Below, piece after piece: positions 1 through 64,000 of a DNA stretch of 64,000 nucleotides. Under the pieces are notes generated by a model, which made no database searches, was not told the DNA's origin, and saw only the letters and a program-made list of their open reading frames with translations. Position 1 is the first letter of the stretch. Every line of letters starts with the position of its first letter. A program made the position numbers and the translations under genes. Source of the stretch: Acheta domesticus (lineage: Eukaryota > Arthropoda > Insecta > Orthoptera > Gryllidae); contig JAHLJT010002630.1 of the NCBI GenBank assembly GCA_031308135.1, forward strand, positions 101,225,138 through 101,289,137, read 5' to 3'.

Positions 1-769
1 TGAAATTTACAAGCAGCGGTTCGTCTTGTAGAACTATCAATCTACCCCCTATCAACGATTTTTAAAAGGGGGAAAGAACATCTCGCTACACTCAGAAAAA
101 AATATTTTTTTTACGAATAACAAGTTAGAAATAATGTTGTTCTTAAATGTTATTACTGCAATATATTCGATATATATGATTACTCATCAGTAGAGGCGGA
201 TTTTTATGAAATAAAACGTTGCCAAAAATTATCAATAAAATGCTGTTAAAATGTTTTAAAAGATGTTCTAAAAACCAAGAAAAATGACGTAAAAAATTTG
301 ATCAAAACCACTTCAGATGAACAACGCAAGCTGTTGGATATGTTACTGATGTAATCGAGGCTTCTTCCTTTTGTTCAAGTGAACTCATCTTGCAGTTCTT
401 TGGTTTGGACTGTTCGTTAAAAAATCTCTACCTTTATTTATCACGAAATTGGCGGAATGGCGTTGATAGGCGTGACAGGAACCTGAGATTACATAGTACT
501 TACAAAATGCTGACATTACAATATATGAGCAAAGAAATTGAGATGGGCTACTCAGGAATTCTGTGGTGAACATTTGTTGCATTTCGTTTTTTTTTTTTTT
601 TTTTGAAGCAAGTACCATTAAAATTATATTAAAATCATTTAAATCAGCGAAAATGCATTAAAAATGACATAAAAATGTAAAAAATTACTTAGTTAAAATC
701 GACGAAAAGTGCAAAAAAGGGTCATAAACGAGATGACCCATAAAAATGGGTCATTTCGTTTTGTCACAA

Positions 770-1415
770 CATAAAATGAATTTCTATACTAAGTGGCATT
801 GTTCTAAAGTGAAAAGAAAAAAATGGCATTTCAATAAAATTGGCCCCCTTCTCACCAGTTAATTTTCAGCTTATGAGCTGTACTTTCTGTTTCTACTACG
901 AACAGTCATTAAAATCATATTAGACATTTGGAACAGCTCAAATGAAGTGACAAATAAAGTAAACCAGATATACAATAGTTGGTATTGCAAGCAACACTTA
1001 CGTACTATGAGAGTCAGAGCTGACTGATTTTAATAAATGCAAAATACCATCAACATCTTCAACATCACACGCGCAGTATACAGCACATCTATTGAAATTC
1101 CGTACTTACGAAAGTATGAAGTATTTGAACTTCTATCACATGATACATCGAGAGCCCACCACAGGAGCAAAACCACGCATTGGCAGAAAACTTTGCCAAA
1201 TTTGAAGTCCATCTTGATCCGTTAGAACAGAAACTTTCATGTGGACTTGGGCCTCCTGCTTATATACTCCACGAAGATCAAGAACCTTTCGGAAGAACTG
1301 CACCGGTTTGAAAACTGGTTTCGGGGCACATTTCCACCCGGGGCCATTTCAGTCAAAGAACAAGGTCAGTGACTGCAGCACTTTTTTTACGGAAGAAGGA
1401 ACTCTCGTATGTGTG
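770..1415. repeat. Dispersed cassette, copy 1 (second copy at 25830-26425)
   Basis: About 600 bp matches 25830-26425 by eye. The match includes a 30-codon stretch open in both copies and a shared possible 5' splice site AAG|GTCAGT at 1364/1365. A shorter piece (about 770-1005) is repeated again at 2355-2592. This could be a duplicated exon-plus-intron fragment or part of an unknown transposon. No family was recognised. Confidence 0.6.
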
Positions 1416-1665
1416 TCGCGAACACCAAACAGAATAACTTACCCCAGTAACTTAGCTCCCCATCCAGAAAAGTGCTGCTTAAAGACAGAAAAGATTGAAC
1501 TAAATGTAACATGTGACTCGTTTTATTTTACAAAAAGATGATTATTATAAATGTGTAACTGGAAACAAACATATACACTAGTTAAGTAGGTAGTCGAACT
1601 GATGATTGGCGTAGTTGGCTAGCGTATTAGGCACACGTTCGATGTCACAAAGTGAAAACCACACA

Positions 1666-1708
<43 letters not shown>
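1666..1708. repeat. (AAT)n microsatellite
   Basis: An uninterrupted AAT run of about 14 units. The open frames crossing it encode homopolymeric Asn or Ile runs and are not genes. Confidence 0.95.
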
Positions 1709-3639
1709 TTCATCTTCAAGCATTGGACTGTAGATTCGTTGCATCCTCATTGGTCAGTTCATCTTGTTTTCAGTCATCCAACAGATCGATTTCCTTTAGG
1801 GTGGTATATTGTGACATGTTTTGGAGTGTGCGAATTATCTATTTGAACGTGGTTTGCCAATGCGCTCCTGTATTTTTTATTTTTTTCCAAAAAGTTAGTT
1901 TAAATTAGTTTAAATATCCCTATCTTATTTCTTACATACTCATGTAATTATTCTAATCCTATGTAATTATTCTGGGCTCCCTCGGTAAGTCAAATTTTGA
2001 TCTCAAAAGTTTCATTTTAGAAGCCTGAATTCTACTGCGGGATTTTAAGTGGAAAATTAATACTAATGAAAAATGTATTACAAGATAATTGAATAATTCC
2101 AGTAAATAAAATGTAACTTTGTAAACCTAGACGAAACGGCCTTAAATTTGAAATTCACGAGCACATTTAGTCGCTCGGGAACTAGCCGCTAGGAAGGTAT
2201 CCAAGCAACAAAACGTACTGATGAACATTTTTCATTAGTATTAATTTTCCACTTAAAATTAACGATTTTCGAGTAAATTATGGACTGTACTAACTGTAGT
2301 TTCAAAGTACACGTTTACAATATTCTGGAAGTTTCCAGGAAGTTGTTGGTTTTCTCATAAAATAAATTTCTATACGAAACGGCATTGTTCTAAAAATGAA
2401 AAGAAAAAAATGGCATTTCAATAAAATCCAACCCCCTACTCATCAGTTAATTTGCAGCTTATGAGCTTTACTTTCTGTTTCTGCTACGAACCATCATTAA
2501 AATCATATTACACATGTGGAACAGCTCAAATGAAGTAACAAATAAATTAAACCAGATATGCAATAGTTGGTATTGCAAACAACACTTACGGAGTGAGTAT
2601 TTTTATGTAATCAGATGAAATGCATTCCCGGAGGTTTTCCGACAAAACACACTGATTTATTGTTATTAGGGCTATACGTTTGGTTGGGAATAACATTGTA
2701 ACTGTCATGTTGGGTTTATATATTTGGAATTAGGAAACTCGAGTATAAATATGGAATATATAGAGGATATATTTCGGGAGTTATGAATCGTCGGTCGTTG
2801 TGGCTGCAGCCTGGGTGGGGTCGTTCAGAGACCTTGGAGCTTCTGGGTCTGTTCGGCAGCGTTATATAACTCTCACGCTAAAACAGTAACAACTAAACAG
2901 TGACGGATCCATAAAGAATTTCAAATGTGACAATTTAAATTCAGACCCCATAAATGTTTTTAAATAGCAATTTTTTAAAATTGATATCACTAAATAAAAC
3001 AATATAGCAGCATGTTCTAAAGAGAAAACTGTGTGTGTGATGAGATCTTTATATGGTTATTATTTTAATATAATGAGTAAAATTACAAAACAAATGACAT
3101 GGCTCCCGTGAGAGCTCAATATTACAGCTCATAAGCATCATTTATGGAACTGTAAAGATAAATTAAATACATAATATTAATTTTAACTAAATACTTCATT
3201 GCATTCGTGAAATAGTCTTAGTAAATGTCACTCGTCCTTTCGAAATTCTCAGAGAAATCCATTGATCGTTTCTTGATTCGTGACATGCTGAAAACTTATG
3301 AACTACAGGCTAATGTTGCGCTGAAAGGCGGTGTGTTTTCTGCCAACAATGAACATTGTGAATGAGTGACAACTCTTAAGATTTACGATCGGTAGTTTGA
3401 CCACCGTTAGTTCTCTTGCACTTAAAGGTGGTGAAAAGCGTTTTTCTGCTAATACTAAACATTCCGAATTCTTAAGTATTTATTGTAGATTTGTCAATGT
3501 TCATTGAAGTCAGATGATTGACTATAGTACAGTATCTCGTTAATATTTTATCATCGTCAATCATTTCGGGGATAATTTTCAACGTTCAATATTACAAAGA
3601 AAATGAATACGTACAGTATACGACACCTAATTAAACAAA

Positions 3640-3716
3640 TACTTATTCAGAGAAAATTTAAGTTCGGATATATGACGTTTCGGAGGATTGACATTCAGAT
3701 AATCGACGTCCCAGTG
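3640..3716. repeat. Short dispersed repeat (second copy about 21750-21826)
   Basis: The two segments share blocks such as GACGTTTCGGA and GATAATCGACGT in the same order and spacing. The copy here is followed by an A-rich (CAAAA)n-like tract at 3717-3776. Confidence 0.6.
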
Positions 3717-3882
3717 TTTAAAAAACAAAACAAAACAAAAACAAAAAAACAAAAAAAAACAAAACAAAACAAAAAACGGGACTTGTCCATTAGGATCACC
3801 CAATCAGCAACGCCGCAACATTGTTCCGAGCCTTCTGGGTGTGATTTTGTTGTCGATGGCGCGTGTCCACTCTACTGATGTT

Positions 3883-4040
3883 CTAGTCCAAGTCGGTGAA
3901 CAAGTGCCTGTACGGGACTCGATCGAAGATCCTCTGCGCCAGCGGACTGTAAATCACGGCGAACACCTGGTCAATTGCCGGGGTGATGGCGTCCAGAACA
4001 GCACGGTAACTGTAGTTGATGACTTTGTTCGTGACGGCCG
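3883..4040 (-). CDS. takeout/JHBP-like gene, 3'-terminal coding exon
   Basis: This exon encodes the C-terminus of a takeout/JHBP-domain protein, a secreted insect family that binds small hydrophobic ligands. It starts after a minus-strand AG at 4041-4042 (TTTTACGTAG) in phase 1 and ends at TAG 3883-3885, giving 52 codons after 2 nt. The residues IFDRVPYRHLF match the family's usual closing pattern (amphipathic helix, then R-V-P-Y/F-x-x-L-F). Together with exon 8780-8927 the junction is exactly in phase: T + CG makes Ser. The family assignment comes from sequence pattern recognised by eye, with no search run. The upstream intron carries two in-frame relatives of the splice acceptor at about 4119 and 4182. 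Confidence 0.8.
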
Positions 4041-4200
4041 CTACGTAAAAGCAAACAAATAAATAAATAAGAAATAAATAATAAAAATTACGCAAAGGCA
4101 AGGTAAAAGCAACACCCCCCACGTAAAAGCAACAAATAAATAACAAATAAAAATAATAAAAATTACCTAAAAGCAACACCGCTACGTAAAAGCAACAATA
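4041..4200 (-). repeat. In-frame tandem copies of a 3' splice site
   Basis: The minus-strand string GCTTTTACGTAG lies at the exon boundary (4041) and again at 4182. A mutated copy (AG changed to GG) sits at about 4119. Offsets of 78 and 141 nt are both multiples of three, and the reading frame stays open through all three copies. Use of the 4182 acceptor would add 47 residues in frame. Confidence 0.55.
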
Positions 4201-4237
4201 AAGAAATGACATAAATAAATAATAAAAATTACTAATA

Positions 4238-4401
4238 CAGTAAACCCTCGTTCGCGCGAACTCGCTTATCACGAATTTCGGCGTAACATGAACAAAACAT
4301 CCGTCCCGTCAAGGGGTTACGTTAATACGAACATTTGTAATATTCGGATAACACGAACTCCTATTATTTTGGTTGGAATTCGTGTTAATGAGGGTTTACT
4401 G
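4238..4401. mobile_element. pogo/Tc1-type MITE, copy 1
   Basis: It has terminal inverted repeats (CAGTAAACCCTCGTT at the left end) and is flanked by TA on both sides, as expected for Tc1/mariner/pogo elements. It is 164 bp and non-coding. A related 183-bp copy lies at 25606-25788. Confidence 0.85.
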
Positions 4402-4454
4402 TATTTCAAAAAATTTGCACTGCATAAAAGAAAGAAACTAGTTGTTAAGAACAA

Positions 4455-5165
4455 ATTTCATTCGAAACCAGTGGTGCTACAGAATGGCACAGACTTTCCC
4501 GTATTAGTTTTCTATTTCCTTTGGTCTCTACTAGCTATTCGAAATTCCCACATACTCTTAACTATTGCCGCCCAAAGGGTTTGTTTTTTTTACATTTTCT
4601 TAATTTTTAGATTTCCCAATAGGTGGACTGAATTATTATTTTAAGAATATTAAAGAACTGTAAAACCTCGTCCTAAATTGAAACATTTGGAGCCGTTTTT
4701 AAGAAAATTGCGTTTAAGCGCGACTGTAAATTCAAAATATGAAGCTCTTTTTACAGAAAATTTTTGAAGTTTTCGAAAAACTTCATCATAAGTCATTTGA
4801 AGCATTTCTAGTCACAAATGCATTAGTGTTTACAGGTTGCTGGAAATGTGCATATTAACGGTGTGAGAGATCTTTCAAAAAAAATACATTTGTGTAATTA
4901 AAAAAAAACAAGAATACGCCGAAATGAACTTAACGTCATATCAAACAATGCAATTAGCACTATCCTAAAATTTCAAGAAAAAAATGTGGAGTGGTTTTTG
5001 ATAAAATAGCGGTTGAGCATTTCTGTAAACGCGGAATTTTGAGCTCCTTTTCACGGAAAACTGTTCAGTTTTCGAGAAACTTTATATGACATTATTTCAG
5101 GCATTTGTACACTCTAATGCAATAATCTTATATATTATTTCTCAAAGTGCTGTTTGGTCTTTTCA
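4455..5165 (-). repeat. Large non-coding interspersed element 'X', partial copy
   Basis: The reverse-oriented 3' portion of the repeat seen in full at 21950-24345. It contains the terminal block GTGGTGCTACAGAATGGCAC and one or more AT-rich internal subunits. No coding potential was seen. Confidence 0.75.
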
Positions 5166-5970
5166 ATAAATTGGGTGACATACGAAACCGATCTGTATGA
5201 TCCGATCTGAAGCAATGGACTGAAAAATCGTGTTCTTTTCACCTGCACATGGGACATTCGTATTGAAAAAGGGCGTTAAAAATACGTAAATATTAAAAAA
5301 AGTAGTAATTCGGGATCTGTAATATCTGATTGCCGCGCGATCTTTCGGAAGAAAATTGCACTCGGACGGTGGCGGGAAACAAGTGAATGTTGCAATCTCA
5401 AGCATTTTTGTTTGTTTCAATTTAGTGTAGGTTGTGTAAGCACGTGAACGGGATTTTCTACATTGAATAGAAATCTTGAAATATCAGTGATTTTAGTGAG
5501 GTTAGGACGTTTATAATGCTGGAATACAAAAAAAGAATTTAAGCAGAAAACAGTTTGGTTATTTGACTAACCGTGCGATTTAATCGCACGGGTTCTCACT
5601 AGCGTAATTAAATCGCCGCGAATGTAAATAATAACGGCGTGAGAGGCTAGTAAATGCACGGCGTAAGAGATATAGGTGGGTTCACTCCACGGTGTAAGAT
5701 ATATAGGTGTGTCAACTAGCCGCCTTTTGGACAAAATTTTTGAAGCCTGTTTGAGGCTAGTTCCTCGCTTATCCGAACGGTGCGCACGATCGAGTTGGGC
5801 ATTCATGATGGCGTCTCGCGATTTAGTGGCTTCCACCAGAGGTTACAAAGCTATTCAATGGATCACCATCTTGTCCCAAAAATGCCCAAGTCGTTCGCAG
5901 CGCTTATATAGCGAGAACTGTGAGAACTAGCCTCACATTAGCTTCAGTTTTAGACCGGGAGTGAACCCAC
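5166..5970. other. Intronic or intergenic AT-rich DNA with short inverted repeats
   Basis: No gene. There is a near-perfect 21-bp palindrome around 5571-5592 (core GTGCGATTTAATCGCAC) and a weaker inverted pair around 5748 and 5905 (GAGGCTAGTTC / GAACTAGCCTC). The block at 5660-5705 is echoed in inverted form at 8447-8470, just outside the next element. Confidence 0.5.
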
Positions 5971-6714
5971 GGGTCATTCCATATTAAATCAACACAGTCA
6001 TTTACATCACCATCTCAGATTCAGATGAAATTTGACACATAGGTAGTATGAATGAAGAATAAGAAAACTACAAATTTTGAGTAAAATATTTCCACCCGTT
6101 TCTGAAATACAGCCATGTAAAATTTTGCAAAATTGGGTTCCCGAAAATTTTTAAATTGATGTAGAACCTCACCAAATTAAGATAGAGAGCTGGAACATGT
6201 GTCATTTTTCACCTTTCTTTATGGCCTTTTATAAGATATACAACTCAATAGGGGTTGCGTTCAAAAGGTTTTCAAATTTGAATTTAAAATTTTGATTTTG
6301 AGTTTTTTCAAAATGCTCATCTTCAAAAAAATTGAAAAAATTCGAAAATAATCCTTGTATATTTCCAAACAGATGGTGCAAGTTTAAAAATGGGACTGCA
6401 ATGGGTTCATATGGTAATCTTTATTTAAATTGCACAATATTTACATACTCAAGATTTTACTGTTTTAAAATGCATTTTATTTCAAATTATAAGCCCTAAT
6501 ATTAATTCAGTGATTTTTATTGGCGAGTGTGTTGTGTTTTATTGTTATTATTATTATTATTCATTATTATTATTATTAGACCGTGGAATGTCATGCAATT
6601 GCATATTTTTACTGACTGTGCATATCGAAAGGAAATGTATATTACTAACAAAAAATTAAACAAATCAAGGTCACCTTTCAGTTGATGAACCAAATACGTG
6701 GGAATCTAAACATT

Positions 6715-7195
6715 TAAGTTAAATGAATCGTTGAGGAATGAACACCAACTTTGAGCGGCGTCAGCTGGTTATTTACCATCATGCAAAGAGTTAATGATGC
6801 CCAAAATGTTGCAAAATGCCATTAATGAAGAAAGCACAGTGAGTGACAATCTCATGGTACATCAATGAATAGGCAACCCGGAGGAGGCAGGATTGAACTG
6901 CAACCCGGAGGAGAACGCCCGAAGACATTGTCTGATCGAGGAGAGAATCTTGTCGTGAAAATAATAAAGAAGGACCCTCGTATTAACGCACCAAAAGTTA
7001 CTCGACAGTTATAAATTGGCATTGGCAAGAAAGTAAATCCCGAAACCGTGGGTATTAAGCAGGGTATTAAGGAGGTTCAATTTCCATACCCGCGTTGTCA
7101 GAAGAAAGCCACTTCTAAGTTAAAAGAGAAATACCCGAAAAGATCTGACTTCGATCCACTTCTCAACAAAAACCTGGAATATACGCACTAAACTA
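6715..7195 (+). pseudogene. Tc1-like transposase, N-terminal fragment
   Basis: A decayed frame reads RPKTLSDRGERILVVKI followed by KKDPRINAPKVT, the helix-turn-helix region of Tc1-family DNA-binding domains. In-frame stops and frame changes interrupt it, and no catalytic DDE region is visible. It is a relic carried inside a fold-back element. Confidence 0.7.
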
Positions 7196-7354
7196 TACCG
7201 CATACATTAAAATACGCATCTAAACTAAAAAATTGCACACATGCAAAATAAAAATAGGGTAGATTTGTTTTATTTTTGGTGATAGATAAAGTTATATACA
7301 TTTCCTTTCGATATACACAATGAGTAAAAATGTGCAATTGCATGAAGTTCCGCG

Positions 7355-7357
<3 letters not shown>

Positions 7358-7395
<38 letters not shown>

Positions 7396-7425
7396 GTTAT
7401 TATTATTGTTATTATTATCATCATT
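7358..7425. repeat. (ATT)n microsatellite
   Basis: A nearly pure ATT run with a few GTT and ATC interruptions, at the inner edge of the right half of the fold-back element. Confidence 0.9.
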
Positions 7426-8473
7426 ATAATGACCAACGTTATAACAGTGAGCGAAGAATGGGAAACAGAGGCATTGTTATTGCAGCAAAAAACATTGCCA
7501 AGAACACTAGGCAAGACACGTCGAATAACACAGACATTGAACTTCTGATGCTATTAAACATGAAATGTGAGACACAAAAAATGTTAAAGGACTCGTAGAG
7601 AGACAAACCGCTCCACGGACAATATCTAAAAAGAATGGACGAGGTGTAGATTAATAAAGATCAATCAGTTATGTGGCTTAAAAGGGGAAGAATGAAGCCA
7701 GAATCGGAAGCAATGAAGCCAGAACCTTAGGTAGCTGGTTGCAACCTGGAGTAGATTTTATATTCAGCCGACTCATAACTAACATCTTTAGTCGTGATGA
7801 AGTGGAATAATAATAATAAATAATAAATAATAATGATAATGATAATAATCATAACAATAAAACAACACACTCGCCAATAAAAAACACTGAATTAATAATT
7901 TGTATATATTAGGGCTTATAATTTGAAATAAAATGCATTTTAAATCAGTAAAATCTAGAGTATGTAAATATTGTGCAATTTAAATAAAGATTACCATATG
8001 AACCCATTGCAGTTCCATTTTTAAACTTGCACCATCTGTTTGGAAATATACAAGGATTATTTTCGAATTTTTTCAATTTTTTGAAGATGAGCATTTTGAA
8101 AAAACTCAAAATCAAAAATTTTAAATTCAAATTTGAAAACCTTTTGAACGCAACCCCTATTGAGTTGTATATCTTATAAAAGACCATAAAGAAAGCTGAA
8201 AAATGACACATGTTCCAGCTCTCTATCTTAATTTGGTGAGGTTCTACATCAATTTAAAAATTTTCGGGAACCCAATTTTGCAAAATTTTACATGGCTGTA
8301 TTTCAGAAACGGGTGGAAATATTTTACTCAAAATTTGTAGTTTTCTTATTCTTCATTCATACTACCTATGTGTCAAATTTCATCTGAATCAAAAATGGTG
8401 AGGTAAAATTTTAATTAAAACTGTGTTGATTAATATGGAATGACCCCCACCTATATCTCTTACACCGCGGTAC

Positions 8474-8600
8474 ATGAGAGGCTTGTCGGCCGATCCCCGG
8501 TATGACCGACAGTCTCTCTATCCCACCGACCGACTCTCTGCCTTTCCGACCGACCGACCGTCTATCCGACCGTCTATCTGTCTGACCGTCCGAGCGTCAC
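8474..8600. repeat. GACC/CCGA-rich low-complexity tract
   Basis: Irregular tandem repetition of GACCGACC, CCGTCTAT and similar short units. The 66-codon plus-strand frame over it is a by-product of the repeat. Confidence 0.7.
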
Positions 8601-8779
8601 AAAAGAAATCCAAGAACCAATTTCAAAAATGTTTCAAATTTGGATGTGTAACTTCAAATACTTGCCGAAACTGAGAATGTTCATTTCTTTCTCAAGGTAA
8701 TGGATGTGACGTAACTTATATAGATTTTCAATGCTTTACATTTTCATTTTGAAGATCTTTAAAATTACATAATACTCAC

Positions 8780-8927
8780 ACAGTGCGCTGTTGTTGAAGA
8801 GATTCTGGAAGTCTACTTCAAACTTTTCATAATACGAGTGCTGAAATGCGTCGTCAACGATAAAGATTTCTTCCCCGTTGCGTTCTTCCAGGTGACCCTC
8901 GCACGGTGACTGACAAGGTGGAGTTAT
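8780..8927 (-). CDS. takeout/JHBP-like gene, internal exon with 1-nt frame error
   Basis: The acceptor is CCACAG at 8928-8933 on the minus strand. The donor T|GTGAGT falls at 8780/8779. The first part reads DNSTLSVTVRG in the frame set by exon 13335-13422 (G + AT makes Asp). The rest reads HLEERNGEEIF and later FEVDFQNLFNNSAL in a frame one base away. The NLF segment near the end is a conserved feature of the takeout family. The frame change falls in a GGG run at about 8895-8897, where GG would restore the frame. The length of 148 nt is exactly one more than the phases require. This is a sequencing error or a fresh pseudogene mutation. Confidence 0.75.
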
Positions 8928-8999
8928 CTGTGGACAAGTAGGTCACGTTGTCACTGTTTTGCAATCAGTTGTTTTTAGTTTCCCGTACGTACGTATTCT

Positions 9000-9600
9000 C
9001 TATGCTATGCGTGCGTACGTATAGTATAGGGAAAGTTATGTTATGAAATGCGCGAAAAAACGGCGGATTTTCGGCAGAAAAACTCTTATTACAGGGCCCT
9101 GGTAGCGAAAACGTTGATAAATCCAGTTGTTAAATTAAGAAAAAAAATCTCCTAACACGTGGTGCAGCCAGAATCCCTATTTTGTGGATACTTGATATCG
9201 AAAAAAACCAATTGAAAGCAAAACGTCTGTCTGTCTGTGAACAACGCTAGCGACTAAACCGTTCAGCCGATTTTCTCCAAAATTGTTACTCCCCGATCGA
9301 TCTGAATGGTCTCGCGGCTCCTTGAATTTGAAACCGATATTTTAATTTTGGAGGGTACTTTATATGAAGCCCCTGGGACATTTTCAAATCTCATGTCGGT
9401 TTCATGTCTTATGTCGGTTGAAAACTCTGAATTTTCGAAAATTTCGGTATTGCAGAAATTTCGAGTATTTCTGCAATTATTTGGATCACGAATGTCACTA
9501 TCTGAAGTGAGATATTTTCCATGTGTTTCCTCAATCAATGATCAGGGTACAACCATCTCCGGAAATGTTTTCGTGTTCCAAAACATCTATATATTTTAGA
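9000..9600 (+). repeat. Element 'X', 5' portion
   Basis: It shares the start region with 21950-24345: TATAGGGAAAGTTATG, then a CCAATTGAAAG block and a (CTGT)n-like stretch, then CGATCGATCTG. The 3' part diverges or is truncated. Non-coding. Confidence 0.7.
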
Positions 9601-9759
9601 AAATAATAATTAGTTGGTGTCCCAAATTAATTTATTTGAGGATAGTTAATTGGTGTGCAAATTAATTTTTTGGGGGAAAGAAACAAAAAATAAACAAAAG
9701 TACAATATCCTTGGGTTGGAAAAGTTTTGGGGTCTCTCCTTTATACTATTTGACAGAAC

Positions 9760-10350
9760 AGTCAGCATGATCAAAAATTATTGCGACTGGAAAACCTACC
9801 CTAGAACTTCATTATGGAGTGTCGTTCGAAAGGGAAGAATTTCATATGACATTTTCGTGCCCAAATATACAGAGATTGTTATGTGGATAGTGGGTGCAGA
9901 AACACAAATAAATTATTCTGTGGGTCATGTTTATTGTTTTCTAAAGAGAAATCCGTGTGGACGCAAGGAGGATTTGATGATATTCACAAAGCACAGGCTC
10001 GCCATGAAACTTTATATCCTATCTCTAAAAAATTCAAACTGTTTGGCAAACAAAGAATTGAATCTCAGTGAGGCAATTTAGGATGTCTGTACAAACGTCA
10101 CAACGTAGAATTTAAAAAAGGAACAGAGGAATGTTGACTCATACAACTACAAGGGGGGTTTGTCATTGAGGACAACGGAATTGGCGTTTCGCGGTCACAA
10201 TGAAACTGTTCAAGTCAACTACACTGAAATTCATAAATTTTTGGGTAATTATAATCCTGAACGTTTGGCTCTTATTGAAAACAACAACGTGTTTTGTGGA
10301 ACACCTTCTGAAGTTGATAAACATTTTTTTTACCAGAACATATCATTCTA
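9760..10350 (+). pseudogene. hAT-type transposase relic (TTF zinc finger / DUF4371)
   Basis: Frame pieces show CGSCLLFSKEKSVWTQGGF (about 9915-9970), which is the Cys-rich TTF-type zinc-finger segment of ZMYM1/hAT-like proteins. AFRGHNETVQVNYTEIHKFL follows at about 10187-10246 and matches the start of DUF4371 (LPFRGHNE...). Between them the frame shifts and stops. Only the N-terminal third of such a protein is present and no catalytic hAT dimerisation domain was seen. It is a dead fragment in the intron of the takeout-like gene. Confidence 0.75.
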
Positions 10351-10679
10351 GATTCCGGATTAAAGATTTCTCCAAAATGTCATCTCATTTTATTCCTTGA
10401 TAGATAAATATTTCAGTGTATTTCTGTGTTGCTTTATCGACGAGTAAAAGTAACTAAAACATTTCCAAGTAAAAAAAGAAAGGTATTTATATTCTGATGA
10501 CAATACTGAGAATAAAAATACTGTTATCAAGAAATGTTCCATGAAAGGTTCCATTAAAAAAAGGTACTTTTAATTATATAGTTCCTCGAATCATCCGTGA
10601 GCGACATAAGTTGAATACAAAATATGCCGCTTCCCCTTTTCAAAAAATCCACAATACGCCCCTATGAGAAACAGTATTA

Positions 10680-10912
10680 TACTTCGGGTTTTCTTTCTCG
10701 GCGCACGAGGGAGGGTGTCAATAAAATGAAATATCTCACGGTATTTCGCGTCTTTCTCGGTTGTGCAACTAGGAGTCGCATGATCGCGACTGTTTCGAGC
10801 AGTACTGGCGATCATGCGATTCTTGGCGGCACAACGAAGAACGACGCGAAATATCGTGAAATATTCCATTTTATTGACACACCCCGTGCGTCAAGAAAGA
10901 AAAACCGAAGTA
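10680..10912. mobile_element. Long-hairpin MITE H1 (variant ends)
   Basis: A 233-bp imperfect palindrome. The ends are TACTTCGGGTTTTCTTTCT and its complement, with TA at both borders. The core TTTCGCGTCTTTCTCGG and GCATGATCGCGA is shared with H2-H7, but the outer 60 bp of each arm are different. Confidence 0.85.
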
Positions 10913-11039
10913 GAGGATGAGTTAATACAGGGTACTTTACACCTCATTTTTAGTGCATAGTTCTTATTACATAAATTCATACAAATTTTATAAAATTATT
11001 AGTGAATATAAATACGTATGAGGACGTACGTATGCCACA

Positions 11040-11372
11040 TCGTAACGCACACTGTTCCTGTTCTTGGCTCAACAGCCCCATACGGGCCATGGCCGACTAG
11101 CGGTGGCCCAGCCTCTCGGCCATAAGAGAAGGGGTTCGTGTGGTTAGCACGAAGACATTTGTCCACCGTGTATACTGGTCTTCTTAACCTTAGAGTAGGC
11201 TTTCTCATCGTCACACAGCAATAGATACTGGAACAAATATTGTCGATCGGGATTTCCTTATAAATGTAACGAAAGCGGCAGTTATAATTTTGGCCCGGTC
11301 GGAAAAGTCGAACCCGGGGTTGGAAAGCGAGCACGCTAACCAACCGAGCCACCGAGGGATCATCATAAGCAC
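11040..11372 (-). mobile_element. tRNA-derived SINE
   Basis: The minus-strand head has an A-box-like TGGCTCGGTTGG and a B-box-like GGGTTCGACTT about 35 bp apart, the pol III promoter of a tRNA-derived SINE. The body runs to lower coordinates and its 3' border is unclear. It is not a functional tRNA because no acceptor stem is visible. Confidence 0.65.
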
Positions 11373-11874
11373 ATGCATGAGCAAAACAGGTCCAAAGACA
11401 ATTTTGAATCACCTTAAGCGTCCTTCTTATAATTCCTTAACTTACCAACTAAGAAACGAAAGACGGTCCAAAAATTTCCAATTTCTTTTATTATTGTATT
11501 ATATTCTTAGTTCTAAATACTGATAAACTACAAACAATAGTTTTTAAAATTACGCACTTTAAGGCATAACAATGAAGCTTTAAATAAAGTGGATTTTAAA
11601 AACCCGAGTAAACTCGTTCACGTACATAATTAGCCATATATATCTAGGAAAAGAGAATATGTCAGGAAATAATATTTTTTTTACATAAATAACTTGCAAA
11701 GGTATTTATTTTTAATACAGTGGAGTAAAACTCCTTTCTACTTTCGTCTACCCAGAGTTGTCAAGGCGATGGCACGAGTGCCACGACGAAATCGCCCCTC
11801 CACGCAGTTCATCACCCCGCCACAAGAGACAAGCCATCCCTATTGCAAAACGGCGGTGTTACTACTACTCGTAA

Positions 11875-12146
11875 TATACTGCGATTTTTGTAGGAAGAGC
11901 TCTCAAGATAACTCAAATCCCATCTTCGGCGATGGAATATGTCACGAGCATTTCGTATCATTCACAGTCGTTCGCTAGATTTCGCACGATCGCGACCGTA
12001 TGAAGCAGTGCTTGTGATCATGCGACTTCTACCGGCAAGACCGAGAAAAGACGCGAAATGCCGTGACATATTCCATCGCGAAAATGGGATTTGAGTTATC
12101 TTGAGAGCTCTTCTACAAAAATCGATAATGCGATTTTCGCAGTATA
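11875..12146. mobile_element. Long-hairpin MITE H2
   Basis: Ends TATACTGCGATTTTTGTAGG and its complement. The arms contain ACTCAAATCCCATCTTC and the shared core. The right end carries an extra 15-bp insertion or duplication just inside the terminus (about 12124-12138). Confidence 0.85.
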
Positions 12147-12484
12147 GTTCCCTTTCCCGACGCTAGTTGCGCAGAGAAGCTCGTGGCATGCTACGGTGCC
12201 ACAGCCACCAGAAGAAGACCTTGACACCGCTGGTCTACCACCTTCAAATATTCGTAGCGGTGTGGTGTGCTTTGAAGCATGGAACTACACAAAGCGTGAC
12301 GTAACAATCCTCGCACATGTATCTCGATTCTTGCTTGTATTCTTCCCTTTTGCGCGTCGTATTCGACAGCACATCCCGCACGATAGTAACAGATCAATAC
12401 TTTTACTTCACTAAGGCACTGCCTTTCACACTCAGCAAGTCTCGGACTGCAGCTGACGTTCCCACCAATATTAGTACACGAAAT

Positions 12485-12738
12485 TATACTGCGATTTTTC
12501 TAATTTTGCCCTCAAGCCCACTCAAATCCCATCTTCGTGATGGAATATGTCACCGCATTTCCCGTCTTTCTCGGTCTTGCCGGTAGAAGTCGCACGATCG
12601 CAAGCACTGCTCGATACGGTCGCGATCATGCGAAATCTAGCGGAACTACTGAGAAAGATACGAATACCGTGACATATTCCATCGAGAACGATGGGATTTG
12701 AGTGGCCTTGAGGGCAAAGTTAGAAAAATCGCAGGATA
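12485..12738. mobile_element. Long-hairpin MITE H3
   Basis: Ends TATACTGCGATTTTTCTAA and complement. The sub-terminal ATTTTGCCCTCAAG and ACTCAAATCCCATCTTCG combine the end type of H4 with the arm of H6. The core is shared with the family. Confidence 0.85.
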
Positions 12739-12810
12739 CCTCAAGAACATTAGACATTGCATTTGCATATTCTCTAACGGGCTTCTATAGAACTAGCTGT
12801 AGTGAACGAG

Positions 12811-13299
12811 TAACTTCGTTAACCGCGCCTTGAAAAAGAAACACGAGTATTCTCAGGCTTTAATTTCGTTAACCGCTCCTTGAAAAAGAACACGAGTATA
12901 CTCGGGCTTTAACTTCGTTAACCGCGCCTTGAAAAAGAACACGAGTATACTCGGGCTTTAATTTCGTTAACCGCTCCTTGGAAAAGAACACGAGTATACT
13001 CGGGCTTTAACTTCGTTAACCGCGCCTTGAAAAAGAACACGAGTATACTCGGGCTTTAATTTCGTTAACCGCTCCTTGAAAAAGAACACGAGTGGGCTTT
13101 AACTTCGTTAACCGCGCCTTGAAAAGAACACGAGTATACTCGGGCTTTAATTTCGTTAACCGCTCCTTGAAAAAAGACACGAGTAATACTCGGGCTTTAA
13201 TTTCGTTAACCGCTCCTTGAAAAAGAATACGAGTATACTCGGGCTTTAATTCGTTAACCGCTCCTTGAAAAAAGAAACACGAGTATACTCGGGCTTTTA
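12811..13299. repeat. About 50-59-bp minisatellite, ten units in alternating types
   Basis: Ten units each contain CGTTAACCG and most contain the 12-bp palindrome CGAGTATACTCG. Units 1-8 alternate strictly between an ACTTC...GCGCC type and an ATTTC...GCTCC type, so the repeating unit is a dimer. The last three units are all of the second type. The array ends 36 bp from the donor side of the exon at 13335-13422. Confidence 0.95.
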
Positions 13300-13334
13300 T
13301 GTTAATTGGTTAAAAGGAACATACGAGTACTTAC

Positions 13335-13422
13335 CGAATCGCACGTTACAATCCCCTGTGCCTTCGATCGGGATGCCTATAATGCTGCCAGTTATTTCGT
13401 AATTGCCTCCAACGGAAGTACA
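13335..13422 (-). CDS. takeout/JHBP-like gene, internal exon
   Basis: An 88-nt exon from a CTCCAG acceptor (13423-13428 on the minus strand) to the donor TTCG|GTAAGT (13335/13334). It encodes 29 codons plus one base, including GGNYEITGSIIGIPIEGTGD followed by CNVRF. This is the G-x-Y-x-I-x-G-x-[IL]...P-I-x-G-x-G-x-x-[NC] signature of the takeout/JHBP beta-sheet region. It ends in phase 1 and joins exon 8780-8927 to make Asp. The acceptor is the best of two candidates; the other lies about 56 nt upstream. The exon that should precede it was not found. Confidence 0.75.
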
Positions 13423-13552
13423 CTGGAGCGTAGAGCACAAGAGAAGAATTCGTGAGCATTCGGGTTGACCCTGTGAAGATTGTTTGACAGTCACTACCTT
13501 CAAACATTGAATTACTTATCAGGATTCGGATTCTGACGACCCAAAAATTGTC

Positions 13553-13735
13553 TGAAAATGACCTATAAAATGTCTTTAAAATAGTAGGAAAAAGATCTAT
13601 AAAATGTCTTAAAAATAGTAGGAAAATGACCTATAAATGTCTTAAAAATAGTAGGAAAATGACCTATAAAAGTCTTAAAATAGTAGGAAAATGACCTATA
13701 AAATGTCTTAAAAATAGTAGGAAAATGATCTAATT
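13553..13735. repeat. About 34-bp AT-rich minisatellite
   Basis: About five and a half copies of a unit containing GACCTATAAAATGTCTTAAA and ATAGTAGGAAAAT, with 1-3 bp length differences. Confidence 0.9.
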
Positions 13736-14427
13736 TGTAGAAAAATATTTTTTATTCAATGAATTTTGCAATTTTAAATAGAATTTATGTGTATAAAATT
13801 ATATTTAATAAAAAATATTTATTTAGGAGAAAATGTAATCCGATCTTCCAACCATCAGTTTTGAAATTACCGAAGATCCCTGCAATTTTGAGGATTCGAA
13901 AGCAGAGTCCACAGCAGTAGTAAATATCATCGTGTATTGATTACACAATAAATATTTTGTTTCAGTTTTCCATTGTAAATTCATGAAGCATTCACTAACA
14001 AAAAACACGAAAAGACAACAAAATGCATAAAAATTACAAAAATGACGCAAAGCGTTAAAAAATGACCAATAAATTGAAAAATGGCAAAATTTGACAAATA
14101 AAGACCCTACAACTATACATTTCTATGACCTATATGTGGTGATAAACATATATTTACAGGTTAGCTACGTCTAGACTGCAGCAATGAGAAGATGCCGTGT
14201 CATCAGAATCCGAACTCCACTTGTTATAGAATATTGAATACGATAATAGGCTTCGCCCTCGCTATCGTTTTCAATAATTCTAGAAGTACAGGAGCAGAGT
14301 ATCAAGGGAATTAATTGTTGGAAAGTACAATGTCTGAATCGTTCGTGAATTGTTTGAGCGAAGAAACAAATATATATCTTATTTGAGCCACAGACAGCAG
14401 GAGTAAGAGATCCGCCTCAAAGGGTTT

Positions 14428-14790
14428 CGCGGCGGCGATGGTGTAGCGGTTAGCTTAACGGACTGCTATACCCAAGTTCGCGGGTTCAAACCCGATCGAA
14501 GCCCGTGGATTGTCAGGGCCAAAAAATCCTACGTACGCCTTCCTTCGGAGGGGAAGTAAAGCCGGCTGTCCCATGTTAGTAGATTTACTTGCATGTAAAA
14601 GATCCTCAAGCCTAAATGCCTCTGAGCTAAATACAAATCGCCGGTTTCGTGGCCTCAGTAATACCTTCTTTTCGCTCTATCCGGGGAAAGGAGTGTAGCG
14701 AAATTTGCGTGGTCAGACGGAAGAGCAGGCCTCATGGCCTGAGTCCTCGCCACGTAAAATAAGGCAATTCAAAAAAAAAAAAAAAAAAAG
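14428..14790 (+). mobile_element. tRNA-derived SINE with poly(A) tail
   Basis: The head has TGTAGCGGTTAGC (A box) and GCGGGTTCAAACCC (B box) at normal tRNA spacing. A unique body of about 280 bp follows, ending in an A19 tail at about 14771-14789. The tRNA-like head is not a gene because it has no closed acceptor stem. Confidence 0.85.
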
Positions 14791-15522
14791 GGTTTACGAC
14801 TCAAGGCCCAGTGACGTACTGTTGGCTAGAGTCAAGTAATTATCCACACATGTTTTCTTGAAACCCATTTCCCTACACGACTGAGAGCAAGTTCATTTTT
14901 TGTTGACAGGATTATTATGTAAAAACTTGTAGCTTTTTTATGGAAAATAGATTCAATGGTACTAGGAGAACCCGCCAGACGTTGTTCTGCCTTTCATCTC
15001 CCTCTTTCCCCTCCCATCTGCCTTTCTCACTGTCTCTCCCTCCCTCACCCTGTCCCTGGAGTGTCTGTCTCTGCTGCTCTCTGTCCCTCTCATTATCACA
15101 TTTAATTGCAGATTCTGCACAATCTCTGAGCAGGTGAGGTAACATCGGGAAGTGCCAGACCAGCCAAAAATATACTAGAATGTTCAAGAAGAGCTTATCC
15201 TATAGATTACGGTGTAAAAAAAATGTTGCTTTGAGGCCTTCGGCCTCAAACGTTTATTATTTAAGGCCATAGAAACGCATCATTTAGAAGTTATTTAACG
15301 ACATAGATTCAAATCCTGCCGAATGTGTTGCGGGGATGCATTGACGTAAATATTTAGGTTTGTTCTACAGCGCCATGTAGTGGAGTTACAACACATTTAA
15401 CAGCACATAAACCTTCTCGATGTAAAAACATGTAGAAGTGCCAACTTTCATGGATATTATTCTCACAGCGTCGGAGTTTAGTTCTTATATATACTCGTAC
15501 CAACTTCCACTTTTATATATAA
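14791..15522. other. Non-coding stretch with a long polypyrimidine tract
   Basis: About 14985-15095 is a strongly pyrimidine-rich (CT) tract on the plus strand. It is followed by TTTAATTGCAG and, 22 nt later, GCAG|GTGAGG. The layout imitates acceptor, micro-exon and donor, but no gene context supports it. Otherwise nothing recognisable. Confidence 0.4.
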
Positions 15523-16059
15523 ACAGGGTGTCCGGGGAGGAAACATCGAAACTTCGAAAATAAACTCTTAAGACAATTCTAAGCATGTTTTGTCTAATAA
15601 ACTACAGGGATATTCCGAATGGTTTGGCCACAGTAAGCACTCAAAATTTGTTTGAAAAATTGATTTCTAGGCAAAAATTTACATTATGGAAGCATAGAAA
15701 CACTCCAGAACAAATAAGTTGTTTATTATTTACAAAAGAAATGAATATAATTGCTCAGACAGAAAAATTAAGCGAGAAATAAAAAAGCACCCAATTTACT
15801 CAATTCAACTGCTTTTTTATTTCTCGCTTAATTTTTCTGTCTGAGCAAATATATTCATTTCTTTGTAAATAATAAACAATTTATATGTTTCTAGAGTGCT
15901 TCTATGCTTTCATAATGCAAAGTTTGGCCTAGAATCACTTTTTCAGACCAAATTTTGAGTGCTCATTGCGGTCCAACCATTCGGACTATCCACGTAGTTT
16001 ATTAGACAAAATATGCTTAGAATTGTCTTAAGAGCTTATTTCCTCCCCGGACATCCTGT
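15523..16059. mobile_element. Fold-back element with about 250-bp arms
   Basis: The left arm starts ACAGGGTGTCCGGGGAGGAA and the right arm ends with its near complement. The arms pair along almost all their length, leaving a spacer of about 25 bp around 15787-15812. Non-coding. The superfamily is not identified. Confidence 0.85.
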
Positions 16060-18040
16060 ATAGATAGAAGATAGATAAGAGCGAATACTTATGTTATCAA
16101 ATTTGGTCAAAAACACTCGTAGCTATATTTTTTCTGAATTCACTAATGTTAGTTATAGAGTGCGGGTACGTTATTCCGGGGCTTCAAAAAAATGTGCGCT
16201 CTAGGACGTAAAATGATAGAGTTAATTCAGAGCAGGGGGCACCAGTTGTGACCAAATAAGGACATGCGACGAAAAACCCGACAAAAATGAAAATAAAAGA
16301 AATGATAATTGGATAACTTGATATAGTTATTAAAGAGCACTATGAGGATCGATAATGAATGATGAGTCATTGTGTTTTAACTCAACACATAATGAATTCT
16401 GTATTTCGGCTTAAAACACAGTGCATGAACATGAACTAAGCATGTGAAATATACTTAATAAACATAATCGCTCGTCGCTGTGGTTGAGCGATCCAGATGG
16501 CGCTGCCTATAATGGAAGTATGCATTTATAATAATTCTCCCACATAATTCAAATTAGCACTATAAGGTAACGGCGGGGGGGGGGGGTTACATTGCCACAT
16601 CTTTGTTTCTTTAAAGTTCTACTTTGTTGGATGAATCGTCACAATAATTATTTGGACCCTTCAATCCTTCACAAAAGTACAATGTTTCTTCAAAATATTG
16701 AAGTCACGGCTTCCGTAATTTGAAAGATTTTATTACTTTTTCAAAAGCAAGCAAAGTGGCAATGTTACTCCACAAAGGTCAAACATTACCACCTCTATTT
16801 ATTTCCAAGTCTCTGGAAAAGTTTAAGTGTGTGAGAGTTGGATAGGGAACAGAAACACGTAAATATGCATCATAACATTATTAGTCTTTGGTTTTTGACA
16901 GTTTAAATACTATAAACAGGGATAAATACTGCTTTAGAACTTCATCTAAAATAAGTTTTATTAACTGTTTACATTGTGATAAAATGCGATGGGGAAAAGT
17001 GCTTTCTCCTTTTCATATTTAGTCTGTGAAGCTCAGCAACAATATCGTATTTTGGCATAACACACGTCATTTACAGTACACGTGCTAATTCCATACAGTT
17101 CAGTAGCCTTTCCCTACTTAATTTTCCAGTATTACTTTTTCCATTGCCTAGTGCATTTTAACTTCATCATAGATATAAACCTTAGCTATTGGATTTTTTA
17201 TTTGTCTACGTGGGAAAGTTACAGTGCAAGTATTGCGACAACAAAAAAGTAATTTTGTGTGAAATATGTTCACAATTTAACCAATGTTCACAACTAACAC
17301 ACAACTAACCAATGTTCACAATTTATGTCATATGCTTTACAAATGATATACACGCAAATGTCAATGACTCGCAAATGTCAATTGTTTCAATGTAAGAATT
17401 TCTTTTCAAAGGATATAAATGTAGGGGCAAGGTGGTCAGTGAGGCAATATTGGCCTGAAAGTAGTATATGCTATTAACACATTTTATCTTGTTTATAACG
17501 AATATTACAAAGTCAGACATAGCATGCCTAACATATGACATATTTACCTATCTATGGTCCTTTATTTCAACTCAATTAATCCAAAATTAACGAAGTTTCG
17601 ACTACGAGATTTGGCGGCATCATAATAAACCATACATATTTACGGACATTTTAGGTTCCAACTGTAACCCAATGCAACAAACGATTGTATATAACGTTTC
17701 TAAGAGAGGTAGCAAACTATGGGAACTCAGCCAGAAAATAAATTTACGATACAGACTGTGCTACTTAAATTTTTTGAAGTTGTGGCAATGTTTCACCCAT
17801 GGCAATGTAACCTTAAATTTATAATAATAACATTTTTCCTTACTTCGAACGCAACACAACAACATCCTTCCAGCCTCTGTGCACTGAGTTAGAAATATTG
17901 AAGGCTAAGGATGGAAAAACAGAGTTGTTCCGTTCCAAGCTTAATAACGGAAAATGGAGAGGCTCCATTTGAACTGCATTCAAGCGGGGTATGCCTGAAA
18001 TTTAAAGAGAAACGAAGTGGTTCAGTTCAAATACACACAT
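16060..18040. other. Unique-looking AT-rich intronic or intergenic DNA
   Basis: No gene was recognised. It contains a 12-base G run at 16575-16586 and a short direct repeat of ACCAATGTTCACAA around 17279-17322. Confidence 0.5.
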
Positions 18041-18278
18041 TATACTACGATTTTTGTAACTTTGCCCCTGAAGGCCTGTCGTCACGATGGAATATGTCAC
18101 GGTATTTCGTGTCTTTATCAGTCGTGCCGCTACATATCGCATGATCGCGACCGAATCAAGCAGTGCTTGCGATCATGCGACGTCCTAGCGGCAGACAGAG
18201 AAAGACGCGAAATGCCGTGTGATAATTCATCGTGGCCAGAGGGGCTTGAGATGCAAAGTTAGAAAAATCGCACTATAA
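18041..18278. mobile_element. Long-hairpin MITE H4
   Basis: Ends TATACTACGATTTTTGTAAC and complement, with sub-terminal TTTGCCCCTGAAGGCC, followed by the shared core GGAATATGTCACGGTATTTC. The right half carries small indels. Confidence 0.85.
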
Positions 18279-18754
18279 TAATCAGCATTGAAAATTGCAG
18301 TAAACCATTAGAAGATGTCCTTTAGTAATTTTACAAACTTCGCACAGGAGAGAGATTGAAATAATGAATGCTTTCTCCCCTTTTACCTTCTTTCCCCGCA
18401 CTTCTAACTGTACTGGCTAGCTCAGTTTTTTCTTTATATAAAATAAAAAATAATCTTAATAAACTCGAACTTGCAATACTCGTGCAAATCCCCGACTCGA
18501 AAAGCGAGGAGGGGATTTAGCTGACAATTTCCTAAGCGAGTAGTATTTAATAGCCCTAGTTCACGAGTGAAATTACGTTCAACAGAGTTCCTAAATGCGC
18601 CAAATATTGAAAATTACTGAAAGCTATGTTAAAATAAAAGAGGTTATGTTACGGTACATTCGCGGTTTATTGGACGTAGAAATAGGGATGGATGTATACC
18701 GCCTCCTAAGAGAGACAGTTTATGATTGGCCAATAGGGAAAAGCGGTAAGAAAA
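18279..18754. other. No feature recognised
   Basis: AT-rich sequence between a hairpin MITE and a tandem array. A short palindrome-like AATCCCC...GGGGATT lies near 18488-18518. Confidence 0.4.
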
Positions 18755-19500
18755 ATCGGATATCTCGTAAACGGAGCGTCGAATCGCAAGAATAAGCTAA
18801 AACTGGTCCCCCAACCTACGATCATGTTTTTCGCGATTTTCTCGTCACGATGGAATATGTCACGGTATTTCGTGTCTTTATCAGTCGCGCCGCTACATAT
18901 CGCGACTACACCAATGAATTCGGATCGAAAAAACGGACTACACCAATGAATTCGCCATGAAATTTCGTGGTAGTGCGCAAACAATTCCGGTCAATTTCAA
19001 AAAACCAAATTTTTTTTAGTTTTTTGCTAATATCTCGTAAACGAAGCGTCCAATCGCAAAAATAAGCTCAATCTGGACCCCCAACCTACGATCATGTTTT
19101 TCGCAATTTTCTCGAAAACTAACAGTCGGATCGAAAAACGGGTTTAACCAATGAATTCGCAATGAAATTTCGTGCTAGTGCGCAAACTATTCCGGTCAAT
19201 TTCAAAAAACTAAATTTTTTTCCGTTTTTAGCGAATATCTCGTAAACGTACCGTCCAATCGCAAAAATAAGCTCAATCTGGACCCCCAACCTACGATCAT
19301 GTTTTTCGCGATTTTCTCGAAAACTAACAGTCGGATCGAAAAACGGACTACACCAATGAGTTCGTCATGAAATTTCGTGCTAGGGCGCGAACTATTCCGG
19401 TCAATTTCAAAAAATGAAAATTTTTTCCGTTATTTGCGAATATCTCGAAAACAGAGCGTCGAATCACAAAAATAAGCTAATACTGGACCCCCCAAAAATG
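18755..19500. repeat. About 205-bp tandem repeat with an inserted MITE fragment
   Basis: The units start at ATATCTCGTAAACG near 18760, 19030, 19233 and 19440. Each carries ATAAGCT..A..TGG.CCCC and ACCTACGATCATGTTTTTC. Spacing is about 203-207 bp between the later units and 270 bp for the first. The excess in the first unit is explained by a roughly 64-bp piece of hairpin-MITE core at about 18841-18905. Confidence 0.85.
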
Positions 19501-19552
19501 TACTCATAAGAAACAAATTTTTTTGTCATATTTAGTTAGGTACAATCTTACT

Positions 19553-20604
19553 TTACTTCTCTACATAATCGCCGTTCACTTTTAAGCATTTTTCATACCG
19601 CTTCTTTAACCCCTCTGCATAGAAGCTTGGCGCCTGAGAATTGAACCAGTTGACAACGGCGTTTTTGAGTCCCTCTTCGGTTTCAAAACGTATTCCATCG
19701 AGCCACTGTTTAAAATGCAAGAAGAGGAAGTAGTCGCTAGTTGCAAGGTCGGGACTGTACGGTGGGTGGTCAAAAAGTTCCCAACGAAAATTTTGAATTT
19801 TCTCATTGGTTTTGTCAGCAGTGTGAGGACGCGCGTTATCGTGGAGGAGGATTACGCCAGATGACAGTTTCCCGCGGCGTTTGTTTTGGATCGTACGTCT
19901 CAATTTTTTGAGCGTTTTGCAGTACACGTCAGCTGTCATTGTTGTCCGACGTTCCATGAAAACCAAAAGAACACCGTCTTTGTCCCAGAAAACTGTAGCC
20001 ATCAATTTTCGACTTGTGTACTGAGTTTGCTTAAACTTTTTTGGTTTTGGTGAAGATGAGTGTCGCCACTACATCGATTGCAGTTTTGTTTCTGGGTTGG
20101 CGTAGGATGTCTCGTCCCCAGTAACAATGTGAGAAAACAAATCATCTCCATCTTGTTGATAACGGGCCAAAAACTTTCGTCCACTAGACATTCTTTGCTC
20201 TTTGTGGTGGTCGGTGAGCATTTTTGGTACCCACCTTGCACACAATTTGCTGTGACAATATTGTAAACAGTAGTGCATCCAAGTTGAGGAAATTTGTCAG
20301 CCAGACCACTAATCGTCAATCGACGATCAGATCGCTGTGTTTGGTCCACTTGTGAAACGATTTCATCGGTCTGGATACTGGGCCTGCCACTCCGCTCTTC
20401 GTCATGGACATTTGTTCGGCCATTTTTAAAATCACGGCACCATTGTCTAACCTTTCCTTCACTCGTAACTGTAGGTCCGTAAACCAGGCATAACTCCCGA
20501 TGAATTTCAGCAGCCGACGATCCTTTTGCACATAAGAAACGAATCACAGAACGCACTTCACAGTTGGCGGGATCAACGATTTTCGCGGCCATTGTTCTTT
20601 GCAT
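19553..20604 (-). pseudogene. mariner transposase (DD34D), one frameshift and one stop
   Basis: The N-terminal frame (from 20604) has the mariner HTH region and the pattern WCRDFKNGRTNVHDEERSGR. Near 20260 the frame shifts by one base. In the second frame the first catalytic Asp lies in VTGDET, an in-frame TAG follows at about 20069, then HDNARPHTA supplies the second Asp and YSPDLATSDYFLF the third. There are 34 residues between the second and third Asp, the DD34D spacing of mariner. All catalytic residues are present, so the copy is recent but disabled. The ends near 19535 and 20740 (TTAGGTACAA... and ...TTACTTTATGAAC) may be degraded terminal repeats. Confidence 0.9.
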
Positions 20605-21385
20605 TCACGGACAACAAGACGAGTTCAGAATCAAGACAAATGACGCTGTAGCTTCGCAATGAGTTAATAGATGGCGTTGCAGTAGTAAAACTGTGCTTCG
20701 AAGCGCCAATATTTATATATAAGCAAACGGCCCTTACTTTATGAACGCGCTTCGTACCAATCAGGGCGGCCGTCCGCTAGAATTCTCAGAAAGCTGTAGT
20801 TCCATGCAATATGAGTGTATGATTTGGTTAATAAATATTTATTTCAAGTGTTTATTTGCGTGACGTGATCAGTGGTACGCAAATTGTCAACGTTGCTCCC
20901 TTCCATTCGCAACTGTCAGTCAACAACTTCTTTTAATCGAACCACAGATATTTAGCTAGTGTCAAAAATCCCACCACTGTTGGGGAGGCACGGCGGTTAA
21001 AGTGGGAATGGTGGGTATCTGTACCCACGCGAGAAATCCCGAGTGGGAAAAATACCCACTTGGAATTTTGGGTGAGAGAAATATTCCAGTAATGAACGAA
21101 GTTTCTCGGTATTGCGTTGACTCAAAACGCACATGCCATCAACTCTGTTGCAAGATCGGCTCAAAGGTATTGCAATTCTGCATGTTTATAGCGACATGGC
21201 CGGCAAAATAGATTTGCAAAAATTGTTAAATAAGTTTATATAAAAAAATGTAAAGCGCAGCGTTGTTTTCGCAGTGCCAAAATGAACAGCTGAAGCTACA
21301 TAAAATAAATGTGATGACGATTCGATGACAATTTAATGATAAACTTGACAATTTTGAAAAAACATATATTTTGTATTTTTCCCTT
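20605..21385. other. Non-coding flank of the mariner copy
   Basis: The mariner UTR and terminal region extends to about 20740. The rest is AT-rich with no recognisable gene. A stretch around 20990-21080 has several TACCCAC/GTGGG inverted words. Confidence 0.4.
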
Positions 21386-21389
21386 CAAA

Positions 21390-21540
21390 TAAATTTGCAT
21401 GGGATATGAAGGAGGAAGAGAGGGAATATCTCTCACTCGGGTCTCGAACGCAGAACCTCCCAGTCAGAGGAATTGATACCACGAGCCGCATAAGCGGGTT
21501 GTTTGTCCGACATAAACGGGCAGACAAAACTGGATAACAA
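21390..21540 (-). mobile_element. tRNA-derived SINE head (fragment)
   Basis: The minus strand shows TGCGGCTCGTGG (A-box-like) and GCGTTCGAGACCC (B-box-like), with GACTGGGAGGTTCT between them. That block resembles the heads of the SINEs at 26640-27128 and 33880-34395 (GGGAGGTTCTAAGTGCGAGT). Confidence 0.6.
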
Positions 21541-21949
21541 GAAGTTGATAGCAAATGTCAAATAAAGCAAACACTAGCGTACCCGTGCGAGAACTGTCGC
21601 ATGCTATTCCCCACCCACTTCCTTATTTTTTCATTTCCATATTAAGCCTGCAATTGTTGCCTGTCATTGTTGTCACCATTTTCTGGCGCACGATAAGATA
21701 ACTTCCTCTTCTTTCGAAGTATTCGTAAGGCGAGAAAGTAAAAATAATTATTGAGAGAAAATACGAGTTGGGATATTTGACGTTTCGGATGACTGACGTT
21801 CGGATAATCGACGTATCACGGTATTTGTATAGCATTAACACTATTAGTAATAGTAATTAATGTGAGAAAGTTCACCTTAGGCCTTTAGAAGGCTCGTACG
21901 TTCCTAAAATTTTCAATAGTGAAAAGCTTATTTCCAAAGTAGCTTTTTA

Positions 21950-24345
21950 CTTTCCTGTATACGTACGTATACACGGAGTGATATACGTAGAATAGGGAAA
22001 GTTATGTAATGCTGCGCGAAAAAAATGGCGAATTTTCGGCGGAAAAAATTAATTGCCGGGCCGTGATAACGAAAAAAAGGATAAAACCAGTTGCTAAATT
22101 AAGAAAAAAATCCCTTAACACATGGTGTAGCCAGAAACCCTATTTTGTGGGTCCTTGATATCGAAAAAACCAATTGAAAGGAAAACGTCCGTCTGTCTGT
22201 CCATCTGTGAACAGTGCTAGCGCCTAAACCGTACGTACAATTTCTTCCAAAATGAATATTTCACGGTCGATCTGATTCAAGTCGAAGCTTTGAGATTTTG
22301 AAAAAGATTCTTCAAAATTTGGGGGTACTTTACATGAAGCCCCCCCGACATTTTCAAAACTTTTCTCAAAAACGGCTCTAAATTCTTTCTTTAAATTTCT
22401 TGTAAGAATAGAGGAAAATACACTTATTAAGATGGCATAGATCCGATTTTCACGGATAAGTATGAATTTTCGAAAATTGTGAAAGTTTGAATTTTTTTTC
22501 GGCGTCTTTCTCCAACTACAAAATTGAAGATAGAGATTTTTCCTTCAAATAAAATGTGCTCTCAAAAGTGAGTTCTTTGTTTAAGGTCTGTTCTGAAAAT
22601 TCACATTGTTCTGAAAATTTTAGTAGTTTTCGCGCAATATTGCGTGTAATATGTGCAATTTTAAAAACAAGATTTTCTCAAAAACAAGATTTTCTCAAAA
22701 ACGGCTCCATATTTTTTCTTTAAACTTTTGATAAGTACAGTGCCTAATATATTTATGAGATGACAAAACGCCATATTGCTTTATTCTTTTGTTTTTTCAA
22801 AAATTGGAAAAATGTGATTTTTTTGACTTGTCTCTCACGTTGTTAATATTTACACTAGCAGCGAATTGTTCACATTATATTTATGAGTACATGTGCTTTA
22901 AATAATGTTAAGTAAAGTTTATCGAAAACACAACCGTTTTCTGTGAAAACTAGTTCAAATTTCCGCATTTTCAGAAACTCTCAAACGCCATATTCTCATA
23001 AATGGCTACAAATTTTTTCTTCAAACTTTTCGAACGGATAGTGCTAATTGCACTCTTTAATATGACGTAAAGTTTATGTTGAGGAATTTTTTTGTTTTTT
23101 TCAAAAATATATATGTAATTTTTTAAAGGATCTCTCACATCTTTAATATTAACATTACCAGCAATTTTTTGTAACAAATACAATATTAACATTATTATAT
23201 TTGTGAGTGTGAGTGCTTCAAATAATTTCAAATGAAGTATATTGAAGACTCAAAAATTGTCTGTGAAAATGAGCTTCAAATTTCGCATTTTAGTAACGCT
23301 AAAACGCAATTTTCTTTAAAACGGCACATACTTTTTAAAAGAAAATTTAAAAGAAAAATCTTCTTATGAGTGCGAAAAAGTAACATTATAAACGAGTTGC
23401 ATATACTATTTTTTTTGTATAACAGTATTATGATTTAAGGAAGCGAAATTAATTTGGATGTTAAGTTGTAATTCGTAGTTGTAGTTGTTCTCGAATTCAT
23501 GTTATGATGTCATGAATGCTACCTAAGCAACTAATATGTTTACAAATGGCAATTAGTTTGAAAGTCACGATTCAAAATAGTGACGTTATTCTGATTTTGT
23601 AGAGCTCCAAGTACATATTAAAGAAGTCAAGAACTTCCAATAATTTGTGCAAGGATTTCCGGAATCAGAGAATATTGTGAGTTCTGTGAGTTTTTCGTTT
23701 ATTTTATTCAATAATTAATTATATTTATTTTGTTTGTTTCTTTCGTGCATTTTCTGGAATTATATGTAGGCTGTTGCATGTAAGTTTTTCTATAACAGTC
23801 ATTAATAATTTTAAAGTTCATTATAAATATTTCAACAGCTGGATTTCATTGTAATATTTTCAATTTTATTTCTTCAAGTAATTTTAATAAGAAAGATGAC
23901 ATTGTTTGCAGGTGGAAAAGTTTTCTCACACGGTTCAAATGCACATTTCCAGCCATTTGTAAACACTATTGAATTTGTGAGTATAAGTGCTTTGAATGAC
24001 TTCAAATGAAGTTTTTCGAAAACTTTTCTGTAAAAAAGAGCTTCAAATTTCGCATTTACAGTAGCGCTTAAACGCCATTTCCTTGAAACGGCTCCAAATT
24101 TTTGAACAAAAATTGCCATTTAGGGCAAGGTTTAATTGTTTTTTTTATATTCTTAAAATAATAGTTTTGTTCTACTATTGGAAAACCGAAAACTTAAGAA
24201 AATGTCAAAAAATGTAGTTTGGGCAGCATAGATGGCAGCTGTTAAGAGTATTGGCAAGTCCGAAAAGCTAGCCGAGACCAAACGCAACGGAAAACTAGAA
24301 CGGGAAAGTCTGTGCCATTCTGTAGCACCACTCGTTTTTATTTCT
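21950..24345 (+). repeat. Element 'X', longest copy (about 2.4 kb, non-coding)
   Basis: It begins at CACGGAGTGATATACGTAG and ends at GTGCCATTCTGTAGCACCAC. The interior is a series of diverged AT-rich subunits of about 310-330 bp. Each has CAAAAACGGCTCCAAATTTT, then ATAGTGCTAA, ATGACGTAAAGTTTA, GATCTCTCAC and GAGTGTAAGTGCTTCAAATA. No open frame of note and no terminal inverted repeats were seen. Other copies: 4455-5165 (reverse), 9000-9600, 35217-36800, 46715-48003 and 55090-56395. Confidence 0.8.
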
Positions 24346-24467
24346 GTTTATTTTCTAGTTTTTTTGTATCAATACGTGTATTCTTAAGTGGCTCCTCGAT
24401 CATTCCGACAAATATTGTGATATAAATTGCGTTTCTCTTATGTTAAACGGTTTCCAAAAACCTTTGT

Positions 24468-24537
24468 AGCTTCCGAGTTAAAGTAGTAGTTAAACGGTTT
24501 CCAAGAACCGTTTAACTACTACTTTAACTCGGAAGCT
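24468..24537. repeat. Perfect 32-bp-arm hairpin
   Basis: Arm 24468-24499 and arm 24506-24537 are exact reverse complements (AGCTTCCGAGTTAAAGTAGT...) around a 6-nt loop. The neighbouring GTTAAACGGTTTCCAA at 24442-24457 repeats the inner end of the arm. It lies about 100 bp from the donor side of the exon at 24642. Confidence 0.95.
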
Positions 24538-24641
24538 GAATGATAATACATTCTGTTTCTGAAAAACTATATATTTCTTGGAGATACGTCACTTTGGAAA
24601 TAAACATTTCAACTTTAGCACATCCTTAGCATCAAACTTAC

Positions 24642-24734
24642 CGTGAGCAAGATGTTTCAACATTTTGTTCGCTGAGTTGGTGAAACATTCATCGATTTTT
24701 GGATCTTTTGCACTACATATTTTCACATCAGGAG
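24642..24734 (-). CDS. takeout/JHBP-like gene, N-terminal exon
   Basis: The acceptor is TTTACAG at 24735-24741 on the minus strand and the donor CACG|GTAAGT at 24642/24641. The 93-nt exon runs phase 1 to phase 1. It reads PDVKICSAKDPKIDECF and continues to KHLAH. The pattern C-x9-C with K/R-x-D-P-x-x-x-E-C is the disulphide-bonded N-terminal signature of takeout/JHBP proteins (usually C-x-R-x-D-P-N-x-x-E-C). The exon after it (G-I-P-E-L-type) and the signal-peptide exon before it were not found. It may belong to the same gene as the exons at 13.4, 8.8 and 3.9 kb or to a neighbouring paralogue. Confidence 0.7.
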
Positions 24735-25605
24735 CTGTAAATAATTGTGAAAATCCACATTAACAATCACATTTAGACGTTTAAATTTCAATAGAACTGA
24801 TTGTATTGAAATTTTTACCAGGTCTCTTAAGATTCGTTGGTAACGAGATTTTGAAACGCAATAAACTCGTATCGAAAACAATGAAATATGAATTCAAGAA
24901 GAGACATTTCTTAACTTATATCTCATATTTTGTCTGATCAAAATCTATCCAGATATATTGACTTCTAGAACATTGACGACATCTCGAAATTAAAACTGAC
25001 ACGAATTTCAGAAATCAAGTCTTAAATGATTATTTCCATTGTCATTTAGAACGGTTCCTCTGATGTCCTCGAAGTCTTCGTAGAAATGCTCATTAAAATG
25101 AGTTTAATGATACCATAAATAAAAAAGTTGCGAGGTCATCAGTAACGATCTTGAACTCACTCGTATTTTTGAACTTGAGAAGGGCTTCAATACTCGGTAC
25201 CGTTTCCAACATAAACTTAGAATCTGAGCCGGGTAAGACAATTGTTCTCATTTACCGAAATTCACAAGCAGTGAGTCACAAGTAGCGCATCGAACCATGT
25301 TTCCACGAGTAGGAATGAATACTCATTTGCTATGGATGGCATATCCAAAACGTTATAATATAAAATGAACTGATTTCAAACCCCTCGAGAGACAGAAATG
25401 TCGAACGAGAATAAATAAATTTAAAAAAAACAAAACAATTATCATTCTACCCCTTATCAACGAGTTTTAAAAGGGAGACAGAACATCTAACTACACTCAG
25501 AAAAAAATATTAACAAACATATTTTGTTCATCGTTATTGTTATCGTTATATGTTTTGTTATTCGTATTACGAATAACGAGACAGCAAACATCTTGTTCCT
25601 AAATA
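24735..25605. other. No supportable gene; repeat at the 3' side
   Basis: A minus-strand stretch at about 25145-25207 reads open between an AG and a GTGAGT, but matches no family I know. From about 25440 the sequence matches positions 35-160 (CTACACTCAGAAAAAAATAT and flanks). Confidence 0.4.
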
Positions 25606-25788
25606 CAGTAAACCCTCGTTAGCACGAACTCGCTTAACACGAATTTCGCCGTAACACGAACAAAATGTTGGTCCCGGCAAGGGATTACCGTAATAGGGAC
25701 ATTTATAATACTCGATTAATACGAATTTTTATAACACGAACTCCGATTATTTCGCTCCCTTAGAATTCGTGTTAATGAGGGTTTACTG
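25606..25788. mobile_element. pogo/Tc1-type MITE, copy 2
   Basis: Same ends as 4238-4401 (CAGTAAACCCTCGTTAGCAC), flanked by TA on both sides, 183 bp. Confidence 0.85.
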
Positions 25789-25829
25789 TATTTTTACTGT
25801 ATTGTATTGTACCTATATGATTACTTTTC

Positions 25830-26425
25830 AGTTTATTTTGTGCTGATGAGCTTTAATTTCTATTTCTGTACCACTATTAAAACCATATCAGACATTTCGA
25901 ACAGTTCAAATGATGTACCTAAACGTACGCATTCAGACATTCACAAAAACAATTTCTGAGCACACGAAAATTTTGAAATAAAAAATTTCGTATAAATTAA
26001 ACCAGATATGCAGTAGTAGGTACTGCAAGCAACACATATATTACCGGAATTGGAGTGGAATTGTTTTAACAAATACAAAATACCATCAGCGTCTTCAACA
26101 CTACACATGCAGTATACAGCACATCCATTGAAATTCCGTACTTACGAAGGTATGAAGTATTAGAACTACCATCACACGATACATCGAGCCCCCACCACAG
26201 GAGTAGAACCATGCAATGACAGAAAACTTGGCCATATTTGCGGAGCATCTTGTCTCGTTGGAGCAGAACCTGCATCTGGTGTTCTGCCTCCTGCTTATAT
26301 ACTCCACGAAGATCAAGAACCTTTCGGAAGAGATGCACCGGTTTCAGAACTGGTTTCGATGAACTTTTTCCATCACGCCCGCAACATGCCAAAGAACAAG
26401 GTCAGTGACTGCACTTTTTTTACAG
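25830..26425. repeat. Dispersed cassette, copy 2
   Basis: The counterpart of 770-1415. On the plus strand an open stretch reads AENLAIFAEHLVSLEQNLHL and onward to an FQNWFR-stop. The AAG|GTCAGT possible donor at 26400/26401 is conserved with copy 1. The minus-strand 108-codon frame over the same DNA is probably a shadow. Confidence 0.55.
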
Positions 26426-26639
26426 AAATAGGATCACTCGTATGTGTGTCACAGTTAAAGCTAGCACCAAAACAATATACCTTATTACGAATAGGGAAAG
26501 TTATGTAATGTACGGGAAAGTAACAAAGAGCTATTCACTCCTATACTCGTTCACCCCTTTGTAAATTAAATTTCGAAAAAATTCGACTATTAGTCGCAAC
26601 GTTTAGTACAAGAGAGGGATATGATGAGACACTCAGATT

Positions 26640-27128
26640 TGTTGATTATTATTTTGTTTTGTCATTAGTCCAGTAAGTGTAATGCTTTTTTGTCACAGCA
26701 GGTGACGGTGGCCCCGGCGGGTTCCGGCGCCGGCCTAGACGTAGTCTTGTGAGGTTTTCCCCGACCAGGTATCTCCCATCAGCGTATCCCCAGCCTGAAC
26801 AAGTTCTACGCTTCCGACTGGCTTCCCGACACGTGGTAGTGCATGTAAGTATGTGTTTGTATGTAAGGAGTGAGGCCAGTACAAATAAGAGGAAGGAAAG
26901 ATCGCGCGCGGTCCGTGGCCCGTTTGTAAGGGTACTGCGCCGGCATTCGCCTGGTGTTGATCGGAGAACCACGGAAAACTACCGATCAGAGCAGCCGGCC
27001 GCTAGGATTCTCCTCCAGGCAACGACTGAATTCGACCTAGTTGACAAGCTAGAGTCGAAAATCCTGCCGCCGTCGGAACTCGAACCTAGCTCCTTCCGGT
27101 CACAGGCACTGCAGTGAAATCAGTTGAT
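26640..27128 (-). mobile_element. tRNA-type SINE, family S, head truncated by a NUMT
   Basis: It matches 33880-34395 along its length (GCGGCCGGCTGCTCTGATCG, ACGGACCGCGCGCGATCTTT). In the other copy the tRNA-like head continues past TCAGTTGAT. Here it stops at that word and cox1-like DNA begins. Confidence 0.8.
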
Positions 27129-28760
<1,632 letters not shown>

Positions 28761-29455
28761 CATCCCGCCCTCCAGATACTTTTCTTTCACATGTGCATCA
28801 CCCTTTTGATAAAGAGTTGTCCACGGAGATACTGCGGGTGACTCTCGTTTTGGCTGTAATTAACATTAAAACTAACAAAATACAATAAATGTACCTTAGA
28901 AAGAACACTTCAAATTTCGTAGCCTCCAGGACTGTTCATATCCAGAACGATTTCTTTCTACACAAGGAATGTAGAATTAAATTTTTCAGTGGATGATTTC
29001 TTGCACTGACTTCTGTTATTGACTATACAGTACATTAAACGTAAAACAGTACATTAGCTCTCCATGTACCGTTTTACGTCACAGCTTGGCTATAAAATTG
29101 AAACATACGAGAAAAAAAAGGTAGGCTTCAAAAAGAAGTACAAAATTAAATTTTGATAAATTTTTTCTGGAGACAAATTGTGCTTTGATTTTTTCTATCA
29201 TCTTTTTCTTCTTCTTCTCCTTCTTCTTCTTTTATATGTCTTATTGTGTTATCTCACGGTTCAGTCTTTTGTTCTGTCTTATATTTCTTCTCTAATTTGT
29301 CTTTCTTATTCTCATTATTTCCTCCTCTTACTTCTTTCCTTTTTCTTTCTCTAGATTATTGTCTCCATTTTTCTTCACCTCCTCCTCATTCCTCTTTTTT
29401 TTCTCATCGGCGTCCTAGCTAATATTAATGTGGCGTCACGATTCCAGGGGTTACC
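28761..29455. other. Non-coding; pyrimidine-rich tract and short hairpin
   Basis: It contains a hairpin at about 29039-29082 (ACGTAAAACAGTACAT paired with ATGTACCGTTTTACGT, one mismatch) and a CTT/TTC-rich tract at 29190-29405. No gene seen. Confidence 0.5.
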
Positions 29456-30180
29456 GCAACACGAGCGTAAACGTGTAACAGGTTGCTTAATAAAACAATT
29501 GGCAGCGCATTACAACGCTCGGCTACCTTCGCGTGTTAACCGGTCTTTTTTTATTTATTTAGTATTCTGCTTGTTCGGCATTACTGCCTTCCAAGGAAGT
29601 GTATTATAATGGATACATAAGAACTTTTAGAGTCCGTCACTCATTGCGTAACTGCCTAACGATATTAATGTATTTGTTGCTTTTGTTATCTTTTGTTTGA
29701 AAATAGCAAATATAGTAATGAAATTTATTATTTCTTTAAAATAATCTAAATCTTTCTTAATTACGGAAGTTTAAATATGTCTCTAGGGAAACGAGATTTA
29801 ATTCTGTTTGGTGCATTATAAGATTGGCCTAAATTCAAAAGTGAAGAACAAGGAGCTTCAGGAAGAATTTTTTAAAATTTTGAATTTTGTTTTTCTAAAT
29901 GTTTTCTAATTGGTTCTAATTTGAATTCTCTGTGTAAAAGCACGAGCATAAACGCGAAACAGGTGGCTTAATAAAACAATTGGCAGCGCATTACGACGCT
30001 CGCGTGTTAACCGGTCTTGCATGACGCGACTAGGTGCAGCCGTGAGAAGCGGTCCGCCGCGTGGCAGCTTGCCTCTGTGGCCGACGAGATCTGAACTCGG
30101 GACTCGCGTCCAGGTTGACCTAACGGTGTCCCGTCTCCTGCCACGGCCATCGGCCCCGCCAGCCACGTTTCACCTCTGAT
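29456..30180 (-). repeat. Two copies of a SINE-like unit
   Basis: 29460-29552 and 29941-30020 share GGCTTAATAAAACAATTGGC (TGCTTAAT... in the first copy) and GTGTTAACCGGTCTT. The second is followed by a GC-rich, possibly tRNA-like head (to about 30170) on the minus strand with GAGTTCAGATCTCG as a weak B box. Confidence 0.5.
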
Positions 30181-30589
30181 CGGGAGTTCACTTTGGAACG
30201 GCTTTCGAAATTTAGATTCGAGTAGGATACTGTAGAGTAATCCCTCAACATTCGCGAGAGATAGGTTTCTCAAAAAAGCAATGCGAATGTCAAATCCGCG
30301 AATGTTGAGTCTGTCTTTTAAATGAAGACAGTCCTTCATTAAATATAGTCCTCCACTTCATTGAGGTCATTATAATGAGATTTGCACTCCTGAATGGCTT
30401 TTCTGTTCATGTGGCCAAACCCCTTACCTCCAATTTGACCCAACGGAACTGAATTATTTTACAATTCTATTACTCTGTTAATGTGAATTGACATTCCAAC
30501 TTTAACATTTTTGCAGAACGTGATACTTTGATCTCCGGTGACTGCCGAGTTCGTTTCCGAAATGGCGCTGATAAAGGAATTGAAATGAA

Positions 30590-30720
30590 ATGAAAGAACG
30601 CGTAGCGTAGCGGTGTCGGCGAGCTGCGGGATACGAGGATCGAACCCCGACCTTGGAGATGGATATGAAGAACATGAGGAACATGAGGGTTCTTTCATGA
30701 AGAACATGAGGGTTCAGGGC
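30590..30720 (+). mobile_element. Possible tRNA-like SINE head
   Basis: TAGCGTAGCGG matches the A-box consensus, and GAGGATCGAACCCC lies about 40 bp downstream as a B box. The body is short and ends in GAACATGAGG duplications. Fragmentary. Confidence 0.45.
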
Positions 30721-31037
30721 AGGAATTTATAGCTAATTTACCTTTGAAAATATATTTTATTATATAGGAGCGAATATTTTGTCAACAAAACTCGAAAAAA
30801 ACCTCTCTTTTCTGTATTCAAAATTCGACTAGAATATGGTTTAGGATAGAGACCACAGAATTATGAAAACGTGCGCAAAATTCACTTCTCCCCATAGCTC
30901 GTCACACACAGTTTTAAACTGTTTTTGACGTAAATAAATAAAATAAATAAATAGATGTTTGAGTTACTACGGAGTCTTAGCGCCACGCGTAAGGTGGCAT
31001 GCACTAACAGTCACGTGACGGACCTTGAAGTCATAAC

Positions 31038-33545
31038 CAGGGGCGGTTCTTTATAAGGTTCACAGGTTCACGCAACACCCAAAAATTGAGAGAAAATAGA
31101 ATATACACTTCGTTATTACAATATAATTAATAGTATGACTTTTTTCTGCTTCTTTGTATAATGTTCATACCAGTATTACATTGACAAACCGATATGTCTA
31201 CATGGCTGTTCACGATCTCCAAACAACACCTTGCTCAGACTTCGTTTCATAGGGACCACTGGGTACCACGTGACTTCGCTTCTGTGTTATCATAGGGCGC
31301 TTCAATCGTATCATGTTCACACTTACGCCGTGAACTCTGCTTGGCGCAGCACTCGGGCAATCACGTCATCCAACTCGAGACGAAGTCTCCTGCTCGCTGT
31401 CAGTAAAACAGTGTCCTCGATACGTTACTCCGAAACGTTGCTTCTGATGTGGATGGTGAGGGCCGTCTTAAAATCAGTGTAAAAATTTGTTTTACATCTT
31501 GGGTTCAAATAATATTTAAGTTATGGTGCCTATGCATTCTAGTATTCAATTATTTCTCTAAAATGATTAAAGTTGTTAATCTTTTGGAAAAAGTTTAGCT
31601 ACGATGATATTCTTGAAATCACGAATGAAATGATCACTTGGTCCGGATCAGCCTGTTCTGAAAATTGAAACAACTGTGAAATCAGCAAAACGAGAGTTGC
31701 GTCGACGATTCGGCCCTAATATGTATTCGACATATAAGCTGAACGATAATTTTCAACAATGAAGCGGATAAAAACTTCTTAGAAATATAATTATATATTA
31801 TTATATTTATATATTAGAAATATAACCCGAGCGATTGTGCGCCCTAACAATGCTGTCAATAGAGAAGCAACTTATCCGCGAAACCTATAACTTCAATTAA
31901 TTAGTGATGGAGAAATTTGTGTATTGGCAATTGGATTTTCAATTCAAGTAAACAAGGTAAGTTTGTAATTTCCACATTTCTAGGTAGATTGATCAAATTA
32001 ATGATAATGTTTCGTTCTTATTTTTGCTTAATGAAACTTGAGGCTTCGTATAGAAGCGTAAGGATCAAAATTAATGGCTGATTTTAAGGACAGGGTTCGG
32101 CTCACTAAAACAACGGCGCACGGTTCACTTGCGCATGGTTCACTCGCGCGGATCACGAGAACGGATCACTCAGGGAGCACTGCTTGCATCGTGCATTGTG
32201 CGGTGTGGTGCGAATGTGTAATGGGGAATTACAATGGTTAAATGCATAAAATGCGTTGCATGCATAATGTTAAATGCATAAAATGCGTTGGTAATTATGC
32301 GTTGGACAGACTCAAGGATGTTTTATGTTAACGCGAGGGCCGAAGGCCCGAGCCTCGTCCTCAACTTGGACACGGGTAGCGTAGCGTCACGATTCCACAC
32401 GAAAAGTGCGTTGGCCACGTGGCCGTGTGCACACTGTGGCGGCGCCGCGAATGACTCGTTCGGAACCGAATCGTGCGCGTCAATAGGAGCCGAACCCTGT
32501 TCTTAAAATCTACCAAATTAATATATAGCAATAAGCGAGAAATTAAGCTTTATTTTGAAGATTAGTTATTAATGTTATAAATAGTATTAATTTTTTTCAC
32601 AAGCTGGTCAGGTCACTGCTATAGCAAAGTAGACAGCGTGCTCCTTGACCGCAGAAAAGCAGTCGGCCAACGTCCACATATCAGTCGTTGTGTGTATTGA
32701 AAGCACGCGGACGTGCTGCGTGGACCGACTTGTCGCCGGCGACGGATGTTGCGCTGACTTCAGCTCGATTTCGGAGCGGCTGCGCGGCCACACTCTCACG
32801 GCGCGTTGTCACACGTGGGGGGCGCGTCCGAGAAAAGTTTATAACCAGTTTCTTGGAATGGAAACGATAATTTTTCATGTCATTCCTTCTTTATAGTAGT
32901 TTTTAGTTTTTACATTCGTTTAAAATTATTCGTCAAAAATCCAAATATTTTAAAATATATTTGAAATTTAAGGTGAAATGTTCTTAAACAATTTAAATAG
33001 TAATGGTGTCTGTTAATAAGTGTGTCCATTAATCGGGAAATATTGGGAAGACCCACCTCACGACCATTGCGTATTGTAACAAATTTGCTTCTTCTACTGA
33101 ATATCAAATCTCTTCGTAACAGTTCACATTGTTAATAAACCGTAATATAATACTCACAATACAGTGGGATTTCATCACTACTGACAGAATCTTCTACACG
33201 CAAAACCATCGGTAGTTTCCATAATACGTATTAGCCGCGCAACTTTTCTTGACTGATCTTGGCGGTAGCTGCACCTAAATAACTTAAATCATTGTCAGGT
33301 TACACTACACTCAGCAATTTTATTTTTTTACTTTAGTGAACGACTATAACTTCGCAGAACATATGGTTACAACTATCACTCATTCAAAAACCAACAGAAC
33401 TTTCTACCTCACAAAAAGTCGACCACATCCATCATATTATCAACAACGCCCCCTAGCAACCACCTGCCATTGTTTTCTCTTTTCTTGAATAATTGGTATA
33501 TCACAGTATGCAACACCCTTAAATTTAACTCACCCACCGCCACTG
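31038..33545. mobile_element. 2.5-kb hAT-type element with perfect 8-bp duplication
   Basis: The left terminus CAGGGGCGGT and right terminus ACCGCCACTG are flanked by identical GTCATAAC (31030-31037 and 33546-33553). The interior has no recognisable transposase; its open frames are short and unconvincing. A second inverted-repeat element is nested at about 32075-32518. Confidence 0.85.
32075..32518. mobile_element. Nested inverted-repeat element
   Basis: GATTTTAAGGACAGGGTTCG at the left and CGAACCCTGTTCTTAAAATC at the right pair over about 24 bp with one mismatch. The interior is GC-richer, with repeated CGGTTCACT/GGATCACT words. Non-coding. Confidence 0.6.
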
Positions 33546-33553
33546 GTCATAAC

Positions 33554-33879
33554 GTCTTAACTTAGGCTTAAAGTACGACCTTGTAGTGCGCGCCTGTAGG
33601 AGTCTCTACGATCACCTTACAAGCGGCAAAATGGCCGCATAAAAACGGGAAAGGTTGCATTTTTTCAACTCCGATAAATTGATTCTCGTATGTGAGGCAG
33701 TTACAATTTATCCCTTCCCAACTCCACAACGCCGGCAATAATTAACGGGAAATATTGGAGAGGTGACAGGAAAGAAATTCACGAAAAAGAAGTTGCAAAC
33801 ATATCTCCGGGTTATGTTATGTCTTATGTTCATAACGAATACTTCCTACGTTCTCAAGAAAAGCCGATTCAAAATTTCA
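33554..33879. other. No feature recognised
   Basis: A short interval between the hAT element and SINE family S. The long plus frame starting at 33763 runs into the SINE. Confidence 0.4.
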
Positions 33880-34395
33880 GACCGCATACTCATCGCAGAG
33901 GGCGAGATCTTCCCCCGCTGGATGGCGAGATCCGACGCCGACCTACCGTCGACTAGCGAGATTTCCCATCAACCAGGTATCTCCCACCAGCGGGGCACCG
34001 CCCCAGCCGGGACAAGCTCGAAGCTCTCGCCCGGTCTCCCGGCATGTGTGGTAGTGTAGTGCGTGTTAGTGTAAGTGTGTAAGGAGTGTAAGTAGTGTAA
34101 GGAGTGAGGATAGGACTAGGAAGAGGAAGGAAAGATCGCGCGCGGTCTGTGGCCCGTTTGTTAGGGTACTGCTCCGGCATTTGCCTGGTGTTGATCCAAT
34201 TAACTACGGAAAACTACCGATCAGAGCAGCCGGCCGCTGGAATTCTCCTCCAGACAGCGACTTAATTCTACCTAGCTGACAAGCTAGTGTCGAAAATCCT
34301 GCCGCGGTCGGGACTCGCACTTAGAACCTCCCGATCAGAGGGGCTGCAGTGACATCAGTTGATGCACTGAGCCACCTCCCCCGGTGATTGTGAAT
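33880..34395 (-). mobile_element. tRNA-type SINE, family S, longest copy
   Basis: The minus-strand head has TGGCTCAGTGC (A box) and AGTGCGAGTCCC (B box) near 34310-34380. A body of about 400 bp is shared with 26640-27128, and the 3' module CAGGTATCTCCCACCAG also appears near 60.7 and 61.55 kb. A short related piece lies at about 34640-34715. Confidence 0.85.
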
Positions 34396-34737
34396 GGAGG
34401 CTAGAGTCAAGGGGTTCTAAACGTAAAGAGGCAGTGGTATGAAGTAGGGGCAGTGAGTGTCAGGTGATAACCGAATGGTCAAGTTGACGTAAAATGCCTG
34501 ATGATGACGATGACGCATGTTATTGGAGGCCATCAGAGCCCCCACTTGGCCGCTACCAAACCTCTGACCTGCAAAGAGACGAGTGCTAGTGTAGTGTGTA
34601 TGTAAATGAGAAAAAGACAAAGACGAGAAAGAAACGATTGAGCGTTGTCATATGCGCGGTTTGTTAGGGTACTGTTCCAGCATTCGCCTGGAGTTGATCG
34701 AAAAAAAACACGGAAAAGGAGGCCGCTATACTTCGTT

Positions 34738-34935
34738 TTTTCTATGTGGCCGATGACATAATGTCATTCTTACACCTCCCGCCTTATAAAATGAATATTT
34801 TTAACAGTGGTAAGCACATTTCTGAAGCCACGTGCCCCGTCGAAAAGACGTTCGCGAATGAATTAAAAATATTCATTTTATAACGCAGGGTGTCTAATAA
34901 TGTTATAAAGTAATCGGCCACGTTAGAAAAAAAAC
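34738..34935. mobile_element. MITE with about 65-bp inverted repeats
   Basis: The arms share GTGGCCGAT...ACA.AATGT and TTATAAAATGAATATTTTTAA in inverse. The right arm has small indels. The spacer is about 60 bp. Confidence 0.7.
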
Positions 34936-35216
34936 AAGTAAAGAATTCCTTTCAAACAGCGGCTGCGTTCGAACTACTTATCAAACTAGAATTTATTTTC
35001 ACAAGAAATTTTTGATATTTGTTTTTTATTTCCAAGATTGCAACTTGAACCAAAGTATAAAATATTACCAAATTATAAATTAAATTGTTCTTGTGGTTGG
35101 TTGGCTAAAGGGTTGGATTATTTGGGTCTCCTGCACTTTTTACCAAGAATAATTGCATTTTCAGTTTGTACAAATTGGTGCCCACATGGGGTTTCGGTAT
35201 TGGTAAATTTCCATTT

Positions 35217-36800
35217 TTACTTTCCGGTATACGTAGGTGTACACGGAGTGATATACGTAGTATAGAGAAAGCTATGTAATGCTGCGCGAAAAATGGCCAA
35301 TTTTCGGCGGAAAAAAATTAATTGCCGGACCGTGAAAACGAAAAAGTGGATAAAACCAGTTGCTAAATTAAGGGAAAAAAATCCCCTAACACGTGGTGTA
35401 GCCAGAAACCCTGTTTTCTAGGTCCTTGATACCGAAAAACCAATTGAAAGGAAAACGTCCGTCTGTCTGTCCGTCGGTGAACACTGCTAGCGCATAAACC
35501 ATAGCGTACAATTTCTTCCAAAATGGATATTCCCCGGTCGATCTGGTTCTAGTCGAAGCTTTGAGATTTTGAAAAAGATTCTTCACATGTTCGGGGGTAC
35601 TTTATACGAAGCCCCCCGGGGATTTTCACTATTTTCTCAAAAACGGCTCCAAATTTTTTCTTTAAATTTCTTGTATGAATAGAGTAAAATACACTTATTA
35701 ACATGGCATAGGTCCGATTTTCACGAATAACTAATTTTCGAAAATTGTGAAAGTTTGAATTTTTTCGGCGTCTTTCTCCAACTACAAAATTGAAGATAAG
35801 AGACTTTTTTCTTCAAATAAAATTTCTTCTGCATATATAGTTCTTTCATAAAGGTCATGTAAATGTTTTTCAAAATTTTAGTAGTTTTCGTGCAATATTG
35901 CGTGCATTATATGCAATTTTAAAAAATTACAAAAACAAGATTTTCTCAAAAACGGCACCAAATTTTTTCTTTAAACTTTTGGTAAGGATAGTGGTAAATG
36001 TACTCTATCAGATGACATAAAAGCCATATTGCTCTACAGGTTGTTTTTTTCAAAAATTACAAATTGTAAATTTTTTCTACATGTTTTTCACGTCCATAAT
36101 ATTTACTTTAGCGGCGATTTCTTCACGTTATTATATTTACGGGTACATGTGCTTTAAATAATGTCCAGTAAAGTTTCTCGAAAACACAATCGTTTTCTGT
36201 GAAAAGTAGCTCAAAATTTCGCATTTTCAGAAACGCTCAAACGCCATTTTCTCATATATGGCTGCACATTTTTTCTTCAAACTTTTGTAACGGATAGTGC
36301 TAATTACACTCTTTAGTGTAGCGTAAAGTTTATTTTGAGGGTTTTTCTTTCAAAAATCCACTTAATTGTAATTTTTTTGAAAGATCTCTCACATCTTTAA
36401 TATGCACATTACCAGAAATTTGTAAACATTATTATATTTATGAGTGTAAGTGCTTCAAATAACTTTAAATTAAAGTCAAATTCTGTGAAATGAGCTTCAA
36501 ATTTCGCATTTTTAGTAGCGCTAAAACGCCATTTTCTCTTAAACGGCACATAATTTTTAAAAGAAAATTGCCATTTAGAGCTAGGTTTTTATGTTCTTTA
36601 ATATTCTAAAATTAATGCTTCCGTTCTACCAATAGGAAACCTTACCAAAATTAAGAAAATTACAAAAAAATGTACTTTTGGCGGTGATAGATGACAGCTG
36701 GCAAGAAAGAGTTTGTTGCCATTCCGAATAGCTAGCGAAGACCCAAGGAAATAGAAAACTAATACGGGAAAGTCTGTGCCATTCTGTAGCACCACTAGTT
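35217..36800 (+). repeat. Element 'X', 1.6-kb copy
   Basis: It starts at CACGGAGTGATATACGTAG and ends at GTGCCATTCTGTAGCACCAC like the copy at 21950-24345, but has fewer internal subunits. Confidence 0.8.
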
Positions 36801-37615
36801 TTGTAAATAAAACATAACACTTCGCAAAATCTTAAAACGTTGTTTTATTCAATAATCAACTTAAATAATACCAACTGAGAATTATTAACTGATCATGTGA
36901 GAATCATATAACAGTAGACAACACGATAGTGATATTCATTTTTATAGCACTTATGTGCCTAAGTAAAAAACTTGTCATAAGAATTACTATATTTTCATTT
37001 GATAATCATATAATACAAAGGATTCCTAATAATTTCAGTTTTTATCACTATCAAATGTGTGGGAGAACTAGCCCAATTGATGAAGTCGTAGGCTTCCGCG
37101 GCCGGAGTCATGTGGATGATCTTGGCTGTCCGAGTAACGCCGCGTCGAAGGCTGTGTTGCCGACGTTTCGACCATCTTATCGTGGTCTTCCTCGGGGCTG
37201 GAATCATTCCAGCCCTTGCCTACTTGTCCAATCGGCTGGTACTGAAATACAAGGTTACCTGGAAATAGGTCATACAAACTTTTTCTTTTGGTATGTAGTA
37301 TGTATCCAGGCATTCGTTTAAACCCCATGTTTTCGACATACCAGGTTTTGAGCTATCTCTAGGAGACCCGAATAACCGGTATTTTTCTGACTTTTCTTTT
37401 TTATCTATAGCTCTTTAACCTTAAGTCCTGTAGCAAAATGATTGAAATAAAAATCAAAAAGGATAAAATTCCGTACAAAGAGAATAAAATTTCTTTGGTA
37501 AGCAAGCAACTGTTCAAAAAAAACAATTTTTTCTCATTTCTCCAAAATGTATAAAAAATGCATGTCTATGATATTATAAACAACTTACAATAAATATAAT
37601 AATTATTACATGTAT
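36801..37615. other. Non-coding, with a retroelement-like 3' motif
   Basis: 37050-37330 is a GC-richer repeat-like block. On the minus strand it carries GAGGAAGACCACGATAAGA followed by TGGTCGAAACGTC, similar in layout to 61369-61398. See findings. Confidence 0.4.
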
Positions 37616-37850
37616 GGTGCCTTTTTGTAACTTAGTCCCCCAAGGCCCGTCTTCATGACGGAATATGTCACGGTATTTCGCGTCTTTCTCAGTCGTGCTG
37701 CTAGATATCGCATGATCTCGACCGAATCAAGCTGTGTTTGCGGTCACGCGACTTCTAGCGGCACGAGCGAGAAAGACACGAAATGCCGTGTGATATTCCA
37801 TTTTGGCCATAGGGGCTTGGGTGGCAGAGTCATAAAAATCGCACTGTAAT
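37616..37850. mobile_element. Long-hairpin MITE H5 (left end damaged)
   Basis: The left end lacks the first bases (GCCTTTTTGTAACTTAGTCC), while the right end retains AAAAATCGCACTGTA. The core GGAATATGTCACGGTATTTC is shared. Confidence 0.8.
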
Positions 37851-37888
37851 GCTATTATTTATCGCATCATACGCGTCAACATCCGAAG

Positions 37889-38328
37889 CAGAGGCGTATG
37901 TGTGGTATGGAAGACATGGCACGTGCCATGGGCGCCACTCACAAGGGGCGCTATTTAGAGTATACCCGCTAAAACAAATCTGTGGTCAAGGGGGAAAAAG
38001 TTCAAATCTGTGGTCACGGGGTCAAGTTTTGGAGAGATTGGGTTAAGTACTGAAACTGCAAGTTAAGTATCTATATTTTATTTTAGTAAAACGACGGAAT
38101 TCAAATGTTGCCTCCTAAACGAGAAAAAAGCTTTGGGAAATAACGTTGAGCGTAAGAAAATGCGTTGGCTCAATAATCTAACCCTTGTTTTCTCCAAACT
38201 AAGATTTTTGACTTAAGAACGTTTACCCCGAGACCACGGAAATAACAACAACCCTAATTTGAAGTAACCCGACAGGGGCGCAAATTCTATGCTTGCCATG
38301 GGCGCCTGAATGCCTAGATACGCCTCTG
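37889..38328. mobile_element. Small hAT-type element
   Basis: Termini CAGAGGCGTA and TACGCCTCTG; flanks ATCCGAAG and CTCCGAAG (7 of 8 identical). Sub-terminal GCCATGGGCGCC occurs near both ends. It is 440 bp and non-coding. Confidence 0.75.
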
Positions 38329-38500
38329 CTCCGAAGTGTACCCATTTCTGTAAATATTGCCTTTTTCACTGAGATGCACTTCCCGACTGGACTCTAAATA
38401 TTCATTCGTTCCAGAGCCAACTGCGAAAACGACAACAAGCTGGCACATTTCCTAAATTGACCTTTATTACGTGGCCAAATCTTGCGATTTTGAATTCTAT

Positions 38501-38757
38501 TATACTGCGATTTTTCTAGGAAGGACTCTCAAAATAACTCAAATCCCATCTTCGCGATGGAATATGTCACGGCATTTCGCGTCTTTTCTCGGTCTTGCCG
38601 GTAGAAGTCGCATGATCGCAAGCACTGCTTCATACGGTCGCGATCGTGCGAAATCTAGCGGAACGACTGAGAAAGATGCGAAATGCCGCGACATATTCCA
38701 TCGCGAATATAGGATTTGAGTTATCTTGAGAGTCCTTCCTAGAAAAATCGCAGTATA
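38501..38757. mobile_element. Long-hairpin MITE H6, best-preserved copy
   Basis: Ends TATACTGCGATTTTTCTAGG and complement. The arms match over about 120 bp each with few mismatches. Transcription would yield a long double-stranded stem. Confidence 0.9.
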
Positions 38758-38767
38758 CAAGGAGGGA

Positions 38768-39110
38768 AAATCCGATCCGGTGACCGAGATCGCTAACTTA
38801 GTAGTGCAGTAGCGATCACGGACCAAAGCAGGTTCGAGTCCCGCCTCAGGCATAGTTGTGTTGTGTGTGTCTCTGTATGTTTGTGTATGTCTATTTCATA
38901 ATCCAGCATCATCACAATTTCACCCCATCCTCCAGGGCTGACACCCTAGGGTACAAAAATGGAATCAGCATTGAATTGCTGATTCCCCCATATAGAAAAG
39001 TAACGAGCACCTACGCCAATAGTCATGTCTGAGCCCCAGTGGGATGCACGTATGGCGTGGCCCCAAGATGGCCCAGTCGCAAAACAAAACAAAAAAACAG
39101 AGGGAAAAGT
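38768..39110 (+). mobile_element. tRNA-derived SINE
   Basis: The B box GGTTCGAGTCCC (38831-38842) is preceded by an A-box-like region. The 3' end is an A-rich (CAAAA)n-like tail near 39080-39100. Confidence 0.75.
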
Positions 39111-40123
39111 GGTAAATATTACTTTTCATTTAATATCTTCCTGCGACGGGTCACCTTGTCAGATTATTTTGAACAGAGACATCCGCAAGAACTTATTTCA
39201 TAGGGGGATTGATATTGGTTTTAGGTAACATAATATTATTTTAATAAAAGATTCGTTAAGAATGTAAAGTTAGTTTCAGTGGCGGATTTAAGCGTGTGTT
39301 TTGGCAGGGAGCCCGGGGACCACTCCCCCAAAAACGATTTTTTTTCTTTTTTCGCATCTTAGGAATATACATTTTTTAATTCAAGCTAATAATTAAAAAT
39401 GTATTATTTCAAAAATATTTACGGCCAATCCGAACTGAAAGTGTCTAACCGTATTCTACTACCCGTATCCATCCATGATTTTGTCGAATAATGGAATGAG
39501 TGACCATCGTCGAATTGATACTACCAAAGGGGGACAAATTATAACTTTAATTATCCTAAGTATTTTATTTCAATAGTAAATGACAAAATCAATATCTTTG
39601 TCGTTTACGTAATTAAAATTTTGAGGGCAACACTTCATTTCACAGAAATTAGTACAATTAGATGACATTTACGTTTCCTGTAAACCAATATTTTGTTAAA
39701 TAGTCATTTATTACCAGAACGATTGGCGGCCATTTCAGTTTTCACTGTATTTTCATTCACAACAGAACAATGTATATAAACAGTTCATACACCGCATTTT
39801 GTCACGTGGTTGCCTTATAAATTTTTAAAAATACGCTACACTACCCAGAATATCGGTAATTCATTGAAAGTCTCTTCTCAATAGCACTTCTCTAGTGAGG
39901 GTGCTAGCAAATGAAATGAAATTGGTAACAGGATTCCCAGCTTATAATAAAAGAAAACATAAATTCAATACACACCACACTCAACAGATACTGGAAGTAT
40001 TGTCGCCTTTAGTGCTTTTCCTAGAAATCTTGATGCAACCAACATAAATGTAAGTTTAAATAGAAGACTCACAGTTGGCACAGAGCGGGGCGCCGTACTT
40101 GACGCACTTTGAAGAGGAGAAGT
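39111..40123. other. Downstream flank of the ankyrin gene
   Basis: No gene. CAGTGGCGGATTTAAG at about 39279 resembles a hAT terminus, but no partner end was found. The rest is AT-rich. Confidence 0.5.
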
Positions 40124-40548
40124 TTAGGCAGCATTCTCTTTCGTTGGGGAATGAAGAGAAGAGACAGGTACATCGGGAGTCGGGGACGAAGCGGGCTGTT
40201 TGGCGGTGGCGGCCTCCTCGTACACCTTCAGAAGATCGGTGACAGCGCGGCTCATCGCCAAGTCCACGGGCGTCTTGCCACGCTCGTCCGTGCAGCTAGT
40301 ACGCGCGCCGGCCGCCAGGAGCGTTCGCGCAGCAGCCATGCGCCCCCAGCGCGCCGCCCCGTGCAGCGGCGTGCGGCCGAACATGTCCTCCGCGCCCACG
40401 TCCGCCCCGCGGCTCAGCAGCTGTGCCACGCAGCGCGCGCACCCACGCGCAGCCGCCAGGTGCAGAGCGGTCTGGCCAACCGCGTTCCTCGCGCCGGCCG
40501 ACGCGCCCACGCGCCGCCCCAGCAGCAACGTCACCATGTCGCTCCTCC
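40124..40548 (-). CDS. Ankyrin-repeat gene, last coding exon (copy 1)
   Basis: It begins after TGCGCAG (acceptor AG at 40549-40550) in phase 1 and ends at TAA 40124-40126, giving 2 nt + 141 codons. It encodes the rest of one ankyrin repeat and about two and a half more. Visible cores are AVGQTALHLAAARG, MFGRTPLHGAARWG and RGKTPVDLAMS, each the x-G-x-T-[AP]-L-H-x-A-A consensus. A short Ser/Pro tail ends in PTKENAA. The phase fits the donor at 42991: G + GG makes Gly and restores a continuous repeat (ALHAAARAG + RSDMVTLLL). Upstream the acceptor and the first 76 nt of this exon are tandemly repeated about 14 more times. Confidence 0.85.
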
Positions 40549-41935
40549 CTGCGCACACCACATGAACAGATGCAGAGCGGTCTGGCCAACCGCACTCCTC
40601 GCGCCGGCCCACGCGCCCACGCGCCGCCCCAGCAGCAACGTCACCATGTCGCTCCTCCCTACGCACACCACATGAACAGATGCAGAGCAGTCTGGCCAAC
40701 CGCGTTCCTCGCGCCGGCCGACGCGCCCACGCGCCGCCCCAGCAGCAAGGTCACCATGCCGCTCCTCCCTGCGAACACCACATGAACAGATGCAGAGCAG
40801 TCTGGCCAACCGCGTTCCTCGCGCCGGCCGACGCGCCCACGCGCCGCCCCAGCAGCAAGGTCACCATGTCGCTCCTCCCTGCGCACACCACATGAACAGA
40901 TGCAGAGCGGTCTGGCCAACCGCGTTCCTCGCGCCGGCCGACGCGCCCACGCGCCGCCCCAGCAGCAACGTCACCATGTCGCTCCTCCCTACGCACACCA
41001 CATGAACAGATGCAGAGCAGTCTGGCCAACCGCGTTCCTCGCGCCGGCCGACGCGCCCACGCGCCGCCCCAGCAGCAAGGTCACCATGTCGCTCCTCCCT
41101 ACGCACACCACATGAACAGATGCAGAGCAGTCTGGCCAACCGCGTTCCTCGCGCCGGCCGACGCGCCCACGCGCCGCCCCAGCAGCAAGGTCACCATGTC
41201 GCTCCTCCCTGCGCACACCACATGAACAGATGCAGAGCAGTCTGGCCAACCGCGTTCCTCGCGCCGGCCGACGCGCCCACGCGCCGCCCCAGCAGCAAGG
41301 TCACCATGTCGCTCCTCCCTACGCACACCACATGAACAGATGCAGAGCAGTCTGGCCAACCGCGTTCCTCGCGCCGGCCGACGCGCCCACGCGCCGCCCC
41401 AGCAGCAAGGTCACCATGTCGCTCCTCCCTACGCACACCACATGAACAGATGCAGAGCAGTCTGGCCAACCGCACTCCTCGCGCCGCCCCAGCAGCAACG
41501 TCACCATGTCGCTCCTCCCTACGCACACCACATGAACAGATTCAGGGCAGTCTGGCCAACTGTGTTCCTCGCGGCCGCCCCAGCAGCAAGGCCACCATGT
41601 CGCTCCTCCCTACGCACACCAAATAAACAGATGATGAGCAGTCTGGCCAACCACGTTCCTCGTCGCTGCTCCCTAAGCACACCACATGAACAGGTGCAGA
41701 GCAGCCTGGCCAACCACGTTCCTCGCGCCGGCTGACGCGCCCACGCGCCGCCCCAGCAGCAACGTCACCATGTTGCTCCTCTCTACGCAAACCACATGAA
41801 CAGATGCAGAGCAGTCTGGCCAACCGCGTTCCTCGTCGCTCCTCCCTACGCACACCACATGAACAGATGCAGAGCAACCTAGCCAACAGCGTTCCTTGTC
41901 GCTCCTTTCTACGCACACCACATGAACAGATGCAG
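40541..41935 (-). repeat. Tandem array of a 3' splice junction (about 15 copies)
   Basis: Copies of GTGTGCG[C/T]AG plus the following exon start occur at about 40541, 40651, 40761, 40871, 40981, 41091, 41201, 41311 and 41421 (exact 110-bp period). They continue at 41511, 41602, 41667, 41773, 41838 and 41903, mostly with 65- or 90-bp spacing caused by internal deletions. Each 110-bp unit is about 34 nt of intron plus about 76 nt of exon. Units near the real exon are nearly identical; distal ones are degenerate. The many open frames on both strands here are repeat artefacts. Confidence 0.95.
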
Positions 41936-42235
41936 AGCAGCTATGTCAACGTGCGTGACGGCGCGAGAGGTGGGTTCGCAGGGTGATGAATCGGGGCGAG
42001 TGATCGAATGTGGTTTGGGAGACATTGAGGTGAAGGGCCCGAAGACGATTGAGGTAAGGGGGATTGGTGGCGAAAGGGGGATTGGTGGGTGGTGCTGTAA
42101 AGAGGCCGCAGGGCAGACTGTTAGTTCGGGAGAGTTGGGGGCCTACAAAATGTTAGGAGACTATCGGATGAGAGCGCGTGGAGGGGGAAATGCAGTGTGG
42201 ATGAAACGGGTGTGTGGCTGGAAGTACGTGGAGTG

Positions 42236-42990
42236 TTACGAGCGAAGTGTACCTGCGCCTGCGGGGTCTTGCAGCGCCGTCTCCCCCCGGGCGTCGGGGG
42301 CGAGTGGGGTGAAGGGACGGAGGGTTGAGGGACGTGAAGTGGGCGTGGTGTGTGGGGGTGTACCTGCGCGTGCGGCCGCGTGCAGCGCCGTCTCCCCTCG
42401 GGCGTCGGGGGCGAGTGGGGTGAAGGGATGGAGGGGTGAGGGACGTGGAGGGGGAGTGGTGTGTGGGGGTGAGGGGGCGGAGGGGTGAGGGACGTGAAGG
42501 GGGAGTGGTGTGTGGGGTGTGTACCTGCGCGTGAGGCCGCGTGCAGCGCCGTCTCCCCTCGTGCGTCGGGGGCGAGTGGGGTGAAGGGACGGAGGGTTGA
42601 GGGACGTGAAGTGGGCGTGGTGTGTGGGGGTGTACCTGCGCGTGCGGCCGCGTGCAGCGCCGTCTCCCCTCGGGCGTCGGGGGCGAGTGGGGTGAAGGGA
42701 TGGAGGGGTGAGGGACGTGGAGGGGGAGTGGTGTGTGGGGGTGAGGGGACGGAGGGGTGAGGGACGTGATGGGGCAGTGGTGTGTGGGGGTGAGGGGACG
42801 GAGGGGTGAGGGACTTGAAGGGGGAGTGGTGACTGGGGGTGAGGGGCGGAGGGGTGAGGGACGTGAAGGGGGAGTGGTGTGTGGGGGTGAAGGGACGGCG
42901 GGGTGAGGAACGTGAAGGGGGAGTGGTGTGTGGGGGTGAGGGGACGGAGGGTGAGGGACGTGAAGTGGGCGTGGTGTGTGGGGGGTGTAC
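42236..42990 (-). repeat. Array of a 5' splice junction and G-rich intron minisatellite
   Basis: The block ACGCCCGAGGGGAGACGG...GCAG|GTAC (minus strand), i.e. the end of the ankyrin exon with its donor, recurs at about 42250, 42357, 42523 and 42632 in addition to the real boundary at 42991. Between them lies a C-rich (minus strand) intron unit of about 50 bp containing CCCCCTTCACGTCCCTCACC. Plus-strand frames here are artefacts. Confidence 0.9.
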
Positions 42991-45606
42991 CTGCGCGTGC
43001 GGCCGCGTGCAGCGCCGTCTCCCCTCGGGCGTCGGGGGCGTCTGGGTCGGCGCCCGCCGCCCGCAGCGACAGCACCGTCGTCGCGTCGCGACGCCGCGAC
43101 GCCGCCCGCAGCTGCTCGCCCTGGGCGCGGGCGGCGGCGGGGGCGGCGGCGTGGGCGGACGCGGCCTCTGCTATCTTCCTCCGCGCGCGCCTTTTCCTCG
43201 TTAAAAACGTTTCTCCCAGAAATTCTTCCACCAGCCTTTTTATCTCACCGTCGGAAAGCTCTCTGTCGTCGAATTCCATCTGGTCTATGTCTGACTGGTC
43301 GGAGGTGTTGTCTTTGACTTCGCTTCCTGGAGGCTTCTGGACTTCTTTTTTCTGCAGCTGTTCCAAGAGCTTGCCGAGGGCTCGGGCGGCGGCGGGGGAA
43401 GCGGCAAACAGTTTTGAAGTTCTTTCTCGTTCTGTGCGTTCACGTTCTTCAGGCGTATCAAACCAACGATCCATAAGATTATATCTATTCCTTTCTTGCA
43501 AACTCCACATTTCCCTAGCATCTTTAGCACTTTGCACTACAAACGGTTCTTCCTGGTGCGCGGTTTTGTTTGCGATTTCACTGCCTGCGGTCGATGTTCC
43601 GATGTCTTCCACCCTCCTCTGCCTCGGATTCTTCGCTTGGGGTTGCATAATCTTCTAGGTTAATCTTCTCCATTTGCTCCAGTAAATCTCGAATCGACGT
43701 GTAGGTAAATTTGAAGTACTTGGGACGTTTAGGCTTTTCTTTTTTCTTCGAATCACTGCATTTATTTGATTCCGTAGAGGAAAGGGATCCCTCAGCAGTT
43801 GCCGGCACAGCATCCAAGGACCCACTTTCATTATTCTCATTACTTGAAGATGATGCTTCCAGATCTTCAGTCATAATTTCCTCCGACTTTGCTTGCGATT
43901 TGTCTGCCTCAATAAACTTCGTCCTCCTTTTCTACGAGATGTTCGTCAGGACTTTCCGCAATGCCCTTTCGCTCTTTTCTTAAGGAAGTTTCCTCCTCCA
44001 TCACTGTATTCTGTATTTTCAGGAAGGTGGATAATACTCAGAAGTTGTTGACTGATCGTCTGAAGAATCGCTCTTACTGTTCTCACTACTTGAAGGCGAT
44101 GACACTAAGTCTTTACTCTCGATCGCATCTGATTCCTCTTGCGAGTTCTCCGCCTCAAAGAACTGCATCCCCTTCTCCTCGAGATCTTTTCGGGACATCT
44201 CAATATGCTTTCCTTGCTTCCTTAAGGAAGCTCTGTTAACCTCCGAACCGTTGATTTTCTTTAAGGTGGAGGATTTTCCAGGAGTTGCTAACTCGGCCTC
44301 CGAAGAGTCGCTCTCACCGCCCTCACTACTTGAAGACGTTGCCACCAAGTCTTTGCTCTTCATCGTCTGTAACTCTTCTTGTGACTTCCCAGCCTCACTG
44401 AACTTCATCATTTTTTTCTTTGGAATGGTCTCCCCGAGTGACTTTAATTGTCTTTCCATGCTTCCCTTTGGAAGATTCCTCCTCCATCTCCGAATCTTTG
44501 ACATTTACGAGGGTGAAAGTTTCACTAGGAGTTGACAACTCGGCCTTCGAAGACTCGTTCTCACTGCTCTCACTACTTGAAGGCAATGCCACGGAGTCTT
44601 TACTCTTCATCACCTCTGACTCCTCTTGCGCCTTTGAAATTTCATTTGTACCTCGGGTTTCCGTCTCCGACTTTGGAGTTTTAACTGAATCGCCTTGATT
44701 ACCTGAGTCGATGAGTATCTGAAACTTCGACTCTTTCAAATCTCCCGTGTCTGAAACATCCAATGAGTTCGCAGTTTTCTCTAGCACAGCGCCTAACGCG
44801 ACGGACCTGTTTTTCTCGAGCGGCAACACCTCCGGGTCGTCATGTGCCTCGTGACGGACGGAAGGCTGTTCTGAGATGTGTTCGTCCCCTTGGAATCTGT
44901 GTGTCTCCTGGGCGAACGACGATTTATAGGCGACTTGTTCAACGGACAGGGCGGCAGCCAGTAGTTTCTTGATATGCTCAATTGCGTTTTCGTCAGGAGG
45001 TGCCTGGAGATCCACGGAAGCCTCCAACATCTGCCTTTCCAGGTCCGATTCCTCCGGGTCGATTTCTCGTTTTCCACCTCCATCTCCCGAGAAGTCGCAA
45101 TACCGTTTAAAAACGGCGTCGATGGCTTTGCTCGCGTCGACGATCTCTCCGTCGAGGACGCGCCTCCACCGCTCTTCCAGCGCCGCCTCGTTGAGCTTCC
45201 ACGTCCGCTCCACGTCCCCCTTCCGCACCTCGAGGACTCCGGCGCAGGCGCCGTCCAGGGCCCGAGCGCAGCGCGCGGAGGCGCTGAGGACGGCGCTGCG
45301 CCAATGGGCGTCCAGCGCGGCTTCGCCCGCCCTCCAGCGCTCCTCCAGCTCCTCCAGCTGCCGCCTCCGGCAGTCCTCCGCGGCGGCGGCCAGCGCCTCC
45401 ATCTTCTCGGTAATCGCCCGCTCGGCGGCACTTGTCAGCTGCTCCTCCACCTCCGCTTCTCTCCTCCTCCATCGCTCCTCTAATTCCGCCTCTTTCCTGC
45501 TCCACCAAGCCTCCCACGTGGTGTCCAGCTTCTGACTCGCTTCTTCCACCTTCCCTCCATCCTTTCTGCCACTTATTCTCTTGTTACCGCGTCTTCGCTT
45601 CCCCAT
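42991..45606 (-). CDS. Coiled-coil/acidic/ankyrin protein, main exon (copy 1)
   Basis: Starts at ATG 45606 (MGKRRRGNKR) just after a possible acceptor (TTTTTCAG at about 45624). It ends at donor GCAG|GTAC, 42991/42990. Order: basic N-terminus; Arg/Glu/Trp-rich coiled coil with recurring ERWRR (about 20-165); acidic Ser/Glu-rich region with four degenerate ~80-residue modules ([IM]xSKDxVxxxSSSE); a Lys-rich KKKEKPKRPKYFKFTYTS; an E/R-rich segment; then the first ankyrin repeat (LRAAGADPDAPDARGETALH). Four single-base indels versus copy 2 (about 43614, 43930, 44036, 44408) break the frame. Without them the exon is 2614 nt = 871 codons + 1, matching copy 2. I do not recognise the protein. Role unknown; ankyrin repeats imply protein binding. 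Confidence 0.75.
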
Positions 45607-45829
45607 ATCGGTGGGTTAAGACCTGAAAAAGAAATTATATTTAGACATACAGAAGATTAGTTAAATATTCAGATCATGGATTTTAATACACTTTTTATCG
45701 ACTTCGTACTTGGCTAGAGAGCCTTTAGCAGTTTTCAAAAGAAATGCTTGGAACAAGAACATTGATGGCCATGCATTACGGATTGTTAATTATGTTAAAT
45801 AATTTCTCAATAAATACTATTATTATTTT

Positions 45830-46475
45830 GCATTCTTATCATTCTCATTAACTTCTTCAGTTGTTCTTCTAATTGCACATTCTCTAAACAGTCCAGAATA
45901 TTCTTTTCCATATTCTAATTTCATCACGTAACTCGTTTATTGTTTGTTTTAAAATCAGTTTGAAGACCATCTTCACAAACTGCGTTTTCATTAACTGACT
46001 CCTCTGGAACACTATCCGTCACATCCATTGTTGCTTCTGATAACAGTACATCCACTGATTTGTGCATATTCCCTGAAACTAGTCAAATGGTTCGACTAGG
46101 ATTAATTTTTTCAAAACCAATAGGCAACTTCTTGGTAGGCACTGCGTCAGGTTTTAAGTTTCGATTTTTTCTGTGGTGTATAATTTAATAATACCTGACG
46201 CAATGGTATTGCAAAGCTATCCTAAGCAATGTGGATAGAACAAATGCGCGCTGAAAATAATTACAATTAACGTCACTATAATGAAATAATTTACAGAAAC
46301 AAAAGACACCTTAATTAGTTAATACCGTTCATGCCTTGATCTTATCCTTTCTTCTACAAACATTTATCCACGCTTCACATAAATTGGCATCTTTCGGGAA
46401 AGAAAAATACTTAATGTCTGTTCCCTTCGTTTTCTTGTTCCAGTTTTTGCAACCAAAAATAGGGCACGACGGCAT
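45830..46475 (-). pseudogene. THAP-domain gene, copy 1 (broken as assembled)
   Basis: Exon 1 (46326-46475) reads MPSCPIFGCKNWNKKTKGTD, then FSFPKD and EAWINVCRRKD. This is the start of a THAP C2CH zinc finger (C-x4-C, F-P, W). A 75-nt intron follows (GTATTA...TTTTCAG). Exon 2, from 46250, supplies RICSIH (C-x2-H) and KPDAVPT, the AVPT box that closes THAP domains. After it comes an acidic stretch (SVPEESVNENAVCEDGL) and a Leu-rich coiled coil. Defects: a one-base deletion before the donor, an in-frame TAG after the C-x2-H, an extra A before KPDAVPT and a TGA after NPSRTI. THAP proteins bind DNA and many come from P-element-like transposases. Confidence 0.75.
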
Positions 46476-46714
46476 TGTTTATTTTATTTCAATATCAATT
46501 CAATATATGTTCACCTTTCTGCCACTAAAAAAACTACTAGAAAACTACAAACACAAAGCAAATCGCGATTACAAAAATTCGGCGTGTACTCAACGAGCGC
46601 GTACCATACAATCTCACTATATAGGCGCCAAGCAGGCGAGCATCCATGACGTCATGCGCAGAAGAGAACGAAATTTCGTTCGGGATCCGTCTCACCTTTA
46701 TTCTTACACCATGG
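46476..46714. other. Upstream region of the THAP gene, possible promoter
   Basis: It contains CTATATAG near 46617-46624 and a CATGACGTCATG (CRE-like palindrome TGACGTCA at about 46647-46654). A minus-strand promoter is plausible but not demonstrated. The same sequence occurs in copy 2 near 54960-55040. Confidence 0.3.
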
Positions 46715-48003
46715 CTAGCGCCTAAACCATACGTACGATTTCTTCCAAAACGGATATTCCCCGATCGATCTGGTTCTAGTCAAAGCTTTGAGATTTTGAA
46801 AAAGATTCTGTAGAATTTGGGGGAACTTTACACGAAGCCCCCGGACATTTTCAAAATTTTCTCAAAACGGCTCCAATTTTTTTTTTTTAATTTCTTGTAA
46901 GAATAGCGGTAAAATACACTTATTAAGGTGGCATAGGTCCGATTTTCATGGATAATTCTGAAGTTTCGAAAATTGCAAAAGTTTAAATATTTTTCGGCGA
47001 CTTTCTGGAACTACAAAAATTGAAGATAGAGATTTTTTCTTTTAAATAAAATTTGTTGTCTAAAGTGAGTTCTTTCATTAAGGTCACGTGCATAAACTTT
47101 TAGTAGTTTTCGAGCAATATTGCGTGCAATACTTGCAATTTTAAAAAAATTACAAAAACAAGATTTTCTCAAAAACGGCTCCAAATTTTTTCTTTAAACT
47201 TTTGGTAGGTATACTACCTAATGTATTTTATGAGATGACAAAAACGCCATATTGCTCTATTCTTTTGTTTCCCTCAAAAATTGGAAAAATGTAATTTCTT
47301 TGACTTGTCTCTCACGTTGTTAATATACAAATTAGCGGTGATTTTTTACATTACCTTTACGATTACATATGCTTTAAATAAAGTCAAGTAAAGTTTCTCG
47401 AAAACACAACCGTTTTCTGTGAAAAGTAGCTCAAAATTCAGCATTTTCAGAAACGCTCAAACGCCATTTTCTCAAATACAGCTGCAAATTTTTTCTTCAA
47501 ACTTTTGTAACGGATAGTGCTAATTACACTCTTAAATATGACGTAAAATTTATCTTGAGTTATTTTTTGTTTTTCAAAAATTACATAAATGTATTTTTTT
47601 TAAAGATCTCTCACATCTTTATATGCAAGCAATTTATAAAGATGATTATATTTGTGAGTGTAAGTGCTTCAAATAACTTCAAATAAAGTAATTTGAAAAC
47701 TCAAAACTTTTCTGTGAAAATGAGCTTCAAATTTCGCATTTTTAGTAGGGCTAAAACGCAATTTTCTTTAAAATGGCACATAATTTTTAAAAGAAAATTG
47801 CCATTAGGACTAGGATTTTGTGTTCTTAATATTCTAAAATTAACATTACTAGCAATAAAGAAAATAACAAAAAAATGTAGTTTGTGCGGTGATAGATGGC
47901 AGCTGGCAAGAAAGAGTGTGTGGCAATTCCGAATAGCTAGCGAAGACCAAAAGAAATAGAAAACTAATACAGGAAAGTTTGTGCCATTCTCTAGCACCAC
48001 TAG
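46715..48003 (+). repeat. Element 'X' inside duplication copy 1
   Basis: Starts at GCTAGCGCCTAAACC (its first part is missing) and ends at the CTAGCACCAC terminus. The equivalent copy at 55090-56395 has the same truncation, so the insertion predates the duplication. Confidence 0.8.
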
Positions 48004-48693
48004 TTATACAATAAAAAGGAAAACGGAAAAACTCTGAAACAAGTTACGTTAATTAATGAAACATTTTATTAATTCGAATTTTGCTTACATCCCTTAATTA
48101 TTTAATTAAACGAATATTTTTCCACTGAATTAATATTTTTTGTCAATATATTTTCTAACAATATTATTGGAAATTTTGGAGCAAGAGATATGATCATGTC
48201 AGATTTTACGGTAAATGCTGCAACTAGCGTTTCAACATTTGAACTTGATTTCTCACTTGATTAACTAGATTAACACAATTAACACTAAATTAACATATTA
48301 GTTTTAAAATATTGAAAAGGAGGACACTTTTCAAGGAAGGGCAGTGCTGACAAAAGATGTCCTTCTAAAGGAGGGCTGTCCTTCCTAAAGGAGGATGATC
48401 TTATGTAAAACTAATAAATTCATATTTTGCATTGTGGTATGTTTACTTTAAAAAATCGTATTCATCAATCAAATTCAAATTTAAGGATCTCTCAGAACTA
48501 AACAAATTTCATTCAAATGCTTAAGTGTATCAGATTTGCAGGTACAAATTTTGCGAAAATTCTCCATTGAAATGAAAGTCAATTGTTGTCTCTTTGAAGA
48601 GTTACATTTTAGTGACTTCAACTTAAAAGGGACATTCTCTTGGAGGATTTGTAAGGAACTTTTTCTTTCTTTCACATCAAATGTACAAAATGC
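48004..48693. other. Non-coding part of the duplicated block
   Basis: AT-rich sequence containing two close copies of a TCCTTCCTAAAGGAGG/TCCTTCTAAAGGAGG word around 48360-48400. A 50-codon open stretch (VQILRKFSIEMKVNCCLFEE) at about 48540-48690 is also open in copy 2, where it too is short. Function unknown. Confidence 0.4.
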
Positions 48694-49467
48694 CAGTGGC
48701 GTAGCGTCAGGGGACGCTGAGATGCTGAGCATCCCCGTATATAAGAACCTTAAATACTGTATTGATAATCTTACAAGTGGTCTGTTGAGCGAAACACGTT
48801 TTGTATTAATTTAAAATTGATTTCCTATGATTGAATTCGGCGGGCTGTTGAAGCTGGCCTCTGATTGGTTGGAAGCTAAAATACTTCAGCGTCTGCCGCC
48901 AGTTTGCGACGAGCAATGACGCATGCGCAGATGGCGAGGTGCCCCTCTCCCCTCTTCACCCCTGGCCCAGAGAAACCCGACTGCTTTACGCTAGCGTCTA
49001 CTGCGGAAAGATGCTCGTTTTGTGCACGAGAGCGCAGCACACTTCAGGCGTTCAGTAAATTATCTTTCTCTCACTCGGGAGTCCCCGCTTGGTCATGGGT
49101 ACAAACTGTAGAAATAGTGCGTGACTACTATTTCTTAATTAATATCCAAGAAATTGTATTATCTCTTAAATAGATTACATATTATTTAAGTCTGCAATGT
49201 ATAAATTAACAAATGGTCTTATTGCCATTCGCGTATAAGAATTAAAGCTGAGCCATTGTATAATTTGCTTTCAAGACATCGGCAGCCCTGACTGCTGTGA
49301 GGATTTTGTGGGAAGCGCCTACACCGTCGTAAGCAATCGAGATCGTGGAAGTAGTCCCAGTGTATCTGCCTTGTGTTGCGTTCGCCTGTTAGACGAAGTA
49401 CTTGATAGTGACATTTTGTGTGTTATTGTTGAGCATCCCCAAACGTGTGAGTCACGCTACGCCACTG
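48694..49467. mobile_element. hAT-type element present only in duplication copy 1
   Basis: Ends CAGTGGCGTAGCGT and ACGCTACGCCACTG. It is flanked by CAAAATGC (48686-48693) and CAAAAATGC (49468-49476). Copy 2 has the intact empty site TGTACAAAATGCCAAG near 57049-57064. The interior is 774 bp without a recognisable transposase. Confidence 0.95.
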
Positions 49468-49998
49468 CAAAAATGCCAAGTTCATTTGAGATAAAAATTA
49501 AAAAAATTTGTTTCAAAATATACAAAGTTACAGTAGACTTTGGAAACTGTGAATTTACACTTAGTGAACTTCGGTTTGTCCGGAACCAAGTAAATTACAA
49601 ATAAACACCAAATGATTTGGTAATAGTGAACATAGGAAAAACAGCCCAGCAAAAAAAGCATTTGTCTTTGCCTCAGGACCCCAAATTCCAAAGGCAGGTG
49701 AGAAACTTGTTTTCTTTTTGTGGCATTTAATATGAATGTAAAGGACTGATGGAAAATACTACTTGAGGAATTTAGTAACGAAATTACTGAAATAATTATC
49801 CGTCCTCTTACTTTTGAACAACCTAAATTACATTCTCACATGATTCAAATGATAACCAAAATAATGTTACTCACGAACGTCTTGTCAAAAAAGGTTGAAA
49901 ATAGATGAACCTAATAGCAATGCTATCAATAAAAATGGAATTTGTTCTTGTATAAAATTGATCGGCATTTAAATTTTGTGTGTCCCTTGTCAAAAAAC

Positions 49999-50998
49999 NN
50001 NNNNNNNNNNNNNNNNNNNNNNNNNNNNNNNNNNNNNNNNNNNNNNNNNNNNNNNNNNNNNNNNNNNNNNNNNNNNNNNNNNNNNNNNNNNNNNNNNNNN
50101 NNNNNNNNNNNNNNNNNNNNNNNNNNNNNNNNNNNNNNNNNNNNNNNNNNNNNNNNNNNNNNNNNNNNNNNNNNNNNNNNNNNNNNNNNNNNNNNNNNNN
50201 NNNNNNNNNNNNNNNNNNNNNNNNNNNNNNNNNNNNNNNNNNNNNNNNNNNNNNNNNNNNNNNNNNNNNNNNNNNNNNNNNNNNNNNNNNNNNNNNNNNN
50301 NNNNNNNNNNNNNNNNNNNNNNNNNNNNNNNNNNNNNNNNNNNNNNNNNNNNNNNNNNNNNNNNNNNNNNNNNNNNNNNNNNNNNNNNNNNNNNNNNNNN
50401 NNNNNNNNNNNNNNNNNNNNNNNNNNNNNNNNNNNNNNNNNNNNNNNNNNNNNNNNNNNNNNNNNNNNNNNNNNNNNNNNNNNNNNNNNNNNNNNNNNNN
50501 NNNNNNNNNNNNNNNNNNNNNNNNNNNNNNNNNNNNNNNNNNNNNNNNNNNNNNNNNNNNNNNNNNNNNNNNNNNNNNNNNNNNNNNNNNNNNNNNNNNN
50601 NNNNNNNNNNNNNNNNNNNNNNNNNNNNNNNNNNNNNNNNNNNNNNNNNNNNNNNNNNNNNNNNNNNNNNNNNNNNNNNNNNNNNNNNNNNNNNNNNNNN
50701 NNNNNNNNNNNNNNNNNNNNNNNNNNNNNNNNNNNNNNNNNNNNNNNNNNNNNNNNNNNNNNNNNNNNNNNNNNNNNNNNNNNNNNNNNNNNNNNNNNNN
50801 NNNNNNNNNNNNNNNNNNNNNNNNNNNNNNNNNNNNNNNNNNNNNNNNNNNNNNNNNNNNNNNNNNNNNNNNNNNNNNNNNNNNNNNNNNNNNNNNNNNN
50901 NNNNNNNNNNNNNNNNNNNNNNNNNNNNNNNNNNNNNNNNNNNNNNNNNNNNNNNNNNNNNNNNNNNNNNNNNNNNNNNNNNNNNNNNNNNNNNNNNN
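49999..50998. other. Scaffold gap of exactly 1000 N
   Basis: A run of N of fixed length, so the true size is unknown. Left of it copy 1 ends at TTGTCAAAAAAC, a site present in copy 2 at about 57561. Right of it the sequence resumes inside the G-rich intron array of the copy-2 ankyrin gene. The missing DNA must include the last exon and acceptor side of copy 2 if that copy is real. Confidence 0.98.
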
Positions 50999-51377
50999 GT
51001 GAAGGGACGTGAAGGAGGGTGTGGGGGAGGGACGTGAAGGGGGAGTGGTGTGTGGGGTGAGGGGCGGAGGGGTGAGGAACGTGAAGGGGGAGTGGTGTGT
51101 GGGGGTGAGGGGACGGAGGGGTGAGGGACGTGAAGGGGGGTGGTGTGTGGGTGCGTACCTGCGCGTGCGGCCGCGTGCAGCGCCGTCTCCCGCCGGGCGT
51201 CGGGGGCGAGTGGGGTGAGGGGACGGAGGGGTGAGAGACTTGAAGGGGGAGTAGTGTGTGGGGGTGAAGGGACGTGAAGGAGGGTGTGGGGGAGGGACGT
51301 GAAGGGGGAGTGGTGTGTGGGGGTGAGGGGACTGAGGGTTGAGGGACGTGAAGTGGGCGTGGTGAGTGGGGGTGTAC
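50999..51377 (-). repeat. 5' splice-junction array, copy 2 (partial)
   Basis: Same G-rich intron units and one further copy of the exon end with donor at about 51158, next to the real donor at 51378/51377. Interrupted by the scaffold gap. Confidence 0.85.
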
Positions 51378-53991
51378 CTGCGCGTGCGGCCGCGTGCAGC
51401 GCCGTCTCCCCTCGGGCGTCGGGGGCGTCGGGGTCGGCGCCCGCCGCCCGCAGCGACAGCACCGTCGTCGCGTCGCGGCGCCGCGACGCCGCCCGCAGCT
51501 GCTCGCCCTGGGCGCGGGCGGCGGCGGGGGCGGCGGCGTGGGCGGACGCGGCCTCTGCTATCTTCCTCCGCGCGCGCCTTTTCCTCGTTAAAACGTTTCT
51601 CCCAGAAATTCTTCCACCAGCCTTTCCATCTCACCGTCGGAAAGCTCTCTGTCGTCGAATTCCATCTGGTCTATGTCTGACTGGTCGGAGGTGTTGTCTT
51701 TGACTTCGCTTCCTGGAGGCTTCTGGACTTCTTTTTTCTGCAGCTGTTCCAAGAGCTTGCCGAAGGCTCGGGCGGCGGCGGGGGAAGCGGCAAACAGTTT
51801 TGAAGTTCTTTCTCGTGCTGTGCGTTCACGTTCTTCAGGCGTATCAAACCAACGATCCATAAGATTATATTTATTCCATTCTTGCAGACTACACATTTCC
51901 CAAGCATCTTTAGCACTTTTCACTACAAACGGTTCTTCCTGGTGCGCAGTTTTGTTTGCGATTTCACTGCCTGCGGTCGATGTTCCGATGTCTTCCACCT
52001 CCTCTGCCTCGGATTCTTCGCTTGGGGTTGCATAATCTTCTAGGTTAATCTTCTCCATTTGCTCCAGTAAATCTCGAATCGACGTGTAGGTAAATTTGAA
52101 GTACTTGGGACGTTTAGGCTTTTCTTTTTTCTTCGAATCACTGCATTTATTTGATTCCGTAGAGGAAAGGGATCCCTCAGCAGTTGCCGGCACAGCATCC
52201 AAGGACCCACTTTCATTATTCTCATTACTTGAAGATGATGCTTCCAGATCTTCAGTCATAATTTCCTCCGACATTGCTTGCGATTTGTCTGCCTCAATAA
52301 ACTTCGTCTCCTTTTCTACGAGATGTTCGTCAGGACTTTGCGCAATGCCCTTTCGCTCTTTTCTTAAGAAAGTTTCCTCCTCCATCACTGTATTCTGTAT
52401 TTTCAGGAAGGTGGATAATACTTCAGAAGTTGTTGACTGATCGTCTGAAGAATCGCTCTTACTGTTCTCACTACTTGAAGGCGATGACACTAAGTCTTTA
52501 CTCTCGATCGCATCTGATTCCTCTTGCGAGTTCTCCGCCTCAAAGAACTGCATCCCCTTCTCCTCGAGATCTTTTCGGGACATCTCAATATGCTTTCCTT
52601 GCTTCCTTAAGGAAGCTCTGTTAACCTCCGAACCGTTGATTTTCTTTAAGGTGGAGGATTTTCCAGGAGCTGCTAACTCGGCCTCCGAAGAGTCGCTCTC
52701 ACCGCCCTCACTACTTGAAGACGTTGCCACCAAGTCTTTGCTCTTCATCGTCTGTAACTCTTCTTGTGACTTCCCAGCCTCACTGAACTTCATCCTTTTT
52801 TCTTTGGAATGGTCTCCCCGAGTGACTTTAATTGTCTTTCCATGCTTCCCTTTGGAAGATTCCTCCTCCATCTCCGAATCTTTGACATTTACGAGGGTGA
52901 AAGTTTCTCTAGGAGTTGACAACTCGGCCTTCGAAGACTCGTTCTCACTGCTCTCACTACTTGAAGGCAATGCCACTGAGTCTTTACTCTTCATCACCTC
53001 TGACTCCTCTTGCACCTTTGAAATTTCATTTGTACCTCGGGTTTCCGTCTCCGACTTTGGAGTTTTAACTGAATCGCCTTGATTACCTGAGTCGATGAGT
53101 ATCTGAAACTTCGACTCTTTCAAATCTCCCGTGTCTGAAACATCCAATGAGTTTTGCAGTTTTCTCTAGCACAGCGCCTAACGCGACGGACCTGTTTTTC
53201 TCGAGCGACAACACCTCCGTGTCGTCATGAGCCTTGTGACGGACGGAGGGCTGCTCTGAGATGTGCTCGTCCCCTTGGGATCTGTGTGTCTCCTGGGCGA
53301 ACGACGATTTATAGGCGACTTGTTCAACGGACAGGGCGGCAGCCAGTAGTTTCTTGATATGCTCAATTGCGTTTTCGTCAGGAGGTGCCTGGAGATCCAC
53401 GGAAGCCTCCAACATCTGCCTTTCCAGGTCCGATTCCTCCGGGTCGATTTCTGGTTTTCCACCTCCATCTCCCGAGAAGTCGCAATATCTTTTAAAAACG
53501 GCGTCGATGGCTTTGCTCGCGTCGACGATCTCTCCGTCGAGGACGCGCCTCCACCGCTCTTCCAGCGCCGCCTCGTTGAGCTTCCACGTCCGCTCCGCGT
53601 CCCCCTTCCGCCCCTCGAGGACTCCTGCGCAGGCGCCGTCCAGGGCCCGAGCGCAGCGCGCGGAGGCGCTGAGGACGGCGCTGCGCCAATGGGCGTCCAG
53701 CGCGGCTTCGCCCGCCCTCCAGCGCTCCTCCATCTCCTCCAGCTGCCGCCTCCGGCAGTCCTCCGCGGCGGCGGCCAGCGCCTCCATCTTCTCGGTAATC
53801 GCCCGTTCGGCGGCACTTGTCAGCTGCTCCTCCACCTCCGCTTCTCTCCTCCTCCATCGCTCCTCTAATTCCGCCTCTTTCCTGCTCCACCAAGCCTCCC
53901 ACGTGGTGTCCAGCTTCTGACTCGCTTCTTCCACCTTCCCTCCATCCTTTCTGCCATTTATTCTCTTGTTACCGCGTCTTCGCTTCCCCAT
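51378..53991 (-). CDS. Coiled-coil/acidic/ankyrin protein, main exon (copy 2)
   Basis: The second copy of the exon at 42991-45606, with the same domain order. Only two indels break the frame: an extra T at about 53153 and a missing A at about 51594. Copy 1 is open at both places, while copy 2 is open at all four places where copy 1 is broken. Length is 2614 nt, exactly the corrected length of copy 1 (871 codons + 1 nt). Start ATG is at 53991, preceded by the possible 3' splice site TTTCCTTTTCAG, so an upstream non-coding exon is likely. The last exon lies in or beyond the gap. Substitutions between copies are few and scattered. Function unknown. Confidence 0.75.
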
Positions 53992-54209
53992 ATCGGTGGT
54001 TAAAGACCTGAAAAGGAAATTATATTTAGACATACAGAAAATTAGTTAAATATTCAGATCATGGATTTTAATACACTTTTATCGACTTCGTACTTGGCTA
54101 GAGAGCCTTTAGCAGTTTTCAAAAGAAAATGCTTGGAACAAGAACATTGATGGCCATGCATTACGGATTGTTAATTATGTTAAATAATTTCTCAATAAAT
54201 ACTATTATT

Positions 54210-54860
54210 ATTTTGCATTCTTATCATTCTCATTAACTTCTTCAGTTGTTCTTCTAATTGCACATTCTCTAAACAGTCCAGAATATTCTTTTCCATATTC
54301 TAATTTCATCACGTAACTCGTTTATTGTTTGTGTTAAATCAGTTTGAAGACCATCTTCACAAACTGCGTTTTCATTAACTGACTCCTCTGGAACACTATC
54401 CGTCACATCCATTGTTGCTTCTGATAACAGTACATCCACTGATTTGTGCATATTCCCTGAAACTAGTCAAATGGTTCGACTAGGATTAATTTTTTCAAAA
54501 CCAATAGGCAACTTCTTGGTAGGCACTGCGTCAGGTTTTAAGTTTCGATTTTTCTGTGGTGTATAATTTAATAATACCTGACGCAATGGTATTGCAAAGC
54601 TATCCTAAGCAAAGTGGATAGAACAAATGCGCGCTGAAAATAATTACAATTAACGTCACTATAATGAAATAATTTACAGAAACAAAAGACACCTTAATTA
54701 GTTAATACCGTTCATTGCCTTGATCTTATCCTTTCTTCTACAAACATTTATCCACGCTTCACATAAATTGGCATCTTTCGGGAAAGAAAAATACTTAATG
54801 TCTGTTCCCTTCGTTTTCTTGTTCCAGTTTTTGCAACCAAAAATAGGGCACGACGGCATT
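54210..54860 (-). pseudogene. THAP-domain gene, copy 2 (broken as assembled)
   Basis: Same structure as 45830-46475. Exon 1 is 54709-54860, with the donor at G|GTATTA, and exon 2 starts at 54633. The join G + CG makes Ala and gives ...MNARICSIHF. The AVPT box is in frame here (KNRNLKPDAVPTKK), unlike copy 1. Defects: an extra A in exon 1 near 54841 (copy 1 is intact there), the in-frame TAG after C-x2-H shared with copy 1, and the shared TGA after NPSRTI. The two shared stops suggest a true pseudogene or an unrecognised further intron. The single-base indels look like sequencing errors. Confidence 0.75.
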
Positions 54861-55089
54861 GTTTATTTTATTTCAATATCAATTCAATATATGTTCACCT
54901 CTCTGCCACTAAAAAACTACTAGAAAACTACAAACACAAAGCAAATCGCGATTACAAAAATTCGGCGTGTACTCAACGAGCGCGTACCATACAATCTCAC
55001 TATATAGGCGCCAAGCAGGCGAGCATCCATGACGTCATGCGCAGAAGAGAACGAAATTTCGTTCGGGATCCGTCTCACCTTTATTCTTA

Positions 55090-56395
55090 CACCATGGCTA
55101 GCGCCTAAACCATACGTACGATTTCTTCCAAAACGGATATTCCCCGATCGATCTGGTTCTAGTCAAAGCTTTGAGATTTTGAAAAAGATTCTGTAGAATT
55201 TGGGGGTACTTTACACGAAGCCCCCGGACATTTTCAAAATTTTCTCAAAAACGGCTCCAAATTTTTTCTTTGAATTTCTTGTAAGAATAGCGTAAAATAC
55301 ACTTATTAAGGTGGCATAGGTCCGATTTTCATGGATAATTCTGAAATTTCGAAAATTGCAAAAGTTTAAATATTTTTCGGCGACTTCCTGGAACTACAAA
55401 ATTGAAGATAGAGATTTTTCTTTTAAATAAAATTTGTTGTCTAAAGTGAGTTCTTTCATTAAGGTCATGTGCATAAACTTTTAGTAGTTTTCGCGCAATA
55501 TTGCGTGCAATACGTGCAATTTTAAAAAAAATTACAAAAACAAGATTTACTCAAAAACGGCTCCAAATTTTTTCATTAAACTTTTGGTAGGTATACTACC
55601 TAATGTATTTTATGAGATGACAAAAACGCCATTTTGCTCTATTCTTTTGTTTCTTCAAAAATTGGAAAAATGTAATTTCTTTGACTTGTCTCTCACGTTG
55701 TTAATATACACATTAGCGGTGATTTTTTTCACATTACCTTTACGATTCCATATGCTTTAAATAAAGTCAAGTAAAGTTTCTCGAAAACACAACCGTTTTC
55801 TGTGAAAAGTAGCTCAAAATTCAGCATTTTCAGAAACGCTCAAACGCCATTTTCTCAAATACGGCTGCAAATTTTTTCTTCAAACTTTTGTAACGGATAG
55901 TGCTAATTACACTCTTAAATATGACGTAAAGTTTATCTTGAGTTATTTTTTGTTTTTTCAAAAATTACATAAATGTAATTTTTTTGAAAGATCTCTCACA
56001 TGTTTAATATGCAAGCAATTTATAAAGATGATTATATTTGTGAGTGTAAGTGCTTCAAATAACTTCAAATAAAGTATTTTGAAAACTCAAAACTTTTCTG
56101 TGAAAATGAGCTTCAAATTTCGCATTTTTAGTAGGGCTAAAACGCAATTTTCTTTAAAACGGCACATAATTTTTAAAAGAAAATTGCCATTTAGGACTAG
56201 GATTTTGTGTTCTTTAATATTCTAAAATTAACATTACTAGCAACAAAGAAAATGACAAAAAAATGTAGTTTGTGCGGTGATAGATGGCAGCTGGCAAGAA
56301 AGAGTTTGTGGCAATTCCGAATAGCTAGCGAAGACCAAAAGAAATAGAAAACTAATACAAGAAAGTTTGTGCCATTCTCTAGCACCACTAATTAT
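55090..56395 (+). repeat. Element 'X' inside duplication copy 2
   Basis: The counterpart of 46715-48003 with the same 5' truncation point and 3' end. Confidence 0.8.
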
Positions 56396-57444
56396 ACAAT
56401 AAAAAGGAAAACGGAAAAACTCTTAAACAAGTTACGTTAATTAATGAAACATTACATCCCTTAATTATTTAATTAAACGAATATTTTTCCACTGAATTAA
56501 TATTTTTTGTCAATATATTTTCTAACAATATTATTGGAAATTTGGGAGCAAGAGATATCCATCATGTTAGATTTTACAGTAAATGCTGCAACCAGCGTTC
56601 AACATTTGAACTTGATTTCTCACTTGATTAACTAGATTAACACATTAACACTAGATTAACGTATTAGTTTTAAAATATTGAAAAGTAGGACACTTTTCAA
56701 GGAAGGGCAGTGCTGACAAAAGATATCCTCCTAAAGGAGGACTGTCCTTCCTAAAGGAGGATGATCTTGTGTAAAACTAATAAATTCATATTTTGTAATG
56801 TGTATGTTTAATTTAAAAAATCATATTCATAAATCAAATTCAAAATTTAAGGATCTCTCAGAACTAAACAAATTTCATTCAAATGCTTAAGTGTATCAGA
56901 TTTTCAGGTACAAATTTTGCGAAAATTCTCCATTGAAATGAAAGTCAATTTTTGTCTCTTTGAAGAGTTACATTTTAGTGACTTCAACTTAAAAGGGACA
57001 TTCTCTTGGAGGATTTGTAAGGAACTTTTTCTTTCTTTCACATCAAATGTACAAAATGCCAAGTTCATTTGAGATAAAAATTAAAAAAATTTGTTTCAAA
57101 ATATACAAAGTTACAGTAGACTTTGAAAAACTGTGAATTTACACTTAGTGAACTTCGGTTGTCCCGAACCAAGTAAATTATAAATAAACACGAAATGATT
57201 TTGTAATAGTGAACATAGGAATACAGCCCAGCAAAACAGCATTTGTCTTTGCCTCAGGACCCCAAATTCCAAAGGCAGGTAGAGAAACTTGTGATTTCTT
57301 TTTGTGGCATTTAAGATGAATGGAAGGGACTGAGGGAAAATACTACTGAAGGAAATGAGTACAAATTACTGAAATAATTATCTGTCCTCTTAATTTTGAA
57401 CAACCTAAATATACATTCTCACATGATTCAAATGATACCAAAAT
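56396..57444. other. Non-coding part of duplication copy 2, with empty hAT site
   Basis: It aligns with 48004-49860 minus the hAT element. The empty target site lies at about 57049-57064. AT-rich, no gene recognised. Confidence 0.6.
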
Positions 57445-57804
57445 ATGTTACTCAACGAACATCTCGTAAAAAAAGTTAAAATAGATGAACATAATAGCAA
57501 TGCTATCAATAAAAAATGGAATTTGTTCTTGTATAAATTGAATCAGCATTTAAATTTTGTGTGTCCCTTGTCAAAAAAACAATCAAACATAATGAAAAAA
57601 GGAGAAACTAAACTTTTTAAAGAAATTTCAGTTCTTAGAAAGAAAATGAAAGAGATGTATGACCTGTTTGGAAATATCAAGAATGACTACCATAATGATC
57701 TATACAAAAAGTATAAACAACTTTACAGGCTTCAATTGAGGAACACTAAACTGAATCAATTAAAAACTAAAATAAACAATTTAAAAAACAGATTAAAATA
57801 TTAA
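57445..57804 (+). CDS. Hypothetical Lys/Leu-rich coiled-coil ORF
   Basis: An open frame of 119 codons, very rich in Lys, Asn and Leu, with a heptad-like C-terminal half (ISVLRKKMKEM..., LQLRNTKLNQLKTKINNL). No domain recognised. The related stretch in copy 1 (about 49855-49998) has frame differences and is cut by the gap. It could be an exon of an unknown gene or a transposon accessory frame. AT-rich composition makes a chance ORF of this length less likely but possible. Confidence 0.35.
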   Translation: MLLNEHLVKKVKIDEHNSNAINKKWNLFLYKLNQHLNFVCPLSKKQSNIMKKGETKLFKEISVLRKKMKEMYDLFGNIKNDYHNDLYKKYKQLYRLQLRNTKLNQLKTKINNLKNRLKY

Positions 57805-58578
57805 TCATGAAAAAAACTCAGCCACACAAAAACATTCACCTACTACATGGAAGTTTGATCCTCGATAATCCTGACATTTGCATGACTTTTAATAATTGTT
57901 CTCTTAGTAATGTAGTAAACAATATAATTATATTTACATCACAGGGTATACATTAGCAAGTTATGTACTATCAATGATCTATATTGCATTGCAACATAAC
58001 TTTTCAATAAGCTCTCAGCTAATATAAAAACAGCTGATAACAGCTTTCAAAACATTCCTTAGTAGTGACCTTGTTGCTGTAAGCCCATATTAATTGAATG
58101 AGTTGCTGTAATATATAAGCAATAGTTGTTGGGATTCAGTAATTTACTTGGGGATCATCCATAAATTACAGAACGCTAAAGGGGGAGGGGGAGGGAGGAG
58201 GTCTGAGGCAGCGTTACGCTGCATTACATAGAGATAGGGAAGTGCGTTACAAGGGGGAGGAGGAGGGATGTTGAAAATATTGGAATTTACGTTACATAAT
58301 TTATGGATGGACCCTTGGTACCAGTGCCACTTATTTAATTGTTATATATAAATGTCTCTGTCCTCAGCAAAATTTTGTATCAGCTCTCTAAAGAGGTCAA
58401 ATAATTCGTCAAAACTTCAGAAAAAGAAAACAATTGATTAGGAGCCCATCTGACTGCTGAATGTTCAATACTTGATCCACATGATCATTTTAATCCCTCC
58501 TGTATATTAATTCAGCAATTCAATCAGCAACCACAAATGATTCAAAGTGTATTTTTTTCAGACAGAACATTCTCATAA
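57805..58578. other. AT-rich flank with a small MITE
   Basis: No gene. It contains the MITE at 58150-58314 and ends with the left target duplication CATTCTCATAA (58568-58578) of the retrotransposon. Confidence 0.6.
58150..58314. mobile_element. 165-bp MITE
   Basis: Left end GGGGATCATCCATAAATTA and right end TAATTTATGGATGGACCC are inverted repeats of about 18 bp with a few mismatches. The interior is G-rich (GGGGGAGGGGGAGGG and a similar second block). Confidence 0.75.
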
Positions 58579-60073
58579 TTTTGTTTCTACTAGTGCTTGT
58601 CCGCCGTATTTTATTAGTTCACTGTTTCTATTGTCTGGTCCAGGACTCTTCCAGTTTCTTTTATTTTTTAGGACTGTTTTTAACTCTTCCATAATTATGA
58701 GTTCTGTTGTTCCTAGAAGTAGTAATTGATATATGGACAAAGAAAAAAATCCCAACTGAATGGCAAACTGGAACAGTGATGAATATCCACAAAAAAGGAC
58801 AAAAAAATTAATGTGAAAATTACCGAGGAATAACTATGCATACTGCAGCATACAAGATATATGTAAACATATTAAAAAACACATTAATGGAACACAGTGA
58901 GGAAATAATGGGAGAGGAGCAGTGCGGATTTAGGAAAGGCAGAGGGACAGTTGATGTTGACTATTGACCAGATAATTAAAAGAAGAAATTAACAAAACCT
59001 GGAAACATTTGTCTTGTTCACAGACTATGAAAAAGCATTTGACAGCATAAATAGGAAGATGCTATGGGATATCCTTATGGAAGAAAACTTCAAAGAACAC
59101 ACAGTAAAAACAGTTAGAAGCCTATATGAAAAATCAAATGTCAAAGTACAAGATGCAAATGGAGGCACATCTGCAGCATTTCCCACTAATGGGGGCCTCA
59201 GACAAGGCTGCCTTCTATCACCTCTACTGTTCAATATATACATGAACTATATCATGCAGATGTGGAAGAGAGAAGTGAAAGGAGGCATGGCTATGGGGTG
59301 AGGTCAAGAAATAAAGACCATACTTTATGCAGATGACCAAGCAATTGTAATGATATCAGAGGGTGAACTGCAAATGGCAACATACAGACTCAACAACATT
59401 GTAATGAAATATGGTCTCAGAATATCAACAACGAAAACTAAAGCAATGGGCTTCAAAGGCAAGGATCATATGAGGACAAAAATAGTGATTGAAAACAAAA
59501 TAATAGAAAAAGTGTCAAGTTTTACCTACCTAGGTAACAAAATTTCAATACAGGAAGAGGATTTTGAATCAAAGTTGGCAAACTACAACAAAATCAATAG
59601 CTGTATAAAAAGACACTTCCATCATATGACTACAGAAACAAAAATTAGACTCCACAACATCATTTCCAAATGTACACTTCTCTATGGGAGTGAAACTTGG
59701 ATACTGAAAAAAAAGATAGACAAAGAATTGAAGCAGCCCAAATGAGGTACCTGAGACCAATACTAAAAGTGAAACGGAAAGACAAAGTAAGAAATAAAGA
59801 AATAAGGAAGAAACTAAAAACCAAAAACATAATTAAAGACTTAATAAAATATCAAAAGAAATGGCAAGACCATGTAAAAATAATGAAAATAACCAGGATA
59901 CCAAAACAGGTGCAAAAGTACAGACCGAGAGGCGTAAAAGAAAGAGGCCGGCCAAAGAAGAGATGGGAAGGCCAAGAACACCTTGGCAGTGATTAGGGGA
60001 CTACTGGTCGAATAGGAACAGGCCATTGGGCCTATACCTAAATAGTTCATGATGATGATGATGATGATGATGG
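58579..60073 (+). mobile_element. 5'-inverted (twin-primed) non-LTR retrotransposon
   Basis: The insertion is bounded by an 11-bp target duplication CATTCTCATAA (58568-58578 and 60074-60084) and ends in a (GAT)n tail. From about 58735 on the plus strand it encodes a reverse transcriptase with PTEWQTGTVMNIHKKG, QCGFRKGR, FTDYEKAFDSI, GLRQGCLLSPLLFNIY and the catalytic YADD (YADDQAIV). Downstream comes the thumb and C-terminal region (FTYLGNKI, LLYGSETW, RGRPKKRW). Several stops and frameshifts disable it. The first about 155 bp (58579-58735) are in the opposite orientation and encode the part that should come just before (NWKSPGPDNRNSELIKYGGQ). The clade is probably RTE- or Jockey-like, not resolved. 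Confidence 0.9.
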
Positions 60074-60084
60074 CATTCTCATAA

Positions 60085-61470
60085 ATAAAAATACCCTTAA
60101 ATATTTTTTTACTGTTGTTGCATTTACCTTTATTTTCTCTATATCTGTTTTCTCTTCCACTTCGCATTATTATTGTTTTTGTTTGTTTTTTTTTACTTGC
60201 ATTCATTGTTGTCTGTTTCAAATTAAAACAACTATTTTTACAGTAATCTGCTCCCTCTTCAGTTCATACTTGCCTTCTTGAAGCAAGGGTATTTACGATG
60301 GTAATGTTTTTTCCTTATTTGTGTTTTTTTTTATTTTTGTCTTTATTTTATTTACTTTTTTTTCAAAATTCTCACTTTATTTAACATGTTTTGGCAAGTT
60401 TTCTCCTCTCTATAATTTTATATTCTATAAATTTATATATAATTTTACTTACTGCATTTTTTTCTTACTTATGCTTATTTTATTCCATAATTTCATCTCT
60501 GATTACTGTGTATTTTAATTTTTAATACTTTCATTCCAAATAATATCATCAAAATTTGTTTTTAATTTTCAGCCATAAGTATATTAATTTTTTGTTCACA
60601 TCTGAGGATGCATGTTAATATTACGCAAAACCATTGGTAGTAATCTTCTCTCGCTAGATGGTGAGATCCGACGTCAACGTATTGTCGGCAACATGTTTTC
60701 CCTAGCCAAGTATCTCTTACCAGAGGGGCACCACCCCAGACGGAAAAAGCTCTTAATTCCCGATTGGTCTCATCTAAGAATCTCACTACAGTATAGAAAC
60801 TAGTTATTCCAGTATTATATGGAAAATAAAACATTTTTTTAAAACTTGTATATTGATTGTCCAAAAATAAACAACAAAAAAAGAAAAGAAAAAAAGAATA
60901 CATGAGTGTTAAATTATTAAATCCAGTTTAGATCGTATACACAGTATACAAACAATGATGTAGGAGAAAAAGTATTTCATTTTTAAACATACACAGTGAA
61001 TTTTGATTTCCATTATTTTCTGGTAAGTTTTGTTCATAAGTTTGTTAAGTTCTGAGAAAGAAATGACTACAGACTTATTTTTAAAATTGAAATATATGTA
61101 ATAATGCAACATAAAGTATTGTTGTGAGAAATTTTTCTTTAATTCTTGACTACTTTAATTCAATATAAAATGAAGTTACGTACATTCAAAATACAATGAA
61201 GCAAAACCAAGATTTAAAATAATGCTTCAGTATAATTCTGTTATTTGTTTTTAAACTTTATTAACATGGAAAATCATGACCATGTGTAAAGTAGTTAACA
61301 CAGCTGGTTTATGGGGTTTGGTCAATTGAATCATCACATTTTTTTAAAAATCTTATTCACATACAGCCCTGAGGATGAAAAATACATTTTCTGAAACGTT
61401 GACAAACAAGTAAAGAGTTAGTAATATACTATTTCAAGCCCCATGAATCAGGTATTTCAAAAACATTCTC
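60085..61470. other. AT-rich DNA, no gene
   Basis: T-rich and A-rich low-complexity stretches. It contains one SINE-S piece (60645-60800) and a hammerhead-like string at 61369-61398. The short frames are compositional. Confidence 0.6.
60645..60800 (-). mobile_element. SINE family S fragment
   Basis: It contains the family's 3' module (CCAAGTATCTCTTACCAGAG, GGGGCACCACCCCAGACGG) and then CTCACTACAGTATAGAAACTA. It is the inverted partner of 61475-61640. Confidence 0.7.
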
Positions 61471-61474
61471 ATAA

Positions 61475-61640
61475 GTAGTTTCTATACTGTAGTGAGATTC
61501 TTAGATGAGACCAATCGGGAATTTAGAGCTATTTCCAGCTGGAGCGGTGCCCTCTGGTAGGAGATACCTGGCTGGGGGAAAACATGTTGCCGACAATGCG
61601 TCGACGTTGGATCTCACCATCTTGCGGAAGAAGATCGCCG
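61475..61640 (+). mobile_element. SINE family S fragment, inverted partner
   Basis: Reverse complement of 60645-60800 over about 160 bp with scattered changes, including TAGTTTCTATACTGTAGTGA. The two pieces are separated by about 670 bp. Confidence 0.75.
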
Positions 61641-61666
61641 TCACATCCCGAGCAAAAAACACGCAC

Positions 61667-61923
61667 TATACTGCGATTTTTCTAAGAGCGACTCTCAAGG
61701 AAACTCAAATCCCATCTTCGCGATGGAATATGTCACGGCATTTCGCGTCTTTCTCAGTCGCTCCGCTAGATTTCGCACGATCGCGACCGTATGAAGCAGT
61801 GCTTGCGGTCATGTGACTTCTACCGGCAAGACCGAGAAAAGACGCGAAATGCCGTGACATATTCCATCGCGAAGATGGGATTTGAGTTTCCTTGAGAGTC
61901 GCTCTTAGAAAAATCGCAGTATA
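61667..61923. mobile_element. Long-hairpin MITE H7
   Basis: Ends TATACTGCGATTTTTCTAAG and complement; same arm and core as H2 and H6, well preserved. Confidence 0.9.
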
Positions 61924-61996
61924 CATTCACGGAACTAATGACCTTAGCAATTGGCGCGCCCGGAATCATTAATCAATCAAAAAAATTAACTGGGAA

Positions 61997-62680
61997 GATT
62001 ACTAATCGTTACAAACATTTACTTACTGGTGCGATTTTTATATGTGCGTTTGAGCAGAACTGATACTAGCTTCGCAAAAGCAGGGCCGGATTTAAGATTA
62101 TGCCGCCTGTAGGCTAAAGTCCATTTGCCGCCCCCTTTATTGTTCATAATTGAATAAAAGTTCACACTATGTTTTATACCACAAACGGTATCATTCTTGT
62201 TTTCATCTTTTTTAAACATTGAAGCACAAAGGCTTTTAATTTAGGTTAGATAAAATTACAATTTTAATGGTTTACACAATAAATTACATTATCGCATTAG
62301 TTCTTCTACTTGTTTTCTACTAACATCTTTCAAGATTGTTGAAAAAAAGGGGGTTCCAACTGAATTAATTAGTTCATGGAGATCAGCGATCGCTGTTTTA
62401 AGCAAATGTTTATACTTTAATGCTAATGATTATGTTTTGCGTAATTGAAGATCCGCGTTCAATTAAAAAAAATATTATGTATATGTATTAGGTATATGTA
62501 TGAATATGTATTATTCAACTATGAACAATAAAGGGGGCGGCAAATGGACTTTAACCTATAGGCGGCATGATCTTAAATCCGGCCCTGCTTTTGCGAAGCT
62601 ATTGTCAGTTCTGCGCAAACGCACATATAAAAATCGTACCAGTGAGTAAATGTTTGTAACGATTAGTATTGCCAAACTGC
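61997..62680. mobile_element. Element with about 170-bp inverted repeats
   Basis: Left arm 61997-62170 and right arm about 62512-62672 pair in inverse (TACTAATCGTTACAAACATT, GCAGGGCCGGATTTAAGATT, GGCGGCAAATGGACT). A second GCCGCCCCTAAACCTTTGCC...ATTTAGAAATCCGATCCTGC end follows at 62680-62745. This suggests a hAT-like terminus (CAGGGCCGGATTT) with nested or joined copies. Confidence 0.7.
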
Positions 62681-62745
62681 CGCCCCTAAACCTTTGCCGC
62701 TCTAGGCTGCAGCCTATTCAGCCTATTTAGAAATCCGATCCTGCG

Positions 62746-63735
62746 TAGATGCATTGTGGTCAAGAGATTTTCTATTTTTAGTTCTTATTTTTAAGCAATT
62801 TTTTCTGTTCCCTTTTTCTACAGAAATATTGGGAATTATAATTACACGAACATAATAATAATTATATAATTTTTATTCGACACGAGTTGAAAGGGCACCA
62901 ATTGTAAGACAACAACGCGAGCTAGTTCCGAGTATCTTTTTCTTAAAATACGTTTAAAATTTTCATAATTTATTAATCACAGTTGATAGGAACATTTACA
63001 ATGTGATTATCAAAGTTTTGAGTTCGTTGTATTGCGTGAAGATAGTGTTAAGATACACAGTATTATATGACCGCGCCCACGTTTGCCTACAATATGGCGG
63101 AGAGCGCAATGTTCGATTTGTTACGCTAGTAGTCAACACTCTCACCATTGGAGTAGTGGGCCTTGTGTCGTGTCTTATTCAGAAACAAATCTCGCGCTCT
63201 GGCTCTCCTAATATAGTTCACCGGTCGGCCGTTAGCGCTGTCATCGGAGCCGATGGCTGGGGCAACGCCAAAGAGTACATACGGCACGAAGTCTAGACTT
63301 CGTGACATACGGGCTATAACGCCTAGTTGTTTCCGAGTGGAACGTGCCGTGCCGAACCGAACGAGGGATAGGGTCAGGGTGCAGCAAAGACAAGAAAACG
63401 AGCTTGCCTGGTACTTGCCCTGTGGAGCTGCGCAGCGCGGCTGGCGTGCCCTTGGCTGAGCTTCGCGGCTTGTGAGGTGTGCTCAGTGCTGAGTCACCCA
63501 GCGGGGCGGGGCGCCGGGTGAGCTACTCGCGAATGAGGTGCGAAGGTGAAGAGTCACTGCGCAGCGCGGCTGAGCGAGCAGGCGAAGGCAGACGTCCGCC
63601 AGACAGCCTCCCCTCCCCCTCGCCACTTCGCCGAGAGAGGTTGGGCGTGGTCAGGGCGGGGAGTCCCCGTAGCAGGCCATTGGCGTGCCGCTCCACGTAA
63701 CCCCGGAATACCTACCCCCACTCCTTTGCCACCAT
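62746..63735. other. AT-rich then GC-rich block without recognised gene
   Basis: From about 63060 to 63715 GC and CpG content rise sharply. A perfect 20-bp palindrome CACGAAGTCTAGACTTCGTG lies at 63285-63304. Open frames on the plus strand here are GC-driven and show no domain. It could be a CpG-rich promoter or exon entering from the right, or part of an unknown repeat. Confidence 0.4.
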
Positions 63736-63911
63736 TATACTGCGATTTTTTTTATCTTTGCCCCCGAGAGGAATCAGCCGTTTCGCTGCAATCTAATCGG
63801 GAGCTTATATTTCGCGACAGTGACGTCACTACGGTGACGTTTAAGCTCCCGATTGGATGAAATCGTCAACAGCTGATTTCTGTCAGGGGCAAAGTTACGA
63901 AAATCGCAGTG
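63736..63911. mobile_element. Long-hairpin MITE H8 (shared ends, different core)
   Basis: The ends TATACTGCGATTTTTTTTAT plus CTTTGCCCC and GGGGCAAAGTTACG plus AAAATCGCAGT match H4/H5 ends. The core is a different palindrome (AATCGGGAGCTTA / TAAGCTCCCGATT) centred near TGACGTCACTACGGTGACGT. Confidence 0.85.
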
Positions 63912-64000
63912 GTTGAATTAAGAATAAATAATAGCAACGAACGTTAATAGAGAAAATCTGATATCCAGAAATGTTTGCTCCCGCTTAAAAGAAACTATTT

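Follow-up and report, generated by a model that had tools for sequence, protein, structure and literature searches.

Tandem repeat arrays span both boundaries of one intron in an ankyrin-repeat gene of the cricket Acheta domesticus

How is an intron removed when its 3' splice site is present fifteen times over? The question is raised by a gene on the minus strand of a 64,000-nucleotide stretch of the Acheta domesticus genome (contig JAHLJT010002630.1), which is referred to here as the window and whose coordinates are used unless stated otherwise. In a preliminary description it was proposed that the acceptor of the last ankyrin exon, together with the start of that exon, had been amplified about 15 times into a set of competing decoys. 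Our results bear out the amplification; in addition, the opposite intron end carries an array of its own, and a similar layout recurs at another locus.

The last ankyrin exon (40124-40548, minus strand) encodes 141 residues including a split codon, ends with its stop at 40124 and matches Ank_2 (E 2.3e-18). On the same strand, 15 tandem units run from 41929 to 40460, a count obtained with the intronic motif and again with an exonic probe that omits the AG, and in agreement with the number first proposed. A full unit comprises 21 nt of intron, ending in AG, and 89 nt that correspond to the first 89 nt of the last exon, instead of the 76 exonic nt originally given. TRF places the 110-bp block at 40457-41486 (9.4 copies, 97% matches, score 1934). 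Units 3 and 7-14 measure 110 bp, units 1, 2 and 4 measure 63 bp, and units 5 and 6 measure 91 and 90 bp, respectively, so that the earlier picture of a 110-bp array accompanied by shorter units is upheld. The same is true of the statements that every unit keeps the AG (15/15) and that most keep GTGTGCG[CT]AG (12 of the 15; units 3, 4 and 13 are without it). All 15 units also carry a branch-like YTNAY motif, its A placed 14 nt upstream of where the AG ends, and the acceptor segments are pyrimidine-poor (58-63%). The intronic part of unit 15 (40549-40569) holds the exon-proximal acceptor, with its AG at 40549, and continues into the full last exon. The 14 upstream units, the potential decoys, fill 40570-41929; their AGs end at 41909, 41846, 41783, 41673, 41610, 41519 and 41429 (units 1-7) and at 41319, 41209, 41099, 40989, 40879, 40769 and 40659 (units 8-14). 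The units are distinguished by individual substitutions and deletions. The repeat is far beyond chance, and the tandem acceptor array is real.

Beyond 41935, the limit of the preliminary description, amplification extends to the donor end of the intron. Five units (D1-D5) carry the end of the upstream exon, the donor and the start of the intron, with their last exon bases at 42991, 42636, 42525, 42364 and 42253 and GTAC after each. A probe omitting the donor recovers the same five units in this copy of the gene (copy A), and CAG/GTAC follows the probe match in 5/5 units of A, in 2/2 of copy B and in 3/3 of paralogue C, both of which are discussed below. The upstream long exon (42991-45606, minus strand) ends at the outermost donor, D1, and the four further copies of its 3' end, each with a CAG/GTAC donor, make up the donor-side array (42253-42990, minus strand). 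This array is interspersed with a 49-bp GC-rich minisatellite and hence consists in part of something other than copied splice sites. The arrays are separated by 323 bp of non-repeated intron (41930-42252, minus strand) and account for 87% of the 2,442-bp intron. The outermost donor unit derives from the real exon and the innermost runs into the non-repeated intron, an order that fits tandem duplication across the boundary. The innermost donor and the first acceptor unit (D5-A1) are 344 bp apart; if 344 bp is taken as the ancestral length, the intron, now 2,442 bp, could have lengthened about sevenfold through duplication of its ends.

Reading frames set limits on which of these sites could yield the full protein. 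The upstream exon ends in CAG/GTAC in phase 1, and its join to 40549 (outermost donor to acceptor unit 15, D1-A15) gives an unbroken ankyrin stretch with an in-frame repeat; once the long exon is included, the predicted protein has 1,012 residues. From D1, the full exon is opened by 1 of the 15 acceptors, that at 40549, and each of the 14 upstream acceptors adds 22 to 78 residues before a stop: 36 residues for those of units 7-14 in which the next AG is part of TAG, 42 where it is part of CAG, and 22 to 78 for units 1-6. A uniform 26-28 residues before the stop, as put forward initially, is not what the frames give. Two broader statements, namely that only the exon-proximal acceptor opens the full exon and that any upstream unit truncates the protein, hold from D1 (1/15 and 14/14) but not over all 75 donor-acceptor pairs, 5 of which reach the normal stop. 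Unit 14 opens the full frame with D2 or D3, and D4-A15 and D5-A15 also keep the frame. Potential decoy acceptors predicted to truncate the ankyrin domain are nonetheless present, as had been claimed, when the frames are read from D1. Two known forms of splice-site multiplicity were considered and rejected. NAGNAG tandem acceptors are defined by 3-nt spacing, and the acceptors of the array are 63-110 nt apart; a recursive (zero-length exon) splice site is an AG directly followed by GT, and this is found in 0/15 acceptors.

Six single-base length differences separate A from B over 2.6 kb of the coding sequence; they are frameshifting and occur in both copies. With these six removed or filled in, the long exon of the gene is open for 871 codons. 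The pN/pS ratio of A against B in this exon is 0.51 (14 differences at 581 synonymous and 25 at 2,032 nonsynonymous sites; P 0.05), weakly below 1. When residues 630-800 were searched, 1,736 candidates were scored and three passed, all of them from Gryllus (51-55% identity). The G. bimaculatus model P0243 joins the same two exons with no insert at the junction and has the same ankyrin exon at its end, although the residues that open this exon (GRSDMVTLLLGRRVGASAG in A) are absent from the model. The G. longicercus models P0241 and P0242 read about 20 residues beyond the donor, many of them Pro, Ser or Thr, and soon stop, without the last exon. The Gryllus models back the two exons, while the D1-A15 junction is confirmed by none of the three; either misprediction or real alternative forms would explain the mismatch. 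In a protein search with the 348 residues of the ankyrin-bearing end, the best 120 of 1,687 matches were general ankyrin-repeat proteins. Near the end of the last exon, an open Cys-rich frame (40070-40187, minus strand, in another frame) overlaps the exon, with GTGAGT at 40072. A further exon built from this frame was rejected, as paralogue C and P0243 end near the same place, and the open frame is perhaps due to chance.

The sole assembly gap of the window, 1,000 N at 49999-50998, separates A from copy B of the gene (50999-57578, minus strand). The sequence before the gap matches that after it over more than 6 kb (42687-49998 against 51052-57578); 6,487 bases align, of which 175 are substituted. 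A contig end that matches the start of the next contig at a gap points to unmerged haplotypes, and B is probably the other haplotype of A. A last exon of B was not found in the assembly, where near copies of the N-terminal exon number three (A, B and C) and those of the last exon two (A and C), and this too leads us to take B as A's haplotype; the genome search with the last exon gave 41 matches, of which the other 39 do not exceed 192 bp and show 70-85% identity. Two donor units are seen in B, ending at 51378 and 51159, and their arrangement and spacing differ from those of A, a comparison that depends on B's inferred haplotype status and in which B's acceptor side, outside the window, is missing. 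Unmerged haplotypes of this kind could be counted by automatic annotation as a false tandem duplicate.

Several further features of the window deserve mention. A 783-bp insertion in A (48695-49478), absent from B, is bounded by inverted termini (GTGGCGTAGC and its complement), lies between two copies of a short direct repeat and looks like a DNA transposon insertion polymorphism. At 19553-20604 a mariner-type transposase is split over two overlapping reading frames; among the best 120 of 907 matches to the piece at 19553-20005, the named relatives are spiders, insects and one lizard. Ten copies of a 49-bp tandem repeat lie at 12811-13297, far from the gene.

When 460 bp of the array were searched against the genome, all 11 matches fell at two places on one scaffold, A and a paralogue, C, which lies 270 kb away on the opposite strand (scaffold positions 100994064-100995218) in a neighbourhood with no N in 29.7 kb. 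C has the same two-sided layout with 12 acceptor and 3 donor units, differing from A in unit number and order. The same layout at a gap-free second locus makes assembly expansion an unlikely explanation of the array. Outside the gene, matches of more than 250 bp between the window and C are scattered pieces with no continued flank. In C the exon-proximal acceptor is TAG, and 10 of the 11 decoys share this form; from the first donor, 9 of the 11 decoys truncate and two open the full frame by way of 111- and 109-bp units, which may be sequence errors.

Core unit identity is 0.972 between loci, against 0.973 within A and 0.979 within C, whereas the intron-side edge units are at 0.862 in A and 0.704 in C (the latter partly from a shifted alignment of unit C03). 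Unit A06, with its 20-bp deletion, is identical to C09, and a tree of the units, mostly of short branches with mixed support, leaves the core units unsorted by locus. The last exons of A and C are equal at 256 of the first 257 nt; beyond that point, 72 of 121 aligned positions match. Together, the unsorted core units and this pattern in the last exons indicate that sequence has been exchanged between A and C. The upstream exons differ by 6 mismatches over the last 175 nt before D1 in an ungapped comparison, the blastn match between A and C in the upstream exon ends at 43168, and the intron part adjoining the acceptor array is equal at 122 of 144 positions, all of which would fit gene conversion or other exchange around both arrays. 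From nt 258 of the last exon (40124-40291), identity between A and C falls abruptly from 99.6% to 60%; this resembles a conversion breakpoint and would leave two proteins with different C-termini. No array-free paralogue that could represent the ancestral state was found among the copies of the N-terminal exon (A, B and C) and of the last exon (A and C).

Are the decoy acceptors maintained for use? All 14 keep the AG, which is expected from unit divergence (P ~0.36, with units taken as independent). In units 1-6 the acceptor segment differs at 4 of 126 positions and the exonic part at 26 of 354 (P 0.13, not significant), and in units 7-14 the direction is reversed (4/168 against 8/712). Given neutral expectation for the AG and non-significant divergence of the segments, the unit comparison offers no indication of decoys being retained for a function. 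As RNA, three units do not fold better than shuffled sequences (z 0.88, -0.05 and 0.42), and no Rfam family reaches threshold in 40000-46000.

Tandem repeats over exon-intron boundaries are of a kind already known. According to two reports (PMC3087553, PMC3902484), so-called mirages occur in the amphioxus genes for Adh3, the globins BflGb6 and BflGb9, troponin C and PGBD5; they can involve the 5' as well as the 3' boundary, many but not all units keep the AG or GT, concerted evolution acts inside the arrays with the edges excluded, and RT-PCR suggested undisturbed splicing. The BflGb6 unit, 150-160 bp long, joins the 3' end of an intron to the 5' part of the exon that follows, and two haplotypes contain 6 and 3 copies of it (PMC3087553). 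The suggestion that no described gene has such a layout therefore does not hold, since BflGb6 shares the layout of the acceptor array. Like the mirages of amphioxus, the cricket units span exon, boundary and intron, on the acceptor side (21 + 89 nt) and on the donor side, keep their splice dinucleotides (AG 15/15, CAG/GTAC 5/5) and have a homogenised core with diverged edges. Unlike them, they occur in an insect, affect both boundaries of one intron with 15 and 5 units, and are common to a paralogue 270 kb away; splicing in the cricket is a prediction. The literature search returned no insect mirage among the matches listed, and as far as the literature was searched, the insect host, the involvement of both ends of one intron and the sharing between paralogues are new.

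Other systems are more distant. Tandem duplicates of splice sites were reportedly used in splicing experiments by Reed and Maniatis. Such experiments, and the proximity rules, deal with few competing sites, whereas the cricket presents a natural array of 15. In recently duplicated human genes within segmental duplications, variable internal tandem repeats at exon-intron boundaries can change splicing; coding exons hold half of these internal repeats, and the boundary ones reportedly give rise to novel introns (PMC2812944), unlike the cricket array, which amplifies the splice sites of an existing intron.

We consider it likely that the locus is a two-sided mirage, that is, minisatellite arrays spanning both intron boundaries that are spliced out via D1-A15. 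The units, their splice dinucleotides, the homogenised core and the second locus of like layout are matters of observation; the duplicated units would be intronic and removed with the intron. Tandem duplication across both boundaries would have produced the arrays that fill 87% of the intron, and these would expand, contract and homogenise by unequal exchange and gene conversion, between paralogues too. The spliceosome would pair D1 with acceptor unit 15 because exon definition favors whichever site is closest to the opposite end of the real exon, and for this terminal exon its 3' end would pick 40549. Such a choice is expected insofar as D1-A15 gives an ankyrin repeat of ordinary spacing without insert. 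Decoy splicing, if any, would be minor noise yielding a truncated ankyrin domain. Under the intron- and exon-centric proximity rules, the winner among competing splice-site copies depends on the recognition unit, the innermost pair being used when introns are recognized and the outermost when exons are (PMC9225289). Intron definition would thus prefer D5-A1, 344 bp apart, and truncate the protein, which counts against the D1-A15 choice. So do the Gryllus models, none of which confirms that junction, and the acceptor segments of units 1-6, which have diverged less than the exonic part, albeit not significantly.

The same observations can be read in other ways. A working decoy field, in which some transcripts use upstream units and carry a truncated ankyrin domain in a share set by unit number, would suit the truncation by 14/14 decoys from D1, the branch-like motif in 15/15 units, the exon-proximal TAG of C, no better an AG than its decoys offer (10/11 TAG), and the G. 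longicercus models without the last exon. However, we hold it to be unlikely: AG retention is not above expectation, two of the 11 decoys of C reopen the frame, so that truncation is not kept there unless these are sequence errors, and the same layout in amphioxus is reported to splice normally (PMC3087553, PMC3902484). A splice-choice minisatellite, whose numbers of donor and acceptor units, held alike in A and C by exchange, would set the share of transcripts losing the ankyrin domain, is a very doubtful proposition; if true, copy number would be a heritable dial on protein form. It is likewise highly improbable that the donor array is partly exonic, with D4-A15 or D5-A15 adding a Pro/Thr/His-rich insert in longer isoforms. 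These two joins do reach the normal stop, giving 569 and 606 residues against 360 (counted from 43648), the frame from D1 is stop-free past D5, where two of three frames are open against 9% for base shuffles, and P0241 and P0242 read on beyond the donor; but in a C-rich repeat stops are infrequent and the frames depend on one another, and P0243 has no insert at the junction.

Decay of the gene copies, with the arrays as debris of no consequence, would account for the frameshifting differences in both A and B and for a pN/pS only weakly below 1 (0.51, P 0.05). We regard it as improbable, for the long exon is open over 871 codons when the single-base differences are removed or filled in, and Gryllus retains long relatives, one with the ankyrin end. 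Inflation of the arrays by noisy long reads has the frequent single-base length differences between A and B, and the appearance of unmerged haplotypes around the 1,000-N gap, in its favor; with units that carry substitutions and deletions of their own, and a second locus, free of N over 29.7 kb, whose similar array differs in number and order, there is hardly any likelihood left for it.

In conclusion, the cricket locus probably represents a mirage on both sides of one intron. In the literature found, mirages have been described from lancelets only, and the cricket case suggests that they are no lancelet peculiarity. With 15 near-identical acceptors and 5 donors, and the frame kept to the normal stop in 5 of the 75 possible pairs, the locus also offers a natural test of how the spliceosome chooses its sites.
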